From contig NZ_JQZV01000013.1 in NCBI RefSeq assembly GCF_000769115.1, positions 560,832-624,831 on the forward strand: DNA of 64,000 nt, written 5' to 3'. Shown in pieces: positions 1 to 64,000 of this stretch; the first letter of the stretch is position 1, and each line of letters opens with the position of its first letter. A program made the position numbers and the translations under genes. This DNA is from Porphyromonas canoris. GTDB taxonomy: Bacteria; Bacteroidota; Bacteroidia; Bacteroidales; Porphyromonadaceae. Under the pieces are notes generated by a model. That model did not search any database and was not told the origin of the DNA. It saw nothing but the letters and a program-made list of their open reading frames with translations.

Positions 1-79
<79 letters not shown>

Positions 80-186
80 GGAGCGAAGTATTACGAGATA
101 TTCTGCGTGTTATTTATGTAGGATATAAGATAGAGGTTACAGAAGTTCTGCGTACATCTTGTTTTGTCCAATATGCTGATATAAAG

Positions 187-224
187 AGAGCCTTTTTGCC
201 AAGTGCAGAAAGGCTCTTTTCTTG
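187..224 (+). terminator. Rho-independent terminator downstream of 16S rRNA
   Basis: AGAGCCTTT (187-195) pairs with AAAGGCTCT (209-217) and is followed by a T-rich run. It lies about 110 nt after the 16S 3' end and would end the rRNA transcript before any 23S gene. The 80-186 stretch between contains no recognisable tRNA. Confidence 0.75.
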
Positions 225-306
225 TTTATAGCCCTTTTGCAGGCATTTTATTACATCTATTGTTCCGGTATTCTTTCAGAGAAAGCTGTGTAAATGTCGC
301 AGACCG

Positions 307-594
307 GATATTTATTACATCTGCTTTTCCCAATATTTCAATCTGCAAAATCAGAGTTCGGAAAGAGTCTTCAAATATCTATTACATCTGCTTTTCCCAA
401 TACTTCAATCCGCAAAATCAGAGTTCGGAAAGAGTCTTCAAATATCTATTACATCTGTTTTTCTGAATACTTCAATCCGCAAAATCAGAGTTCGGAAAGA
501 GTATTCAAATATCTATTACATCTGTTTTTCCAATACTTCAATCTGCAAAATCAGAGTTCGGAAAGAGTCTTCAAATATTTATTACATCTGTCTT
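307..594 (+). repeat. 67-bp tandem repeat array next to 16S rRNA
   Basis: About 4.3 units with a period of 67, 67 and 66 bp. The landmark TCAGAGTTCGGAAAGAGT starts at 351, 418, 485 and 551, and each copy is preceded by a TATTACATCTG...CTTCAATC(C/T)GC block. Units are nearly identical, with small differences around the CTTTTCCC/TTTTTCTG stretch. A decayed partial unit is recognisable at about 244-290. Open frames cross the array only because the unit lacks stops in some frames. No coding, promoter or RNA-gene signature is evident, and no gene is seen in 80-722. Confidence 0.9.
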
Positions 595-722
595 CTTAAA
601 TATTTCTTCCAAAGGAATATCCTCAAGTGTTCCAAGACTCCTTCCTGTCTCATCTGTTTTTCTGGTCTCTCCACGCTGAAATCGTGAATAAAAGGTATCT
701 TTACGGAAGAAAAACAGATTTC

Positions 723-3383
723 ATGCACCCTATTCATATCAAATTTGAGCTTTCCAAGAGAGTGGCAGACGGAGAAGATATTCGTCTGCGTGTTATTGAG
801 GTAGTTAATAGTTCGGTTCAGAACCGGGATGCTACCTCTTTGTTGTTTATGCTCTCTCCTTTAGACCTTGATTTTTGGACGAGAACTCTTACCATAAATC
901 CCTGTTCATCAGCCACGGAGATAGTGCTTAAATACAGCTACGGAGTTTATCGAAATGAGTCATTGGTCGATAGTGAAACATCCGGAGTTCACGAATTAAG
1001 ACTCCCACTCAAGAGAGACATCAAGAGCTTTATAGTGAGAGACGACTGGCGTTGTTCCACATCTTTGGGGCTTCTTGATAACCAACTTTTCGATGTCATA
1101 CTGCGTCCGAACGCTCTTCTTTCCTCTTTTGAAATGGAGGACGATGGCGTTTATTTCACTTTGCCGCTGCTTTTTTCGCCACTGAACGAAAGTCTGTATC
1201 TCGCAGGCAGTATAGAAGAATTGGGCTGTTGGAATCCGGAAGAGGCTCTGCCTTTTCGGCAAGTTGGGGGGCGGCTTATGGCACAAATCAGAGGAGGAGG
1301 GCAACCTTTTGAATACAAATTGATTGCAAAAGATCCTTTTGGCAGGGTCGAGTGGGAACTTTTAGATGGAAACAGAATCTTCAGAGCGGAGGAAAATCGT
1401 GCTCCTGTTCTTGTAAATCTCTCACTCCCAACGTTTCAATCCTTATCCCTTCCACGCATTTCGGGGACGGTGGTTCCTCTTTTTTCTCTGCGCACAGAAA
1501 GCTCTACCGGTATCGGGGACTTTGATGATCTCAAAACTCTTATCGATTGGGTGAAGCAGACCAAGCAGCAAGTGATACAGCTTCTTCCCATTTACGATAC
1601 CAATTTTTCCTGTTCAGACGATAGGAACTACCCCTATAATGCCATCAGCACATTTGCTCTGAACCCGGTTTATCTATCGCTTAGGGGAATGGCCGGCAAG
1701 AGTCTGTTGCAGAAGTTGAAGAGATTCGACAAAAAAGATAAAGTGGCGTATTCTTCTGTTTTGTCTCTTAAAATGGAAGCATACCGGCACTATTTCGAGC
1801 AGCTTACCTCCTCAAAAGAATGGATGACAGAGGCATATCTCTCCTTTTATGATGCTCATTCCGAAGATCTTCTGGAATATGCCTTGTTCAAGCTCTACTC
1901 TTCCGAACATCCGGGCAGGGCTGTTGCCGAATGGTGTGCCTATCCCACCTATCTGAAAGAGAAGACAAAGGGACGAACGGAGTGTCTCAGCCTGCCTTTG
2001 GAGCTGCATTACCACATCTATCTTCAATATCTTCTCTATGATCAACTGCTGGATGCCAAGACTTATGCAGCCGAAAATCGCATAGCCATAAAGGGAGATC
2101 TGCCCATCGGGATTGCACCCGATAGTGTGGATGCCTGGGTAAGACCTCATCTTCTCAATATGAACCTCAAAGCGGGAGCACCGCCCGACTTTTTTGCCAC
2201 AGAGGGACAGTGCTGGGGTTTTCCTACTTATGACTGGAAGAGTATCGCTTCCGAGGAGTACAGATGGTGGACTAACAGGATGCAGTGTATGGCTCTCATC
2301 TATGATGCCATCAGGATAGATCATGTTTTGGGATTCTTTCGCATCTGGTCTGTTCCCGAATATACGGAGAATGCCTGCTGTGGTTACTTCGATCCTGCCA
2401 TCCCTTTGGACAGCCACACCATAGCGCAGTATATCCCCGATATAGACATTGAAGCTCTTACCCTACCGGTCGTTTCGGAAGAGCAAGCCTTTTCGATGTC
2501 GTCCAAAAAGGTGGTAAACGAACTTGTTGCATCCGGTGTCTTGAAGAGAAAAGGGCAGAATCTTGTAATGCCCGATCCCAAATGTTCTCTTTCCTCTGCC
2601 ACTCTCTCCGGCAAGGCAATTTCGTTAGCCGAAAAGATCAGAGGAGAGGCGCTGTTTATCAGAGACATGAACAACGGTCTGCATCCGAGGGTATTGCCGG
2701 AGCTTACAATGCGTTACGCTTCACTGTCCGGTGAAGAGAAGAGGGCTGTTTCGGCTCTTCACTACCACTACTATTACGAAAGAAATGATGAGCTTTGGTA
2801 CAAGACGGCGCAGGAGAGACTGGATCGGCTTTCAAAAAGTTCAAGGATGCTGCTTTGCGGAGAAGATTTAGGCTTTATGAGCAATGCTGTTCCTCATGTC
2901 TTGAAGAAGTATAACATCTTGTCGCTCAATCTGCCTCGCATTTCTCGTAAACCCGAAGAAACGTTTATGACCTCTGCGGATGTGGAGTATCGAAATATTC
3001 TTTCCACCGGAACTCATGATATGCCAAGCCTTCGGAAATGGTGGGAAACCCTATCGCCTCAAGAGTACACGCAGCTCTTTCTTTCCATGACTCCGCCGCA
3101 GGGGCTGAACTATCTTTTCCAAGAGCCGATGGAGATGAGCGGAGTGGTAAATATGCTTGTGAAGATGCCGGCTCTTGCCGTGATTCTTCCCATACAGGAT
3201 TGGTGGGCATTGACAGGCAAGTATGATCATATCTCTCCGGATAAAGAGCAGATAAACTTCCCGGAAAATGCGTCTCATGTGTGGGACTACCGGATACCCG
3301 GCACACTTGAAGAGCTGCTTTCGGATAGGGAACTTACCAAAAAAATCACGAAAACGGTGTCATCGAGAAGTCATAACCTATAA
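723..3383 (+). CDS. malQ: 4-alpha-glucanotransferase (amylomaltase), GH77 with N-terminal starch-binding domains
   Basis: Transfers alpha-1,4-glucan segments between maltodextrins in the cytoplasm. The 886-residue form seen here is the long type with beta-sandwich domains in front: a CBM20-like module (about residues 130-240, with LAGSIEELGCWNP) and probably a second one before it. The GH77 barrel carries GDLPIGIAPDSVDAW, the nucleophile region RIDHVLGFFR (Asp near 533), the acid/base CGEDLG (Glu near 714) and the stabiliser STGTHD (Asp near 766). An upstream in-frame ATG at 627 exists, but homology starts at MHPIHIKFEL, so 723 is preferred. No signal peptide. It acts with the debranching enzyme, GT4 and GH57 encoded at 18002-22629, though it is not linked to them. 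Confidence 0.95.
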   Translation: MHPIHIKFELSKRVADGEDIRLRVIEVVNSSVQNRDATSLLFMLSPLDLDFWTRTLTINPCSSATEIVLKYSYGVYRNESLVDSETSGVHELRLPLKRDIKSFIVRDDWRCSTSLGLLDNQLFDVILRPNALLSSFEMEDDGVYFTLPLLFSPLNESLYLAGSIEELGCWNPEEALPFRQVGGRLMAQIRGGGQPFEYKLIAKDPFGRVEWELLDGNRIFRAEENRAPVLVNLSLPTFQSLSLPRISGTVVPLFSLRTESSTGIGDFDDLKTLIDWVKQTKQQVIQLLPIYDTNFSCSDDRNYPYNAISTFALNPVYLSLRGMAGKSLLQKLKRFDKKDKVAYSSVLSLKMEAYRHYFEQLTSSKEWMTEAYLSFYDAHSEDLLEYALFKLYSSEHPGRAVAEWCAYPTYLKEKTKGRTECLSLPLELHYHIYLQYLLYDQLLDAKTYAAENRIAIKGDLPIGIAPDSVDAWVRPHLLNMNLKAGAPPDFFATEGQCWGFPTYDWKSIASEEYRWWTNRMQCMALIYDAIRIDHVLGFFRIWSVPEYTENACCGYFDPAIPLDSHTIAQYIPDIDIEALTLPVVSEEQAFSMSSKKVVNELVASGVLKRKGQNLVMPDPKCSLSSATLSGKAISLAEKIRGEALFIRDMNNGLHPRVLPELTMRYASLSGEEKRAVSALHYHYYYERNDELWYKTAQERLDRLSKSSRMLLCGEDLGFMSNAVPHVLKKYNILSLNLPRISRKPEETFMTSADVEYRNILSTGTHDMPSLRKWWETLSPQEYTQLFLSMTPPQGLNYLFQEPMEMSGVVNMLVKMPALAVILPIQDWWALTGKYDHISPDKEQINFPENASHVWDYRIPGTLEELLSDRELTKKITKTVSSRSHNL

Positions 3384-3396
3384 TTCCGAAAAAGCT

Positions 3397-3940
3397 GTTT
3401 TTATATATTCCATCCCGAGAAAAAAGGGCTTTTTTCTCGCTCTCTATTTTGCTTGAAGGGGGCATTTCCAGAGCGTGACAGAACTGTTAAATCGGGGTGA
3501 TTTATTAACACAAATTTTGATACCTGTTCACTCGAAATGCTAAAGCAATATATTTTGTCGGCTTAAAGTATTTAACGAAATCGGTAAACGTATTTACCGA
3601 TTTCATTTAATACGTTTACCGGATTCAATTAAAGTATTAAGAATATTTCTTTAGTCTTTTGTTTATCAGTGTTTTATCTGTTTCTCGGTCTGTTTCGTGC
3701 TTTTTGTGGCTCTTTTTGAGTTAGGTTTTGTTTACATCCGACCGGCTTGTTTTTGAGTTTTATTAACTCGAAAACAGCCCATGAAAACGACCAAGAGGAG
3801 AAAAGTTCTCAAATTCGAGATTTCTTGTATCTCTTTTGTTATTAACTTATTAAGGCGCTTCAAGTGGAATTGGTGCTTTAATTCTTTATATCAAAACGAC
3901 TCTTTGAGGAGATTTATAGTCATTCTGTTTTTATATAAAA
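3397..3940 (+). repeat. Dispersed noncoding element, copy A (forward)
   Basis: First of five related 532-554 bp elements. The left end is GTTTTTATATATTCCATCCC at 3397 and the right end GTTTTTATATAAAA at 3927-3940. The palindromic core is at 3563-3640. This is the most diverged copy: where other copies read CGTGTTTA / TAAACACG it reads AGTATTTA / TTAATACG, so paired arms changed together. The copy-specific segment 3820-3926 is 107 bp. It has no coding potential. It sits between malQ and tRNA-Asn, and its left part holds a hairpin that may terminate malQ. Confidence 0.85.
3417..3438 (+). terminator. Hairpin after malQ, inside element A
   Basis: GAGAAAAA pairs with TTTTTCTC around a short GGGC loop, 34 bp after the malQ stop. 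It lies in the variable left part of element A; other copies have different or weaker hairpins here. It is a plausible intrinsic terminator, although the A/T-rich stem is weak. Confidence 0.45.
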
Positions 3941-4121
3941 GCTCCTCTCGGCTGCGATTGTTTTATAGAGAAATTCTTTTTGTCTCACCTCTTTGATTTT
4001 TTATTTGACAGACCGGAAAATCTGTGAGAGATCAGGAAAAGATCCGGGCATGAAAAACAGCTCTTTCTTTTCCTATTGCAGTGAAAAAATCTTCTGTTTC
4101 GGGCAGAGGAGGAGCATTGCT

Positions 4122-4152
4122 ATTGCAGGAACGAAAATTTGTACTAAATTTG
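4122..4152 (+). promoter_or_regulatory. Bacteroidota-type promoter for tRNA-Asn
   Basis: The -33 element ATTG (4122-4125) is separated by 19 bp from the -7 element TAAATTTG (4145-4152), matching the Bacteroidota consensus TTG-N19/20-TAnnTTTG. The start would be about 20 nt upstream of the tRNA. Confidence 0.6.
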
Positions 4153-4180
4153 CACCTGCTTTCCGATAAATTCTTGAAAC

Positions 4181-4254
4181 TCTTCCTTAGCTCAGTCGGT
4201 TAGAGCATCTGACTGTTAATCAGAGGGTCCTTGGTTCAAGTCCAAGAGGAAGAG
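4181..4254 (+). tRNA. tRNA-Asn (GTT)
   Basis: The acceptor stem TCTTCCT/AGGAAGA closes the cloverleaf, with D arm TAGCTCAGTCGGTTAGAGC, anticodon loop centred on GTT within CTGACTGTTAATCAG, and T arm GGTTCAAGTCC. The 3' CCA is not encoded. It appears to be a single-gene transcription unit with its own promoter and terminator. Confidence 0.97.
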
Positions 4255-4259
4255 CTCAC

Positions 4260-4299
4260 AAAAGCCTTATAGACAATACTGTCTGTAAGGCTTTTTTCT
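4260..4299 (+). terminator. Intrinsic terminator of tRNA-Asn
   Basis: AAAGCCTTATAGAC pairs with GTCTGTAAGGCTTT (one mismatch) and is followed by a T run. It starts six bases after the tRNA. Confidence 0.85.
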
Positions 4300-4335
4300 T
4301 TGGTATGTGGTCTGGAAAGAAACCCTAAAAATTAG

Positions 4336-4343
4336 TAACTTTG
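4336..4343 (+). promoter_or_regulatory. -7 promoter element TAACTTTG before the U32 peptidase gene
   Basis: A good match to TAnnTTTG. It ends only six bases before the ATG at 4350, so transcription would start at or next to the start codon, implying a leaderless or nearly leaderless mRNA. The -33 match is weak (TCTGG at 4311). Confidence 0.5.
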
Positions 4344-4349
4344 CGATAT

Positions 4350-5630
4350 ATGAATGCAGATATAAGACCTCGTTTGGAGGATTTAGAAATAATGGCTCCC
4401 GTGGGCGGCTTTGAAGCTCTTCACGCTGCGATACAGGGAGGAGCAGACTCTGTCTACTTCGGTATTCAGGGATTGAATATGAGAAGTAACTCTTCCCGAA
4501 GTTTTCAGAACGAAGATCTGAAAGAGGTTGTCCGCCTTTGCAAGGAGAAAGGAGTGAAAACCTATCTCACGGTCAATACAATCATATACGACTCGGATAT
4601 GCATCTGCTGCACTCCATAATAGATGCAGCGAAAGAGGCGGATGTCTCTGCCATCATCGCTTCCGATGTCGCGGCCATGCAGTATGCCTTTTCAAAAGGA
4701 GTGGAGGTGCATCTCTCCACTCAGCTCAATATCACCAACGTGGAGGCGTTGAAGTTTTACGCCCATTTTGCCGATGTGGTCGTATTGGCGCGAGAGCTCA
4801 ATCTGGACCAAGTTCGTCATATTTACGATGAGATCATAAGACAGGATATTCGAGGTCCCAAAGGCGAGCTTGTCCGCATAGAGATGTTTGCACACGGAGC
4901 TTTGTGTATGGCTGTGAGTGGAAAGTGTTACCTTAGCCTGCATGAGAAAAACCTTTCCGCAAACAGAGGAGCTTGCAATCAGATTTGCCGCAGGCAGTAC
5001 ACCGTAAAAGATAAAGAGGATGGTATCGAGATGGATATAGATAATCAGTATATCATGTCCCCAAAAGACCTGAAGACCATCCACTTTATGAACAAAATGA
5101 TAGACGCCGGAGTGAGAGTCTTTAAGATAGAAGGACGCGCACGCGGTCCGGAGTATGTCCGTACCGTGACCGAGTGTTATCGTGAAGCGTTACAGGCTTA
5201 CTGCAACGGAGAGTTTACGCAAGAGAAGATAGATGGCTGGGATTACAGATTGGAACAAGTCTTCAACAGAGGATTTTGGGATGGTTACTATCTGGGACAG
5301 AAGCTCGGAGAGTGGACACACTCTTACGGCTCTTCCGCCACAAGAGTAAAGGTCTATGTGGCAAAAGTAACCAAGTATTTCAGCAATCTTTCCGTTGCGG
5401 AGGTCGAGGTGGAAAGCAGCGCCGTCTCTGTCGGAGAGGAGTTGGTGATCACCGGACCTACGACAGGTGCCGTCTTTGTCGTGGCTGAAGATATAAGGGT
5501 AGATCTCAAGAGTGTTGACAAAGCGGAGAAAGGCGAACGTTTCAGTATAAAAGTACCGGAAAAGGTACGTCCGGGAGACAGAATGTATGCCATGAGAATG
5601 AAGCAGGATTCCGGCTCCCGATTCAAATAA
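4350..5630 (+). CDS. Peptidase U32 family protein (collagenase-like / RlhA-type)
   Basis: This 426-residue cytoplasmic protein opens with a TIM-barrel-like segment (MAPVGGFEALHAAIQGGADS) and carries the U32 family signature, IEMFAHGALCMAVSGKCYLS, around residues 175-195. It also has a cysteine cluster (GACNQICRR) that in this family is associated with an iron-sulfur centre. Family members include PrtC-type proteases and RlhA, which hydroxylates 23S rRNA. For a protein of this length in Bacteroidales an RNA-modification role is at least as likely as proteolysis, so no symbol is assigned. The ATG at 4350 is preferred over the TTG at 4341. It is first in a tight run with the thioesterase and dprA. 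Confidence 0.85.
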   Translation: MNADIRPRLEDLEIMAPVGGFEALHAAIQGGADSVYFGIQGLNMRSNSSRSFQNEDLKEVVRLCKEKGVKTYLTVNTIIYDSDMHLLHSIIDAAKEADVSAIIASDVAAMQYAFSKGVEVHLSTQLNITNVEALKFYAHFADVVVLARELNLDQVRHIYDEIIRQDIRGPKGELVRIEMFAHGALCMAVSGKCYLSLHEKNLSANRGACNQICRRQYTVKDKEDGIEMDIDNQYIMSPKDLKTIHFMNKMIDAGVRVFKIEGRARGPEYVRTVTECYREALQAYCNGEFTQEKIDGWDYRLEQVFNRGFWDGYYLGQKLGEWTHSYGSSATRVKVYVAKVTKYFSNLSVAEVEVESSAVSVGEELVITGPTTGAVFVVAEDIRVDLKSVDKAEKGERFSIKVPEKVRPGDRMYAMRMKQDSGSRFK

Positions 5631-5642
5631 ACAGTAGAAGTC

Positions 5643-6035
5643 ATGAGCGAAATCGTTTACGAATTGGAGTTTAAGGTCAGAGACTACGAGTGCGACCTGC
5701 AAGGCGTGGTAAACAATGCACGTTATCTTCATTATATGGAGCATACCCGGCATGAATATCTGGAGACGTTTGAAGAAAGTTTTAGCCGGATGCACGATGA
5801 AGGATTGGACGCTTTCGTGGTGAAGATAGAGGTGGAATACAAAAAGTCTCTTCGGAGTGGAGATCATTTCAAGGTAACTCTTCGTAAAGAACGATCCGGC
5901 GCTCAGATGATCTTCTATCAAGATATTACATCTTTGGACGGCTCTGTAATACACTCCAAAGGGAGAGTACATGTCGCTATCGTAAAGGATGGAAGACTTA
6001 CTCGCGGAGAGTATTTTGATACCTTGTTCGGATGA
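5643..6035 (+). CDS. Acyl-CoA thioesterase, 4HBT/YbgC hotdog family
   Basis: A 130-residue hotdog-fold protein. The N-terminal segment [19 protein letters not shown] has the YbgC-type helix and active-site region: the Asp before Q-G-V-V and the N-N-A-R-Y-L-H-Y motif. Enzymes of this type hydrolyse acyl-CoA or related thioesters in the cytoplasm; the substrate cannot be read from sequence. It starts 12 nt after the U32 gene and its stop overlaps the dprA start by 4 nt (ATGA), so the genes are translationally coupled. Confidence 0.88.
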
Positions 6036-7177
6036 TACTGACGGAGGAACAGAAAGCTTTATTGGCTTTGAGCTGTGTGGATGGGGTAGGACCGGTGATA
6101 GCTCACTCCCTGCTCGATCTGTGCGGATCGGCTACCGATATTTGGAATAAAGGGAAAGAGGAACTGCTTCGTCTGGATGGAGTAGGACCGAAGTTGGCAT
6201 CCGCTATATACGATGGTCAAGCGCTTCTCAAGGCTCAAGAAGAGCTGGATCTGCTTCGGAAAAATGACAGGATAAACCTCTGCTTCAGTAGCGATGATGT
6301 TTATCCTGCTCTTTTGAAAGGGTGCGTGGATGCTCCTCTGCTCTTATATTATTATGGTAAATTCCCCGAACAGAATGCCCCATGGATAAGCATCGTGGGG
6401 AGTAGAAGCTGTACGGGATATGGAGAGAGCATGGTGGATAAGATCGTAAAAGCCGTTGCCGAAAGCAATCCGAACGCTGTCATTGTAAGCGGACTGGCAT
6501 ACGGGATCGATATTTTGGCACACAGGGCAGCTCTTAAATATGGTCTTAAAACATTGGCAGTGCTTGCGCATGGGCTTCATACTCTTTATCCGGCAGTCCA
6601 TAGACGGGATGCCGAGAATATAATACAGGCAGGAGGAGCCGTGATAACCGAGTATCCGTACTATACAAAGGCTTTACCTGCAAGATTTTTGGCTCGTAAC
6701 AGGATCATTGCCGGCTTGTCTCATGCTACGGTTGTCGTTGAAAGTGCAGCGAAAGGAGGCTCTTTGGTTACGGCAGACTTGGCTTTCTCTTATTCGCGTT
6801 CTGTGTTTGCCGTCCCCGGCAGAGTGGGAGATATGCTATCTTCAGGCTGTAACGAACTTATCTCTCAGCAGAAAGCTTCGATCTTTTGTTCAGCCGAAGA
6901 GATGCTGACAGAAATAGGTTGGGATAGCTTAAAGGAAGGTAAAAGTAAAGTTATTCAACAATCTATTGGTATATTTGCAGATATACCGGAGGAGTTAAAG
7001 AGTAGCAGATACTACTCTCTACTCAAAGAGAGAGAGGGGTGTACAATGGAAGATATCTCTTTGATACTGGGCATCCCAATCCATGTAGCGTCTGCCGAAC
7101 TCTTTGAACTCGAACTTAATGGATATCTTAGAAGCAAGCCCGGAGGAATATACGAGCTTGAATCTCAATACAGATAG
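6032..7177 (+). CDS. dprA: DNA-processing protein DprA (Smf)
   Basis: DprA loads RecA onto incoming single-stranded DNA during natural transformation. The 381-residue product has an N-terminal helix-hairpin-helix-like region ([26 protein letters not shown]), a Rossmann-fold core with [64 protein letters not shown] and [10 protein letters not shown], and a C-terminal winged helix (about residues 310-381). It overlaps the upstream thioesterase by 4 nt and lies 4 nt before the fucosidase gene. It is consistent with, but does not prove, competence. Confidence 0.96.
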
Positions 7178-7181
7178 AGTG

Positions 7182-9266
7182 ATGCGTTTTAACCTTGCCA
7201 TATTATCATTATTGTTGCTCTCTTTTTCTTCTTCCGTTGTTAAGGCTCAAACGGAATGGAAAGATGATGCGTTCTCCATGTTTATTCACTATGGACTTTA
7301 CTCTATACCTGCCGGAGTTTGGAATGGAGAGAGGGTAGAGTCCGGTTATTCCGAGCAGATATTAAGTTTTGGAGTGCATTTCTCGGACTGGTATGAGGCT
7401 TTCGCCGAACAGTTCGATGCTAAAGATTTCAATCCGGACGAGATAGTCCGGCTGGCTAAATCTGCAGGCATGAGAAGCATAGTGATTACAGCAAAACATC
7501 ATGACGGGTTTTGTTTGTTCGGTTCAGACTGCACTTCTTACGATGTAATGGATGCCACACCGGCAAGGAGAGATCTTATCGGAGAGCTTGCAGAGGCATG
7601 TCATAAGCAGGGAATGCGTTTCGGCATCTATTTTTCTCTTATAGACTGGAACTTTCCCGGTGCTATGCCCATCTCTTCACACAATGCAGATCCTATTACC
7701 ACCTCGCATCACGAGTACAATAAAAAGCAGGTAACGGAGCTTCTGACCAAGTATGGAAAGGTGGATGAACTCTGGTTCGACATGGGTTCACTAACGACAG
7801 AACAGAGTCGCGAACTATATAATCTTGTACATCAACTGCAGCCGGAGTGTATGGTTAGCGGTAGAGTGGGGAACGACCAAGCGGATTTTTCCGTAATGGC
7901 AGACAATGAATACCCCAACTACTCCATAGTGAAACCATGGCAGACGGCAGCATCCATGTTCAACGAAACATGGGGATACCGTTCGTGGCAAGAGAGAGGA
8001 GAGGTCGCAGATAAGGTTAGTGAGAAATTTCTCTCCTTGGTAAAAGTGCTCGCAAGAGGAGGAAAGTATCTGCTAAATATCGGACCTATGGGAAGCGGAT
8101 CTTTAGTGCCTTTTGAAGTAGAGGTCTTGAAAGAGATGGGAAAGCGCACTGCCGTTTATCAAGAAGCTCTGTATGGTGTTCAGGCAGCTCCTTTTTCTTT
8201 GGAGGATAAGTCTTATTTGGCTACTGCAAAAGGAGGAAAGAGCATTTATCTGTTTGTCCCGACCTCTTCGGATATGAGAGATAAGCGGATGCAGGATATT
8301 CTTCTTCCTGCTCATCGAGGAGATATAAAGAGGGTTACACTGCTTAATGGTGAAGGGAAAGAAGAGCGTCTCTCTTATTCTCGTCTTCAAGACGGATCGG
8401 TAAGATTGGCTTTACGAGCTCCTCTTCATCCGTTAGAATATCCGGTGATGGTGATTAAAGTAGAGTATAAGAGAGGTTATGACTATACTCCGAAAAGCTC
8501 TATACGACAACCGGAAGAAGTACTTTCTTATGCCAATGCCGAGTATCTCAACAGCCATTCGTCATTGGACTACTATTGCGGATACCGCAGTGTCATCGGT
8601 TATAAATGGAATACTCCTTATCTGAATAAGAAAGAAAGTTGTCTATTGCTTTCATATCCTCTTGAAGATAAAGGCAAAAGCATTCGTCTTGTTACTTCAA
8701 AAGGAGCAAAGGAGATTGTTTTGGCAGGAGGAGAAAGCCTTTCCGTTTCCACACCAAAATATTTGCTTGGTAAAGCAAGAAGAAAGATAGCTTATGGTGT
8801 ATTCGGTGCACCTGTAACGGATAAAGGTGAATGGGAAGAGGTCGAAGAGGTTATGGATATGAATTATCCTCTACGCCCAAGAAGAGCGGTGGCTCTGGAA
8901 GTACCGATAACCGTATATGATGATACCATATTACCTATAAACCTTTCTTATAAAGATGGTTTGATGGTTTACTTAAACGGAGAGTACGTTTATGGAAATA
9001 TTAAAAGAGATCTTACAGAACCTTTTAGCGATTTATTGCTTTTAAGGATTCCTAAAGGTACTCACCGACTCTTATTCAAAGTGTATAACAGGTTTGGAAA
9101 AGCCGCTGTCCTCAGATGGAATATTCCTGAAAATGTCTCTCTGTTGCAACAGAAAGTTTTGACGGACTCTCCAACCTCTTTTATCCGGTTGGAAGGAACG
9201 GACAGACTGAAGGCTTCTCCCGCTTTATTGCAAAATGTGAGCATACGACAATGTCAAGAGAAATAA
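7182..9266 (+). CDS. Secreted alpha-L-fucosidase, GH29
   Basis: Removes terminal alpha-L-fucose from host or dietary glycans in the periplasm or at the cell surface. The 694-residue precursor has a signal peptide (MRFNLAILSLLLLSF... ending near KAQ). The GH29 barrel has MFIHYGLYSIPAGVW, ITAKHHDGFCLF, the nucleophile region VDELWFDMG (Asp near residue 200) and GGKYLLNIGPMGSG. The last ~300 residues form beta-rich domains without a recognised catalytic motif. An in-frame ATG at 7104 lies inside dprA and would mask the signal peptide, so 7182 is chosen. The downstream lipoprotein gene overlaps by 16 nt. Confidence 0.92.
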   Translation: MRFNLAILSLLLLSFSSSVVKAQTEWKDDAFSMFIHYGLYSIPAGVWNGERVESGYSEQILSFGVHFSDWYEAFAEQFDAKDFNPDEIVRLAKSAGMRSIVITAKHHDGFCLFGSDCTSYDVMDATPARRDLIGELAEACHKQGMRFGIYFSLIDWNFPGAMPISSHNADPITTSHHEYNKKQVTELLTKYGKVDELWFDMGSLTTEQSRELYNLVHQLQPECMVSGRVGNDQADFSVMADNEYPNYSIVKPWQTAASMFNETWGYRSWQERGEVADKVSEKFLSLVKVLARGGKYLLNIGPMGSGSLVPFEVEVLKEMGKRTAVYQEALYGVQAAPFSLEDKSYLATAKGGKSIYLFVPTSSDMRDKRMQDILLPAHRGDIKRVTLLNGEGKEERLSYSRLQDGSVRLALRAPLHPLEYPVMVIKVEYKRGYDYTPKSSIRQPEEVLSYANAEYLNSHSSLDYYCGYRSVIGYKWNTPYLNKKESCLLLSYPLEDKGKSIRLVTSKGAKEIVLAGGESLSVSTPKYLLGKARRKIAYGVFGAPVTDKGEWEEVEEVMDMNYPLRPRRAVALEVPITVYDDTILPINLSYKDGLMVYLNGEYVYGNIKRDLTEPFSDLLLLRIPKGTHRLLFKVYNRFGKAAVLRWNIPENVSLLQQKVLTDSPTSFIRLEGTDRLKASPALLQNVSIRQCQEK

Positions 9267-9742
9267 TTCATAACAGATGGAGGATGCCGATAGCCTTTTG
9301 GCTTTTATTGCTCAATCTGATTTTGGTTGGGTGTTCCTCTAATACCGTCTATGATGAAAAGCTCTCTTCCAACAACAGGTCTTACAATGTCCGTATAGAG
9401 ATATGGATGCACGGAGAGGGTTTCATGTTTTACGGAGATATGTCCGACCTGACCGCTTTAGATGAAAACGGCTTATTCGTTCGCAGAACATACGACGGGC
9501 TTGCCCTGCCTGTTGATAAGACTGTGAGGTTAAATATTACTCAACCCATCATTATTAACGGATATGTCTACCAGAAAGACGCAGAAGTGTTGTTCGGACA
9601 GGCAAAAATCTCACTGATAGATATTGAAACCAAGGAGGTTATCAAGGAGGAGGTAAAAGTCATAAACAAGTATCTGGGATCAAGCAATGCGAAAGAGCGA
9701 CAGCAGGAAATCTCCCGGATTTCCCTGGTTCTTTCTCCTTGA
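9251..9742 (+). CDS. Putative lipoprotein of unknown function
   Basis: A 163-residue product with a hydrophobic leader (WLLLLNLILVG) and a lipobox LVGC, so the mature protein should be lipid-anchored from the cysteine near residue 28. The rest is beta-strand rich with no motif recognised. The start overlaps the fucosidase 3' end by 16 nt; an alternative ATG at 9284 would give a shorter, more standard lipoprotein leader. The overlap suggests cotranslation with the fucosidase. Confidence 0.7.
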   Translation: MSREIIHNRWRMPIAFWLLLLNLILVGCSSNTVYDEKLSSNNRSYNVRIEIWMHGEGFMFYGDMSDLTALDENGLFVRRTYDGLALPVDKTVRLNITQPIIINGYVYQKDAEVLFGQAKISLIDIETKEVIKEEVKVINKYLGSSNAKERQQEISRISLVLSP

Positions 9743-9795
9743 AAGCGGGAAAAAAATAGAGCTTATGAAGATTAGTACAGTTCGCTAAGAATATT

Positions 9796-9803
9796 TACTT
9801 TTG
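9796..9803 (+). promoter_or_regulatory. -7 promoter element (TACTTTTG) for fba
   Basis: Matches TAnnTTTG, 52 nt upstream of the aldolase ATG. No clear -33 TTG at the usual 19-20 bp spacing. Confidence 0.5.
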
Positions 9804-9830
9804 TACTCGAATAGTAATGCTATTCGAGTA
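9804..9830. promoter_or_regulatory. Perfect 11-bp inverted repeat at the fba transcription start
   Basis: TACTCGAATAG (9804-9814) and CTATTCGAGTA (9820-9830) are exact inverted copies around a TAATG loop. The repeat begins one base after the -7 element, so it spans the likely start point and the 5' leader. It could be an operator or an mRNA 5' stem-loop. There is no T run, so it is unlikely to be a terminator. Confidence 0.7.
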
Positions 9831-9854
9831 TGTATCCATAAACATTAAAATATC

Positions 9855-10850
9855 ATGGTAAATTACAAAGATCTTGGCTTGGTAAATACAAGAGAAATGT
9901 TTGCTAAAGCCGTTGATGGAGGGTATGCTATACCTGCTTTCAACTTCAATAATCTGGAGCAGCTTCAGGCTATTGTTCAAGCAGCATCAGAGACAAACTC
10001 TCCGGTAATCTTGCAAGTATCCAGCGGTGCTCGCAAATATGCCAACCAAACACTACTACGTTATCTTGCTCAAGGTGCGGTAGAATATGCAAAAGAGCTT
10101 GGTTGTAAGAATCCTCAGATTGCTCTTCACCTTGATCACGGAGACACTTTTGAATTGTGCAAAAGCTGTATCGAGATGGGCTTTTCTTCTGTCATGATCG
10201 ATGGTTCTCACCTTCCTTACGAAGAAAATGTGGCTCTGACCAAGAAGGTTGTAGAGTATGCTCATCAGTTCGACGTAACCGTTGAGGGCGAGCTTGGTGT
10301 TCTTGCCGGAGTGGAAGATGATGTCGTTGCAGAGCATCACACTTATACTCGTCCCGAAGAGGTTGTAGATTTCGTAACAAAGACAGGCGTGGACTCTCTT
10401 GCCATCTCTATCGGAACATCTCACGGAGCCAACAAGTTTACTCCGGAGCAGTGTACACGCAATGAAGATGGTCTTTTGGTCCCTCCTCCTCTCCGTTTTG
10501 ATATTCTTGAAGAGATTGAAAAGCGCATACCGGGATTCCCTATCGTGCTACACGGATCATCTTCCGTTCCACAAGATAAGGTTGCCACTATCAACAAGTA
10601 TGGCGGTCAGCTGAAGGATGCCATCGGTATTCCTGAAGATCAGTTGCGTCATGCTGCAGGTTCTGCCGTATGTAAGATCAACATCGACTCCGATGGTCGT
10701 CTTGCAATGACAGCAGCAGTGAGAGAAGTATTCGCGAAATCTCCGGCTGAGTTTGACCCAAGAAAATATCTCGGACCTGCTCGTGACAGTTTGAAAGAGC
10801 TTTACAAGCACAAGATCGAAAACGTTCTCGGATCCAACAACAAGATCTGA
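9855..10850 (+). CDS. fba: Fructose-bisphosphate aldolase, class II
   Basis: Zinc-dependent cleavage of fructose-1,6-bisphosphate to glyceraldehyde-3-phosphate and dihydroxyacetone phosphate in glycolysis and gluconeogenesis. The 331-residue protein shows AIPAFNFNNLEQLQA, the catalytic/metal region ALHLDHGDTFE, VEGELGVLAGVEDD, the phosphate-binding SIGTSHGANKF, and VLHGSSSVP. It is a single-gene unit with its own promoter, a 5' hairpin and a strong terminator. The low density of rare-looking codons suggests high expression. Confidence 0.97.
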   Translation: MVNYKDLGLVNTREMFAKAVDGGYAIPAFNFNNLEQLQAIVQAASETNSPVILQVSSGARKYANQTLLRYLAQGAVEYAKELGCKNPQIALHLDHGDTFELCKSCIEMGFSSVMIDGSHLPYEENVALTKKVVEYAHQFDVTVEGELGVLAGVEDDVVAEHHTYTRPEEVVDFVTKTGVDSLAISIGTSHGANKFTPEQCTRNEDGLLVPPPLRFDILEEIEKRIPGFPIVLHGSSSVPQDKVATINKYGGQLKDAIGIPEDQLRHAAGSAVCKINIDSDGRLAMTAAVREVFAKSPAEFDPRKYLGPARDSLKELYKHKIENVLGSNNKI

Positions 10851-10877
10851 TAGAGTAGAGCGATCTCTATAAACAGA

Positions 10878-10916
10878 GGGTAAAATGGTTTTAACAGACC
10901 GTTTTACCCTTTTTTC
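10878..10916 (+). terminator. Intrinsic terminator of fba
   Basis: GGGTAAAATGGT pairs with ACCGTTTTACCC (minor mismatch/bulge) and is followed by a run of six T residues. Confidence 0.85.
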
Positions 10917-10954
10917 TTACCCCGTTTGGACTTTTTTTGGTATGTTTGTAGGCT

Positions 10955-10985
10955 GAGATTTTCGGGTAATAACCGTGAAAATCTC
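10955..10985. promoter_or_regulatory. Inverted repeat upstream of the C69 dipeptidase gene
   Basis: GAGATTTTCGGGT and ACCGTGAAAATCTC form a near-perfect hairpin of about 12 pairs around AATA. It lies after the fba terminator and about 50 nt before the dipeptidase ATG, with no T run. It is a candidate operator or mRNA leader structure. Confidence 0.5.
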
Positions 10986-11033
10986 GGTTTGAATACCTTT
11001 ATTTGGCATTTTAGTAACCATATACAGATACTT

Positions 11034-12707
11034 ATGAACTTTAGATCAAAACTACTGACCCTTGTTGCGGTCTTGGCTTGTACATCCGGGTCATACATTG
11101 CGGAAGCGTGTACCGGACTTATTGTAGGGCGAAAAGCATCGGCGGATGGCTCTGTCATCATCTCCTATTCGGCAGACAGCCATGTGCTTTACGGTGAACT
11201 TTACCACTGGGATGCTCGTAAATGGGCGCCCAATTCACGTTTAAACATTGTGGAATGGGATACCGGAAAACCATCGGGACACAGTATCCCGCAAGTGGCT
11301 CAGACTTATAACGTTGTGGGTAATATGAATGAAAAGCAGGTTGCCATCACGGAAAGTACTTTTGGTGGCCGCGAAGAGCTTGTGAATCCGGAGGGAATCA
11401 TGGACTACGGCAGCCTTATCTACGTAACGCTTCAACGTGCCGCATCTGCTCGCGAAGCCATAGACATTATGGGTAAGCTTGTGGAAGAGTACGGCTATTG
11501 CAGTAGTGGAGAGAGCTACTCTATCGCAGACAAGAACGAAGTGTGGGTGATGGAGATGATCGGTAAAGGTCCCGGACGCAAAGGCGCAGTATGGGTTGCC
11601 ATTCGCATTCCGGACGATTGTATCTCCGGACATGCCAATCAAGCACGTATCCAAAACATTCCTTTCGCAGACAAAGAAAACTGTGTGTACTCGAAGGATG
11701 TAGTCTCTTTCGCTCGTGAAAAAGGCTATTTCAAGGGAAAAGATAGCGAGTTCAGCTTCCAAAAGGCATATGCACCTTACGACTTTGGTGCTCTTCGTGG
11801 TTGTGAAGCACGTGTTTGGAGCTTTTTTAACCGCTTTGTGGACGGAATGGATAAGTATCTTCCTTTCGTGATGGGACAGGAGATGGATGCCACTCCAATG
11901 CCTCTATACATGAAGCCTAACCGCAAAGTGTCCGTACAAGACGTGCAAAACATGATGCGCGACCACTATGAAGACACTCCTATGGATATGACCAAGGATG
12001 TGGGTGCAGGCCCTTATGCTTGTCCTTATCGCTGGAGACCTATGCACTTTGAAGTGGATGGCAAGCAGTATCTTAACGAAAGAGCCATCGCCACACAGCA
12101 GACAGGCTTTGTGCTTGTAGCACAACTTCGCAACTATCTTCCCGACTATGTAGGTGGTGTGCTTTGGTTCGGCGTGGACGATGCCGATATGTGTGTGTTC
12201 ACCCCACAGTATTGTTCTATCACATCTGTACCGGAATGTTTCAAGGTGGGCAATGGTGATCTTCTCGAATTTTCGTGGACATCTGCTTTCTGGATGCACA
12301 ACTGGGTGGCAAACATGGCTTATCACAAGTACAGTTATATGATAAAGGATATTCGCAAGGTTCAGGGTGAGCTCGAAAACAAATTCTTTGCAATGCAGCC
12401 GATGATCGAGAAATATGCGATGGAGCTTGCCAAGAACGGCTCTGAAAAGGATGCGGTAGAGTTTTTGACCAATTACTCTACAACTGAGGCAAATGGCGCA
12501 ACAGCTCGCTGGAGAAAGCTGGGTGAATATCTTGTAGTGAAGTATATCGACGGTAACGTGAAGAAGGAAAAGGATGGTAAGTTTGAGCGTACGGCGGACA
12601 ACTATCCCGTATCTCCAAGCCAACCGGGATACGATCCTAACTTCTACAAAGCCATTGCAGAGAATGCCGGAGACCGACTCTTGGTAGGACCTGCTAAGAC
12701 CAAATAA
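11034..12707 (+). CDS. Secreted C69-family dipeptidase
   Basis: A 557-residue N-terminal-nucleophile hydrolase acting on dipeptides or other short peptides, probably in the periplasm. The leader (LLTLVAVLACTSGSYIAEA) directly precedes the sequence CTGLIVGRKASADGS, where Cys26 is the expected nucleophile exposed after processing. Downstream family features include SYSIADKNEVWVMEMIG and HANQARI. An in-frame ATG at 10926 would place about 36 unlikely residues before the leader and span the upstream inverted repeat, so 11034 is chosen. It fits an asaccharolytic, peptide-using lifestyle such as that of porphyromonads. Confidence 0.9.
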   Translation: MNFRSKLLTLVAVLACTSGSYIAEACTGLIVGRKASADGSVIISYSADSHVLYGELYHWDARKWAPNSRLNIVEWDTGKPSGHSIPQVAQTYNVVGNMNEKQVAITESTFGGREELVNPEGIMDYGSLIYVTLQRAASAREAIDIMGKLVEEYGYCSSGESYSIADKNEVWVMEMIGKGPGRKGAVWVAIRIPDDCISGHANQARIQNIPFADKENCVYSKDVVSFAREKGYFKGKDSEFSFQKAYAPYDFGALRGCEARVWSFFNRFVDGMDKYLPFVMGQEMDATPMPLYMKPNRKVSVQDVQNMMRDHYEDTPMDMTKDVGAGPYACPYRWRPMHFEVDGKQYLNERAIATQQTGFVLVAQLRNYLPDYVGGVLWFGVDDADMCVFTPQYCSITSVPECFKVGNGDLLEFSWTSAFWMHNWVANMAYHKYSYMIKDIRKVQGELENKFFAMQPMIEKYAMELAKNGSEKDAVEFLTNYSTTEANGATARWRKLGEYLVVKYIDGNVKKEKDGKFERTADNYPVSPSQPGYDPNFYKAIAENAGDRLLVGPAKTK

Positions 12708-12746
12708 AAACTCCGTACTCATTCACGGAGAAAAAGGAGTATTATG

Positions 12747-12782
12747 CGACCGATCTCTTTATGGGGATCGGTCGTTTTTTTA
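12747..12782 (+). terminator. Intrinsic terminator of the C69 dipeptidase gene
   Basis: CGACCGATC pairs with GATCGGTCG around a short loop and is followed by seven T residues. Confidence 0.9.
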
Positions 12783-12799
12783 TGCCCGGCAAAGAGGTC

Positions 12800-13331
12800 G
12801 TTTTTATATATTCCATCCCATGCTCCGAAGCTCTCTCTATTTTGATCGGAGGGGTCATTTTCAGAGCACGAGTGAATTGTTAAATTTGGGCTGTTTTATT
12901 AACACCATTTTCGATACCTGTTCATCAAAAACAGTAAACGAGCATATTTTGTCGGCTTAACGTGTTTAATTTTTCAGTAAACACGTTTACCGATTTCATT
13001 AAACACGTTTACCGGATTCGATTAACGTGTTTAGCTAAAACCATCAAACTGCTAAATATCAGTGGATTACCTGTTTTTGCCCTAAAATGCCCCTAAAAAG
13101 GGAGATTTCTTTATTAGGAAACGTTTACAGAGATGGGTGTTAAAATTTACAGCTATTAACGCGAAAAAGCCCCATCAAACGGACTGAAGAAAAATTTTTC
13201 CCAAATTCGAGCTGATTTTTATTCTGTTGATTATGAGTGGTTTCAAGATTTAAGGAAGAGGAAAACCGATGATGAGACATTTTTCTTACCCTTCCGGAGA
13301 GGGTCGGGAGGAGATCCGTTTTTATATAAAA
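12800..13331 (+). repeat. Dispersed noncoding element, copy B (forward)
   Basis: 532 bp from GTTTTTATATATTCCATCCC (12800) to GTTTTTATATAAAA (13318-13331). Conserved blocks in order: CTCTCTATTTTGATCGGAGG, paired GTTAA/TTAAC motifs, the palindromic core 12959-13033 including GTAAACACGTTTAC (12977-12990), TTTATTAGGAAACGTTTACAG, TTAACGCGAAAA, and the AATTTTTCCCAAATTCGAG block ending at 13211. It then has a copy-specific 106-bp segment (13212-13317) before the right end. It contains no plausible gene and is a useful reference copy for the family. Confidence 0.9.
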
Positions 13332-13456
13332 GTGCACGAAAAGAGTCGGTAAAATTTGTTCTCATTTTCGCTCTTTGGGATCCGAAAAATAGAATGAAAA
13401 TGTGATGAAGACCATAAAAATAGCTTGAAAGTGATGAGTATTCGAGATATAAAGAG

Positions 13457-13464
13457 TATTTTTG
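13457..13464 (+). promoter_or_regulatory. -7 promoter element (TATTTTTG) for pdxJ and probably the exb operon
   Basis: Matches TAnnTTTG, 84 nt before the pdxJ ATG and outside element B. No convincing -33 element. Confidence 0.45.
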
Positions 13465-13547
13465 TATGGATCGCAGGATGCCTTTGCTCTTCCGATGCTA
13501 AAAGGGAAGAGCGTGGCTCCGTATCGGCTTTATAGAAAAGAAATAAG

Positions 13548-14264
13548 ATGACCAGACTAAGTGTAAATATCAATAAGATAGCAACTCTGCGAAATTCGAG
13601 AGGCGGTAATAATCCGGATCTGTTGAAAGTGTGCAAGGATGTGGAAAGATGGGGAGCGGAAGGGATTACCGTTCACCCTCGTCCGGATGAGAGACACATC
13701 AGATACCGCGATGTATATGATCTTAAAAAGATCGTTACGGAGGAGTTCAATATAGAGGGTTATCCCTCACCGGAGTTCGTCCGTCTTGTCTCCGAAGTTC
13801 GTCCGGCGCAGGTAACATTGGTGCCGGATCCGCCGGGAGCACTCACCAGCAATGCCGGATGGCGTGTGGCAGAAAACATGGAGTTCCTAAAAGAGGTGGT
13901 GGCACACTTTAAGTCTTTGGGCATACGCACTTCCATATTTGTGGATACGGACCTGGACAACATTCGGGAAGCCGCCAAGACCGGAACAGACAGGGTAGAG
14001 CTGTACACAGAACCTTACGCCGCCGGCTATGCAAAAGATAGAGACGCTGCGGTGCAACCCTTTGTCGAAGCGGCAAAAGTGGCTCACGAAGTGGGTTTGG
14101 AGCTGAATGCCGGACACGACTTAAGCCTTGAGAATCTCAGGTTTTTTGCTCAAAAGGTGCCTCATTTGGTGGAAGTCTCCATCGGTCATGCTCTTATCTG
14201 CGATGCCTTGTATCTGGGATTGGAGAAGAGTATTGCTTCATACTTGGAGTGTCTTAAAGTTTAA
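13548..14264 (+). CDS. pdxJ: Pyridoxine 5'-phosphate synthase
   Basis: Condenses 1-deoxyxylulose-5-phosphate with 3-amino-2-oxopropyl phosphate in the final ring-forming step of DXP-dependent vitamin B6 synthesis. The 238-residue product starts [19 protein letters not shown] and has [51 protein letters not shown] and [10 protein letters not shown], all characteristic of PdxJ. Its position in front of exbB-exbD-tonB is a recurring Bacteroidales arrangement with no obvious functional link. Confidence 0.97.
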
Positions 14265-14332
14265 GCCCTCTCACTATTGCAATCAAAAGAAACAGTAATC
14301 ATAAAACAACTACAAAATAAAAGATAAATCGG

Positions 14333-15055
14333 ATGAACATTTATTCTATTTTAGCACAAGTACAGCCGGGTTCCATGCCGGATCTGTCCGGTACAACCGA
14401 AGGAGCTGCAGCAGCCATGCCGGTGGCTCCGGAGTCTTTGAGTCTTCTCGATCTGGCTATGAAAGGCGGTCCTATCATGATCGTTCTTCTATTGCTCTCT
14501 ATATTGGCTATCTATCTTTTCATAGAGAGATACTTGGTGATACGCAAAGCCGCACGCACCAACCATACATTCATGAACCAGATAAGGGACTATATGAAAG
14601 AGGGTAAGATATCTTCCGCTCTTTCGCTCTGTGAAGCAGAGGGAACACCCGGTGCAAGAATGATTCAGAAAGGAATACAGCGTCTCGGCAGACCGATGCA
14701 GGACCTCTCCGTTGCTGTGGAAAATGTCGGCAACATCGAGATTGCGAAGCTGGAGAAGGGACTTCCACTGCTTGCCACGGTAGCGGCAGGAGCTCCGATG
14801 ATCGGTTTTCTTGGAACGGTTACAGGGATGATTCACGCTTTCTTTGATATGGCTTCTGCCGGAAATAATGTGAATATATCTCTTCTCTCTTCCGGTATCT
14901 ACGAAGCATTGGTAACCACTGTGGGTGGTCTTATTGTCGGTATCATCTGTCTGTTTGCATACAATCACCTCGTGTATAGAATAGACCACGTGGTAACCAA
15001 GAGCGAGACTCAGGCTCTTGAGTTTATGGATATGCTGAACGAACCTATCAAGTAA
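14333..15055 (+). CDS. exbB: ExbB / MotA-TolQ-ExbB family proton channel
   Basis: Inner-membrane channel subunit that, with ExbD, uses the proton gradient to drive TonB-dependent outer-membrane transport. The 240-residue product has a soluble N-terminal stretch, a first membrane segment (IMIVLLLLSILAIYLFI), a cytoplasmic loop with LPLLATVAAGAPMIGFLGTV in the second membrane region, and a third segment (TTVGGLIVGIICLFAYN). It lies 4 nt before exbD and 68 nt after pdxJ. Confidence 0.93.
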   Translation: MNIYSILAQVQPGSMPDLSGTTEGAAAAMPVAPESLSLLDLAMKGGPIMIVLLLLSILAIYLFIERYLVIRKAARTNHTFMNQIRDYMKEGKISSALSLCEAEGTPGARMIQKGIQRLGRPMQDLSVAVENVGNIEIAKLEKGLPLLATVAAGAPMIGFLGTVTGMIHAFFDMASAGNNVNISLLSSGIYEALVTTVGGLIVGIICLFAYNHLVYRIDHVVTKSETQALEFMDMLNEPIK

Positions 15056-15059
15056 TGGC

Positions 15060-15467
15060 ATGAAACTAAAAAGAAAAGCGAAGGTCGTAGAGATATTTAG
15101 CATGGCTTCCATGACGGATGTCATCTTTTTGCTACTGATATTCTTTATGGTTACTTCCACGCTTGTCATGCCCAATGCTCTCAAAGTGCTTTTGCCGCAG
15201 AGCAATCAGCAGACAGCTGTGAAGACTCCTACAAGAATAACCATAGACAAAGAGCTGCGCTACTATGTAACCATGAAGAATGGAGAAGACAGGGAAGTGG
15301 GCTACGACGAACTCAAAGCATACATCGACGGAGAGCTTTCGGAAGATCCGGATTTCTTTGTCGCACTCTATGCAGACGAGAGCATTCCCTACGGAGAAGT
15401 GGTGAAGATCCTCAACATTGCGGTGGAGAAGAAGTTTAAGATGGTAATGGCGACAAGGCCGCTCTGA
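15060..15467 (+). CDS. exbD: ExbD / TolR family protein
   Basis: Partner of ExbB: one N-terminal membrane segment and a periplasmic domain. The 135-residue protein has the conserved segment EIFSMASMTDVIFLLLIFFM, which includes the membrane aspartate essential for proton use in this family, followed by an alpha/beta domain with ADESIPYGEVVKILNIA. It starts 4 nt after exbB and lies 34 nt before tonB. Confidence 0.93.
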   Translation: MKLKRKAKVVEIFSMASMTDVIFLLLIFFMVTSTLVMPNALKVLLPQSNQQTAVKTPTRITIDKELRYYVTMKNGEDREVGYDELKAYIDGELSEDPDFFVALYADESIPYGEVVKILNIAVEKKFKMVMATRPL

Positions 15468-15501
15468 CTTAATGAAAAAAGATAATAGGAGATAGTTATC
15501 T

Positions 15502-16401
15502 ATGAGCAATAGTAAAGAGAAACTCATAGCCATAGTTGTAACCATCGTTGCTCACGCTTTGCTGGTTCTGCTGCTCTTTTTCGTCTATATGACGATGAGT
15601 GCTCAGGACGAACAGAGTAGCGCTCCGGTGGATATAGGGAACATAGAGGTTGCAATGGGTAGCGATATGGAGAGTTGGAGCCAAGCACTTCCAAAGTCTC
15701 GCAGAGCCATGCCCAAGCCTGCCCCCGCTCCGGAAAAAGGAGAGCCGGAAGAGCTGTTGACGCAAGAGCATGAAGAAGCTCCGGCTATGGCTCCGGTACC
15801 TCCAAAGAAGAAGCCGGAAAAGCCTAAGGTGAGTGAACCTAAGCCTAAACCTGCACCAAAGACTCCTACACCCAAGGTGGAAGATACACGAAAGGCAGAG
15901 GAGGCAAGGATAAAAGCAGAGGAGCAAGCTCGTCTGAAAGCCGAACAAGCCCTTAGAGAACAGGAAGAACAGAAGCGTAAAGCGGCTCAGAGTCGCGTAG
16001 CCAACGCTTTTCAGGGAGCCAAAAATTCTGAAGGTTCAAGGGGAACAGGTACATCCGGAAGCGGTATGCAGGGTTCTCCTACGGGTAATGTCTCTTCCGG
16101 CGGTGCAGGTTCGGGGAATGGTGGATACGGCTCATGGAATCTTTCCGGACGCGGACTTATAGGAGGGAAATTGCCTGTACCTCAATATATAGGTCAGACT
16201 GAAGGTCGTATTGTTGTTGCTATCACGGTTAATCCAAAAGGTGACGTTATAGACGCTAAAATCGATCAGGGAACCAACATTGACAATCATGCTATCAAGC
16301 AGAGTGCATTGGAGGCAGCCAAAAAGGCTAAGTTTACAGCAGTGGAAGACATAAAAAATGCGGAGGGAAAGATAACTTATATTTATAAGCTCCGTTCATG
16401 A
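15502..16401 (+). CDS. tonB: TonB-family energy transducer
   Basis: A 299-residue protein with one N-terminal membrane anchor (IVVTIVAHALLVLLLFFVYM). A Pro/Lys/Glu-rich periplasmic linker follows (about residues 70-130), then a charged coiled-coil stretch rich in KAEE repeats (130-170), a Gly/Ser-rich hinge, and a C-terminal TonB/TolA-like domain (from about 215, ending in YIYKLRS). The KA-rich helix and hinge make it look partly TolA-like. The exbB-exbD context supports a TonB role for TonB-dependent nutrient uptake. Confidence 0.87.
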   Translation: MSNSKEKLIAIVVTIVAHALLVLLLFFVYMTMSAQDEQSSAPVDIGNIEVAMGSDMESWSQALPKSRRAMPKPAPAPEKGEPEELLTQEHEEAPAMAPVPPKKKPEKPKVSEPKPKPAPKTPTPKVEDTRKAEEARIKAEEQARLKAEQALREQEEQKRKAAQSRVANAFQGAKNSEGSRGTGTSGSGMQGSPTGNVSSGGAGSGNGGYGSWNLSGRGLIGGKLPVPQYIGQTEGRIVVAITVNPKGDVIDAKIDQGTNIDNHAIKQSALEAAKKAKFTAVEDIKNAEGKITYIYKLRS

Positions 16402-16450
16402 TGGAGATTCATGACGAGGCAGAGTCTAACATCAAACAATAAAGTTGGGT

Positions 16451-17014
16451 ATGAAAAGAGTATTTGTATTTTTAGCAGAAGGCTTTGAGGAGATCGAAGC
16501 TATCTCTACAATAGATATTTTGCGCAGGGCAGAAGTGGATGTTACAACAGTATCTATCACGTCCGATAGAGAAGTAGTGGGCGCGCATGGCGTGCCTGTA
16601 ATGGCAGATAAATGTATTGCAGACGTAAAACATACGGAAACCGATGCCATCGTTTTACCGGGCGGACTTCCCGGTGCTACCAATCTGGAGGCTTCTCAAC
16701 CCTTGAGAGAGATGATAGTGGAAGCAGATAAGAAAGGATTGCTACTTGCTGCCATCTGTGCCGCTCCCGTTGTGTATGGCTCCATGGGGCTATTGAAGGA
16801 GAAAGTGGCTACCGCTTATCCCGGATTTGAAGAGAAGTTGGCATGCAGGCAGTATAGCCAAAAAGAACCCGTTGTAGTGGATGGTCATATCATCACAGGG
16901 CGTGGACCGGGCTATTCATTCCCTTTTGCTCTTGCCATTGTGGAGTATTTATTGGATAAAGAGACCGCAAACATGGTGGCAGGAGGTATGCTTCTTACCG
17001 AATCTTTACGATGA
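16451..17014 (+). CDS. DJ-1/PfpI family protein
   Basis: A 187-residue glutaminase-fold protein of the DJ-1/YajL/ThiJ group. The sequence shows FLAEGFEEIEAIS with the conserved Glu, VLPGGLPGA, and the nucleophile elbow AAICAAP with the reactive cysteine. Members are linked to protection against oxidative or carbonyl damage, but the exact reaction is disputed. The ATG at 16451 is preferred over a TTG at 16445. The stop overlaps the next gene by 4 nt (ATGA), indicating translational coupling. Confidence 0.9.
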   Translation: MKRVFVFLAEGFEEIEAISTIDILRRAEVDVTTVSITSDREVVGAHGVPVMADKCIADVKHTETDAIVLPGGLPGATNLEASQPLREMIVEADKKGLLLAAICAAPVVYGSMGLLKEKVATAYPGFEEKLACRQYSQKEPVVVDGHIITGRGPGYSFPFALAIVEYLLDKETANMVAGGMLLTESLR

Positions 17015-17949
17015 AGTATCCTCTTCCTTACGCAGATTTTGCATCACATTTAAGGGAGATCTTTCCGCACTACAAAGTGCAGAAGATCTCCCTTAATGCG
17101 GGATGCACCTGTCCCAATAAGGACGGCATAAAAGGTTTTGGCGGATGTACTTACTGCAACAATAGTTCGTTCACTCCCCAATATACACTGAAGACCGAAC
17201 CCATTATCGAGCAGCTACAACTGGGGATAGACTTTTTCCGAAGAAAGTATAAGGATATGAAGTTTCTGGCATACTTTCAGTCTTACACCAATACCTATGG
17301 TGATGTGGATGAGTTGATCCGAAAGTATGAGACGGCTATTGCCTATCCCGATGTTGTGGGACTGATTATAGGAACAAGACCGGACTGTATGCCCGATGAG
17401 ATTCTTAACTATCTCAAGAGTCTGAAGAGAGATAAAGAGCTTTACGTTGCCGTGGAATACGGTATGGAGAGTACCTCTAATACCGTCTTGGAAAGAGTAA
17501 ACCGAGGACATACGTTCGAGGAAAGTGTGGAAGCCATACAGAGAACGGCAGAAGCCGATATACCGGTAGGCGGACACTTTATATTCGGTCTTCCCGGAGA
17601 GGATCGGGATGCCATTGTGAAGAGTGCCGCTTTAATCTCTTCTCTTCCTTTGAATTCGATAAAGATTCATCAACTTCAAGTCCTCAGAGGTACTAAGCTC
17701 GGAGCAGACTTTCTAAAGGGGGAGGTTAATGATCTGCCTCTATTTACTTATGAGGAGTATCTGGAACTTGTCGCAGACTTTCTATGCCATCTTCGTCCCG
17801 ATATGTATGTCGATCGTTTTGTTTCATCAAGTCCTCCTCACATGGTCATAGCTCCTCAATGGGGAATGAAAAACTACTACTTTACTCTCAAACTTGTATC
17901 ATATATGAGAGAAAATGGGTTATTCCAAGGGCAGAAATATTGTAGATAA
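17011..17949 (+). CDS. Radical SAM protein, YhcC/TIGR01212 family
   Basis: A 312-residue protein with the family-specific iron-sulfur motif GCTCPNKDGIKGFGGCTYCN (three cysteines, ending C-x2-C) near residues 31-50. It also has LIIGTRPDCMPDEIL, YVAVEYGMES and GHFIFGLPGEDRD, typical of YhcC-like radical SAM enzymes. The substrate of this family is not established as far as I know. It is coupled to the DJ-1 gene by a 4-nt overlap. Confidence 0.9.
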   Translation: MKYPLPYADFASHLREIFPHYKVQKISLNAGCTCPNKDGIKGFGGCTYCNNSSFTPQYTLKTEPIIEQLQLGIDFFRRKYKDMKFLAYFQSYTNTYGDVDELIRKYETAIAYPDVVGLIIGTRPDCMPDEILNYLKSLKRDKELYVAVEYGMESTSNTVLERVNRGHTFEESVEAIQRTAEADIPVGGHFIFGLPGEDRDAIVKSAALISSLPLNSIKIHQLQVLRGTKLGADFLKGEVNDLPLFTYEEYLELVADFLCHLRPDMYVDRFVSSSPPHMVIAPQWGMKNYYFTLKLVSYMRENGLFQGQKYCR

Positions 17950-17969
17950 GTGGTTTTATGCTATATTTG
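17939..17969 (+). promoter_or_regulatory. Promoter for the alpha-glucan gene trio
   Basis: ATTG (17939-17942) followed after 19 bp by TATATTTG (17962-17969) is a complete Bacteroidota-type promoter. It straddles the end of the radical SAM gene (stop 17949) and places the start about 25 nt before the debranching-enzyme ATG. Confidence 0.6.
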
Positions 17970-18001
17970 AGAGAGAATGAATCTACTAAAATTAGCCTGT
18001 T

Positions 18002-19963
18002 ATGAGCTATCTGAAATTTGACAGAAGTAGTATGAGTAACCTCGAAGAGGTACTCAACAAAGAGATATTGCGTACAAATAGACGAGGTGCTTACCACTGT
18101 TCCACTTTAATAGGTCTGAACACAAGAAAATACCACGGGTTATTGGTCGTTCCTATTACACATTTAGGACCTCACAACTATGTGCTTCTTTCTTCTTTGG
18201 ACGAGACCGTCATACAGCATGGAGCGGAGTTCAATCTTGCCGTGCATAAGTATGAGGGGGAGCATTTTAGTCCTAATGGTCATAAGTATATCCGTGAGTA
18301 CGATCTGGATGGCGTGCCTAAAACGATATACAGAGTAGGTGGTGTGATTCTATGTAAAGAGATTGCTCTTTCTCGTGAAGATGATCGGGTGCTTATCCGA
18401 TACACTCTTTTGGAGTCTCAAGCGAAGACAACCCTTCGTTTTCGTCCTCTCTTAGGATTTAGGAGCGTGAAAGAGTTGTGCATTGAAACGCAAGATGCCA
18501 ACCTTAATGCCTCTCCGGTGATAAACGGACAAGAGTTTTGCCTCTATCCCGGATTCCCTAAACTTGCTCTCCAAATGACTAAAGAGAACGAGTATATCTC
18601 TCAGCCCACATGGTACAAACACTTTTTGTACGATAAAGAGAGGGAGAGAGGTCATGCCTGTACCGAGGATCTTCCGATGCCCGGATACTTTGAAATTGAA
18701 ATAGAGACCGGAGAATCCATCATTTTTTCCGCAGGTCTCTCTCCTTTGGAACCCGAAAAGATCTCCTCTTTATTTGATGAAAGCGTCGAGGAGCGCACGC
18801 CAAGAACAAGCTTTAAGAACTGTCTTGTAAATGCCGCAGACCAGTTTTACTACCAGCCGAACGAGGAGCGTGCTTACCTGATGTCCGGTTATCCATGGGG
18901 AGGAGTAAAGGCAAGAAATATGCTTATTGCACTTACCGGTTGTAGTTTCGGTATAGGAAAGCCGGAAAGATTCCATCGAATCTGGAATACATTCTGGCCC
19001 GCCCTTAAGCTTTTTATGGAAACCGGACAGGTGGATTCTGTCATAATGGATATAGATAAGCCGGATATTCCTCTTTGGGCGGTGAATACAATAATAGATT
19101 ACTCCAAGTGGACAAGTCCGGAAGACACTCGCGAAAAGTTCGGAGAGACATTGCGATACATCATAAATTATATTTCGTCCAGCAGGCATCCGAACATGAA
19201 GCTGGAAAACAACGGACTGCTCTACGCATGGAGCAAGGATAACCGCCCCATTACATGGATGGATGCAGAGTGGGATTTCCAACCGGTTGTCAAGAGAGAA
19301 GGCTATATCGTGGAGTTTAATGCCTTGTGGTATAATGCTCTGTGCTTCTATAAAACATTGCTTGAACCCGATAACGACAGATTGGAAGACGAGATCGCAA
19401 GAGTCTCCGAATCTTTTGTTCGTGTCTTCGTGAATGAGCATAATTATCTCTTCGATTACGTTAATCCCAACCTGCCTCAAGATTGGAGTGTAAGACCCAA
19501 TATGTTGTTTGCAATAGGATTGATGTACTCACCACTCTCCCGAAGGCTTCAAAGATCGGTGCTCGACATCGTAACGAAGGAGCTTTTGACACCATTAGGA
19601 CTACGGACACTAAGCCCTGTGGGAAAAGTTTATAAGGGATATTGTAACGGAAGTTTGAGGGACAGGTCTCTATCATACTACAATGGAGGTGTCTGGAGTT
19701 GGCTTATGTATCCTTACCTGAGTGCATATCTTCATCTCTTCCGAAGGGCAGGCTATTCTTTCGTGGAGCGCATGATGATACCGTTTGAAGGAGAGCTTTC
19801 CAATCACGGAATCGGTACCATTTCCGAGCTATACGATGCCACTCCTCCTTTTTATAGTAGAGGGGAGATCTCTTATGCCACAAGTATCAGCGCGATACTC
19901 AGGATCAAAAACAGGCTGGATGATGATATGCGCAGAGGTGATGATATATTCGATATTTTCTAA
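18002..19963 (+). CDS. Glycogen debranching enzyme-type amylo-alpha-1,6-glucosidase, GH133
   Basis: Hydrolyses alpha-1,6 branch glucose in glycogen-like glucans in the cytoplasm. The 653-residue product has the N-terminal domain motif NRRGAYHCSTLIGLNTRKYH (about residues 23-42). The C-terminal (alpha/alpha)6-barrel has YPWGGVKARNMLIALTG, TWMDAEWDFQPV (the family acid region), EFNALWYNALCFYK and LYDATPPFYSRG. No signal peptide. It is first gene of a three-gene set with the GT4 enzyme (27 nt gap) and GH57 (62 nt gap). Confidence 0.93.
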   Translation: MSYLKFDRSSMSNLEEVLNKEILRTNRRGAYHCSTLIGLNTRKYHGLLVVPITHLGPHNYVLLSSLDETVIQHGAEFNLAVHKYEGEHFSPNGHKYIREYDLDGVPKTIYRVGGVILCKEIALSREDDRVLIRYTLLESQAKTTLRFRPLLGFRSVKELCIETQDANLNASPVINGQEFCLYPGFPKLALQMTKENEYISQPTWYKHFLYDKERERGHACTEDLPMPGYFEIEIETGESIIFSAGLSPLEPEKISSLFDESVEERTPRTSFKNCLVNAADQFYYQPNEERAYLMSGYPWGGVKARNMLIALTGCSFGIGKPERFHRIWNTFWPALKLFMETGQVDSVIMDIDKPDIPLWAVNTIIDYSKWTSPEDTREKFGETLRYIINYISSSRHPNMKLENNGLLYAWSKDNRPITWMDAEWDFQPVVKREGYIVEFNALWYNALCFYKTLLEPDNDRLEDEIARVSESFVRVFVNEHNYLFDYVNPNLPQDWSVRPNMLFAIGLMYSPLSRRLQRSVLDIVTKELLTPLGLRTLSPVGKVYKGYCNGSLRDRSLSYYNGGVWSWLMYPYLSAYLHLFRRAGYSFVERMMIPFEGELSNHGIGTISELYDATPPFYSRGEISYATSISAILRIKNRLDDDMRRGDDIFDIF

Positions 19964-19990
19964 TCAGAGAAATACCTTGATAGATAAAAT

Positions 19991-21250
19991 ATGAAAGCAT
20001 TGATGTTTGGCTGGGAATTCCCACCGCATATACTTGGAGGACTCGGAACGGCAAGTTACGGACTCACTCAAGGTATGAGTTTGCAGGAGGATATGGATAT
20101 CACATTCGTTATTCCTAAACCGCATGGAGACGAGGATCAGTCCTTTTTGCGTATCATAGGAGCATCTCAAGTTCCTGTCGTGTATCGTAATGTGAGCAGA
20201 GAACAAGTGGATACAATGATAGGAAGACTAATGTCTCCGGAACTCTACTTCCATTTGCGTGAAGGGATTTATACCGATTTCAACTATCTGCATACCAACG
20301 AACTCGGATGCCTTGAATTCTCCGGAAGATATCCGGATAACCTGATGGAGGAGATCAACAACTACTCTATAATGGCAGGGGTATTGAGCAGACAGCTTGA
20401 CTATGATATTATTCACTCTCACGACTGGCTCACTTATCCTGCCGGCATACACGCCAAGAGCGTTAGCGGAAAGCCTTTGGTCATCCATGTTCATGCTACG
20501 GACTTCGACAGGTCAAGAGGGCAAGTTAATCCACAGGTATATGCTATAGAGAAGAACGGAATGGATTACGCCGATCACATTATCACTGTAAGTAATCTTA
20601 CCCGTAATACCGTGATAGAGAAATATCACCAAGATCCCAAAAAGGTAACTACCGTTCACAATGCCGTAACACCACTTAGCCCCTCTATCTTGAGTATAAG
20701 GGATAAGAAGGGCGTAAAGGATAAGGTCGTAACCTTTCTTGGTAGAATAACCATGCAGAAAGGTCCTGAGTTTTTCATTGAAGCAGCTGCAAAAGTTTTG
20801 GCTAAAACGAAGAACGTCCGTTTTATAATGGCAGGAAGCGGAGATATGATGGATCAGATGATCCGTCTGAGTGCCATGAGAGGCATATCCGATCGGATGC
20901 ACTTTACGGGCTTTATGAAAGGAAATCAGGTGTACGAAGTCTTCAAGGCAAGCGATGTATATGTGATGCCTTCCGTTTCCGAGCCTTTTGGTATTTCTCC
21001 TCTCGAAGCCATGCAGTGCGGTGTCCCCAGCATTATCTCCAAACAGAGCGGTTGTGCCGAGATTTTGGACTATGCCATCAAAGTGGACTACTGGGATGTG
21101 GATGCTTTGGCGGACGCTATACACGGTCTGGTAACCTATCCGGCATTTCACACATTCCTCAAAGAGGAGGGCTTGAAAGAGGTAAACAATATCAAGTGGG
21201 AAGATGCAGGGCTCAAAGTAAGGCATATTTACGACCGGCTTTTGAGGTAG
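19991..21250 (+). CDS. Glycosyltransferase GT4 (glycogen-synthase-like)
   Basis: A 419-residue GT-B enzyme. The N-terminal nucleotide-sugar enzyme motif is GWEFPPHILGGLGTASYGLT. HSHDWLTYPAGIHA follows, then the C-domain motifs VVTFLGRITMQKGPEFFIEA and the E-x7-E region EPFGISPLEAMQCGVP. Its location between debranching enzyme and GH57 argues for alpha-glucan (glycogen or maltodextrin) synthesis rather than surface polysaccharide synthesis. Acceptor and donor are not provable from sequence. Confidence 0.9.
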   Translation: MKALMFGWEFPPHILGGLGTASYGLTQGMSLQEDMDITFVIPKPHGDEDQSFLRIIGASQVPVVYRNVSREQVDTMIGRLMSPELYFHLREGIYTDFNYLHTNELGCLEFSGRYPDNLMEEINNYSIMAGVLSRQLDYDIIHSHDWLTYPAGIHAKSVSGKPLVIHVHATDFDRSRGQVNPQVYAIEKNGMDYADHIITVSNLTRNTVIEKYHQDPKKVTTVHNAVTPLSPSILSIRDKKGVKDKVVTFLGRITMQKGPEFFIEAAAKVLAKTKNVRFIMAGSGDMMDQMIRLSAMRGISDRMHFTGFMKGNQVYEVFKASDVYVMPSVSEPFGISPLEAMQCGVPSIISKQSGCAEILDYAIKVDYWDVDALADAIHGLVTYPAFHTFLKEEGLKEVNNIKWEDAGLKVRHIYDRLLR

Positions 21251-21312
21251 CATTGCAGCACTTTTACGGAATAACCATTAACTAAGAATATTTTCACATC
21301 AAAGATAAAGTC

Positions 21313-22629
21313 ATGAAAAGAATATGTCTCAATCTAAACTTGCATCAGCCTTTCAGGCTTAAGAGATATCGCTTCTTTGATATAGGGAATGACCACTACT
21401 ATTTCGACGATTTTCAGAACGAAGAAGTCTTTCGTCTGTTAGCAGAAGAGTCTTACCTTCCTGCACTTAGAACAATAAGAGATCTTATCATACAGGACAG
21501 GGTGCCATTCCGATTCTCCATTTCCATATCCGGTACTGCATTCGAGCAGATAGAGCTGTATGCTCCGGAGTTGTTGGATCTTCTTTTGGACATCAACTCT
21601 ACCGGACAGATAGAGTTCATCGCCGCACCATACTCTTACTCCCTCTCTTCATTGGGAGATACCGCAGAGTTTGAGAGAGAGGTCGGGGTGCTTTCCAAGA
21701 AGATCGAACTTCTTTTCGGAGTCTCTCCGAGAGTGTTGAGAAACACAGAGCTGATCTACTCGGACGATATAGCTCTTACGGCTCAAAAGATGGGCTTTAA
21801 GGCGATGATGACGGAAGGGGCAAAGCACGTTCTTGGCTGGAAAAGTCCCAACTATCTGTACTCTTCGGCAGAAGCTCCGGAGCTTAAACTGATGTTGCGC
21901 AATGCCTCATACAGCTCCGATCTTGTACGACACTTCTCTAACCTGCACTGGTCCGAGTATCCTCTTACCACAGAGAAGCTTGCCGGTTGGTTTGCCAATC
22001 TTCCCGAGGTAGAAAGCTTTGTTTACATAGATATCCCATTGGAAACATTCGGTCATATCCACAAGCGTCCTTCCGGAATCTTTGAGTTTCTCAAGGCTCT
22101 GCCTACTACGTTGGAAAGCAGAGGCATATCCATGGCACTGCCATCCGAGATCCTTCAGCAGGAAGAAGTGGCTGCACCGCTCTCTGTTCCGTCTCCTATC
22201 TCTTGGTCGGAAGAGGAAAAAGGTATCACTTCCTGGCTTGGCAATGTGTTACAACAAGAAGCATTCAGAAAGTTGGGCGAGTGGGGAGAACGGTTGAGAC
22301 TAAGTACAGACCGAAGGCTGTTCCTGGACTGGTTGCATCTTCAGTCTTGCGACCACTTCTTCTATATGACTACACTCTATCAGGATGTAAGGCCTTTCAG
22401 TCCGTATGATAATGCTTACGATGCTTTCAACAACTATATGAATGTTCTTAGCGATGTGGTTCTCCGTATTCAGGCACAGTATCCGATTTCCATCGAAAAC
22501 GAAGAACTGAGTGCGTTGGTGCTTACCATACAAAATCAGGATAAGCAGATCGTGGCACTGGAAAAAGAGCTTTCCGAACTGAAAGCCAAGAAAAAGACAA
22601 CAAAGAAGAGTACCAAAGCAGCAGAGTAG
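21313..22629 (+). CDS. Glycoside hydrolase family 57 (alpha-amylase type)
   Basis: A 438-residue cytoplasmic enzyme acting on alpha-glucans. Family motifs: the N-terminal LNLHQPFRLKRYRF (histidine of region I) and VLRNTELIYSDDIA (Glu of the nucleophile region, about residue 142). The C-terminus ends in a Lys-rich tail after a coiled-coil segment. Third gene of the alpha-glucan set. Its stop is separated by only 2 bp from the stop of the convergent mnmD gene, and no intrinsic terminator is visible. Confidence 0.9.
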   Translation: MKRICLNLNLHQPFRLKRYRFFDIGNDHYYFDDFQNEEVFRLLAEESYLPALRTIRDLIIQDRVPFRFSISISGTAFEQIELYAPELLDLLLDINSTGQIEFIAAPYSYSLSSLGDTAEFEREVGVLSKKIELLFGVSPRVLRNTELIYSDDIALTAQKMGFKAMMTEGAKHVLGWKSPNYLYSSAEAPELKLMLRNASYSSDLVRHFSNLHWSEYPLTTEKLAGWFANLPEVESFVYIDIPLETFGHIHKRPSGIFEFLKALPTTLESRGISMALPSEILQQEEVAAPLSVPSPISWSEEEKGITSWLGNVLQQEAFRKLGEWGERLRLSTDRRLFLDWLHLQSCDHFFYMTTLYQDVRPFSPYDNAYDAFNNYMNVLSDVVLRIQAQYPISIENEELSALVLTIQNQDKQIVALEKELSELKAKKKTTKKSTKAAE

Positions 22630-22631
22630 AG

Positions 22632-23318
22632 CTACAATTTTGTGGCACGGAGTATCTCTCTCTTTCCCGGAGGACCCGGAAGTCTTTCCACGTTGAACCC
22701 GGCTTCTTGAAGCCCTCTTCTTACAATGCCCTTTGCGCAATAGGTTGTGAGGATGCCGTTTTTCCTAAGACAGGCTCTCATTTTCTTGAAGAAAGGAACG
22801 CTCCAAAGCGGACTTTCTACTTTGTCAGGCGCAAAAGGATCAAAAAACAGCACGTCGATGCTCTCGTTTTCAAAGTTGAAATCAAGAGCATCGGCGTGTT
22901 CTTTTATCAGGGTCAGATTGGAAAGAATCCCGGTTCGGGCATTCCATTCTGCACGGAAAATCTGCTCGACATGCTCTTTTTCCATACCGAGCCTTTCCGC
23001 ATAGTTCAGAGAGAGAAGAACGTCGGTGGGTAGAGGCTCGTACTCAATGCTCCGCATCTCAAAAGACAGTTCCGGATGTGCAAGGGCGTATTCCAGTACA
23101 CACACTGCATTCAGCCCCATACCAAACCCTATCTCCCCGATCCGAACCTCTCTGCTTGAGGTCTGTTCCAGAAAATGTTCCAGTCCGGCACGGATATAAA
23201 CATGTTTGGACTCGGTTATTGCCCCATTGGTCGAGTGATAGCTTTCATTACCACCATCAATGAGAATGGTATGACTCCCATCCGAAGTCTCTATAAGTGC
23301 AATCTTTTTTTCTTCCAT
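22632..23318 (-). CDS. mnmD: tRNA 5-methylaminomethyl-2-thiouridine methyltransferase, MnmD (MnmC N-domain only)
   Basis: Methylates the nm5 group at wobble U34 of certain tRNAs using SAM. The 228-residue protein matches the MnmC methyltransferase half: GEIGFGMGLNAVCVLEYA (SAM-binding), SIEYEPLP, DVLFFDPFAPDKVESPLW and LTTYCAKGIVRRGLQEAGF near the C-terminus. The FAD-dependent oxidase half of MnmC is absent, as in other Bacteroidota. The start at 23318 (MEEKKIALIETSDGS) is used because 17 upstream codons are not conserved-looking. A -7-like TACCTTTA lies at 23338-23345 on this strand. Confidence 0.92.
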   Translation of the reverse strand: MEEKKIALIETSDGSHTILIDGGNESYHSTNGAITESKHVYIRAGLEHFLEQTSSREVRIGEIGFGMGLNAVCVLEYALAHPELSFEMRSIEYEPLPTDVLLSLNYAERLGMEKEHVEQIFRAEWNARTGILSNLTLIKEHADALDFNFENESIDVLFFDPFAPDKVESPLWSVPFFKKMRACLRKNGILTTYCAKGIVRRGLQEAGFNVERLPGPPGKREILRATKL

Positions 23319-23405
23319 CTTTTTTCTTTTTAGGGTATAAAGGTAGAAAAAGATGCCGCATTTTTCCACAATCCGAACTTCAAAAAAGCAGCATTTTGGT
23401 GGTGC

Positions 23406-23947
23406 TTTTATATAAAAATGAATCTCCCGATTTTCTCTCCGATCTGCTCTCTTTTTTTCCGATGTTGCACTTCATGATCACAAAGAGGTGGCTTAGAGTA
23501 TTGATTTTTAGGGTTATACAGAAAATCGCGAATTTGGAAAAATTTTTTTCTCAGTCCGTTTGATGGGGCTTTTTCGCGTTAATAAACATGAAATTTAACG
23601 CCTTTGTCTGTAAACGTTTCCTAATAAAGAAATTTGCCTTTTCAGGGGCATTTTAGGGCGAAAATAGTTAATCTATTGATATTTAGCAGTTTGATGTTTT
23701 TGGCTAAACATGTTAATCGAATCCGGTAAACGTGTTTAATGAAATCGGTAAACGTGTTCATTGAAAAATTAAACACGTTAAGCCGAAAGAATATGCTCGT
23801 TTACTGTTTTGGGTGAACGGGTATCGAAAATGGTGTTAATAAACCGGGGTGAATTTAACAATTCGGTCGTGCTTTGAAAACGACCCCTCCGATCAAAATA
23901 GAGAGAGGGAAAATCGGGCAGAGGCTTCGGTACGGAATATATAAAAA
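23406..23947 (-). repeat. Dispersed noncoding element, copy C (reverse)
   Basis: 542 bp, inverted relative to copies A, B and D. The right-end motif TTTTTATATAAAA reads from 23418 down, and the left end GGAATATATAAAAA lies at 23947. The palindromic core is at 23704-23780, and the copy-specific segment 23419-23526 is 108 bp. It fills the gap between the divergent mnmD and folC-coaX genes and contains no gene. Confidence 0.9.
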
Positions 23948-24084
23948 TAGAGTACTGCCATTTTGTCTTGAAATGCTCTCTTTTTCTCTTGTGCTGTCGG
24001 GTGGCATAGCTGTTCTTTGAACGAGCATCGGAGAGGAGTATAAAATAACTTGTCTGAAAGCTATTAAGGAAGAAAAATTATGTG

Positions 24085-24092
24085 TATTTTTG
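24085..24092 (+). promoter_or_regulatory. -7 promoter element (TATTTTTG) for folC-coaX
   Basis: Matches TAnnTTTG and ends 16 nt before the ATG at 24109, giving a leader of about 10 nt. It supports ATG 24109 rather than a GTG at 24082, which lies upstream of the element. It is outside element C. Confidence 0.5.
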
Positions 24093-24108
24093 CCCCTTGA
24101 ATAGAAAA

Positions 24109-26232
24109 ATGAAGGACAGAATATCCACATATTCAGAAGCAACCACTTATCTTTTCAATAGCTTTCCTATGTTTCAAAACGTGGGAGGGAAGGCGTATAA
24201 GCCGGGATTGGAAACGGTCTTAAAACTCCTCGAGAAGCTTGGCAATCCTCATCTGAAAATATCTACCATTCATGTGGCAGGTACCAATGGGAAGGGATCA
24301 ACCTCTTCTCTTCTTGCCTCGGTGCTGAATGAAAGCGGACTTCGAGTAGGCTTGTTCACATCCCCTCACCTTGTAGATTTTTCCGAAAGAATCCGTGTAG
24401 ATGGCAAAGTGATAGAGCAAGAGTTTGTTATAGATTTCTGCAACTCTGCCAGAGAATGGTGCAGGGAGCTTGGGCTCTCTCCCTCTTTTTTCGAGCTTAC
24501 CACGGCAATGGCATTTGCCTACTACGTCCATAAAAAAGTGGATATTGCCGTGATAGAGGTCGGAATGGGAGGACGCTTGGACAGTACCAATGTCATCACG
24601 CCTGTTTTGAGTATTATCACCAATGTCAGCCTCGATCATACCACCTACTTGGGAGATACATTGGCTGCGATAGCCGGTGAGAAAGCCGGTATTATAAAGC
24701 CCGGCATTTCCGTTGTATTGGGTAACCATGAGAGTGAAGAGGTGAGACAGGTGGTGGAAGATAAGGCTCGGCAGGAGAGTGCTCCGCTTTATCTCTGCGA
24801 TAGAAAAGCCGTCCTACGCTCTTACGAAGAGGATCCGGAGGGAGGATACAAGCTGGATAGCTGTCATTTTGGAGAGATAAGGCTCCCTCTCAAGGGTGCT
24901 CATCAGCTGGAGAATGCCACTACGGTGCTGACCGCTTTAGGGCTTCTTGAAACTCTTTTGAAGGGATCGAAAATAGACTCGGACGCTGTCCGGAAAGGTT
25001 TTTGGAACGTAGAGAGTGTAGGGCTTGCAGGTCGGATGCAGAAGCTGAGCAGCATGCCGGATCTTTATATAGACACCGGGCACAATGTCGGAGCATGGGC
25101 TCATCTCAGCCCTTACCTGGAGTCCGTGCTCGATAAAGGGAAAAAGCTCCATATCGTGATAGGTATGGCGGAAGATAAGGATGTCTCTGCCGTCTTTGAT
25201 ATGCTGCCCAAACGTGCACGCTACTACATCACCCAAAGTAGGGGTGAACGTGCTTGTGCGGCAGAGAAACTATCGGATCTGGCATCCTCCAATGCGCTTG
25301 ACCACACTGTGGTTAAGCCGGTGTGGAAAGCTTTGGAACAGGCATACTCGGCAGCAATGATAGCCCCTGAAGAGTCTGTCGTTCTGGTTTGCGGAAGCAA
25401 TTTTGTGGTTGCAGAGGTGCTGGAAAGGGAGTTGTCGCTCCTTACCGACTGCTGGAAGTCTCCGGCAGGAACATCTTTGGTCGGCTCTTTTTTCTTGACC
25501 ATAGATAGCGGTAATACTGCCTTAAAAGCCACTCTATACCACGGACGGGTCGCTCTCTGGGAACACTCTTCCTCTTCCGTAAAGGAGCTTATTCTACCAT
25601 TGCAACAGGCTTTGGAATATCTCGATATACCGAAAGAGAGTGTCAGGAGCATGGTAATATCGACGTCGGTATCTTGTTCGGTCTTGGAAGCCGAGCTGAA
25701 TGGAATAGGGTTGAAAACCATTCCTTTCAACCTCTCGACACTTCGTCTGCCTTTCAAGATTGCCTACAACTCTCCGGAGCAACTGGGGCAGGATCGGATT
25801 GCAGCGTGTGTAGGAGCTTATCTGTTTGCTGAGGGGAAAGACTTTTTGGTCATAGATTGCGGAACGGCAATTACGATAGATCTTGTTCGGAATGGAGTTT
25901 ACGAAGGAGGTGTCATAGCTCCCGGACTGGATATGAGGCTGAAAGCTCTTCACGACTACACGCACAGACTGCCTTTGGTATCCAAGAAATTGAATCCGGG
26001 GTCTCTCATAGGACAGAACACCGAAGAGTGTATCTATCATGGTACCGTCTCTTCCGCTGTGTTGGAAGTGGCTGGATGGGTGGAGAAGATAACGAAAGAG
26101 GTCGCTCCTGTTTTGATTTATTTAACGGGCGGAGACCGAATTTATTTTGAAACAATAGCGAAAAATACCATCTTTGCAGATGGTTGTCTTGTTCAGACAG
26201 GACTAAATGAGATATTGATAGCGAATGTATAG
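24109..26232 (+). CDS. FolC-CoaX fusion: folylpolyglutamate/dihydrofolate synthase joined to type III pantothenate kinase
   Basis: A single uninterrupted 707-residue frame holds two complete enzymes. Residues ~1-440 are FolC: P-loop HVAGTNGKGSTSS (58-64 for GTNGKGS), GLFTSPHLVDFSERIRVDG, VEVGMGGRLDSTNVI-type segment, ITNVSLDH, GEKAGIIKPG and the end motif VVLVCGSNFVVAEVLE. After a ~20-residue linker, residues ~462-707 are CoaX: phosphate-binding IDSGNTALK, LGQDRIAACVGAY, VIDCGTAITIDLV, GGVIAPGLDMR and YLTGGD. FolC adds glutamate to folates; CoaX phosphorylates pantothenate, the first committed step to CoA. No stop, frameshift or ATG separates the halves, though an internal TTG near 25494 exists. 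It overlaps the next gene by 8 nt. Confidence 0.93.
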   Translation: MKDRISTYSEATTYLFNSFPMFQNVGGKAYKPGLETVLKLLEKLGNPHLKISTIHVAGTNGKGSTSSLLASVLNESGLRVGLFTSPHLVDFSERIRVDGKVIEQEFVIDFCNSAREWCRELGLSPSFFELTTAMAFAYYVHKKVDIAVIEVGMGGRLDSTNVITPVLSIITNVSLDHTTYLGDTLAAIAGEKAGIIKPGISVVLGNHESEEVRQVVEDKARQESAPLYLCDRKAVLRSYEEDPEGGYKLDSCHFGEIRLPLKGAHQLENATTVLTALGLLETLLKGSKIDSDAVRKGFWNVESVGLAGRMQKLSSMPDLYIDTGHNVGAWAHLSPYLESVLDKGKKLHIVIGMAEDKDVSAVFDMLPKRARYYITQSRGERACAAEKLSDLASSNALDHTVVKPVWKALEQAYSAAMIAPEESVVLVCGSNFVVAEVLERELSLLTDCWKSPAGTSLVGSFFLTIDSGNTALKATLYHGRVALWEHSSSSVKELILPLQQALEYLDIPKESVRSMVISTSVSCSVLEAELNGIGLKTIPFNLSTLRLPFKIAYNSPEQLGQDRIAACVGAYLFAEGKDFLVIDCGTAITIDLVRNGVYEGGVIAPGLDMRLKALHDYTHRLPLVSKKLNPGSLIGQNTEECIYHGTVSSAVLEVAGWVEKITKEVAPVLIYLTGGDRIYFETIAKNTIFADGCLVQTGLNEILIANV

Positions 26233-27511
26233 AAAGATAGTACAAAGGCTTGCTGCAATGTTTGCAGTGGCAATGGTTTGTTTCGTGGGAGTAGCTAAGG
26301 CTCAAAATATTGAGACTTCGCCCCTCTCTCGTTATGGTTACGGCTCTTTGGTAGATCCTTCCCCTGTTTCGTACAGAGGTATGGGAGGTGTCGGTATAGG
26401 GTTGCGTCAAGATGGTATGATCAACTTCAAAAATCCGGCAGCCTTCTCTGTGGTGGATTCTCTATCTTTTGTCTTTGATATAGGACTCACCTCAAACTAT
26501 AAGATGTTCAGAGAGAATCAGCTTAAAAAGAGTACATTCCAGGCGAACATAGACTATCTGGCGTTTCAGATGTCTCTTTTCAACTCTGTGGGTCTGAGCC
26601 TTGGCGTTATCCCTTATTCGAGAGTGGGGTATTTGGCACAAACTTCCGGAGATATTGAAGGATTCCCCAATGCAACTTATAAACAGACTTTCAAGGGTGA
26701 GGGATCGTTGCAAAATGCTTACATGGGAGTTGGTTTCAAGTTGTTTGAGAAGTTATCGTTGGGAGCAAAGGTCAATTACCTTTTCGGTTCTACGATACAC
26801 GAAGTGCTTTCTCAACCCAATTCATCGTTGATCAATACACGTTTTGTGAGAGAAACATGGCATACATCCACATGGTCGGCTGCGTTTGGAGCACAGTATC
26901 ATCATCGCACCAAAGAGTGGGAGTCCGTGTTGGGAGCTACATTTTCTCCTTCTTTGGGTCATAGGCCTAAGATGGTACTTTTTGAAGATAGAGATTTTGG
27001 TAAAGTCCTTACTCCCGATGTTACCACCAAAGAAGAGTCTTACGTTGGCAAGTTGCCTATGGAGATAGGAGTCGGTGGAAGTTTTAATTATAAGAATAAA
27101 CTTTTGACCGCTTTGGACGTCAAATATACAAATTGGGAAAGCGTTCCCAATCTGTTTGAAAAGCAGAATGTATCATATAAGGATGCTTGGCAGGTTGCTT
27201 TGGGTGCTTCTTATACTCCCAATCCTTTCTCTCGAACCTATTCGGACAACATAGTGTATCGTGCAGGGCTCAACTATGCAACACCTTATATACAACATCA
27301 TAAATGGGGACAGTCTTCGACCTTAGGGCTATCTCTCGGTCTCGGACTTCCTGTATATGTTAATGACGAGAGAGCTTCTCTCCTTAATCTGAGCTTGGAG
27401 TACGTTAAGAGTCTGAATGATAAACAAGCTATCTTGAAAGAGGACGCGATAAAGCTTTCCGTGAGTATAAACTTCAGTGAAACGTGGTTCCGTAAACTCA
27501 AGATATATTGA
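26225..27511 (+). CDS. Predicted outer-membrane beta-barrel protein
   Basis: A 428-residue precursor with a signal peptide (MFAVAMVCFVGVAKAQ). The N-terminal plug-like segment has PLSRYGYGSL...YRGMGGVGIGLR, then alternating strands and an aromatic C-terminal residue (KIY), as in outer-membrane barrels. In Bacteroidales this family regularly follows coaX; some relatives are described as FadL-like, but function is not established. It overlaps the fusion gene by 8 nt and leads into the TPR-lptC-ppiD block, pointing to envelope biogenesis. Confidence 0.82.
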   Translation: MYRKIVQRLAAMFAVAMVCFVGVAKAQNIETSPLSRYGYGSLVDPSPVSYRGMGGVGIGLRQDGMINFKNPAAFSVVDSLSFVFDIGLTSNYKMFRENQLKKSTFQANIDYLAFQMSLFNSVGLSLGVIPYSRVGYLAQTSGDIEGFPNATYKQTFKGEGSLQNAYMGVGFKLFEKLSLGAKVNYLFGSTIHEVLSQPNSSLINTRFVRETWHTSTWSAAFGAQYHHRTKEWESVLGATFSPSLGHRPKMVLFEDRDFGKVLTPDVTTKEESYVGKLPMEIGVGGSFNYKNKLLTALDVKYTNWESVPNLFEKQNVSYKDAWQVALGASYTPNPFSRTYSDNIVYRAGLNYATPYIQHHKWGQSSTLGLSLGLGLPVYVNDERASLLNLSLEYVKSLNDKQAILKEDAIKLSVSINFSETWFRKLKIY

Positions 27512-27579
27512 TGATAACGACTGTAAAGGTCTTTTGTGATAGATAACAAAGAATGTAAAATAGCAAAACAGAATATAAG

Positions 27580-28956
27580 ATGAAAAAAACACTACTTTTC
27601 ACCATTGCCATGATCGCAATGAGTGCATGGTCTTCTAAGGCTAACAATGTTGCTTCTGTGATAGCAGACTCTACTCCGAATGCTGCTATTGATACAACAG
27701 AGTGTCGTAAGAATGTGTCTTACTTCAAGATTCATGCTAAGACCAACAACTTTCAGGATGCTTACGATTTCTGGTTGAAGGTTTACAAGAACTGCCCCGA
27801 TATGACTAAGGATATCTATATCGTCGGTCCTCAAATCTTGAAATGGAAAGTGGCACAAGCAAAAACGCCACAAGAGAAAACAGAGTTCATCAACCAGCTT
27901 ATGGAGGTTTACGATACAAGAATGAAGTATTTCGCAAACGATCCGCAATTTGGTCCTGACTATATTTTAGCTTCTAAGGTTTCAGACTATATAGAGGTAA
28001 TGGCTGAAAAGGCAGACTATGAAATGGTTTACAACTGGCTTAAGGATATCGTGGCAGAGAAGAAAGAAAAAACAGACTACATGGCTCTGAACTTCTACCT
28101 CTACTCTTCCATGGTGAAGGTGATTAAGAATGCAGATCACAAAGAGCAATATATAAATGAGTATCTGACTATCTCCAAGTACTACGAAGATGCTCTCAAG
28201 AAAGCTCAAGAAAGTGGTGATGCAGACAGACAACAGCTCTACACAGACCTTAAAACTGCAGCAGATACACAATTTGCTTCAAGTGGAGCTGCAAGTTGCG
28301 ATATGCTTCAAAAGATATATGGTAGTAAGATAGAAGAGAACAAAGACAACAAGGAGTACTTGGATAATGTTATCGCTCTTCTTCGTAGAGTAAACTGCCA
28401 GGAAAGTGATGTCTATTTCCGTGCATCTGAGTTTGCTTACGCTATCTCTCCTTCAGCTGAAGCTGCTTTGGGTCTTGCTAAAAGAGCTCACTTGAATAAG
28501 GATAGAGTAAGAGCAAATCAACTCTTTGAGGAAGCTGCATCTCTTTCTACCTCTTCAGACCAAAAGGGAGATATATATTATATCATCGCTCAGCTTGCAT
28601 ACGAACAAGGTCAATACTCTCGTGCAAGACAATATGCCAACAAGGCTATGGAAGAAAAGTCGGGCTTTGGAGCACCATTGGTATTGATTGCTAATGCTTA
28701 TGCAGCAACAGCCAACTCAATCTTCCCGGATGACTCAGTGAAGTCTCGCATCGTTTATTGCCTTGCAGTGGATAAGCTTGAAAGAGCAAGAGCAATAGAC
28801 CCATCCATTGCAGCGGAAGCAGGAAGATTGATCGCAAGATACAGATCTTACTATCCAAGCAAGGAAGATGTCTTTATGCACCCTGATCTTAAAGAGGGAC
28901 AAAGCATGGCTATCGGTGGATGGATAGGTGAAAGTACCACTATTCGTGTGAAGTAA
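27580..28956 (+). CDS. Periplasmic TPR-repeat protein of unknown function
   Basis: A 458-residue product with a signal peptide (KKTLLFTIAMIAMSAWSSKA). It is otherwise alpha-helical, with TPR-like repeats, clearest at about residues 300-385 (AEAALGLAKRAHLNKDRVRA, YIIAQLAYEQGQYSRARQY). It is likely a periplasmic scaffold. Its constant position between an outer-membrane barrel gene and lptC suggests a role in envelope assembly (inference). Confidence 0.78.
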   Translation: MKKTLLFTIAMIAMSAWSSKANNVASVIADSTPNAAIDTTECRKNVSYFKIHAKTNNFQDAYDFWLKVYKNCPDMTKDIYIVGPQILKWKVAQAKTPQEKTEFINQLMEVYDTRMKYFANDPQFGPDYILASKVSDYIEVMAEKADYEMVYNWLKDIVAEKKEKTDYMALNFYLYSSMVKVIKNADHKEQYINEYLTISKYYEDALKKAQESGDADRQQLYTDLKTAADTQFASSGAASCDMLQKIYGSKIEENKDNKEYLDNVIALLRRVNCQESDVYFRASEFAYAISPSAEAALGLAKRAHLNKDRVRANQLFEEAASLSTSSDQKGDIYYIIAQLAYEQGQYSRARQYANKAMEEKSGFGAPLVLIANAYAATANSIFPDDSVKSRIVYCLAVDKLERARAIDPSIAAEAGRLIARYRSYYPSKEDVFMHPDLKEGQSMAIGGWIGESTTIRVK

Positions 28957-28965
28957 TAGCTAAAC

Positions 28966-29706
28966 GTGGACAACGACAAAGATCATAAACAAGGTTTTAA
29001 GACCCTTATAAATACAATAACACAACCTCAAGTATGGGGTTGTGTTATTGTTGCATTATGTCTCTCATCTATTCTGGCATCTTGCGGAGGCGCAAAGACG
29101 GATGCGATAAAAGATAATTCGGACAGCATTGCATATACCGTTTATACTCGTGGAGTGGAGACATTGATTTCGGATTCCGGTGTTACGAAATATAAGCTAA
29201 AGGCAGACGAATGGTATATTTATAATAACGATACTTTGGATCAGTGGAGCTTCCCGAAAGGAATATATCTGGAGCAGTTTGATACCCTGTTTGTACCGCA
29301 AGCTACCGTAAAGTCCGATACTGCTTTTTACTATGTAGGACGAGATACTTGGGAGTTGATAGGAAATGTTGAGATCATCAATCTATTGGGAGATAGGTTT
29401 ACAACCAATAGAATGTTTTGGAATAGAACAAGACAACTTATATATTCCGATGAATATGTGAGGGTAGATCTCGCCAATGGAAATCAGATAGAAGGTATCG
29501 AGGGATTTGAGAGTAACGAACAGATGACCCGGTTTGAGTTTAAGAAGTCTATGGCAAACTTTTTACTGCAAGACGGAGAGATGGTCAACTCAAAGGCTTC
29601 TTCCGGAACATCTTCTGCTTCTACCACTCCTACGGACTCTCTTCCTAAAAAGAAAGAGGAGAAAAAACTTAAACATAAGTCCGATATTAACACGACGACC
29701 AATTAA
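28966..29706 (+). CDS. lptC: LPS export protein LptC (lipoprotein-like)
   Basis: A 246-residue protein of the LptC/YrbK family that bridges the inner-membrane LptBFG exporter to LptA. A hydrophobic leader (VWGCVIVALCLSSILASC) ends in a possible lipobox, followed by the OstA-like beta-jellyroll: YKLKADEWYIYNNDTLDQWSFPKG-type region, VKSDTAFYYVGRD, NRMFWNRTRQLIYSDEYVRV. The C-terminus is Ser/Thr then Lys/Glu-rich. No ATG is available upstream, so GTG at 28966 is the start, 9 nt after the TPR gene. Confidence 0.85.
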   Translation: MDNDKDHKQGFKTLINTITQPQVWGCVIVALCLSSILASCGGAKTDAIKDNSDSIAYTVYTRGVETLISDSGVTKYKLKADEWYIYNNDTLDQWSFPKGIYLEQFDTLFVPQATVKSDTAFYYVGRDTWELIGNVEIINLLGDRFTTNRMFWNRTRQLIYSDEYVRVDLANGNQIEGIEGFESNEQMTRFEFKKSMANFLLQDGEMVNSKASSGTSSASTTPTDSLPKKKEEKKLKHKSDINTTTN

Positions 29707-29729
29707 GTCAAGACTTATCAGGAAGAGCC

Positions 29730-30998
29730 ATGATTTATCTTTACATTTTTATTTGCATCTTATTTTCAGCCTTTTTCTCCGGGATGGAGATTGCTTTTGT
29801 CTCATCGGACAGGCTACGTATAGAGTTAGACAAATCTTCTTCCAACCGTATTGGACGGCTGCAAACACTTTTCTTTAACAATCCGGGACAGTTTATTACC
29901 ACAATGCTTGTGGGGAATAATATCGCTTTGGTCGTTTTTGGTCTCCTTATGGCTCAGCTTTTGGAGCCTCCTCTTTCCCGTTTTATTTCCAATCCGTTCC
30001 TTGTTGTCCTTGCTCAGACACTTATCTCTACGGCGATCATTCTTGTAACAGCAGAGTTTATACCTAAGGCTATTGCTAAAATCAATCCCAACTGGAGCTT
30101 GAGATTTTTCTCTTTCCCCCTTGCTCTGATCTACATCATCCTCTATCCTATCGCAAAGTTTTCCGCTCTCTTGTCCAATCTGTTGCTGTTCCTGTTCGGA
30201 ATAAGAAAGGACATGAGTGCAGAGGTAAAGCTCGGCAAAATAGATTTGGACAATTATATAGAGATAAATCAAGGCGACACCTCTGCAGGTAAAGAGACTA
30301 CGGTAGGAGGAGTAAAGATACTACAGAATGCGATAGACTTTTCCGACATTCACCTAAGAGATTGTCTGATCCCTCGCAACGAGATTGTTGCTGTGGAAGA
30401 AAACACCACAAGGCAAGAGCTTTTAGAGTTGTTTATCTCTTCCGGATTCTCCAAAATAATAGTTTATAGAGATACAATAGACGACATCATCGGCTATATA
30501 CACTCGGTGGAAATGTTTTCCGAGCAGAGAGGAGACTGGAGAGAGAGCATCCGATCTACGCTTTACGCTCCAGAAAGTGTACTTGCTCAGAAGATGATGA
30601 AGAAGCTCATGCAGGAAAAGATGAGCATTGCCGTTGTTGTGGATGAGCTTGGAGGCACAGCCGGAATAGTTACACTCGAAGATCTTTTGGAAGAGATCTT
30701 TGGTGATATAGAGGATGAGCACGACACTCTATCGGTTGTGATGAAGAAGATCGGAGATAACGAATACATCTTTTCGGGGCGTGCCGAGATTGATGACATT
30801 AACGATAAATTTGATCTTGATCTGCCTACCTCTCCGGACTATCTTACCATAGCCGGATTGATATTGGATCATCATCAATCCCTGCCCAATAGAGGAGATG
30901 CTATCTTCTTGGAACCAAGCTTTAAGTTTAATATTATAAGAGCGACAAAAAATAAAATAATGTTGGTACGTTTGACCATAGCTAATTCCCCTGAATAG
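29730..30998 (+). CDS. CNNM / hemolysin-C family membrane protein with CBS domains
   Basis: A 422-residue protein. The N-terminal DUF21 transmembrane domain (about residues 1-150) has ILFSAFFSGMEIAFVSSDRLRIE and TTMLVGNNIALVVFG. A cytoplasmic CBS pair follows (about 200-330, with IPRNEIVAVEE and AVVVDELGGTAGIVTLEDLLEEIFGDIEDEHD), then a CorC_HlyC domain at the C-terminus. Relatives transport or sense divalent cations; GldE of gliding bacteria has the same layout. It continues the lptC operon. Confidence 0.9.
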   Translation: MIYLYIFICILFSAFFSGMEIAFVSSDRLRIELDKSSSNRIGRLQTLFFNNPGQFITTMLVGNNIALVVFGLLMAQLLEPPLSRFISNPFLVVLAQTLISTAIILVTAEFIPKAIAKINPNWSLRFFSFPLALIYIILYPIAKFSALLSNLLLFLFGIRKDMSAEVKLGKIDLDNYIEINQGDTSAGKETTVGGVKILQNAIDFSDIHLRDCLIPRNEIVAVEENTTRQELLELFISSGFSKIIVYRDTIDDIIGYIHSVEMFSEQRGDWRESIRSTLYAPESVLAQKMMKKLMQEKMSIAVVVDELGGTAGIVTLEDLLEEIFGDIEDEHDTLSVVMKKIGDNEYIFSGRAEIDDINDKFDLDLPTSPDYLTIAGLILDHHQSLPNRGDAIFLEPSFKFNIIRATKNKIMLVRLTIANSPE

Positions 30999-31022
30999 TG
31001 TAGCTATACAGTAAAAAATATG

Positions 31023-31030
31023 TACCTTTG
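31023..31030 (+). promoter_or_regulatory. -7 promoter element (TACCTTTG) for ppiD
   Basis: Matches TAnnTTTG, 41 nt upstream of the ATG. No good -33 element is seen at 19-20 bp. Confidence 0.5.
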
Positions 31031-31071
31031 TTCCTCGTAAATCATGTAAATTAAAACTATAATATCATTAT

Positions 31072-33225
31072 ATGGCAACATTAGAGAAAATCAGAAGTAA
31101 GTATGCAATCTTGCTCGTTGTACTATTGGGCTTGGCTATGCTTGCATTTGTACTTGGAGACCTTTTCAGAGGAGGGTCTGCTTTGTTTCAAGACAGCCAG
31201 ATGGTTGTATTGAGTGTAAATGGTGAGAATGTCAAGATTCAAGATTTTGAAAAGAGGGTGGAAGAGACTACTGAGAACTACAAGATGTTCAGTGGAAACA
31301 GAGAGCTCACAGAGGCAGACTACCAACAGATTCGCAATCAAGTCTACTCTATGATCATCATGGAGAATGTTTTGAATAGCGAAGCCGAAAAGATAGGTCT
31401 TACCATCTCTCCGGAAGAGGTTTACGATCTTGTTCAAGGTGAAAACATTTCTCCTCTTATCCTACAATCTCCGATGTTTAAGGATGAGCAGGGCAACTTT
31501 GACAGAAATGGATTTATCGAGTTTAGAAAGTCTATTGGAGAGAAGCAAGTAAATGAAGCATCTCCCGAACTTCGTCAGCAGTTGCTACAATACCGTGCTT
31601 ACTGGTTGTCCATAGAAAATCAAGTCAAAGAGTTTCGCTTGAATGAGAAGTACGATGCTCTTTTGACCAAAGGAATTGTTGCAAATAAGCTGGATATAGC
31701 AGCTGCAACCACAGAAGAAAAAGAGATTGCAACCATCGCTTATGTTGCACAAAACTCTTTTGCAATGGCGGACTCTCTTGTTTCTGTCTCTGATGCAGAG
31801 ATGAAAGAGTACTACAACACTCACAAAGAGATGTTCAAAGTGCCTGCATATAGAGTGGTTGACGTGATTTACTCTACTCTTCTTCCGAGTGAAAAAGATA
31901 AGGAAGACACAAAGAAAGATATAGAAGATGCTGCGGCAGAACTTGCTCAAGGAGACAACTATGACGATATCATCTCTTCTTATTCAGATATGAAGTATAT
32001 CGACTCATACCTTTCAGAAGGTCTCCTTTCTTCGGAATACTTCTACACTGGAATGTTGGACGAGCTGAAGAGTGCAGAGGTTGGTGCCGTACTGCCGGTA
32101 CATCACAACAGCGGTACATACGCAGTGGCAAAGCTTGTTGGCAGGAAAGTGGCTCCGGATTCAATATTCATCCGCCATATTCTACAACCTTCAACAGCCG
32201 AAGGCACTAAGGTTATAGACAGCCTTTTGAATGTATTGGGTTCTACTCCGGCAGCTTTCTCGGATCTTGCAGCACAGTTCTCTCAAGATCCCGGCTCTAA
32301 AGACAACGCAGGCGAACTTGGTTGGGTAACAGAGGTACAAGCCTTGCAATCGTTCGGTGAAGAGTTCCGCGATGCTCTTTTCTCTGCTCAGATCAATAAG
32401 CCATTCAAGTTCACATCTCGTTTTGGAGAGCACATCCTTTTGGTCGATAAGGCTACAGCTCCGGTCAATAAGTATAAGGTGGCATATCTTTCAAAGAGTG
32501 TAGAGCCCGGAACAGAGACATATACTAAGGCATACAACGATATCAGCTCATTCAAGGCTGCTTACAATAAGGCAGAAGGTATAGATACAGCTGCCATCAA
32601 CAAGGGTTATCAAGTGCTTTACAACATGGAAGTTTACCCATCATCTTCTGCTATTGCTCAAAATATCCAAAGCAGTAGAGAGCTGGTGCGCTGGGCATTC
32701 AATAATCCTAAGGGATCTATCTCCGACATTAAAGACTATGACGATAAGTTCGTAATGGCTGTTGTACGCAAGGAGATACCTCAAGGTTACAAGCCGTTTG
32801 AAGAATCGAAAGAAGAGATTCGTCCGGTATTGTTGAACGAAAAGAAGGTTGAAAAGCTCTTCGCACAGTTGAAGTCTGAAAATCCTCAGTCTTTGGAAGC
32901 ATTTGCAGCTGCTCACTCTCTTCCGGCAGACACTTTGAAACATTTGGGCTTTGCAAGTACCAGAATAGACGGTGTCGGTTTTGAACCTGCTCTTAATGCT
33001 GTGGCAGCTTCTGCTCCGCTCAATAAGGTTCTTCCTGTAAAGGGTATGAACGGCGTTTATGTAGTGAAGGTTGAAGAGAGAGTACCTAATATCAACTCTC
33101 CTCTAACCGGCGCAAGCGCAGGAGATCTTATCCAAGCCAACCTTCAGTCTAAGGTAAGAATGCAGGCTTTGAGACTGCTCATGTCTAAGATGGATGTTGT
33201 TGACAATAGAGTACGCTTCTATTAA
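31072..33225 (+). CDS. ppiD: PpiD-type periplasmic folding chaperone / peptidyl-prolyl isomerase
   Basis: A 717-residue inner-membrane-anchored chaperone. One N-terminal membrane segment (YAILLVVLLGLAMLAFVLGDLF) is followed by a SurA_N-like helical domain. A parvulin domain follows (about residues 360-465, with IFIRHILQPS, FSQDPGSKDNAGELGWV and SRFGEHILLV). A long C-terminal helical region ends the protein. PpiD proteins assist folding of exported proteins. It ends the envelope block and has its own promoter and terminator. Confidence 0.92.
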   Translation: MATLEKIRSKYAILLVVLLGLAMLAFVLGDLFRGGSALFQDSQMVVLSVNGENVKIQDFEKRVEETTENYKMFSGNRELTEADYQQIRNQVYSMIIMENVLNSEAEKIGLTISPEEVYDLVQGENISPLILQSPMFKDEQGNFDRNGFIEFRKSIGEKQVNEASPELRQQLLQYRAYWLSIENQVKEFRLNEKYDALLTKGIVANKLDIAAATTEEKEIATIAYVAQNSFAMADSLVSVSDAEMKEYYNTHKEMFKVPAYRVVDVIYSTLLPSEKDKEDTKKDIEDAAAELAQGDNYDDIISSYSDMKYIDSYLSEGLLSSEYFYTGMLDELKSAEVGAVLPVHHNSGTYAVAKLVGRKVAPDSIFIRHILQPSTAEGTKVIDSLLNVLGSTPAAFSDLAAQFSQDPGSKDNAGELGWVTEVQALQSFGEEFRDALFSAQINKPFKFTSRFGEHILLVDKATAPVNKYKVAYLSKSVEPGTETYTKAYNDISSFKAAYNKAEGIDTAAINKGYQVLYNMEVYPSSSAIAQNIQSSRELVRWAFNNPKGSISDIKDYDDKFVMAVVRKEIPQGYKPFEESKEEIRPVLLNEKKVEKLFAQLKSENPQSLEAFAAAHSLPADTLKHLGFASTRIDGVGFEPALNAVAASAPLNKVLPVKGMNGVYVVKVEERVPNINSPLTGASAGDLIQANLQSKVRMQALRLLMSKMDVVDNRVRFY

Positions 33226-33256
33226 ACAGCAATAAAGACATAGATAAAACAGAAAG

Positions 33257-33298
33257 GGGATCTTTTATCAGCTTACCTGATCGAAGATTCCCTTTTTT
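33257..33298 (+). terminator. Intrinsic terminator of ppiD
   Basis: GGGGATCTT pairs with AAGATTCCC (one wobble) across a 20-nt loop that contains a smaller TCAG..CTGA pairing, and is followed by TTTTTT. Confidence 0.75.
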
Positions 33299-33322
33299 AT
33301 ACCCTTATTCTACTTATTTGTT

Positions 33323-33970
33323 ATGAACAAAATTCTACTCTTTCTACTCCTTCTTTCTTTTCCTCTGCTTTCTAATGCGCAGAGCCGGGAGCAGGACGAC
33401 ACTCTATCCGTTACCGATACTCTTCCCGAAGGTGATATGTCCGACCTGTTGGACTTTCTGGGTGTCCGTCTCTACAAACTGAAAATCTCTTCCTCCTTGC
33501 CCCTGACTCATCCCAAGGCGATACTTATTGAGAAGATCGAAGGAGGCTCGGTAGCGAGAGACACGATCTCTTTCGCCGACATTTTGGCACATCGTTCCCA
33601 AAATGATCTATATACATCTTACCCTCTTTCCGGACTTGGGCAGATTTCAAAGAATAAAGATGGAAAAGCCACGTTAAAAGTGAGCTTCAATCTGCCCATA
33701 CTCAAGCAAGATGCCACTCGTGAACTGAAAGTTGACGAAAAGCAGGCAAAAGACTATATCTTTTTCTCCGTCGCTCATGCCTATCCGAAGTTTGAACGCG
33801 GAGTCTTTACACCTTTATTTGTTTTCATTCCTCCCCTCTATATGGAGGACGGATTCGGTTCCTACTGCGCCATCAATTATAGCAAAGTTCCGCCCATTGA
33901 GTGGAAAACCAAGTTTGGATTGGACAACTACATCATATACTCCTTTCTGTTCGATAGGGTAGAGCCGTAG
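33323..33970 (+). CDS. Secreted protein of unknown function
   Basis: A 215-residue precursor with a signal peptide (ILLFLLLLSFPLLSNAQ). The mature part is mixed alpha/beta with no motif I recognise; FERGVFTPLFVFIPPLYMED is the most distinctive segment. It lies between the ppiD terminator and its own strong terminator, so is likely monocistronic. Confidence 0.65.
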   Translation: MNKILLFLLLLSFPLLSNAQSREQDDTLSVTDTLPEGDMSDLLDFLGVRLYKLKISSSLPLTHPKAILIEKIEGGSVARDTISFADILAHRSQNDLYTSYPLSGLGQISKNKDGKATLKVSFNLPILKQDATRELKVDEKQAKDYIFFSVAHAYPKFERGVFTPLFVFIPPLYMEDGFGSYCAINYSKVPPIEWKTKFGLDNYIIYSFLFDRVEP

Positions 33971-34045
33971 AAAGATTATCGGTAGAAAATTGCCTCTCAT
34001 TTAAGATAAAGGCAGCCCTCACTGTTATCCCACTATCATAATCAT

Positions 34046-34087
34046 AAAGACCATGTTTAGATTATCTGCTAAACATGGTCTTTTTCT
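34046..34087 (+). terminator. Strong intrinsic terminator
   Basis: AAAGACCATGTTTAG (34046-34060) is a perfect 15-bp inverted match of CTAAACATGGTCTTT (34069-34083), followed by T residues. It terminates the secreted-protein gene. Confidence 0.9.
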
Positions 34088-34374
34088 TTCTTGAATAGGT
34101 TAGAAAGTTAGAAGCAAGGCTTGCTCTCTTCGCTTCACACTTTGCTCTCTCCACTTCATGCCTTGCTTTCCAATATTCAAAGCTCGGTTTTTACCTATCA
34201 AGCCTTGAACTACACTTCTGTAAGGCATCAATCTTTCTTTTATACGTGTATGGAACACTTTTCATTCGTGTTTAAGTTAGAAATAGAGAAAACACAAAGC
34301 TATCTCATAAAAGGGTAGAAAGTATTGATAAACCATCTAAAGCTTACTTTCTGATACAATAGCCTTCGTTGGAT
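34088..34374. other. Intergenic stretch with no identified gene
   Basis: About 290 bp between the terminator and the ABC transporter promoter. It contains pyrimidine-rich, loosely repeated text (CTTGCTCTCT, CTTTGCTCTC, CTTCATGCC). A 65-codon frame here has no recognisable features and is not called. Confidence 0.6.
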
Positions 34375-34406
34375 TTTGATAATAACAGATATATTATATA
34401 CCTTTG
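34375..34406 (+). promoter_or_regulatory. Promoter for the ABC transporter operon
   Basis: The -33 TTTG (34375-34378) and the -7 TACCTTTG (34399-34406) are separated by exactly 20 bp, an excellent match to the Bacteroidota consensus. The ATG lies 29 nt further on. Confidence 0.8.
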
Positions 34407-34435
34407 ATGCATGGTTTAATTAAAAATTTAGTTCT

Positions 34436-35338
34436 ATGGATAGCATACTATCTATAAAAGGGTTGCATTTTGCTTATCAAGGCAACCAAGTCCTTCGAGG
34501 AGTCGATATGGAAGTGCCTCAAGGATCCGTGTTTGGCTATCTGGGAAAAAACGGAGCGGGAAAATCTACCACCATAAGGCTGTTATTGGGGTTGCTTCCG
34601 ATAGGGAGAGGGGAGATTTTTTTTCGAGGTGTTAATCTTAAAGAGTCTCCACTCCTTCTGCGCTCTTTCTCCGGTAGTATGATAGAACACCCATTTTTTT
34701 ATCCATTTCTGACCGTATCGGAAAATCTGAACTACCTTGATACTATATTCGGGATGGGCAAACAACGAAAAGAGGAGGTATTGTCCCTAATGGGGCTCAG
34801 TGATCATGCCGACAAGAAAGCCCTTTCTCTTTCATCCGGATTGAAGCAGCGTCTTGGTCTGGCCATGTGTCTGTTCAATCGCCCGAAGATGTTGATTCTT
34901 GACGAGCCTCTCAATGCGTTGGATCCCCAAGGGATATATGAGTTAAGATTGATCTTGAAGCGGCTGAACCGGGAAGAGGGTGTAACCATATTCCTTTCGA
35001 GCCATATCTTGGAGGAGTTGGAGAAGCTGGCAGACCACGTCGCCATCATTCACGAAGGCAGAATACTTTACCAAGGGAATATTGACGGTCTGACAAGAAA
35101 ACAGCCCGACATCGTAAGTTTTAAGGTCAATGATACCTCTGTCATCACTCGTCTGGGGTATGACTCCAACTTTTCTTTGCTGGGCGTTCATGATTCAAAT
35201 CATGTGGAGTTTGAGATCGGGAACGAAAATGAATTTGCTCGCCTGATAGCTTCCATGTCGAAAGACGGAATCTCTATATACAACATAACCCACAAAGGCT
35301 CTGCTCTCGAAAATGCTTTTATCCACCTTACAGAATAG
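34436..35338 (+). CDS. ABC transporter ATP-binding protein
   Basis: A 300-residue nucleotide-binding subunit. Walker A is YLGKNGAGKSTT (about residues 34-45). The signature is the variant LSSGLKQRLGLAMCL, followed by Walker B MLILDEPLNALDP and the H-loop LSSHILEE. The C-terminal ~80 residues are the extension found in ABC-2 exporters (lantibiotic-immunity/Nat-type). It pairs with the permease gene 6 nt downstream. Substrate unknown. Confidence 0.93.
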   Translation: MDSILSIKGLHFAYQGNQVLRGVDMEVPQGSVFGYLGKNGAGKSTTIRLLLGLLPIGRGEIFFRGVNLKESPLLLRSFSGSMIEHPFFYPFLTVSENLNYLDTIFGMGKQRKEEVLSLMGLSDHADKKALSLSSGLKQRLGLAMCLFNRPKMLILDEPLNALDPQGIYELRLILKRLNREEGVTIFLSSHILEELEKLADHVAIIHEGRILYQGNIDGLTRKQPDIVSFKVNDTSVITRLGYDSNFSLLGVHDSNHVEFEIGNENEFARLIASMSKDGISIYNITHKGSALENAFIHLTE

Positions 35339-35344
35339 ATAGTT

Positions 35345-36145
35345 ATGAAATCCAAGCTCTCTCTTTCGGCTCTATGCGGAGCCGAGATCTATAAAGTTTT
35401 TCACAACAGGATCATTGTTTCCTGTCTGTTATCCCCTTTGCTCGTCTACCTGCTTGCACTTATCTATATGCTCTATAAGGGACGGAGTGGACTTTTTGAC
35501 TATGAGATGCCTCAGTATGTCGGTAATCCATGGATGATGATCTGGTCTCGCCAAAGCCTTCCTATCCTTTCGTTGATGCTGCCACTGGTTGTAACAGTTG
35601 TATCTTACCTGCTTTGTGAGATAGAGTTTCAGAATGACAACATCAGGTCTCTCTTTTCTCTGCCTGTTACAAAGTGGAAGCTCTATCTGTCTAAAGTGCT
35701 TGTGCTATTTTTTCTGATCGTAATAGTGTCTGTTATTACGTGGGCAGGCTTCATTTTGGGCGGGTATCTGTTAGGTTTTTTTATGCCGGCATATCCATTT
35801 GCAGAGTATGCTGTTTGGTTGCCATCGCTACAAATTCTCTCAAGGATCTTGCTGGCTTCATTCTGTGTCGGGATGATAGAGTTGGTTTTCAGTTTGTGCT
35901 TCCGAAACTTTACGCTACCGGTTATTTCATGTATTCTTTTGACAGGTATTGCAATCTTTGTTACGAACGAACCGATTGGCTCTTATCTGCCATTTGCAAC
36001 CTATACTTACATTGGCTCAGTACGTCCGATAGAAGAACTGATGGGATACGATATGCGAGACATCGCCAACCTGATACTCTTGGGAGGAGGGATGGTGTTG
36101 GGATACATATATTTCACACCGGAAAAGAGGCGCTTGCTGTCTTAA
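35345..36145 (+). CDS. ABC-2 type transporter permease
   Basis: A 266-residue integral membrane protein with about six hydrophobic segments (for example VVTVVSYLLCEIEF, VLVLFFLIVIVSVITWAGFI, PVISCILLTGIAIFV). The segment FQNDNIRSLFSLPVTKWKLY is typical of lantibiotic-immunity/Nat-like permeases. It forms an exporter with the preceding ATPase. Confidence 0.88.
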   Translation: MKSKLSLSALCGAEIYKVFHNRIIVSCLLSPLLVYLLALIYMLYKGRSGLFDYEMPQYVGNPWMMIWSRQSLPILSLMLPLVVTVVSYLLCEIEFQNDNIRSLFSLPVTKWKLYLSKVLVLFFLIVIVSVITWAGFILGGYLLGFFMPAYPFAEYAVWLPSLQILSRILLASFCVGMIELVFSLCFRNFTLPVISCILLTGIAIFVTNEPIGSYLPFATYTYIGSVRPIEELMGYDMRDIANLILLGGGMVLGYIYFTPEKRRLLS

Positions 36146-36410
36146 GAAAATATAGACCTTCGGATAAAAAAAGAATAAAACCTAAGGACTTAATAATAAG
36201 AGAATAACATCGATTCAACTTATGTAAAAGGATCGGATAAGAAATGAGCGATGTTTTCTTGCCTTCATTGTTTTGCGGAATTACAAATATTGCTTACTTC
36301 TTGTCTGAAAAGGCTCTCAATTCTCTATGAAAAACATCTGAAACAAAAAGAAATTTGTCTTCTCAGAGAAAGAAATAGTTTATCTTCTCCTTATAACGGA
36401 CTTGATGTTG
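36146..36410. other. AT-rich intergenic junction before the R-M genes
   Basis: About 265 bp, strongly AT-rich, with no gene seen. It marks the left edge of the restriction-modification segment, where composition drops compared with the transporter genes. No direct repeat or att-like site was found by eye. Confidence 0.5.
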
Positions 36411-36418
36411 TACCTTTG
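36411..36418 (+). promoter_or_regulatory. -7 promoter element (TACCTTTG) for the R-M genes
   Basis: Matches TAnnTTTG. It lies inside a longer open frame beginning at 36402, which argues that translation starts downstream (36483 or 36492) rather than at 36402. Confidence 0.5.
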
Positions 36419-36482
36419 TAAATGTGAGTTCTCAGCCTTAAAAAGCAATTCGAAGAAGGGACTCAATACAATTAACAAATTG

Positions 36483-37499
36483 ATGTATAATATGGAGAAA
36501 GCTCGTTCAAAACGAAATCGTACTATAATTTTATCAGAAACCGAACGTGTAGCGTTAAGACAGGATTTATCTAAACTAACAAGTAAATCTTTGGTTGATG
36601 ACGTTCTTGATAAAACGTTTAATCAAGATCTATTTGAAGCCATTGAGTACTTTCCTAAGCATTTTGCAGACCTCCTTATTATTGACCCTCCGTATAACCT
36701 TTCAAAAGATTTTGCAGGGTTCAAGTTCAAAGCAACAGATGATAATAGCTATATTGAATATGTGAGAAGCTGGTTGCCTAAAGTATTGGAACTTTTAAAG
36801 CCCAATGGTAGCGTGTATGTATGTTGTGATTGGAAAAGTTCTAGTGCAATTTATCAGGTATTGAATGAGTATGCTATTGTCAAAAACCGTATTACATGGC
36901 AACGCGAAAAGGGACGCGGAGCTAAAACAAACTGGAAGAATGCAATGGAGGATATATGGTTTGGAGTTCTTAAGGAAAAAGACTATTTCTTTGATGTTAA
37001 ATCTGTTATGCAGAAAAGAAAAGTGGTTGCTCCCTATAAGATTGAAGGCAAGCCTAAAGATTGGGAAGAAACTGAAGAAGGAAACTTCCGGCTCACTTAT
37101 CCATCTAACTTTTGGGATGATATTAGTATTCCATATTGGTCTATGCCAGAAAATACAGACCACCCAACTCAAAAGCCAGAAAAATTGATTGCTAAGCTAA
37201 TTCTGGCTTCTTGTCCCAAAGGAGGGATCGTACTCGACCCTTTCCTTGGAAGTGGAACAACCTCAGTCGTTGCAAAAAAACTAGATAGACACTATTGCGG
37301 TATTGAAATCAACGAGGAGTATGCCTTATTAGCTATAAAACGTTTATACATGGCTGAAAATGACAAAAACATTCAAGGCTACTGTGGTGGTGTTTTTTGG
37401 GAGCGCAATACATTAAATTTTCAAAGAAAATCCCAACAGGGAGCGAAGTCACCAAAGAAAGCTAATATAACTCAATCATTTAAAGAGACATTATTCTAA
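36483..37499 (+). CDS. Site-specific DNA methyltransferase of a type II R-M system, beta class
   Basis: A 338-residue amino-methyltransferase (N6-adenine or N4-cytosine). Motif order is beta class: the catalytic motif IV LLIIDPPYNLS near residue 60 comes first, then a central target-recognition region. The SAM-binding motif follows near the C-terminus (DHPTQKPEKLI then VLDPFLGSGTTSVVAKKL). The start is ambiguous between ATG 36483 and ATG 36492. It is separated by 2 nt from the endonuclease gene, which it protects against. Lower GC than neighbours suggests acquisition. Confidence 0.9.
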   Translation: MYNMEKARSKRNRTIILSETERVALRQDLSKLTSKSLVDDVLDKTFNQDLFEAIEYFPKHFADLLIIDPPYNLSKDFAGFKFKATDDNSYIEYVRSWLPKVLELLKPNGSVYVCCDWKSSSAIYQVLNEYAIVKNRITWQREKGRGAKTNWKNAMEDIWFGVLKEKDYFFDVKSVMQKRKVVAPYKIEGKPKDWEETEEGNFRLTYPSNFWDDISIPYWSMPENTDHPTQKPEKLIAKLILASCPKGGIVLDPFLGSGTTSVVAKKLDRHYCGIEINEEYALLAIKRLYMAENDKNIQGYCGGVFWERNTLNFQRKSQQGAKSPKKANITQSFKETLF

Positions 37500-37501
37500 T
37501 T

Positions 37502-38656
37502 ATGAATCAGATAATAACTGACTTTATTGAGTATGTCCAAAATGACATGCCTACACGTAACAAGGAAAGAGCCCAGCAAGAAACTCAGCAACGCTTCGGA
37601 ATGACAAAAGATGGTAAGGTTTATTATACCAATCACTTTGCTGTTAGATTTTGCTATTCTAAGAATGGGTCTTTCTCAAATACTGTACTTGCTCTGTCTA
37701 AACTGCAGAAGTTTGATCATATCCCATTCTTTGTGGTATTGATAAAAGGGAATCAAGACAGTGCCTTATTTCTTGCAAACTCTTCATTACTTCAGAAAAT
37801 CAGCCACAGTTCTCAGGAACTGAGGAAGAATAATATCAAGGGCAGTTTTAATGGGTCTGATATTATAAAGAGATATAACGACATTCCTAATGATTCGGAG
37901 CATGTTGGGCAATTATTTGCGATTCATGAAGGTTTTACATGGGATGAAAATCTTGAAAGATTGGTAGAGGCGACATTGGAAATCAAGCCACATAAAGAGA
38001 AATTCAAGCCCAACGAAAGACAAATTGAAAACCTATTTTCTTCTGTGAATAGAGCAAAGGAGTTTGTCAAATCTAAAGATTATGAGATTCTGAAAAAAGA
38101 TCTAGATAAGCGTGTTGAGCGTAATCTGAAGGCTATACTTGTTGCATCTCGTATTGAAAATGTAAACATTCGAGGACGCTTGATTGAATATATTATCACA
38201 ACTAAGAATAGCACAGTTTTAGAAGACCTTCGTTATATTGAGAGTCAATTGCCAGTATATGATACTAGAAATGGTTTGGGTGACTATGTTTTGGAATTTT
38301 CCGACAGGAAGACATACACAGATATCAAAACCAAAATAATGTATCTTGATTCGAATCCAAAAGCTTATAATGTGGATAAGTTCTTGGAATGCATGAGCGA
38401 AAAGAATTCTGTGTTTATGTTATATCTCATTGGTATTAATGAAAATGGTTTGGTGAATTGTGTACTTTGCTCTGTATATGATAAGCAAATTATAGATGCA
38501 ACAATTTTACAATTCCATTGGGCTGGACGTGCAACAAGAGGAGTTGCTCAGTTCAAAGGAAGCGATCTTTCAGATATTATTCTTGCTAATAATTTCAACA
38601 ATGACATAAACTCAGATCAATGTAATTCTTTTTTACAGAAACTTCTTGATAGATAG
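37502..38656 (+). CDS. Type II restriction endonuclease (PD-(D/E)XK-like)
   Basis: A 384-residue protein directly downstream of the methyltransferase. A likely catalytic site is YVLEFSDRKTYTDIKTKIMY (about residues 260-279), where an acidic residue before a D-I-K motif fits the PD-(D/E)XK pattern, preceded by IRGRLIEYIIT, a helix common in type II enzymes. Recognition sequence not deducible. AT-rich codon use resembles the methyltransferase and not the flanks. The assignment rests on context plus this motif. Confidence 0.8.
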   Translation: MNQIITDFIEYVQNDMPTRNKERAQQETQQRFGMTKDGKVYYTNHFAVRFCYSKNGSFSNTVLALSKLQKFDHIPFFVVLIKGNQDSALFLANSSLLQKISHSSQELRKNNIKGSFNGSDIIKRYNDIPNDSEHVGQLFAIHEGFTWDENLERLVEATLEIKPHKEKFKPNERQIENLFSSVNRAKEFVKSKDYEILKKDLDKRVERNLKAILVASRIENVNIRGRLIEYIITTKNSTVLEDLRYIESQLPVYDTRNGLGDYVLEFSDRKTYTDIKTKIMYLDSNPKAYNVDKFLECMSEKNSVFMLYLIGINENGLVNCVLCSVYDKQIIDATILQFHWAGRATRGVAQFKGSDLSDIILANNFNNDINSDQCNSFLQKLLDR

Positions 38657-39170
38657 CAACAATAAATACAACTCCCGACATTGAGTTACATCCATTTACC
38701 AGAGCTTGCTTCTATCAATCAAAGTGTTGAGGGCTTTCTACTACTCCTCTCCTATCCTAACTGTTCCATTAAGTCTAAGATGAGAAGTTCATAGCAGAGA
38801 AAGTCTTGAAATATGAGATTAGAAGAGTAGAGACTTGCTCCGTTCCTAATGATTTTGTTAAAAGATAATGATTTTATATTAGGATAGTCTCCTATTAGCT
38901 TTATTGCCTACTCCTGAACTTGATGAGAGCATTGGAGTAAGTATATAGTCTTTGAGATTTGGTATTCAAAGTTCTATCTGTCCCATTTGGAGCAGGTTTA
39001 ATTTCTACCATTTGCCATTTCTGTTTTGGATTTTTTATTGTTCTCTAATCATGGCTTTAGAGTAATTGATACCCTTTTCGGAGTAAAGTCAAGGAGTAAG
39101 TAGCATGAGATGTTTATGTGGTACTTCATCTTTTCTCATACTTTACATTTCCGTCCTCTGTATAATAAAA
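38657..39170. other. Gene-free stretch downstream of the R-M system
   Basis: About 510 bp, AT-rich, with frequent stops in all frames. No RNA gene, IS end or recognisable remnant was seen. It may be decayed sequence brought in with the R-M genes (inference only). Confidence 0.5.
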
Positions 39171-39210
39171 TTTAAGGGCTGACCTCTCATAAAGAAGTCA
39201 GCCCTTAACA
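39171..39210 (-). terminator. Intrinsic terminator of the uvrA-helicase-dedA operon
   Basis: AAGGGCTGAC (39174-39183) and GTCAGCCCTT (39197-39206) form a perfect 10-bp stem. On the minus strand it is followed by AAATTTTATT. It lies about 105 bp after the dedA stop. Confidence 0.8.
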
Positions 39211-39313
39211 GTTTCTTTGCCGTAATACGAAAAGTCTTTTCGTTCTATCTGTGTCAATCAATGTACAGAACGATACTTAAGAGTATGGATGCGCTTGCAA
39301 CAACGAGATATAT

Positions 39314-39952
39314 TCAGGACTTAGAGGGCCTTTTGCTTCCCTTGTAGATGAGTACGGCAACAATTATGGCAGCTATTCCCATGAAGATGTAACCTAAAAG
39401 GTGGCTGTTCTTCATGACATAGTCCATAAGTTTGTCTTGTGGAACAAATGAAGCAAAGTAGTAGCCCATGGCTGCAAGAATAGCGTTCCAAACACCTGCA
39501 CCGATAAAAGTATAGAGGATGAACTGTGGAAGTTTCATCTTGGCAAGTCCGGCAGGAATGGAAATGAGTTGGCGAATACCTGGAACAAGCCTACCCATAA
39601 GGGTCGAGATGATTCCGTTTTTATAGAAGAAACTTTCCGCTTTCTGTACTTTGGCTTCATTGATAAGGCACATTGCTCCTATGCGGCTATTGGCAAATCT
39701 GTAAACTATTTTTCGTCCGAGAAAGAGAGCCAGATAGTAGTTGATGAGAGCTCCGATCGTAGCTCCTATTGTTCCGAATAAGACTACAAGATAGACATTG
39801 AGTTCACCTGTTGCAGCTGCTTTATATGCGGCAGGAGGTATAACCACTTCGGAAGGGAACGGTATGAAAGAGCTCTCGATGATCATCAAGAGAGTAATGG
39901 TAAAGTAGTCCAAAGACTCTAATGCCCATTGAAATAGAGATGCTGTATCCAT
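39314..39952 (-). CDS. DedA / VTT-domain membrane protein
   Basis: A 212-residue inner-membrane protein with 4-5 hydrophobic segments. The family signature lies in ESSFIPFPSEVVIPPAAY and in GRLVPGIRQLISIPAGLAKM (conserved F-x-P-x-E and R-x3-P-x2-R elements). DedA proteins act in lipid carrier recycling (undecaprenyl phosphate or phosphatidylethanolamine flipping in different members). Last gene of the uvrA-helicase-dedA unit, 18 nt after the helicase. Confidence 0.9.
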   Translation of the reverse strand: MDTASLFQWALESLDYFTITLLMIIESSFIPFPSEVVIPPAAYKAAATGELNVYLVVLFGTIGATIGALINYYLALFLGRKIVYRFANSRIGAMCLINEAKVQKAESFFYKNGIISTLMGRLVPGIRQLISIPAGLAKMKLPQFILYTFIGAGVWNAILAAMGYYFASFVPQDKLMDYVMKNSHLLGYIFMGIAAIIVAVLIYKGSKRPSKS

Positions 39953-39970
39953 TGTATGGTGTTGTCTGTT

Positions 39971-42217
39971 TTATTCGATCGGAGTCAGCTTTGCATAGCG
40001 GGCTATGAGTAGCTTTTCTCCTTCGGTATCAAATATGATTTTTATTTTTATTCCATGATCGCTCTGAACCATCTCTTGAACGGTACCATCCCCAAAGATA
40101 TGATGATTGACGCGATCTCCTTCTTTGTAGGAGAGTGCTTGCGTAGTGGCTGCTTGGGGAACGTTTTTGAGGGGTTCCAGCTTTTTCTCTCGTGTTATGG
40201 CTTTTGCAAGAAATGAGGGAGAGTGTTTCTCTTTCCTGAATTTGAGATCGCTCTCGTTGTTGATGAACTTTTCATCAAGGTCGTACAAGAATCTGCTGGG
40301 AAAAGATTGTACATACTTGCCGTAGCTGCTACGAGAGTATGCAAAAGAGATACAACACTCGATCTTGGCTCTTGTGATAGCCACATAGAGCAGTCGTCGC
40401 TCCTCTTCCACTCCGTTTATGGTATCAATGCTCCGTTCGGACGGGATAAGTCCATCTTCTACGCCTACTATAAACACATAGTCATACTCCAACCCTTTGG
40501 AGGTGTGCATGGTCATAAGTGTTATTTTAGGGGCATCATCTTTCTCGTCTTGGTCTCTATCCGTATAGAGAGCAACCTCTTGCAGATACTCTTCCGGTGT
40601 GGGTGCTTCCACACCTTCATCCTCCTTCAGAGCCGTATATTCGTCCATCGCATTGAGCAGCTCCGAAATATTCTGCTTACGATCTTCTCCCTCTGCCGTT
40701 TTATCGGATTCCAGCAGACTGTACAGTCCGCTTTTGTGAAGGATATTTTGTGTTAATTCCAGCAGGGTGGCGCTTGCAGCCTCTGTCTTAAATCCCAAAA
40801 TCATATCGGCAAAGGCTCTAAACTTCTTTACGGCGGCCGGTTTGAGGGCATTGCAAAAGTCGGGCTCATTGACAATGGCATTCATATAGGAGCACTCTTT
40901 TTCTTTGGCAAACGTGTGCAACTGCTCGAAAGAGGTTGCTCCTATACCTCTTGCCGGCATATTGTAGATGCGTCGGAAGGCTTCGTCATCATCCATATTG
41001 ACCAACAAGCGAAGGTATGCGATAACATCTTTCACCTCTTTGCGTTCGTAGAAAGACATCCCTCCATATATCCTTAGCTTGATGCCCAACACTCTTATCT
41101 GGTCTTCCAATATACGGCTTTGAGCATTGGTACGGTAGAGGATGGCTATATCTTCCGGATCTACACCGCTTTGTATAAGGTGCAGTATCCTTGCCCCTAC
41201 TGCTTGTGCCTCTATGTTGGCAGAGTAAGATGAAATAAGAGTGGTTTTCTGTCCCGGTCCTTTCACGCTTACTACCTCTTTCGGGATGCGTTGTGTGTTT
41301 TTCTCTATGAGTCCGCTTGCCAAATCTACGATATTGGAAGTGGAGCGGTAGTTCTTTGTGAGCTTGAAGAGTGCGGCATTCTCAAAAGACTTCCGGAAGT
41401 TGAGTATGTTGTCTATCCGAGCTCCTCGAAATGAGTAGATGCTTTGACTATCATCGCCGACAACGCAAACCATACAGTCTTCACCACACAAAAGCTTCAC
41501 AATCTGATGTTGCACCCTGTTGGTGTCCTGATACTCATCTACGAGTATGAACTTATACCGCTCTTGGAGCTCTTCCCTTACTTCCGGATGGTCATTGAGA
41601 AGCCTGTAAGTATAGAGTAGGAGATCATCGAAGTCCATTGCATTGGCAGCAATACACCTTTCGGAATAGAGCAGAAAGATATCTTTTATCCTTGGCATCT
41701 GACGCTTTCTGTCCGCATCTGTCAAAACAGGAGAAAGGGCATACTGCTTGGCAGATACCATGTTGTTTTTTGCTCCCGATATGATGCTCTGAACGGTATT
41801 GGGCTTATACTGCTTCTCATCCAGCTTCATATCTTTTATGATACTCTTGATGAGAGCGCGAGAGTCTGCCGTGTCATATATCGTGTAAGAGGAGGTGAAG
41901 CCGATATGGGAAGCGTAGTGTCTTAGAATACGAGAGAATATAGAGTGAAATGTCCCCATGGGTATCATCTGCGCCATACTCCTGCCAACGGTAGAAGCTA
42001 TACGCTCTCGCATTTCTCTGGCTGCCTTGTTGGTAAAGGTAAGTGCCATAATGCTGTAAGGAGCGTAGCCTTGTGCTATCAGGTATGCCACCTTGGTTGT
42101 CAGCACACGGGTCTTACCGGATCCTGCTCCTGCAAGTATCAGGGAGTGTCCTTGACAGTATAGCACAGCTTCTCGCTGCTCATTGTTGAGAGTTTCGAGA
42201 GAGGATTCTATATTCAT
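39971..42217 (-). CDS. pcrA: ATP-dependent 3'-5' DNA helicase, UvrD/PcrA family
   Basis: A 748-residue SF1A helicase for nucleotide-excision and mismatch repair and for clearing RecA or stalled forks. Motifs in order: Q-motif LNNEQREAVLY, Walker A LAGAGSGKTRVL, ALTFTNKAAREMRERI, Walker B FILVDEYQDTN, VVGDDSQSIYSFRGA, LTKNYRST, LMTMHTSKGLEYDYVFIVG, ERRLLYVAITRA. The C-terminal ~50 residues (YKEGDRVNHHIFGDGTVQEM) are the Tudor-like RNA polymerase-binding domain of PcrA. The ATG overlaps the uvrA stop (ATGA), so the two repair genes are coupled. Confidence 0.95.
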   Translation of the reverse strand: MNIESSLETLNNEQREAVLYCQGHSLILAGAGSGKTRVLTTKVAYLIAQGYAPYSIMALTFTNKAAREMRERIASTVGRSMAQMIPMGTFHSIFSRILRHYASHIGFTSSYTIYDTADSRALIKSIIKDMKLDEKQYKPNTVQSIISGAKNNMVSAKQYALSPVLTDADRKRQMPRIKDIFLLYSERCIAANAMDFDDLLLYTYRLLNDHPEVREELQERYKFILVDEYQDTNRVQHQIVKLLCGEDCMVCVVGDDSQSIYSFRGARIDNILNFRKSFENAALFKLTKNYRSTSNIVDLASGLIEKNTQRIPKEVVSVKGPGQKTTLISSYSANIEAQAVGARILHLIQSGVDPEDIAILYRTNAQSRILEDQIRVLGIKLRIYGGMSFYERKEVKDVIAYLRLLVNMDDDEAFRRIYNMPARGIGATSFEQLHTFAKEKECSYMNAIVNEPDFCNALKPAAVKKFRAFADMILGFKTEAASATLLELTQNILHKSGLYSLLESDKTAEGEDRKQNISELLNAMDEYTALKEDEGVEAPTPEEYLQEVALYTDRDQDEKDDAPKITLMTMHTSKGLEYDYVFIVGVEDGLIPSERSIDTINGVEEERRLLYVAITRAKIECCISFAYSRSSYGKYVQSFPSRFLYDLDEKFINNESDLKFRKEKHSPSFLAKAITREKKLEPLKNVPQAATTQALSYKEGDRVNHHIFGDGTVQEMVQSDHGIKIKIIFDTEGEKLLIARYAKLTPIE

Positions 42218-45081
42218 AACTCTTTGTTTAGAAAGTATGCCGTGTGAGATTTGGAGAGTACTTCCGGAGCAGTCATCTCTTCCGGAGTACCTTGAAAGAT
42301 GATTTCTCCGCCACCCGTACCTCCTTCCGGGCCAAGGTCTATGATATAGTCTGCGGACTTTATCACGTCTAAGTTGTGCTCTATCACAACCACCGTGTTT
42401 CCTCTGTCCACAAGGCTTTGGAGGATGTTCAGAAGCATTCTTATATCCTCGAAGTGAAGTCCCGTGGTGGGTTCGTCCAGGAAATAGATCGTCTTTCCCG
42501 TATCTCTTTTGGAGAGCTCTGTTGCCAGCTTGATGCGTTGGCACTCTCCTCCGGATAGCGTTGAAGAGGGCTGACCAAGCTTGATGTAACCGAGTCCCAC
42601 ATCTTGCAGAGTCTTTATTTTTTTTAGGATCGACGGATTGTTTTCAAAGAACTCCACAGCCCTATTGACTGTCATGTCCAAGATGTCGGAGATGGATTTT
42701 CCTTTATACCGAACTTCAAGCGTCTCCCTGTTGTAGCGTTTTCCCTTGCACGCTTCACAAGGTACGTAGACATCGGGCAGGAAGTTCATCTCTATGGTTT
42801 TGTAGCCATTGCCTTTGCAGGTTTCGCACCTGCCGCCCTTAATATTAAATGAGAAGCGTCCCGGCTTGTAGCCGCGCATTTTACTTTCGGGGAGTTCCAC
42901 GAAGAGGCTGCGTATCAAAGTGAAAATCCCCACATAGGTTGCGGGATTGCTTCGGGGCATTCTGCCGATGGGGCTCTGGTCCACGGCGACTACCTTATCT
43001 ATATATTCCAGTCCCTCTATCTCCTCATAGGGCAGCGGGGCAGTCTGTGAGCGGTAGAAGTGTTGGCTTAGAATGGGGTAGAGGGTAGAGTTGATGAGAG
43101 AAGACTTTCCGCTTCCCGACACTCCGGTGATACAGGTCAATGTCCCGATGGGAAGGCGCATGGTATCTCCTTTGAGATTGTTGCCCGTAGCGCCTTTCAG
43201 CACCAAGAGTTCCCCCGAACCTTTTCGGCGAGAGGCGGGCACTTCTATCCTCTTTGTTCCTTTGAGGTATTGGGCGGTGAGAGTATCCTGTTCGAGCATC
43301 TCTTTCGGCGTGCCGGCAAAGACCACTCGTCCGCCTTTACGTCCGGCTCCGGGGCCCAGGTCTACGACATAGTCTGCCTCCAGCATCATATCTTTGTCGT
43401 GCTCGACGACGATAAGAGAGTTTCCCTGATCTCTAAGATTCTTGAGGGAGTGAATGAGCTTTACGTTGTCTCTCTGATGCAGACCGATGCTCGGTTCGTC
43501 CAGGATATAGAGGACATTGACCAGCTTGCTTCCGATCTGAATTGCCAGGCGTATGCGTTGGCTCTCTCCGCCGCTCAGGGATCCGGAGGAGCGGTTCAGG
43601 CTCAGATAATCCAAGCCGACGTCAAGAAGAAAGTCCGTTCTGGCATCTATCTCTTTGATGATCTCTTCTGCGATGGTCCACTGTCTGCTGTCGAACTTTG
43701 TTTTCAGGGACTTTATCCACTCTTTGAAGTCGGGCAGATGCAGCGAGGATACCTCCATGATGTCTTTGCCGTCTATCTTAAAGTGGAGGCTTTCGGTTTT
43801 CAGCCGTTTGCCCATGCAGAGCGGACACTGCACATGAGTGCTGAACTGCTCTGCCCACTTCCTTGCCGCGTGCGACTCTTCCATCTCCGCATACCGGTTG
43901 ATGTACTCTGCAAGTCCGTTGTACTCCAGCAGCTTTTCGGGCAACATCCCGGAGGGGATCTCTTTGGGTCGGTTCAGCGTGTAGTTTGTTCCGTTCAGGA
44001 TATCGTCTATCAGCTCTTCGGGCAGCTCTCCCACGGGGTCGTCTATGGAGAAGCCGTGGTGTTCGCATATCGCCATGAGCTGTGCAAAGATCATGTTCCG
44101 CTTGAGTTTTCCTATCGGCTCTATTCCTCCGTCCCGGATGCTCAGCTTCGGGTTGGGGAATATCTTCTCTGCCTGCAAGGCTGTTACCTGCCCGAGGCCT
44201 TTGCACTTCGGACAGGCTCCCCGGGGCGAGTTGAAAGAGAAAGAGTGGGGTGCCGGCTCGGAGTAGGAGAGACCCGTGGTGGGGCACATGAGCGAGCGGG
44301 AGTAGTAGTGTGGCGTGTCGGGGTCGTCGAAGGTTATGACCACCATCTGATCTTTCCCCTGCTTGAGAGCGGTGCGGACGCTCTCCTTTATCCTGCTTTC
44401 GGAGCTGTCGGAGACTTTTATCCGGTCTATCACTACTTCAATTCTGTGGATCTGATACCTCGAAAGTGCCATGTTGCGTTCTATCTCTCTCATCTGCCCG
44501 TCTATCCGGACATTGAGGTAGCCTTTTTTGCGCAGCTGCTCCAGGAGTTCGCGGTAGTGTCCTTTTCTGTCTTTCACGACGGGGGCGAGGAGATAAATCT
44601 TTTGCTCGGCGAAGGCGGAGCATATCGAGGAGACGATCTGCTCTTCGGTGTAGCGCACCATGGGTCTGCCGGTGTTGTAGGAGTAGGCTGTGGCGACGCG
44701 GGCGTAGAGGAGGCGGAGGAAGTCGAATATCTCCGTTGTGGTGCCGACGGTGGAGCGCGGATTTTTGTTCGTGGTCTTCTGTTCGATGGAGATCACCGGG
44801 CTGAGCCCTGTGATTTTGTCCACATCCGGACGCTCCATGTTGCCGAGAAACCCTCTCGCATAGCTCGAAAAGGTCTCGATGTAGCGCCGGCTTCCTTCGG
44901 CGAATATGGTGTCGAAAGCGAGGGAAGACTTCCCGCTGCCGCTCAGTCCGGTCAGGACGCAGAGGGAGTTGCGGGGCAGATCCGCGTCTATGTTTTTCAG
45001 GTTGTGGACACGCGCACCGCGCACTTGGAGCACGCCGTGTTCTATTCTGTCTGTATCTCTTCTCTTGTCAAGCTCTTTCAT
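42214..45081 (-). CDS. uvrA: Excinuclease ABC subunit A
   Basis: Damage-recognition ATPase of nucleotide-excision repair. The 955-residue product has two ABC modules, [16 protein letters not shown] near residue 40 and [17 protein letters not shown] in the C-half. It has [12 protein letters not shown] and [12 protein letters not shown] signatures and Walker B segments [12 protein letters not shown] and [11 protein letters not shown]. Zinc-finger cysteines are in [10 protein letters not shown] and [19 protein letters not shown]. The start at 45081 (MKELDKRR) gives the usual UvrA length, and a promoter lies just upstream. The 5' half is markedly richer in GC than the 3' half. Confidence 0.97.
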
Positions 45082-45109
45082 GGAGGGAAAGTGTTCCGAA
45101 TAAACGCAG

Positions 45110-45140
45110 CAAAGATACGTTTTTCCGAGAAGCTTTCCAA
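45110..45140 (-). promoter_or_regulatory. uvrA promoter (TTGG-N19-TATCTTTG)
   Basis: On the minus strand TTGG (45140-45137) is followed after 19 bp by TATCTTTG (45117-45110), a full consensus match. The start would be about 20-25 nt before the uvrA ATG at 45081. The same arrangement occurs before rpmH. Confidence 0.8.
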
Positions 45141-45280
45141 TCTTCTCCGGTGCCTCCGAAGCGGAAAGAAAAGCACTCTTTTCGGCAAGATTCCGGTCGA
45201 AAGCAAGGCTCAAAAAATTAGAGATTTTTAACGCAGAGCGCGCACCCGAAATTCATTACGAGGGAGCCGGAAAAAGAGGT

Positions 45281-45384
45281 GTGCGCACGGAAGAAAATTT
45301 TTGTGCGCACAGAAAAAAATTTTCGTGCGCAAGAAAAAAAATTTTCGTGCGCACAAAAAAATATTTTCGTGCGCACGAAAATCC
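45281..45384. repeat. 22-bp phased tandem repeats with A-tracts (GTGCGCAC...AAAATTTT)
   Basis: Units start at 45281, 45303, 45325, 45347 and 45369: exactly 22 bp each, about 4.7 copies. Each unit has the palindrome GTGCGCAC (one copy GTGCGCAA) and an A/T tract such as AAAAAAATTTTC. A 22-bp period is two helical turns, so the A-tracts recur on one face of the helix and should bend the DNA. It lies between the divergent promoters of uvrA and the small YkoF-like gene. Confidence 0.9.
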
Positions 45385-45495
45385 GGGCTTTTTGCCGACC
45401 CCCTCGCAGCCCAGTACTGATCCCGTTTCTGAGAGACAGGCAAAAAAGCCGTTTTTTCTCCGAAAAGGGAGGGTGGCGGACCGGAAAAAATGTGC

Positions 45496-45503
45496 TAACT
45501 TTC
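45496..45503 (+). promoter_or_regulatory. Possible -7 element (TAACTTTC) for the YkoF-like gene
   Basis: Near match to TAnnTTTG with C at the last position, 49 nt before the ATG at 45553. No -33 element is evident. Confidence 0.35.
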
Positions 45504-45552
45504 TCGCGTGAAAAACAAATTATTGTTGAACCTATGTTAAAATATGTGCATT

Positions 45553-45798
45553 ATGAAGTGTTCCGTAGAGCTGAGTTATTACCCCCTCGGCAATGAGTTC
45601 AAACCGGCGGTAAAGGCGTTCATCGCAGACCTGAAAACGCATGACGAGATCAAGGTGGAGCCGGGAAGCATATCCACGCGCGTCTTCGGGGAGTATCGCA
45701 CGGTGATGAGGATACTCACGGAGGCGATGGAGCGCGCTTTCGAGGTGCCGCACTCGGTGTTCGTGATCAAGATCCTGAACATGGACAGAGACAAGTAG
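45553..45798 (+). CDS. Small protein, putative YkoF-like thiamine/HMP-binding family
   Basis: An 81-residue protein. The pattern VELSYYPLGNEF...VEPGSISTRVFGEYRTVM... followed by a helix and VFVIKIL resembles a single ferredoxin-like domain of the YkoF / MTH1187 thiamine-binding group. The similarity is judged by eye only, so function is tentative. ATG 45553 (MKCSVEL) is preferred; ATG 45544 adds three residues. It is divergent from uvrA across the 22-bp repeats and converges on the phosphatase gene with a shared terminator. Confidence 0.65.
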   Translation: MKCSVELSYYPLGNEFKPAVKAFIADLKTHDEIKVEPGSISTRVFGEYRTVMRILTEAMERAFEVPHSVFVIKILNMDRDK

Positions 45799-45825
45799 GC
45801 AGCCGCTCTGCCCGATGAGGACAAA

Positions 45826-45868
45826 AAAATATTCCCGATAAGAGATTCGCTCCTATCGGGAATTTTTG
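45826..45868. terminator. Bidirectional intrinsic terminator
   Basis: ATTCCCGATA (45831-45840) is a perfect inverted match of TATCGGGAAT (45854-45863). It is flanked by A-rich sequence on the left and T-rich sequence on the right, so it serves both the YkoF-like gene (+) and the alkaline phosphatase gene (-). Confidence 0.85.
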
Positions 45869-45898
45869 TCTCCTCGTGCGCCCTCCGGGCACGGCTCG

Positions 45899-47632
45899 TT
45901 ACTCTATCCAGCTTCTGATGTCGGCAGGGAGATAGAGCTTGTCGCGCTTGTCCACATAGACCGCCACGGTGGGCATCTCCCGTTTGGAGAGGATCTTTTT
46001 CCCCTGCTTCAGCGTGGCGATGTTCGTGTACGCCTCGATCTCCAGCGTCTTCCCCCGCTTGCCTTTCACCGTGAGCGTGGCTTGCCCTTTTTCGTCGGAA
46101 GTCAGGCGGAACTTCATCCCTTTGAACACCTCATCGTGCGGGGCAAAGTAGCGGTCGCTCATCGCAGGCAGCTCATCGCCCATGCCCAAGAGCGTAGCCA
46201 TGTAGCGGTGCAGATCCGTGTTTTGGTTCACGCCCACGAGCTTGTCCACCTCCTCCGGCGTGTACACGGCAAGGAACACCTCTTCCGCCGTGTGCCCGTT
46301 GGTGGTGAAGCCGAGCGGTATCCGGGCATGGAAAAAGTGGTTGATGAGTGCCGGAAGAGTGCCCTTGTAGCCTCCGTCGCCTATCTGCTCTTCGGAACGC
46401 TCCTCGGCAGGCTTCGGGCTGTTTTTGTACCCTTTGCAATCGGCAAGAAGTGCCAGCTCTTCCTCCGTGAGTGCAAAGCCGGCGTGCTTCTCCACGATGG
46501 CGCGAGCTTCGGAGTAGGGGTGCCTGTTCAGCTCTTCGGCAATGAACTCGGAGGTCTTTCGCACTGCGGTCAGAGCCCCGAACAAGTGCTGTCCGCTCGC
46601 CGTCGTGTAGGGCACTTCGCGCCGTCCCAAAGAAAATCCGCTGTTGCCGTGATCGGAAGTTACGATGATCACCGTGTTGCCGTCCTTCTTGGCAAACTCC
46701 AACGCCTCGGCAAACGCTTTGTCAAACGCGATAAACTCCGTGACGAGTGCCACGGGATCGTTCGCGTGCGCAGCCCAGTCCACCTTGCTGCCCTCGACCA
46801 TCAGGAAGAATCCGTTCTCCGAACGCTCTCCCGAAGAGAGGCGGCGCAGCGCATCTGCAGTCATCTCCGCAAGAGAGGGAATCTCTGCCGGATCGCGGTC
46901 TATGTCGTAAGGGACATCGGCTTTCTCGTAGAGCTGCCACATCCTCGGATTGGTGTCTTTGGAGGCTCCCTCTCTGTCGTTCAGAAAGACACTCACGCCC
47001 GACTCGGTGAGATGTTTGCGGTGCTGCTCGGATAGCAGACCGGCACCTCCTCCGATGACGACATCGAGCCGGTTGTGTACCATCTGCGGCACGATCCAAT
47101 CGTACCTCTTCCTCGAATAAGAGTGCGCCGCGCAGTCCGCCGGAGTGGCGTGCGGAAACTCGCAGGTGAACACCAGCCCGGTCTTTCTGTTGTGCTTGAT
47201 CCTTGTAGCTTCAAGCAGCGTCATGAGCGGCCTCAAAGATCTGGTCGTATCCACCGGAACAAGGTCGGCTCCCGGAGTGCTCATGGGATAAGTGGAGATG
47301 TATCCCGCTCTCGATGGCATCCCGGTCATGTAGCAGGAAGTGGTGGGCGCGGAGTCCCCGATGGGTGCGTCCGAAGAGAATGTGATGATGGTCCCACTCA
47401 TGTAAGGGTCCAGATGCAGATGCTTGCTCTCCGCATCCATGTACCTCTGATACCAACGCGCTCCCGACACAGCAGAGAGTGAGGTGCCGTCGGCAATCAT
47501 AAGGATGACGTTCTTGGCTTGCTTCACAGGTTTTCCGTTGGTGGTCTGAGCTGCCGACGGAAAGGATGCCCATACGGAAAGAACACAGACAGCAACCGCT
47601 GTCGCAGATTTGAGGGCGAGTCTTATTTTCAT
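45899..47632 (-). CDS. Secreted alkaline phosphatase family protein
   Basis: A 577-residue precursor with a signal peptide (LKSATAVAVCVLSVWASFPSAAQ). Alkaline phosphatase features: VILMIADGTSLSAVSGARW near the metal site, the nucleophile segment PIGDSAPTTSCYMTGMPSRA (Ser near residue 95), VEGSKVDWAAHANDP and VTSDHGNSGFS with metal ligands. The usual first motif G-D-G-M-G is A-D-G-T-S here. It likely releases phosphate in the periplasm. It is last in an operon with the transglutaminase-like lipoprotein (25 nt gap) and Ttd14-like ATPase. GC content is high compared with the window. Confidence 0.88.
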   Translation of the reverse strand: MKIRLALKSATAVAVCVLSVWASFPSAAQTTNGKPVKQAKNVILMIADGTSLSAVSGARWYQRYMDAESKHLHLDPYMSGTIITFSSDAPIGDSAPTTSCYMTGMPSRAGYISTYPMSTPGADLVPVDTTRSLRPLMTLLEATRIKHNRKTGLVFTCEFPHATPADCAAHSYSRKRYDWIVPQMVHNRLDVVIGGGAGLLSEQHRKHLTESGVSVFLNDREGASKDTNPRMWQLYEKADVPYDIDRDPAEIPSLAEMTADALRRLSSGERSENGFFLMVEGSKVDWAAHANDPVALVTEFIAFDKAFAEALEFAKKDGNTVIIVTSDHGNSGFSLGRREVPYTTASGQHLFGALTAVRKTSEFIAEELNRHPYSEARAIVEKHAGFALTEEELALLADCKGYKNSPKPAEERSEEQIGDGGYKGTLPALINHFFHARIPLGFTTNGHTAEEVFLAVYTPEEVDKLVGVNQNTDLHRYMATLLGMGDELPAMSDRYFAPHDEVFKGMKFRLTSDEKGQATLTVKGKRGKTLEIEAYTNIATLKQGKKILSKREMPTVAVYVDKRDKLYLPADIRSWIE

Positions 47633-47657
47633 TGATGTAGTGTATTTGAGATGAATG

Positions 47658-50366
47658 TTACTTGACTTCTGAAACGACCTTGGATATTCTGTCTCCTATG
47701 CCTATGGTATAACCTTGGGATACGAACACGACACGTCCGAACGTATCGCAAACGGCAAGCAGAGGATACTCGAAAGGAATGGCGGTCTCCGTACCGGTGG
47801 TGAGGAGCTTCAGTATGGAGCCGTCCGTGTCTTTGCCCCAGAATGCTTCCGGAAGCAGATCCATCGCAGAAGGTGCTCCGTCTCCCTGCATCTGTTGAAG
47901 GACAACGACCGGAAGTGTGAGGCTCTTGCTCTCTTCGTTCCACATGGACTTGCGAAGATCTCTCAAGATGTGGTCGGTAGGCTCATGGTGATCCTTGCCC
48001 AGCACCAGTACATAGTAGCCTCTTCCCGTAGAGCTTAGCAGCGTTTTTTTGCTGTCTGTCTTGAGGTCGTGATACAGAGCTTCCGGATTCATGCTGCCGA
48101 TGACGGATATTGCCGTGGTGTCTCTGTCGAATGCCATTATATTGGGAGTGTCTCCACAAGTGAGCTTGCGGAATGCAACCAATACACCTCCGGAAGCAAG
48201 ACGTGTCCCGGTGATGATGTAGTTGTTTTCGTATTCCAAAGGATTCTTTACGGTCTCTTTGTAGCTCAGACCGTCTGCCATGTCATAAGTAACAGGCGCA
48301 CCGGATGGCGAGATGTAGCCAAGAGAGAAGTTGTAGTAGTACTTCGGATCTGAAAGATAGGGCAGCGGTGTATAGTCGAGCCTGATCTTGCATGTGCCCG
48401 CTTTGTCCGGATTCACTTTGCTCTCCTCTTCCGGAGCTATGGCAAAGAGCTTGTAGCCGCCATCTTCGGTGTAGATCTTGGAGACGCCGATGGTGCCGTC
48501 GTATTCCGAAAGCACGCCTGCCGCACGGCACAAGCGCACAAAGGTAAATGCCAAACTGCGGACATCCCCCACCTTGTGAGAGAGTACCGTTGCCGGAGAA
48601 AGCGGATGACGGATGGGGTTATACTGCTCGTCCACTTTGAATGTACGAAGATAAGAGACTATCTTCTCGGCTCTCTCTGTTGCGGAAAGAGCAGTCCAAG
48701 ATGCTTCTTTCTCCGAACTTTCTGTGGCGTTATCGGCAAAGATGACCTTCAAGGCTTCGTTGAGAGTCTCTTGTACGGGGAATAGCTGTTCGGTGCCGAC
48801 ACGAGGAGAGAGGAGATACTTCACCTCTTTGTCGGATGTTCCGCCTTTATAATGTTTCATGACATCGGTCAGCACATCGTACGGAACGTCATGCAGGTCT
48901 TTCTTTGTGAGCGAAGAGAGAAGCAGAAGTCCGAGTTCCCTCTGTTCGGGAGCAAGGTTCTCCATAAACTTCAGGATAGTATGATGGTGTCCTCTGCTTT
49001 CGATATAAACTTTGCTCCAAAGTTCTTTGTTTTTCAGACCGAGCGACTTAAATGTCTCTTCCACCCGGAGAGAGCCGGGGAAGGTCGCGAGGTAGGCCTT
49101 TCTGATGGAGTCGTTCTCCACGATGCGGAGAGCACAAGCCCTGATAGCCGTACTGTCGATAGTGTTGGAAGGTGTTACCGCTTCCGGAGGGTTGATGACC
49201 CAGTGAAGCTCCGAAGGCATCTCCGCAAATGGTTGGAGGTTCAGCTCCAATGTCTCGCCTCCTGCGCGTACCACGCCCATCGCCATGGCTTCTATTCCGT
49301 GCTCCGCTGTGGCAAGCATGTCTCCGATGCCGGTTTCGAGAGCGGCTTCTCCCTTTTCATCCGTAAGAATGTTCGTGATAGGGAAAAACTCCGCATAGTT
49401 GTAGAGTCTGAACGATACCTTCACATCTTTTTGCGGAACACCGTCTTTCAACACTTTTACTCTCGCCGGAGCTGTCGGCACATAGAGAGAAGTGAGGTTG
49501 AGCTCGGTGTATGTCGGGAACTGCTTCAAGGATGCTTCCGATCCGCTATAAGCACCAAATGCTTTGGTATGCAGCATCATGGCACGGCGTACAGGGGCAT
49601 CGAACCAGGCGTTGTTGAGTACCGGTGCCGGCTCGCACGCTCCAAGGTAGTACCACTTGCCATCTACCCAAGCCTCTACCCAGGCATGGTTGTCGTCCGT
49701 ATGCGCCCATCTGGGAGTATAGACCTGTCTGGCAGGAATACCCACCGAACGCAGTGCGGCAACGGTAAAGGTACTCTCCTCACCGCAACGTCCAAGAGCA
49801 TTTTGCAGAGTGTACACAGGTGAAGAGGTACGTCCGTCGGATGGCTCGTAGGTTACGTGTTCGTTGCACCAGTGATTCACTTCCAGCACGGCATCCATCA
49901 TGGATAGACCTTTTACTCTGTTCTTTAGCTCTTCGTAGAACAGCTCTCTACTATTGTCCAGAGCTTCGTTATTGACCCGAACGGGAAGTACGAAATGACG
50001 AAAAACATCTGCCGGAACAGACTTCCCCCAAGGCATTTCCTCTCTTGCCTTGTAACTGGTCTCTATGTTCTTTACATAGAATGCCGTGCTGTAATCGAGC
50101 ATATCCGGGGTGATCATATAGCCATACAAAAAGTCCAATGCTTCTTGTACCGGTTGGGACACTTCGCCTGTGGGGACATGGTCGGAAACAGGTAAGCCCA
50201 GATAGGAACATTTCTCCTGATAGCTTTTGATGGCTTCATCAAGAATGCTTTTGGGGAAGAGAGCAGAGTCCGTACTCTTCTCTCCGGACTTAGAACATGA
50301 AGAAAATGCAGATCCACCCAGCGTAACAAGCAGGATGGAAAGTATTAAAGATAGATTCTTTCTCAT
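47658..50366 (-). CDS. Transglutaminase-like domain lipoprotein
   Basis: A 902-residue envelope protein with a lipoprotein leader (LILSILLVTLGGSAFSSC). A transglutaminase/protease-like core lies at about residues 150-255, with Cys in GRCGEEST and His in DDNHAWVEAW. The position of the third catalytic residue reads YLGACEP, so the usual Asp appears to be replaced. The long C-terminal part is beta-rich. Such proteins may cleave or cross-link peptides or peptidoglycan stems; substrate unknown. Middle gene of a three-gene unit. Confidence 0.8.
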   Translation of the reverse strand: MRKNLSLILSILLVTLGGSAFSSCSKSGEKSTDSALFPKSILDEAIKSYQEKCSYLGLPVSDHVPTGEVSQPVQEALDFLYGYMITPDMLDYSTAFYVKNIETSYKAREEMPWGKSVPADVFRHFVLPVRVNNEALDNSRELFYEELKNRVKGLSMMDAVLEVNHWCNEHVTYEPSDGRTSSPVYTLQNALGRCGEESTFTVAALRSVGIPARQVYTPRWAHTDDNHAWVEAWVDGKWYYLGACEPAPVLNNAWFDAPVRRAMMLHTKAFGAYSGSEASLKQFPTYTELNLTSLYVPTAPARVKVLKDGVPQKDVKVSFRLYNYAEFFPITNILTDEKGEAALETGIGDMLATAEHGIEAMAMGVVRAGGETLELNLQPFAEMPSELHWVINPPEAVTPSNTIDSTAIRACALRIVENDSIRKAYLATFPGSLRVEETFKSLGLKNKELWSKVYIESRGHHHTILKFMENLAPEQRELGLLLLSSLTKKDLHDVPYDVLTDVMKHYKGGTSDKEVKYLLSPRVGTEQLFPVQETLNEALKVIFADNATESSEKEASWTALSATERAEKIVSYLRTFKVDEQYNPIRHPLSPATVLSHKVGDVRSLAFTFVRLCRAAGVLSEYDGTIGVSKIYTEDGGYKLFAIAPEEESKVNPDKAGTCKIRLDYTPLPYLSDPKYYYNFSLGYISPSGAPVTYDMADGLSYKETVKNPLEYENNYIITGTRLASGGVLVAFRKLTCGDTPNIMAFDRDTTAISVIGSMNPEALYHDLKTDSKKTLLSSTGRGYYVLVLGKDHHEPTDHILRDLRKSMWNEESKSLTLPVVVLQQMQGDGAPSAMDLLPEAFWGKDTDGSILKLLTTGTETAIPFEYPLLAVCDTFGRVVFVSQGYTIGIGDRISKVVSEVK

Positions 50367-50398
50367 ATAATGGATTGATTTAGGTTGTTTCTTCTCTA

Positions 50399-51469
50399 TT
50401 ATTGCGGATGTTCCATTACGCTTCTATCCACCTCTTCCAATACCTTTATAAACGGCGGAAATTTGATTTCGGATATAGGCTTGGAGGTCATGGTGTGTAG
50501 AAGCGAGTAGCTGTACTGCGGAGACAAGAGGGTGTCCACTTCGAGGGCAAGTCCTCTCCAGACAAAGCTCTTTCTCCTTTTGTGTATAACGGGAGCATCC
50601 GGCTCTATATGTCTGAGATATATAACGAACTCTTCCGGTGTGATAAGGCGTTCTACTTCTGCACTCTTACCCTCCGAAGTGGTACGGAAGAAAGAGTGAA
50701 AATAGACGAAGTTGCCGGCTGTTCCGCGTTTCTTGATCTTTGTATTTCCTTTTATGTCCGTATTGAGCATGTACTCGAATATCTCTGTCTCTATACCATA
50801 AGGTACATCACCGGTTACCTCTACCTTGAATGTCCTTCGGGTTTCATCGGCTGTTTCATCTCCCACAACGCAGGCAATCTCACGGATGGTCTGCTCTATC
50901 TTGGCATCGAAATCACTATTGTTTTGGACGATGCGCAGGTTCGGATGCCCTGTCCAGGCACTTAGAATCTTACCATCCAACTCGCGAGCCAATTCTACCG
51001 TCTCTGTTCTTGCCGCATTGTTTTCGATGGTATAGAAGTCTTCCGCTCCGTCTGCCGCTGTTACCATGTGTATTACCGCATCGTATCGGGCATCTCTCAG
51101 CATCACTTCCGAAAGGGAGAGTTCGTCCAGCATGGCTTGCCACATATTTGGGTCCATGTATGCAGAAATATCCATGGTACCTCTGTCGGATATGATCAGT
51201 ACCGGTTTATTGACAGACTTTGCCAGCTCATAGAAGATGTTTTCCATTTGGAGCTGAAACTTCAAGACCGCTTTTTCCGCATTGTAGAAGTAGGTCTTAT
51301 CGTCCGTAAGGAAGTTGACGGAAGCCGCCGTAAATATCGTGGGGATTTCGGGTAAGGCATACACCAAATATCCTCTTATGGTAAATCGCTCTATGATCTT
51401 CGCCATTGCTGTGGTCTTACCGGCGCAAGGCCCTCCCGTGAGCGCTATTCGTACTATATTTTTGTTCAT
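50399..51469 (-). CDS. P-loop ATPase/GTPase with CYTH-like domain (Ttd14-like)
   Basis: A 356-residue protein. The N-terminal P-loop domain has RIALTGGPCAGKTTAMAKI (Walker A near residues 12-19) and ALPEIPTIFTAA. The C-terminal half (about 210-345) carries EVTGDVPYGIETEIFEYML, IKKRGTAGNFVYFHSF and RRKSFVWRGLALEVDTL, a beta-tunnel pattern of the CYTH type. The combination recalls animal Ttd14, which binds GTP and phosphatidic acid. The bacterial role is unknown. First gene of the unit with the transglutaminase and phosphatase genes; a -7-like TAACTTTA lies at 51500-51493. Confidence 0.8.
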   Translation of the reverse strand: MNKNIVRIALTGGPCAGKTTAMAKIIERFTIRGYLVYALPEIPTIFTAASVNFLTDDKTYFYNAEKAVLKFQLQMENIFYELAKSVNKPVLIISDRGTMDISAYMDPNMWQAMLDELSLSEVMLRDARYDAVIHMVTAADGAEDFYTIENNAARTETVELARELDGKILSAWTGHPNLRIVQNNSDFDAKIEQTIREIACVVGDETADETRRTFKVEVTGDVPYGIETEIFEYMLNTDIKGNTKIKKRGTAGNFVYFHSFFRTTSEGKSAEVERLITPEEFVIYLRHIEPDAPVIHKRRKSFVWRGLALEVDTLLSPQYSYSLLHTMTSKPISEIKFPPFIKVLEEVDRSVMEHPQ

Positions 51470-51516
51470 TTTTTATTGACTTTTTTGACCTCTAAAGTTA
51501 GCAATATTATTTCACA

Positions 51517-51565
51517 ACAAGAGGGAGATAGCCAATTCCGAATCGGGCTATCTCCCTCTTTTGTC
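51517..51565. terminator. Strong hairpin between the ATPase gene and rpmH
   Basis: AAGAGGGAGATAGCC is matched by GGCTATCTCCCTCTT in inverted orientation, with only moderate T-richness on either side. It lies upstream of the ATPase promoter and beyond the rpmH terminator, so it ends neither neighbour in an obvious way. It may close a short minus-strand transcript (see 51518-51630). Confidence 0.7.
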
Positions 51566-51630
51566 TATTGTGATTTCTTAAGGCAGAGAGCTCAACCTTT
51601 CTGCCCCGGAAGAGAACCATTTTGGGGTGA
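51518..51630 (-). ncRNA. Candidate small RNA
   Basis: On the minus strand a promoter-like pair (TTGT at 51667-51664 and TACCTTGA at 51643-51636, about 20 bp apart, one mismatch to consensus) would start a transcript near 51630. It would contain the hairpin GGCAGA...TCTGCC and end at the strong 51517-51565 stem, about 112 nt in all. A 37-codon frame also runs through the region but crosses the hairpin. No known family is recognised. Confidence 0.25.
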
Positions 51631-51667
51631 GGAGGTCAAGGTATCTGCTTGAAGCTTTCTGTCTGTA

Positions 51668-51706
51668 CAATAAAAAACTTCCCTTGCAGTCTGAAACTGT
51701 AAGGGA
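51668..51706 (-). terminator. Intrinsic terminator of rpmH
   Basis: Read on the minus strand, CTTCCCTTACAGT pairs with ACTGCAAGGGAAG (one mismatch) and is followed by TTTTTTATT. It begins 40 nt after the rpmH stop. Confidence 0.88.
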
Positions 51707-51745
51707 AGTCTATGATAACAGCTCCGCAGGGAGCATCTGTTCTTG

Positions 51746-51898
51746 TTATCTTGGATACTCGTCAGAAACAGTTAGCTTAGCTCTGCCTTTAGCTCTTCTG
51801 GCTGCGAGAACTCTACGTCCGTTTGCCGTTGCCATTCTTGAGCGGAAGCCGTGTTTGTTTCTTCTCTTTCTGTTAGAAGGCTGGAATGTTCTTTTCAT
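51746..51898 (-). CDS. rpmH: Large ribosomal subunit protein L34
   Basis: A 50-residue, strongly basic protein beginning [20 protein letters not shown] and continuing with [18 protein letters not shown] and the tail [10 protein letters not shown]. This is the standard Bacteroidota L34, a small protein of the 50S subunit. It is a single-gene unit here with its own promoter and terminator. It is not next to rnpA or dnaA, unlike in many bacteria. Confidence 0.98.
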
Positions 51899-51950
51899 TG
51901 CTTTTTAACTTTTTATGCTGTTTTGATTTGTCTTCTTTTCTTTGGTCGGG

Positions 51951-51981
51951 CAAAGATAGTCAATTTATTTTAGACTGCCAA
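51951..51981 (-). promoter_or_regulatory. rpmH promoter (TTGG-N19-TATCTTTG)
   Basis: On the minus strand TTGG (51981-51978), a 19-bp spacer and TATCTTTG (51958-51951) give a full consensus promoter, identical in both boxes and spacing to the uvrA promoter. The leader is about 45 nt. Confidence 0.8.
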
Positions 51982-51991
51982 GAAAATAGTG

Positions 51992-52729
51992 CTATTTATT
52001 CAAGACCGAATCCGGCATAAACGGCATCATAAGAGCTTTGTACTCCGCTGTGTACCTGTGTCTCTCTACCTCTATGACCAGCTCGGACTCTTCTATTAAA
52101 CCCTCTCTCTCCTCCATTTTCCATGTACTTAGAAAGCGTTTTACCGGAAGATCCTGTCGACCTCGTATGGCTACTCTCCGGTGTAGTATCAGTCCGCACT
52201 CTTGGGCGGCTGCTTCGTACTCCTGTGCCATAGATGCAGGATATATGATGGCAACCTCTCCGTGTCGGCTCAGCATCTGCTTTGCCCTCCGAAACAGAGT
52301 GATTGCCGGGAGTGTGATGGCGTGTTTGGCAAGAGTTTTTAACTCGGATGGAGAGCTGTGTGTAGCCGTAAAGTAGGGAGGATTGGAGACAATAAGGTCA
52401 TAGAGGGGGAAGCGTTCCGAAGAAAAATGTTCTATATCGGCATGGACAAACTGCAGTTTGTCCGGATAAGGAAAACCCTTTCTGTTCTCCTCCGCATCCG
52501 CAATGCTCTCTTCGTGTATATCCACTCCCACAACGTTGCTACTGCCGAATCTCTGAGACAGCATCAGTGCCACAATGCCGCATCCGGTGCCTATATCCAG
52601 TATGGTATCCGGCTCAAACTGCATTGTGCTGCCAGCAACGGCTCCAAGGATAAGCGCATCCGTACCCACTTTCATGGCACTTCTGTGATGAGCGATGCTG
52701 AACTGTTTGAGATGAAATTTCTTGTCCAC
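51992..52729 (-). CDS. trmN6: tRNA1(Val) adenine-37 N6-methyltransferase family protein
   Basis: A 245-residue SAM-dependent methyltransferase of the YfiC/TrmN6 type that modifies A37 next to the anticodon of tRNA-Val. Features: FHLKQFSIAHHRSAMKVGTD at the N-terminus, the SAM motif DIGTGCGIVALMLSQR, and the catalytic DLIVSNPPYF. A -7-like TAGCTTTG is at 52817-52810. It ends 94 bp before rpmH. Confidence 0.9.
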   Translation of the reverse strand: MDKKFHLKQFSIAHHRSAMKVGTDALILGAVAGSTMQFEPDTILDIGTGCGIVALMLSQRFGSSNVVGVDIHEESIADAEENRKGFPYPDKLQFVHADIEHFSSERFPLYDLIVSNPPYFTATHSSPSELKTLAKHAITLPAITLFRRAKQMLSRHGEVAIIYPASMAQEYEAAAQECGLILHRRVAIRGRQDLPVKRFLSTWKMEEREGLIEESELVIEVERHRYTAEYKALMMPFMPDSVLNK

Positions 52730-52857
52730 AATATTGTTTTAGGGTATTGTAACCGGGGCGGATGGTGCAAGGCAGTTTTATGCACTGTTTCCACTCCCGA
52801 TTTTGTTTGCAAAGCTACAAGTTTTTATTGCTTTTCGGATGTTTTGGCGAGAGTGGA

Positions 52858-53398
52858 TTTTTATATATTCCATCCCGAAAAATGCTCACTTTTTTCGGTC
52901 TCTCTATTTTGATCGGAGGGGTTGTTTTCAGAGCACGACCGAATTGTTAAATCAGGACTGTTTTATTAACACAAATTCCGATACTTGTTAAGCAAAAACG
53001 CTAAACGAGCATATTGTTTCGGCTTAACGTGTTTAATTTTTCAGTAAACACGTTTACCGATTTCATTGAACACGTTTACCGATTTCGATTAACGTGTTTA
53101 GCCGAAATTGATAAAATGCTATATGCCAGTGTTTTATGTGTTTTTACCCTAAAAAGTACCCAAAAAGGCAGATTTCTTTATTAGGAAACGTTTACAGAAA
53201 TGGGTGTTAAAATTCACACCTGTTAACGCGAAAAACGCCCATGAAATGGACTGAGAAAAAATTTTTTCCAAATTCGAGCTGATTTATATTTGCCTTATTT
53301 TTAGGGGATTATCCTCTTCTTGCGATTTGGTTGAGGGAAAAGAGAGCAAAAGTGGAAGAGAGCGGTGGCTCTTCTCTGCACTCTGTTTTTATATAAAA
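52858..53398 (+). repeat. Dispersed noncoding element, copy D (forward)
   Basis: 541 bp from TTTTTATATATTCCATCCC (52858) to GTTTTTATATAAAA (53385-53398). All conserved blocks are present: CTCTCTATTTTGATCGGAGG, palindromic core 53024-53100, TTTATTAGGAAACGTTTACAG, TTAACGCGAAAA, and CCAAATTCGAG ending at 53278. The copy-specific segment is 53279-53384 (106 bp). It is very close to copy B outside the variable parts. Confidence 0.9.
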
Positions 53399-53448
53399 GT
53401 GCACGCAAAATCCCCCTATATTTTGGGGCAAAAGGAGCAGAAAAGAGA

Positions 53449-53507
53449 GACATAAAAAAGAAGCTCCGGTATGAGATTTTTCAATCTTCACACCGGAGCT
53501 TTTTCTC
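53449..53507. terminator. Terminator of the tricorn-like protease gene
   Basis: AAGCTCCGGT (53461-53470) and ACCGGAGCTT (53492-53501) form a perfect 10-bp stem. On the minus strand it is followed by CTTTTTTAT, and on the plus strand by TTTTC, so it can work both ways. Confidence 0.85.
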
Positions 53508-53528
53508 CAATATTATGGACGGAAGGGG

Positions 53529-56500
53529 TTACTCTTTTTTACCGACCTCTTTTAGCAATGTTTCTACTGCTGCTTCCATCTGTGTGTCTTTGCCTTTTAG
53601 GGCTTTATCAAAGTCGAGACGCACTTTAACGTCAGGGTGCAGCTCGTAGTTTTCGAGATATATACCCTCTGCGGTCTTGTAACCAACGGCAGGAATACCG
53701 AAGTACAAGCTCGGATCTTGAAGCGTAACCCAGTTGACACTCGTCATGGTTCCCGGAACAGGCATACCGACGAGCTTACCTATACCAAGGTGTTTATACA
53801 CCCATGGTGTTCCGTGAGCGTTGCTGTAGTCCGCTTCACACATGACCATGACAGACTCATGATTCCATCTGCGAGACGGCATTTCGCAGTAATCTTTTCC
53901 ACGAATCTGCTGTTGCAGATATTTCTTTCCGGTAAAGAATACTTCCAAGTCTTCATGAAGACGTCCGCCACCGTTGTAACGAATATCTATAACGATGCCT
54001 TCGCGGTCGTAATAGCGTCCCATCACTTCGGAGTAAACCGTACGGAAGCTTGGGTCTCCCATTGAAGGGATGTGTACATAGCCTAAACGTCCTTTGGATA
54101 GCTTATCAACCTCATCGGCACGCTGCTTAACCCATCTCTTGTATAGCAGATCTTCGAGCTGTGAAGAGGAGATACCTTTCACGGTTTCGCTCCAACGCTC
54201 TTTGCTCTTAGGGGAGTAGAATGATACGGAAATGTTGCGTCTGATCTTTCCATTAAGGAGAGGGAAGTAGTCTTCGCCTGCCTTGATATCTTCACCATCA
54301 ATCTTCTCGATGATGTCGCCGGCTTTAACCTTGCTTCTGAAGTTGTCAAACGGACCACCTGTTATCACTTCATCCACAAGCAGACCATCCTTGCCCTTTT
54401 CCCAAGAGAGGAATAGTCCGAGCTCCGCAGTAGGTTCGGAAGCTCCGCTTCCTCTGTAACCGGATCCGGTGTGAGAGACATTAAGCTCTCCAAGCAATTC
54501 GCTCAGCATTTCGGCATAGTCGTAGTTGTTGGAGATGTAAGGGAGATAGCGAGAGTAGTGTTTGGTAAGTTCGTCCCACTTTACACCGTGCATGCCGGCA
54601 TCGTAGAAGCGAAGACCTTCTTCACGTTTAACGACATTGAACATATATTCGCGCTCAGCGGCAAGGTCTGTCTTCCATTCAGCCTGGTACGAGATCGGCT
54701 TAAAGGTCTCTCCTGCCACGGTCATCTTCTGAGGTTGAGCCCCAAGGATGAAGATCTGCTTGCCCTCTTTGTCCATCTGGAACTGTGCTCCTCCCGAATC
54801 CATCTTTCTTAGCAGTTTTGTGGAGCGTTTTCTCAAGTCATAAGACCAAAGGTCGTATCCGCCTTCAAATGCAGAGAGGTAGTACATCTTCTTGCCATCT
54901 TTGGTGACGATAGCGTCTCCCAAGGCAGAAGAGTTCGGTGTAAGACGAATGATGCGATCCTCCATGTTGTCGAACTCGATATTGAGATCTTTCTTTTCGG
55001 GAGCTTTCTTCTTATCCTCTTCCTTCTTTCCTTTTTTCTCTTTCTTCTCTTTCTCTTCTGCCTCTTTCTTGATGTTCTTTTCTTCTTCCGAGAAGAGTTC
55101 AAACTCCTCTTCGTTCATCTTGAACTTGTTGTAGGCCTCTCTGTTCATGAAAGCGATCATGACATCGGACTGAGAACCCCAAGAGGCGTGATTGCGCATA
55201 CCATAACGTTCGCTGTGGAAGATGATGGCATTGCCGTCCATAGCCCAATGCGGATTCATGTCGAAGTATCCGCTGTTGGTTACATTGAATATCGGTTCTC
55301 CGCCTTTGGCACTAACGATACCTATATCATAATAGGGTGCGTGGTTTCTGGCAACGTAAGAAATGGCAAACCATTTGCCGTCCGGACTCCACTCGAAGTT
55401 CATATCGCCATCTTCTCCATGCTGTGTAGAACCATCGGTGATCTCTCTTATCTTTCCGCTTTTGAGGTTGTACACGGCAAGTTTTTTACGTCCCAACACG
55501 AATGCTACCTCTGTTCCATCGGGAGAGAATGCGGGATGCATCTTCTCTACTTTATTGCCCGGAATGAGAAGTTCTTCCTTAATAATGGTGGCATTGGGGA
55601 AGTTCTGCTCGTTCTTGTTTACTATTGTTGCTTTGTAGAGATCCCATTTGCCGCTTCTGTCGCTTGCATATACGATAGAGCGGTTATCTGCTCCGAAGGT
55701 TACACTTTGCTCTCCGGAAGGGGTGTTGGTTATTCTCTTTGTTGTGCTGTAATCCACTGATGTTACAAACACTTCTCCTCTGGATACGAAAGCAAGCTGT
55801 TTCCCATCGGGAGAGATGCTTGCAGACTGATAGCCTTGTAGAAAAAGACGTCTGTCTTGAACATCGGAGATGTCTGTTGCAACAGATATATTGACCCGTT
55901 GGGGCTTTTGTCCCGGAGTCATGGTATATATCTCTCCTGCATATCCGAAGCATAGCTTTCCGTCTTTGGATGTGGAAAGGAAGCGAACCGGATCCCCTTT
56001 GAACGATGTCAGAGCCTTGACAGTCTCGCCATTACCATTGATGTCTGTTTCATATACATTCATAGAGCCACCCTTGCGTTCGCTCAGGAAATAGACCTTT
56101 TTCCCGTCCGAACTGTATACCGGATCTCTGTCTTCTCCGTCATGTTGGACTACAAATCTGTGCTTTCCACTCTTGAGGTCATATTCCCAAATATCTCTGG
56201 AAACAGAGGAAGTGTGATGCTTTCTCCACTCATTCTCGAATCCTTTGAGGTCTTGATACAAGAACTTGCTACCGTCTTTGGAGTATGATACAGCTTCAGC
56301 AGGTGTGGAGATAATCTGCTCGGGTCTTCCTCCATTGACAGACACGGCATAAAGCTCGGATAAACGTCCTGTGGGGAAAAGAGCACTGGTATGAGGGTCT
56401 TGGATGTGCGCTTTGAATACCACGCTTTTGCCATCCGGAGTGAATGTGCATGGGGTCTCAGCTGTAGAGTGAGTAGTAAGCTGCTTAGCCACTCCTCCCG

Positions 56501-56795
56501 TTGAGGACATGATATAGATGTTTACACCGGCATTGTTGCGAGTGCTGGTGAAAGCAATTTTTGAGCCATCGGGACTCCAGACAGGGCTTTTCTCGTACCC
56601 CTCGTTTGTAGTAAGACGGACAGCCTGACCGCCTTGAGCAGATACCTTATAGATGTCTCCTTTGTAGCTGAACGCAATCTCTTTTCCATCAGGAGAGATT
56701 GCCGGATAGCGCATCCATAAGGGACGTTCTTGAGCAACACCGCTCCAAGCAATCGTGGCGAAGAACGTTCCTAACAAAACTCTTTTTAGTTTCAT
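53529..56795 (-). CDS. Secreted tricorn-type S41 peptidase
   Basis: A 1088-residue precursor with a signal peptide (LLGTFFATIAWSGVAQ). The N-terminal half has WD40-like PD40 propeller blades (repeats of the type PxxSPDGKxIAF, for example YPAISPDGKEIAFSYKGDIY, PVWSPDGSKIAFTS). A very Lys/Glu-rich segment near residues 570-605 follows. Then come the tricorn core region, a PDZ domain (about 790-870, LGLFLSWEKGKDGLLVDEVI) and an S41 domain with VIDIRYNGGGRLHED and CEADYSNAHGTPW near the expected nucleophile. It likely degrades oligopeptides in the periplasm, consistent with a peptide-fermenting lifestyle. Confidence 0.9.
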   Translation of the reverse strand: MKLKRVLLGTFFATIAWSGVAQERPLWMRYPAISPDGKEIAFSYKGDIYKVSAQGGQAVRLTTNEGYEKSPVWSPDGSKIAFTSTRNNAGVNIYIMSSTGGVAKQLTTHSTAETPCTFTPDGKSVVFKAHIQDPHTSALFPTGRLSELYAVSVNGGRPEQIISTPAEAVSYSKDGSKFLYQDLKGFENEWRKHHTSSVSRDIWEYDLKSGKHRFVVQHDGEDRDPVYSSDGKKVYFLSERKGGSMNVYETDINGNGETVKALTSFKGDPVRFLSTSKDGKLCFGYAGEIYTMTPGQKPQRVNISVATDISDVQDRRLFLQGYQSASISPDGKQLAFVSRGEVFVTSVDYSTTKRITNTPSGEQSVTFGADNRSIVYASDRSGKWDLYKATIVNKNEQNFPNATIIKEELLIPGNKVEKMHPAFSPDGTEVAFVLGRKKLAVYNLKSGKIREITDGSTQHGEDGDMNFEWSPDGKWFAISYVARNHAPYYDIGIVSAKGGEPIFNVTNSGYFDMNPHWAMDGNAIIFHSERYGMRNHASWGSQSDVMIAFMNREAYNKFKMNEEEFELFSEEEKNIKKEAEEKEKKEKKGKKEEDKKKAPEKKDLNIEFDNMEDRIIRLTPNSSALGDAIVTKDGKKMYYLSAFEGGYDLWSYDLRKRSTKLLRKMDSGGAQFQMDKEGKQIFILGAQPQKMTVAGETFKPISYQAEWKTDLAAEREYMFNVVKREEGLRFYDAGMHGVKWDELTKHYSRYLPYISNNYDYAEMLSELLGELNVSHTGSGYRGSGASEPTAELGLFLSWEKGKDGLLVDEVITGGPFDNFRSKVKAGDIIEKIDGEDIKAGEDYFPLLNGKIRRNISVSFYSPKSKERWSETVKGISSSQLEDLLYKRWVKQRADEVDKLSKGRLGYVHIPSMGDPSFRTVYSEVMGRYYDREGIVIDIRYNGGGRLHEDLEVFFTGKKYLQQQIRGKDYCEMPSRRWNHESVMVMCEADYSNAHGTPWVYKHLGIGKLVGMPVPGTMTSVNWVTLQDPSLYFGIPAVGYKTAEGIYLENYELHPDVKVRLDFDKALKGKDTQMEAAVETLLKEVGKKE

Positions 56796-56883
56796 GATTT
56801 TGATTTGTGATTTTTAATAGAATATCTTTATTCTTGAATGTGTACTATCTGTTTTTGTTCCGGAAGAAATAATTGGGAATCAA

Positions 56884-58284
56884 CTAAATATCGAGAATAT
56901 TCTGCTGCATTACGGCTTCGTCTTTTCTGATATCCCTTGTTGCCAATATGGTTTGCCACTCTTGATCGAACCGCTTATAGGTCTCTTGTGAAAGATTTTC
57001 AAAGCCCAAGGTATCCAACGCGTGTAATATTTTCTGCACACTGATGGTATGAATATCTACGTTGGGCATGTATCTGAGAGTTCTTGGGAGATCAATATTG
57101 GGGATCTCACGTATAAGCCCTGTGGCAACAAGCCTGTTTAACATATCTCTTACAACGGTGATTGGGATGCGGCTCTCTTTTGAAAGACCTTCGATAGAGT
57201 ATGGTTTGCTTCTCTCATTCTTGAATGCCGTGGCGATCTTCTTCATTAGTATCAAGGCAACAAAGTCTTGGAATCTTCTGGATACGTTATCTTTTTCTGC
57301 TCGGAACAGATATAGCGATGTGTTTTCTATGGCATAGCTCAGATGCGCACCGAATAGGCAGATGACCCATGAAAAGTTGATATACATGAGTAGAAGTGGA
57401 ATAGCTGCAAAACTTCCATATATCGCATTATATTTTGTAACCCAAAGCATCCCGGAGATATACACCCACTGGAATAGGGAAAAACCAATACCCGCAACCG
57501 TTCCCCCTATGAGCGCACTGGAGAAGTGTACTCTTGTATTGGGAAAGATGAGAAAGAGGGTCGTGAATATACCTATAACGATGCAGAAAGAAACAGCGTG
57601 AAGAAGAAGTGTAACAATGGGTGTGAGACTGATGCTATCTATTATGTTTACGTTGCCTAAGGATGAAATGAAGATGTTGATACCGGAACTTAAAGTCATC
57701 AGAACAGGAAGAAGGATAAAGGCAGCAAGGTATCCGAGAATACGTCTGCTCCAACTTCGAGCTTCTTTAATCTGCCAGACATCATTGATAGTATCTTCTA
57801 TCGAGGAGAGCAAAGAGATTACCGCCCATAGAAGAAAGATAACACCAATACCGATGAACAGCCCTCCTCCTTTTGTTTCAGCGATATACTTTTGAGCAAA
57901 TTCCAGCCCTTGCGACAGTTCTAAGCGGTGTGCAGGGAGATATTCATACAGCTGCTGTTGTACGGTTTCCTGTACACCAAATGCGGCAGCAATACTGATA
58001 AGAATAGCCAATAACGGGACAATGGACAGAATGGTAGAGTAGGTCAGAGCTGCGGACTTGCGCATCGTGTTACCTTCAATAAACTCCGCTATGGTGATAT
58101 AAAGCACCCTGAGAGTATTGGTCATCTTTCCCTTCACTCCGGTAGTCTCGTCAGGGAATATGCGCCACATATCTACAGTGATAAATTTGTACGCCATCCG
58201 GAAGGAGTAAGACATACATTTTGCAAGGCTCTTCTTGGGTTTTCTTTGCCCGTCAGGCTTCTTCTTTGGAGCAGAGTCTGTCAT
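56884..58284 (-). CDS. YihY/BrkB family membrane protein
   Basis: A 466-residue inner-membrane protein with about six hydrophobic segments. The family motif is RKSAALTYSTILSIVPLLAI, and VIFLLWAVISLLSSIEDTINDVW and YGSFAAIPLLLMYINFSWVICLFGA are typical. The soluble C-terminal ~120 residues look winged-helix-like (LSKESRIPITVVRDMLNRLV). Function is unproven; early annotation as RNase BN was wrong for this family. The start at 58284 (MTDSAPKKK) is chosen because an upstream ATG at 58320 would lie inside rnpB. It begins about 22 nt after the rnpB 3' end. Confidence 0.88.
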   Translation of the reverse strand: MTDSAPKKKPDGQRKPKKSLAKCMSYSFRMAYKFITVDMWRIFPDETTGVKGKMTNTLRVLYITIAEFIEGNTMRKSAALTYSTILSIVPLLAILISIAAAFGVQETVQQQLYEYLPAHRLELSQGLEFAQKYIAETKGGGLFIGIGVIFLLWAVISLLSSIEDTINDVWQIKEARSWSRRILGYLAAFILLPVLMTLSSGINIFISSLGNVNIIDSISLTPIVTLLLHAVSFCIVIGIFTTLFLIFPNTRVHFSSALIGGTVAGIGFSLFQWVYISGMLWVTKYNAIYGSFAAIPLLLMYINFSWVICLFGAHLSYAIENTSLYLFRAEKDNVSRRFQDFVALILMKKIATAFKNERSKPYSIEGLSKESRIPITVVRDMLNRLVATGLIREIPNIDLPRTLRYMPNVDIHTISVQKILHALDTLGFENLSQETYKRFDQEWQTILATRDIRKDEAVMQQNILDI

Positions 58285-58305
58285 ATATCGAATATAAAGT
58301 GTGAA

Positions 58306-58715
58306 GAACGAAAGAGACAAAGCTATAAGCCGGGTTCTGTGCCCTCTCCGAAGATCAGGTGCTTGTCATTTATCTACTATTGCAGTCGCCTGCAATCTCT
58401 AGCGATCTACCCCCCGACATTGTGCGAGCAACACTTAGACGTCGGTATACATGATCTTACAACCCATAACATACACGGACAAGACATATCACTATGCCTC
58501 CGGTGAGCTCTTACCTCACCTTTTCACCCTTACCATTAAAGTCAAGACTCCAATGGCGGTTCTTTTCTGTTGCATTAGTCTGCCTTTTTCTCTATCACGC
58601 ATGAAAGGACAGGCAGCTTCCCGTTAGGAAGTATGGTGCTCTACGTTGCCCGGACTTTCCTCTCCGCCTTGAAACCTTAGCGCAGCGACAAGCTACTTTG
58701 TCTCTTAGTCCGTTC
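58306..58715 (-). ncRNA. rnpB: RNase P RNA
   Basis: Catalytic RNA that matures tRNA 5' ends. Read on the minus strand it has the universal block GAGGAAAGTCCGGGC (P4 5' strand region), GAGGTAAGAGCTCACCGG and the 3' block AACCCGGCTTATAGC. Helix P1 is formed by AGAGACAAAG near 58705-58696 and CTTTGTCTCT near 58322-58313, extended by GAACG/CGTTC at the outside. The total of about 410 nt is a normal type A length. The ends are inferred from P1 pairing. No terminator separates it from the YihY gene. Confidence 0.95.
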
Positions 58716-58718
58716 TTC

Positions 58719-58758
58719 AAAAAAGTTACAGGTGGAACCTAACATAAGATTCCACCTA
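58719..58758 (-). terminator. htpG terminator overlapping the rnpB promoter
   Basis: On the minus strand AGGTGGAA pairs with TTCCACCT and is followed by GTAACTTTTTTG. The same TAACTTTT stretch (58726-58719) is a candidate -7 element placed 5-8 nt before the inferred rnpB 5' end, so terminator and promoter share bases. Confidence 0.7.
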
Positions 58759-58772
58759 TACAAAAATAGCAT

Positions 58773-60842
58773 TTATTTCCCAACTATTTCGAGCGAGCGA
58801 GAAATAAAGCTGTCCAGCTGCTTCCCGTTCAATAGTCCATTGGCAAGGAGTGCGAGGTCGATCAGTTGTGATATTATCTTGTCCTGACTGCCGTACTTTT
58901 CAAACAGACCTTGTCTTTGCTGTTCGATATCCGAGAGCTGTTTTTTTGTTTCTTCAAGATCGGCTTCCAATGTTTTCTTTTCCTCTTCCGTCTTATCGGT
59001 AGAGAGTTGTTGTGTCAGCACATCTCTTCTGGCTTCAAATCCTTTCAGCTCTCCGTTCAGCCTTTTTGCTTCTTCTGCGTGAGTTGCATTAAAGTCTTCC
59101 CAAACCTTTTTCACTATCGGGTGATCCACGTTTACCAAAAGCTCGAAGCTGTCCGGTAAATCCCCATAGAAGTTCATCCCTTGCTGGAATTGGGACATAT
59201 CTTTCATACGTCTCATAAATTCATTTCTGACGATAGTGATAGGTCTTGCATCTGACCCCATGTGAGAAGGAATGATATGGAAATTCTTTCCATTTGCTTT
59301 AGGAACAGCCCCTGCAAAGAGTCCGTTAAGACCTGCAAATAGCTCTTTCTCTACCTCTTTTTTGTTCTCTTCTTTGGGGATCAAGTTTGTTATGGCATCG
59401 CTATCGACGCGTGCAAAGCGAACATTCTCCCACTTCTGTTCGAGCATTGATACAAGAGGCATATCCAGTCTGCCATCCAAAAGAAGTACATCATATCCTT
59501 TATCCGTTGCCTCTTTTACGGCAGAGTATTGCTCTTCTATATTGGTGGAGTAGAGTAGAACAAGCTTACCATCCTTGTCTGTTTGAACAGAGGAGATAAG
59601 GTTTCTGTACTCCTCTTCCGTATAGAGCTTCTCTTCCGAGTTTTTCAAAAGGAAGAACTTCTTGGCTCTGTCGTAGAATTTTTCTTCCGTCAGCATACCA
59701 TATTTCACGAATAGCTCTAAAGCAGACCACTTTTCCTCGTACGAAGGACGGTTGTCTTTGAACAGTTCGTCCAGCTTATCTGCCACTTTTCTTGTGATGT
59801 AAGAAGATATTTTCTTGACATTCCGGTCGCTTTGAAGGTAGGAACGGGAAACATTCAGAGGAATATCCGGAGAATCGAGCACACCATGCAGGATGTTGAG
59901 ATAGTCCGGAACGATACCTTCTACGTTCTCAGTAACAAAAACCTGATTGCTATACAGCTGTATCTTATGCTTGGAGAGGTCTATATTATCTTTTATACGA
60001 GGGAAGTAGAGAATACCGGTAAGATTAAACGGATAATCAATGTTCAGATGGATCCAGAAGAGAGGCTCATCCATACCGCCGAAACCTGCAGAGGGATAAA
60101 GCTCATTATAGAAAGAGAGATAATCTTCGTCTTTCAGATCGGCAGGTTTCTTGGTCCATGCAGGTTCTGTGGTGTTGATAATAAGTTCTTTATCTGTGTC
60201 CACATATTTGCCATCCTTCCACTCCTGTTCGTATCCGAATGCAATCTGTACGGGAAGGAAGTGGCAGTACTTCTTGAGCAGGGCTTTTATCTTGTCCGGA
60301 TTCAGAAACTCCTTATTCTCTTCATCTATATATAATATAATGTCTGTACCTCGTGTCGTGCGAGTACCCTTTTGCATTTCAAAAGAGGGAGTACCGGTAC
60401 AGCTCCACAAAACAGGCTCTGCTCCTTCGTTATAGCTTAGAGTGTCTATCTCTACCTTGGAAGCCACCATAAAAGAGGAGTAGAAGCCGAGACCGAAATG
60501 CCCGATGATGGCAGCGGTATCGTCTTTATACTTCTCCATGAACTCTTCTGCTCCGGAGATTGCTATCTGATTGATATACTTCTCTATCTCTTCGGCAGTC
60601 ATACCTATACCGCTATCCGATATGATGAGCTTGTCATCCTCTATACGCAGACGTATGGTAAGATCTCCCAGCTCTCCTTTATACTCGTTCTTGGCACTGA
60701 GAGTCTTGAGCTTTTGCGTAGCATCCACTGCATTAGAAACCAATTCTCTTAGAAAGATCTCATGATCGGAGTAGAGAAACTTCTTAATAATAGGGAAAAT
60801 GTTTTCGCTTGTTACACCAATGTTTCCTTGTTTTGTACTCAT
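58773..60842 (-). CDS. htpG: Hsp90-family chaperone HtpG
   Basis: A 689-residue ATP-dependent chaperone. The N-terminal GHKL ATPase has FLRELVSNAVDATQK, IISDSGIGMTAEEIEKYI and IGHFGLGFYSSFMVA. The middle domain has YFPRIKDN and GVLDSPDIPLNVSRSYLQSD, and a C-terminal dimerisation domain follows. Typical length for Bacteroidota. It lies 44 nt after clpC on the same strand, a probable stress operon. Confidence 0.97.
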   Translation of the reverse strand: MSTKQGNIGVTSENIFPIIKKFLYSDHEIFLRELVSNAVDATQKLKTLSAKNEYKGELGDLTIRLRIEDDKLIISDSGIGMTAEEIEKYINQIAISGAEEFMEKYKDDTAAIIGHFGLGFYSSFMVASKVEIDTLSYNEGAEPVLWSCTGTPSFEMQKGTRTTRGTDIILYIDEENKEFLNPDKIKALLKKYCHFLPVQIAFGYEQEWKDGKYVDTDKELIINTTEPAWTKKPADLKDEDYLSFYNELYPSAGFGGMDEPLFWIHLNIDYPFNLTGILYFPRIKDNIDLSKHKIQLYSNQVFVTENVEGIVPDYLNILHGVLDSPDIPLNVSRSYLQSDRNVKKISSYITRKVADKLDELFKDNRPSYEEKWSALELFVKYGMLTEEKFYDRAKKFFLLKNSEEKLYTEEEYRNLISSVQTDKDGKLVLLYSTNIEEQYSAVKEATDKGYDVLLLDGRLDMPLVSMLEQKWENVRFARVDSDAITNLIPKEENKKEVEKELFAGLNGLFAGAVPKANGKNFHIIPSHMGSDARPITIVRNEFMRRMKDMSQFQQGMNFYGDLPDSFELLVNVDHPIVKKVWEDFNATHAEEAKRLNGELKGFEARRDVLTQQLSTDKTEEEKKTLEADLEETKKQLSDIEQQRQGLFEKYGSQDKIISQLIDLALLANGLLNGKQLDSFISRSLEIVGK

Positions 60843-60886
60843 ATCATTTATTGTTGTTTTATGTCCTGTCTGTTGAAGTGCGGATG

Positions 60887-63130
60887 TTATTCCTGTACCT
60901 TTTTTTGAGGTTCGATATTCAGGTTTTCCATACTGAACACTTCCTTCACGATTGTATCGGTTGCATTGCCGTTGTCATCCTTGACAACATCTATCAGATA
61001 GCACTTTCCTTTCTGTACTTCTCCCGAAATCATACCATCCGATATCTTGTTTTCTATATACTTGCTTATGGCTCTTTTGAGAGGACGAGCACCATAGGTG
61101 GCATCGTATCCCTCTTTTGCGAGGAAAGACTTTGCTTCTGGAGAGATTTGCACCGATATTTCTATCTCTGCGATACGTTTAAGAAGAGATGCAAGTTCGA
61201 GGTCTACTATTTTAAGTATAGACTCTGTACCCAGCGCATTAAAGGTGATGATGTCATCTATTCTGTTCAAAAACTCCGGAGCAAAAGTCTTGCGCAAAGC
61301 TTTTTGTATCACTTGCTGGGAGAGAGAGCTAAGGTCTCCGGATGTGTCGCGGAAGCCTATCCCAACGCCGAAGTCTTTTAGCTGGCGAGTACCTATGTTG
61401 GAAGTCATGATGATGATCGTGTTCTTGAAGTTCACGGTCTTGCCATTACCATCGGTCAAGATACCATCATCCAACACTTGGAGCAGGATATTGAACACAT
61501 CGGGATGAGCTTTCTCTATCTCATCAAAGAGCACCACGGAGTAGGGGCGGCGTAGCACTTTTTCGGTCAGCTGTCCTCCTTCGTCGTATCCTACATATCC
61601 CGGAGGAGCTCCCACAAGGCGAGAAACGGTGTGTTTCTCCATCAGTTCGCTCATGTCTACCCTGATGAGAGCTTTTTCGGTTCCAAAAAGTTCTATTGCT
61701 ATCTGCTTTGCGAGATAAGTCTTTCCCACACCGGAAGATCCCAAAAGCAGGTACGAACCGATAGGCTTTTTAGGGTCTCTCAGTCCGATTTTATTGCGTT
61801 GTATGCTCTTTATAAGTGTCTCCACAGCATGATCTTGCCCTATCACTTTGGACTTGATCGTAGGAGCAAGAGTAGATAGCTTGGTAAGATCATCCGCCGA
61901 TATGTTTGAGACCGGTACTCCGGACATGAGAGAGACCGTGCGCTCGACATCCTCGACCGTCACGGCAGGAGGGGGAGTAGTGAAGTCTTTATTCTTTAAA
62001 GCCTCCAGATAACGCTCTATTTCCTCTTTTGTGGCAGACTCCCGGTCTCTGTATTTCGCTGCAAGTTCGTAGTTGTTCTCCTTTACAGCGGCATCTTTTT
62101 TCAGCCTGATCTCTTTAAGGGATTCTTTTAGGGAGTCCAGCTTGTTTGGTTTATTCTGTTCGAGGATTGCAATATAAGATCCCGCTTCATCCATTGCATC
62201 TATCGCCTTATCGGGGAAGTTGCGGTCTGTTATATATCGGGCAGTAAGAGAGACACATGCTTCGAGAGCCTCTTCTTCATACTGAACGTGGTGAAACTTT
62301 TCGTAGGTCTCTTTCAGGTCGAGCAAGACATTTTTGGTCTCCTCTTCTGTCAGAGGATCTATCATTACCTTTTGGAATCTTCGTTCCATGGCACCATCTT
62401 TTTCGATGGACTTTCTATACTCATCCAGAGTCGTGGCTCCGATGCAGCGAATATCCCCACGAGCCAATGCCGGCTTCAGTATATTGGCAGCATCCAAACT
62501 GCCTTGAGAGTTTCCCGCACCCATGATGGTGTGTATCTCATCTATGTACAGGATGATGTCGCTATTGCTCTGCACCTCTTCTATGAGCTTTTTCAGTCTC
62601 TCTTCAAACTGACCTCTGTACACCGCTCCTGCGAGTAAGCCTGCAAGGTCGAGAGAGTATATGGTTTTGCCCATAAGGAAAGGAGGCACTTCTCCATGCT
62701 CTATGCGTTGTGCAAGAGCCTCTACCACTGCGGTCTTTCCCACTCCCGGCAGACCGAGCAGAATCGGATTGTTCTTCTTTTTTCTCAGGAGAATCTGTGC
62801 TATGCGCACTATCTCCTTGTTTCTTCCATATACCGGATCTATCTTTCCTTCCCTTACTCTTCTGTTGAGAGATATGCCATAGAGATCGAGGTTAGGTGTA
62901 CGGCTTTTGTTCCCTTTGCCTTTTCCGGAGTCGGAAGAGGTTTTTGCGGCACTGCTTTTGTCGTTTTCTCCGGTCAGTAGTTCGTCCCAAGACTCTCCCT
63001 CTTCTTCGGAAGAGGGCTGCTCTGTAAGGGCAGAGTCTACTACCTCTTCCATGACAGCTGTCATGAATGGGCTATCGGTTGTTTCGTCTGTAAAGACAGT
63101 ATTGTATCTGTTTTGCTTCATATCGGTCAT
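60887..63130 (-). CDS. clpC: ClpC-type AAA+ unfoldase lacking the N-terminal Clp_N domain
   Basis: Unfolds substrates for ClpP. The 747-residue protein has two AAA domains: D1 begins near residue 80 ([20 protein letters not shown], Walker [15 protein letters not shown]). A UVR-type middle coiled coil follows (about 360-410, [15 protein letters not shown]), then D2 ([31 protein letters not shown]). A GIGF loop may contact ClpP. ClpC proteins are usually 810-860 residues with a ~145-residue Clp_N double repeat; here it is replaced by about 75 acidic, Ser/Glu/Lys-rich residues. Start choices are 63130 or 63121; a longer frame to 63211 does not restore the domain. Element E starts 90 bp upstream. 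Confidence 0.93.
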
Positions 63131-63220
63131 GTTCTTTGGTAAAACCTTCCGAAGTTTATACATACATATACTATGCCAAGAGGGAATGCCAAGAGGAGAA
63201 AAGGGGATCATGGCGTGTCT

Positions 63221-63774
63221 TTTTATATAAAAACGGATTCCGTTAGTGGACTCTTTTCTTTTCCGAGACCTTCTTGTTTCAAATCATTTTCACTCAAGAC
63301 ATAAAGAGGCGAACTATATAAATATCTTACTATAAGGGAAATACGAAAAAGTGGAAATTCGGAAAATTTTTCCTCTTGGTCGGATTCAGGGGCTGTTTTC
63401 GCGTTAGTATAGGTGAATTTTAACGCCTATGTTTGTGAATGAAACCTAATGCGATTTTGAGCCTAAAAGCAGCAAAAAAGAGCGCAAAACGCTCAATCCT
63501 CTAACTGTCAGTACTATAAGTGAAATTTCTAAACACGTTAATCGAATCCGGTAAACGTATTAAATGAAATCAGTAAACGTGTTCATTGAAAAATTAAACA
63601 CGTTAAGCCGAAACAATATGCTCGTTTAGCGTTTTCGCTTAATAGGTATTGAAATTAGTGTTAATGAAATTGCATAAATTTAACAGTTTGCTCATGCTCT
63701 GAAAACAACCTCTTCGATCAAAATAGAAACTCTAAAAAACGGAATGGGAAGAGGTGTATGGAATATATAAAAAA
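63221..63774 (-). repeat. Dispersed noncoding element, copy E (reverse)
   Basis: 554 bp, inverted orientation. The right-end motif TTTTATATAAAAAC lies at 63221-63234 and the left end GGAATATATAAAAA near 63774. The palindromic core is at 63529-63608. The variable segment, about 63235-63352, is the longest at about 118 bp, and the AAATTCG block is diverged. It sits directly upstream of clpC. Confidence 0.87.
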
Positions 63775-64000
63775 TATTTTTCTCCTTTTGAGTTTTAGGT
63801 GAATTTGACAAGTGAATTTTGTTCGGAAACAAGGCAAGTTCAGTCAGCACTTTTTCTGTCGGTAGAGAACGACCAGCAGAGTAGATGAAGAAATTCGTTC
63901 ATTTTCCTTTATTTTCTGGAATATCTTATCTTTGTTGAAAACTTGGTACAATAATCTAAACGAAGCAATGAGTCATGATTCGACTCTCTACATATAGACC
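63775..64000 (+). promoter_or_regulatory. Right edge: probable promoter for a gene beyond the window
   Basis: A -7-type TATCTTTG occurs at 63927-63934 with only a weak -33 partner. The ATG at 63968 opens a frame that stops after nine codons, so the true gene start, if any, lies beyond 64000. No other feature is seen here. Confidence 0.35.

Follow-up and report, generated by a model that had tools for sequence, protein, structure and literature searches.

The window, by which we mean the whole 64-kb stretch of DNA analysed here, holds five copies of a dispersed element of about 548 bp that is present in at least 73, and probably about 78, copies in the 2.2-Mb genome from which the window comes. 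We put at about even the chance that this element acts as DNA, as a chromosome scaffold in which two wrapping sites surround a protein-binding core. A preliminary description of the window had offered three candidate explanations (non-autonomous transposable elements, chromosome-organising sites and a repeated structured RNA), and the chromosome-organising site is the best supported of these, by the fixed positions of the copies, their minimum spacing, their fixed geometry and their helically phased arms.

Five copies in the window

Profile matches, here called A to E, place the five copies within a few bases of where the preliminary description had put them, and all of the blocks listed there are present in every copy in the same order. 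All five are intergenic. Both orientations occur, with A, B and D on the plus strand and C and E on the minus strand, and at about 547 bp each the copies make up 4.3% of the window, close to the earlier figure of about 4%. They were also said to encode no protein; we found no conserved reading frame, and the longest stop-free run per copy has a median of 62 codons.

Copy A (3397..3945, +) matches positions 2-548 of the profile. Its left end site, TTTTTATATATTCC, is at 3398..3411 (+), and its right end site, TTTTTATATAAAA, is at 3928..3940 (+), 530 bp from the left site. The core, with its dyad half-sites seen as inverted repeats, spans 3559..3642 (+), and arm analysis identifies 3833..3919 (+) as the inner arm of the right site, a stretch of low conservation that is helically phased. 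An orthologue of copy A is found at the same gene junction in the sister species (L050). Copy B (12800..13337, +, by profile match) carries the left end site TTTTTATATATTCC at 12801..12814 (+), a core at 12953..13036 (+) with four AACGTGTT/AACACGTT half-sites in the order + - - +, a conserved block, TATTAACGCGAAAA, at 13154..13167 (+), the low-conservation, helically phased inner arm of the right site at 13224..13310 (+, arm analysis), and the right end site TTTTTATATAAAA at 13319..13331 (+). The two end sites of this copy are 518 bp apart, about one helical turn short. The unique DNA on either side, at 12720..12799 (+) and 13332..13404 (+), constitutes its outer left and outer right arms, for which phasing is a result obtained for the family and not for the single copy. 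The left part of its orthologue lies at the end of contig C59 of the sister species, downstream of the same gene.

The remaining copies follow the same plan. Copy C (23401..23948, -, by profile match) has its left end site at 23934-23947 and its right end site at 23406-23418, 529 bp apart, with the phased, poorly conserved inner arm of the right site at 23427..23513 (-, arm analysis); one of its flanks is matched beside a sister-species copy that is cut by a contig end (L115). In copy D (52857..53404, +, by profile match) the end sites at 52858-52871 (left) and 53386-53398 (right) are 528 bp apart, and the corresponding inner arm, likewise phased and of low conservation, is at 53291..53377 (+, arm analysis). 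Copy E (63215..63773, -, by profile match) is about one helical turn long, with 540 bp between its left end site (63760-63773) and its right end site (63221-63233), and the arm analysis puts its phased, low-conservation inner arm at 63242..63328 (-). The functional unit seems to extend about 80 bp past each of the ends given in the preliminary description.

Two other non-coding features of the window were noted. Four direct repeats with a period of about 67 nt, 76-94% identical between copies, occupy positions 308-597, just downstream of the end of a 16S rRNA gene (1-77), and an RNase P RNA of bacterial class A is found above the gathering score at 58310-58704 (-).

Size and distribution of the family

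A search profile built from the first copies gave 60 matches on three contigs that total 1.56 of the 2.2 Mb of the window genome (G000): 41 on C5, 14 on C11 and five on C8. E-values against a profile, from 1e-95 to 1e-165, exclude chance. At least 13 further copies lie beyond these contigs, with more matches to the left end on C1, C10, C13 and C14; 29% of the genome was covered by searches and the rest was also read. The left-end 14-mer TTTTTATATATTCC alone occurs 69 times in the genome, against no occurrence of a reversed control pattern. Most copies are 545-560 nt long and match the entire profile; internal duplications or deletions of 84-180 bp affect only a handful, and one short fragment was seen. 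On C5 and C11 (1.19 Mb), both end motifs are confined to the elements. Two loci have unusual ends: at G000:C1:142059 and 142387 two left-end motifs point in the same direction just 328 bp apart, unlike all other loci, and in the copy at G000:C5:746759-747286 the right end is of the left type, TTTTTATATATTCC, as though either site could stand at either end.

The sister species (G008) has at least 40 copies. When the consensus was searched at a lax E-value against 12 genomes of the genus, matches were returned only from these two, and no copy was found in the 10 other Porphyromonas genomes or in 29 relatives outside the genus. A blastn search of copy B against plasmids gave no match. Because only two genomes carry the element, it must be dispensable for the genus. 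Comparisons between species rest on these two genomes, of which that of the sister species is a fragmented MAG.

We then compared the element with known repeat families. BrickBuilt and the MITE239, MITE464 and MITE700 repeats of P. gingivalis are found in the same genus, are likewise intergenic and non-coding, have similar sizes and, like the element, are found at many loci common to strains (PMC4596501). BrickBuilt differs in being a variable array of 23-nt tandem units with IS5-like inverted repeats, 84 to 991 nt long, and in having a copy number 3-4 times below that of the element (PMC4596501). Identity with BrickBuilt was rejected, in that its 23-nt unit AGAYCATARTATCCTCTCRTRTG has no match in the window at up to 3 mismatches, and its IS5-like terminal inverted repeat GAGACCTTTGCA gives three one-mismatch matches, none of them inside the element. 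The REP and BIME-2 sequences of enterobacteria are also dispersed intergenic repeats, but they consist of palindromic REPs in short arrays, which a REP-associated transposase mobilises. The element, in contrast, is a long single unit of 548 bp with a fixed geometry and without REP palindromes or arrays of short palindromes, and its positions are largely common to both species and subject to a minimum spacing.

Fixed geometry of the end sites

The TTTTTATATA motif is repeated directly at the two ends, at a distance of 528 +/-3 bp, and does not form a terminal inverted repeat. Measured centre to centre, the distance between them is 526-531 bp in 71 of 89 copies, 518 bp in two, 540 bp in five and 524 bp in one, and a distance of 532-539 bp is found in none of the 89. 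Spacing was measured on the profile, simple anchor-by-anchor spacing being noisy. Distances from block to block are nearly constant across copies, and the end distance is held although the copies have next to no sequence in common over about 85 bp of the interval. The exceptions in length group at +/-10-12 bp, close to a single helical turn, and do so in the left spacer as well as in the right stretch. Some deviations, of 17-27 bp, and the larger internal duplications or deletions do not correspond to whole numbers of helical turns. Taken alone, this quantisation, which represents about ten independent length events, is suggestive. An argument about neutral length drawn from indel counts in orthologues proved weak. 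The upstream arms of both ends are alike (r 0.51 at zero lag), with a corresponding value of 0.36 for the downstream arms, and the element thus seems to carry a single type of site twice, pointing the same way at each end.

Helically phased arms

The inner arm of the right site (about -95 to -8 relative to the right end) has a base identity between copies close to background, at 0.33, against 0.26 expected from composition, or 0.44 on a looser alignment. Averaged in register with the right end, its AT profile swings from about 35% to about 85%; the period that fits best is 10.75 bp (n=92), and it is present in each species separately. The signal in the 10-11.25 band is significant against an AR(1) null (p 0.0002) and was reached in 0 of 2000 trials with per-copy jitter. 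It was the in-register average profile that gave the periodicity; a per-copy Fourier test of AA/TT yielded weak signals.

The same stretch and the outer arms, which are about 80 bp of unique DNA beyond each end, share an AT/GC period of about 10.75-11.5 bp, in register with the ends and in both species. As the copies are related, within-column shuffles are not fully independent, and the outer arms provide the cleanest test because they have no homology between loci. Band power in the left and right outer arms is 0.31 and 0.28 in the window genome and 0.22 and 0.17 in the sister species, compared with jitter-null means of 0.01-0.02 (0 of 2000 for each arm and species). Control windows 200-270 bp out have a band power of 0.003-0.023, controls anchored on a gene start or a gene stop have 0.005-0.006, and the phasing is gone by about 100 bp from each centre. 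Many of these analyses were picked after seeing the data, the periodicity having been noticed in the profile and then tested, the second species serving as a partial replicate.

Altogether, phased arms of about 50-80 bp are found on both sides of the right site and on the outer side of the left site. Around the right centre the AT profile is symmetric (r 0.68 pooled, with a best offset of 0.5, and 0.67 in the window genome). This symmetry is weaker in the sister species, at 0.50 at the centre and 0.57 at two other offsets. Symmetry around the left centre is not evident (r 0.21), perhaps owing to the conserved sequence on its inner side.

Concerted change in the core

Between the end sites lies a conserved region with the four AACGTGTT/AACACGTT half-sites, to which the inverted repeats are confined. 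Paralogous copies differ by up to about 34%. We asked whether each sister-species copy is closer to its orthologue or to other copies in its own genome. Another copy in the same genome is the closer one for 15 of 16 copies in the left part and for 16 of 16 in the core; in the right stretch, the nearest copy in the window genome is the orthologue for 11 of the 16. Across loci, the dyad columns 174 and 194 have changed together, from T-A (100% and 87%) in the window genome to G-C (76% and 69%) in the sister species. Gene conversion would be consistent with this pattern, and so would co-evolution with a protein that recognises the inverted half-sites.

Positions, spacing and gene context

Thirty-seven of the 43 informative copies of the sister species occupy orthologous positions in the window genome. 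Orthology was tested from the sister-species elements to the contiguous sequence of the window genome, a direction in which the choice of element-bearing contigs gives no inflation. For the 20 copies with both flanks mapped, the site in the window genome is filled in all 20 cases and in the identical orientation, in aligned DNA that is 81% identical. About 17 more copies, mostly cut by contig ends, have one flank that adjoins an element of the window genome. Six (g130, g29, g71, g78 and two on g16) have no counterpart there, which indicates that some gain or loss has occurred and that positions are not absolutely fixed; three of the six sit on inversion junctions relative to the window genome. 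In a comparison of flanking genes with distant members of the genus, synteny was too poor for calling empty sites.

The junctions themselves can be described as follows. The sister species has elements at both junctions of one inversion (C16:1-175 and C16:18504-19053) and at one junction of another (C78:989-1537), and the window genome has no element at these places. Recombination or a transposition-linked rearrangement is possible for these copies. At about G000:C5:122940-123150 (L122), tandem repeats of about 22 nt, GGATTAGTAATTACCGTTTCTC, are found where the sister genome has an element (g29 end).

Copies are also kept apart from one another. The 40 copies on C5 define 39 intervals, all of at least 7.0 kb, which was matched by 0 of 20,000 random intergenic placements; random placement on this contig is expected to give about nine intervals below 7 kb. 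Across the three contigs (56 intervals) the minimum spacing is 6.0 kb. Such a minimum would fit a role in supercoiling domains. Element density on C8 and at C5:800000-988164 is several-fold below that found elsewhere on C5 and along C11, and cumulative GC skew suggests a replication terminus near C5:930 kb.

The genes next to the element show no preferred arrangement. At 53 sites the neighbours are codirectional in 31, convergent in 13 and divergent in nine, against a background of 191, 69 and 74, and the element has the same direction as its codirectional genes in 15 cases and the opposite one in 16. On account of this absence of bias in neighbour orientation and in strand, we rejected a terminator or promoter role for the neighbouring genes.

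A possible chromosome-architecture element

DNA gyrase is a type II topoisomerase that wraps about 130 bp. In the mechanism that we propose, DNA would wrap around a protein at each end of the element, most likely gyrase, and a sequence-specific protein bound to the core half-sites would hold both wrapped ends together. The element may thereby serve as a loading site for supercoiling, as a boundary of supercoiling domains, or as both. That gyrase is the wrapping protein at the ends is an identification we make tentatively, a little short of an even chance, from the form of the arms. The gyrase motif of E. coli is symmetric and has a 10.75-bp GC periodicity in arms at -63:-17 and 20:66 (PMC6379681), and it is the match in symmetry, period and arm length that makes gyrase the first candidate. 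All gyrases tested in a further study favour periodic GC outside the cleavage domain, a preference attributed to C-terminal wrapping (PMC12324340), and BIME-2 sequences, which are gyrase sites that are bound and cleaved, have been suggested to contribute to genome organisation (PMC6379681). Strong gyrase sites, including the phage Mu SGS, likewise have arms with a period of about 10.75 bp that reach to about 66-80 bp and are degenerate in sequence (PMC6379681); phased GC/AT arms to about +/-66 bp occur at the right end of the element and on the outer side of its left end, and symmetry about the centre is a feature common to these sites and the right end in the window genome. Unlike strong gyrase sites, the element pairs its sites directly, 528 bp apart, around a conserved core and in at least 73 copies per genome, and has a centre that is invariant and AT-rich.

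Competing explanations

The same scaffold could be wrapped by a protein other than gyrase; candidates are topoisomerase IV, a protein that is HU-like or associated with SMC, and a DNA-bending protein peculiar to the lineage. The element might then, for example, take part in segregation or be a place where condensin is loaded. Other proteins that bend DNA could bind phased tracts, and the evidence from geometry and phasing applies to such a wrapper equally. The TTTTTATATA centre, far more conserved and AT-rich than the published gyrase cleavage consensus predicts, counts against gyrase and is unusually fixed for it; the half-site core points to a DNA-binding protein of its own, the compensatory change at columns 174 and 194 suggests co-evolution with one, and the family is confined to two species whereas gyrase is universal. 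The period, arm length and symmetry nevertheless match the published gyrase case (PMC6379681). We regard a different wrapper as rather unlikely.

Two further candidates come from the preliminary description. An ancient, non-autonomous MITE-like family that spread before the species split, with copies now mostly immobile, strikes us as unlikely, though not strongly so. In such a family a transposase or recombinase acting at TTTTTATATA would wrap the ends and the preferred targets, both of them bendable, and the direct repeats of TTTTTATATA could be the target core; the 6-kb minimum spacing would fit transposition immunity at the target, and the phasing of the outer arms could be a target preference. 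High copy number, both orientations and a clade-restricted distribution favour this origin, as do the six sister-species copies that lack a counterpart in the window genome, three of which lie at inversion junctions. Support for MITEs is weak on the whole, and sites are mostly shared between the species. Apart from TTTTATATA the ends form no terminal inverted repeat; neither an autonomous version nor a solo end was found (searched with the end motifs on C5 and C11 and with the left motif genome-wide, all but a few of the latter hits being read), and the outer flanks of 75 copies have no target duplication (best z 3.3 of 288 tests, with no run), a feature that may have disappeared from old insertions. 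Full-length copies make up nearly the whole family despite a paralogue divergence of up to about 34%, where decaying relics should show many truncations; internal length is held although the right inner arm has lost its sequence, and changes in the core are concerted across loci. That the copies are structured or regulatory RNA genes, expressed from some 75 places, is very improbable. Long intergenic elements with conserved blocks, and core columns 174 and 194 that pair and covary, would be in keeping with an RNA, but RNAalifold found no consensus fold on either strand (-4.1 and -4.0 kcal over 547 columns), there is no Rfam match, and by mutual information the other strongly covarying columns form no helices, leaving as the sole covarying pair one that lies in the DNA dyad. 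Moreover, length quantisation in helical turns and AT phasing that continues beyond the element are properties of DNA.

Implications

On the scaffold reading, this lineage would have about 75 position-conserved topology elements of 550-700 bp, each with a pair of gyrase-type wrapping sites at a helically fixed distance around an operator-like core, and at least about 6 kb from the next. We consider this plausible while doubting it slightly more than we believe it. The questions that it addresses are whether bacterial supercoiling domains have sequence-defined borders and whether chromosomes have dedicated gyrase stations, and both become directly testable in a family of about 75 fixed copies whose geometry is clear and whose predicted centre is compact. 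In addition, the element illustrates what seems to be selection for the shape of DNA and not for its sequence, in that about 85 bp drift in their bases while bend phase and length are kept. If the topology-element reading is true, supercoiling domains in these bacteria would be written in the DNA and not randomly placed.
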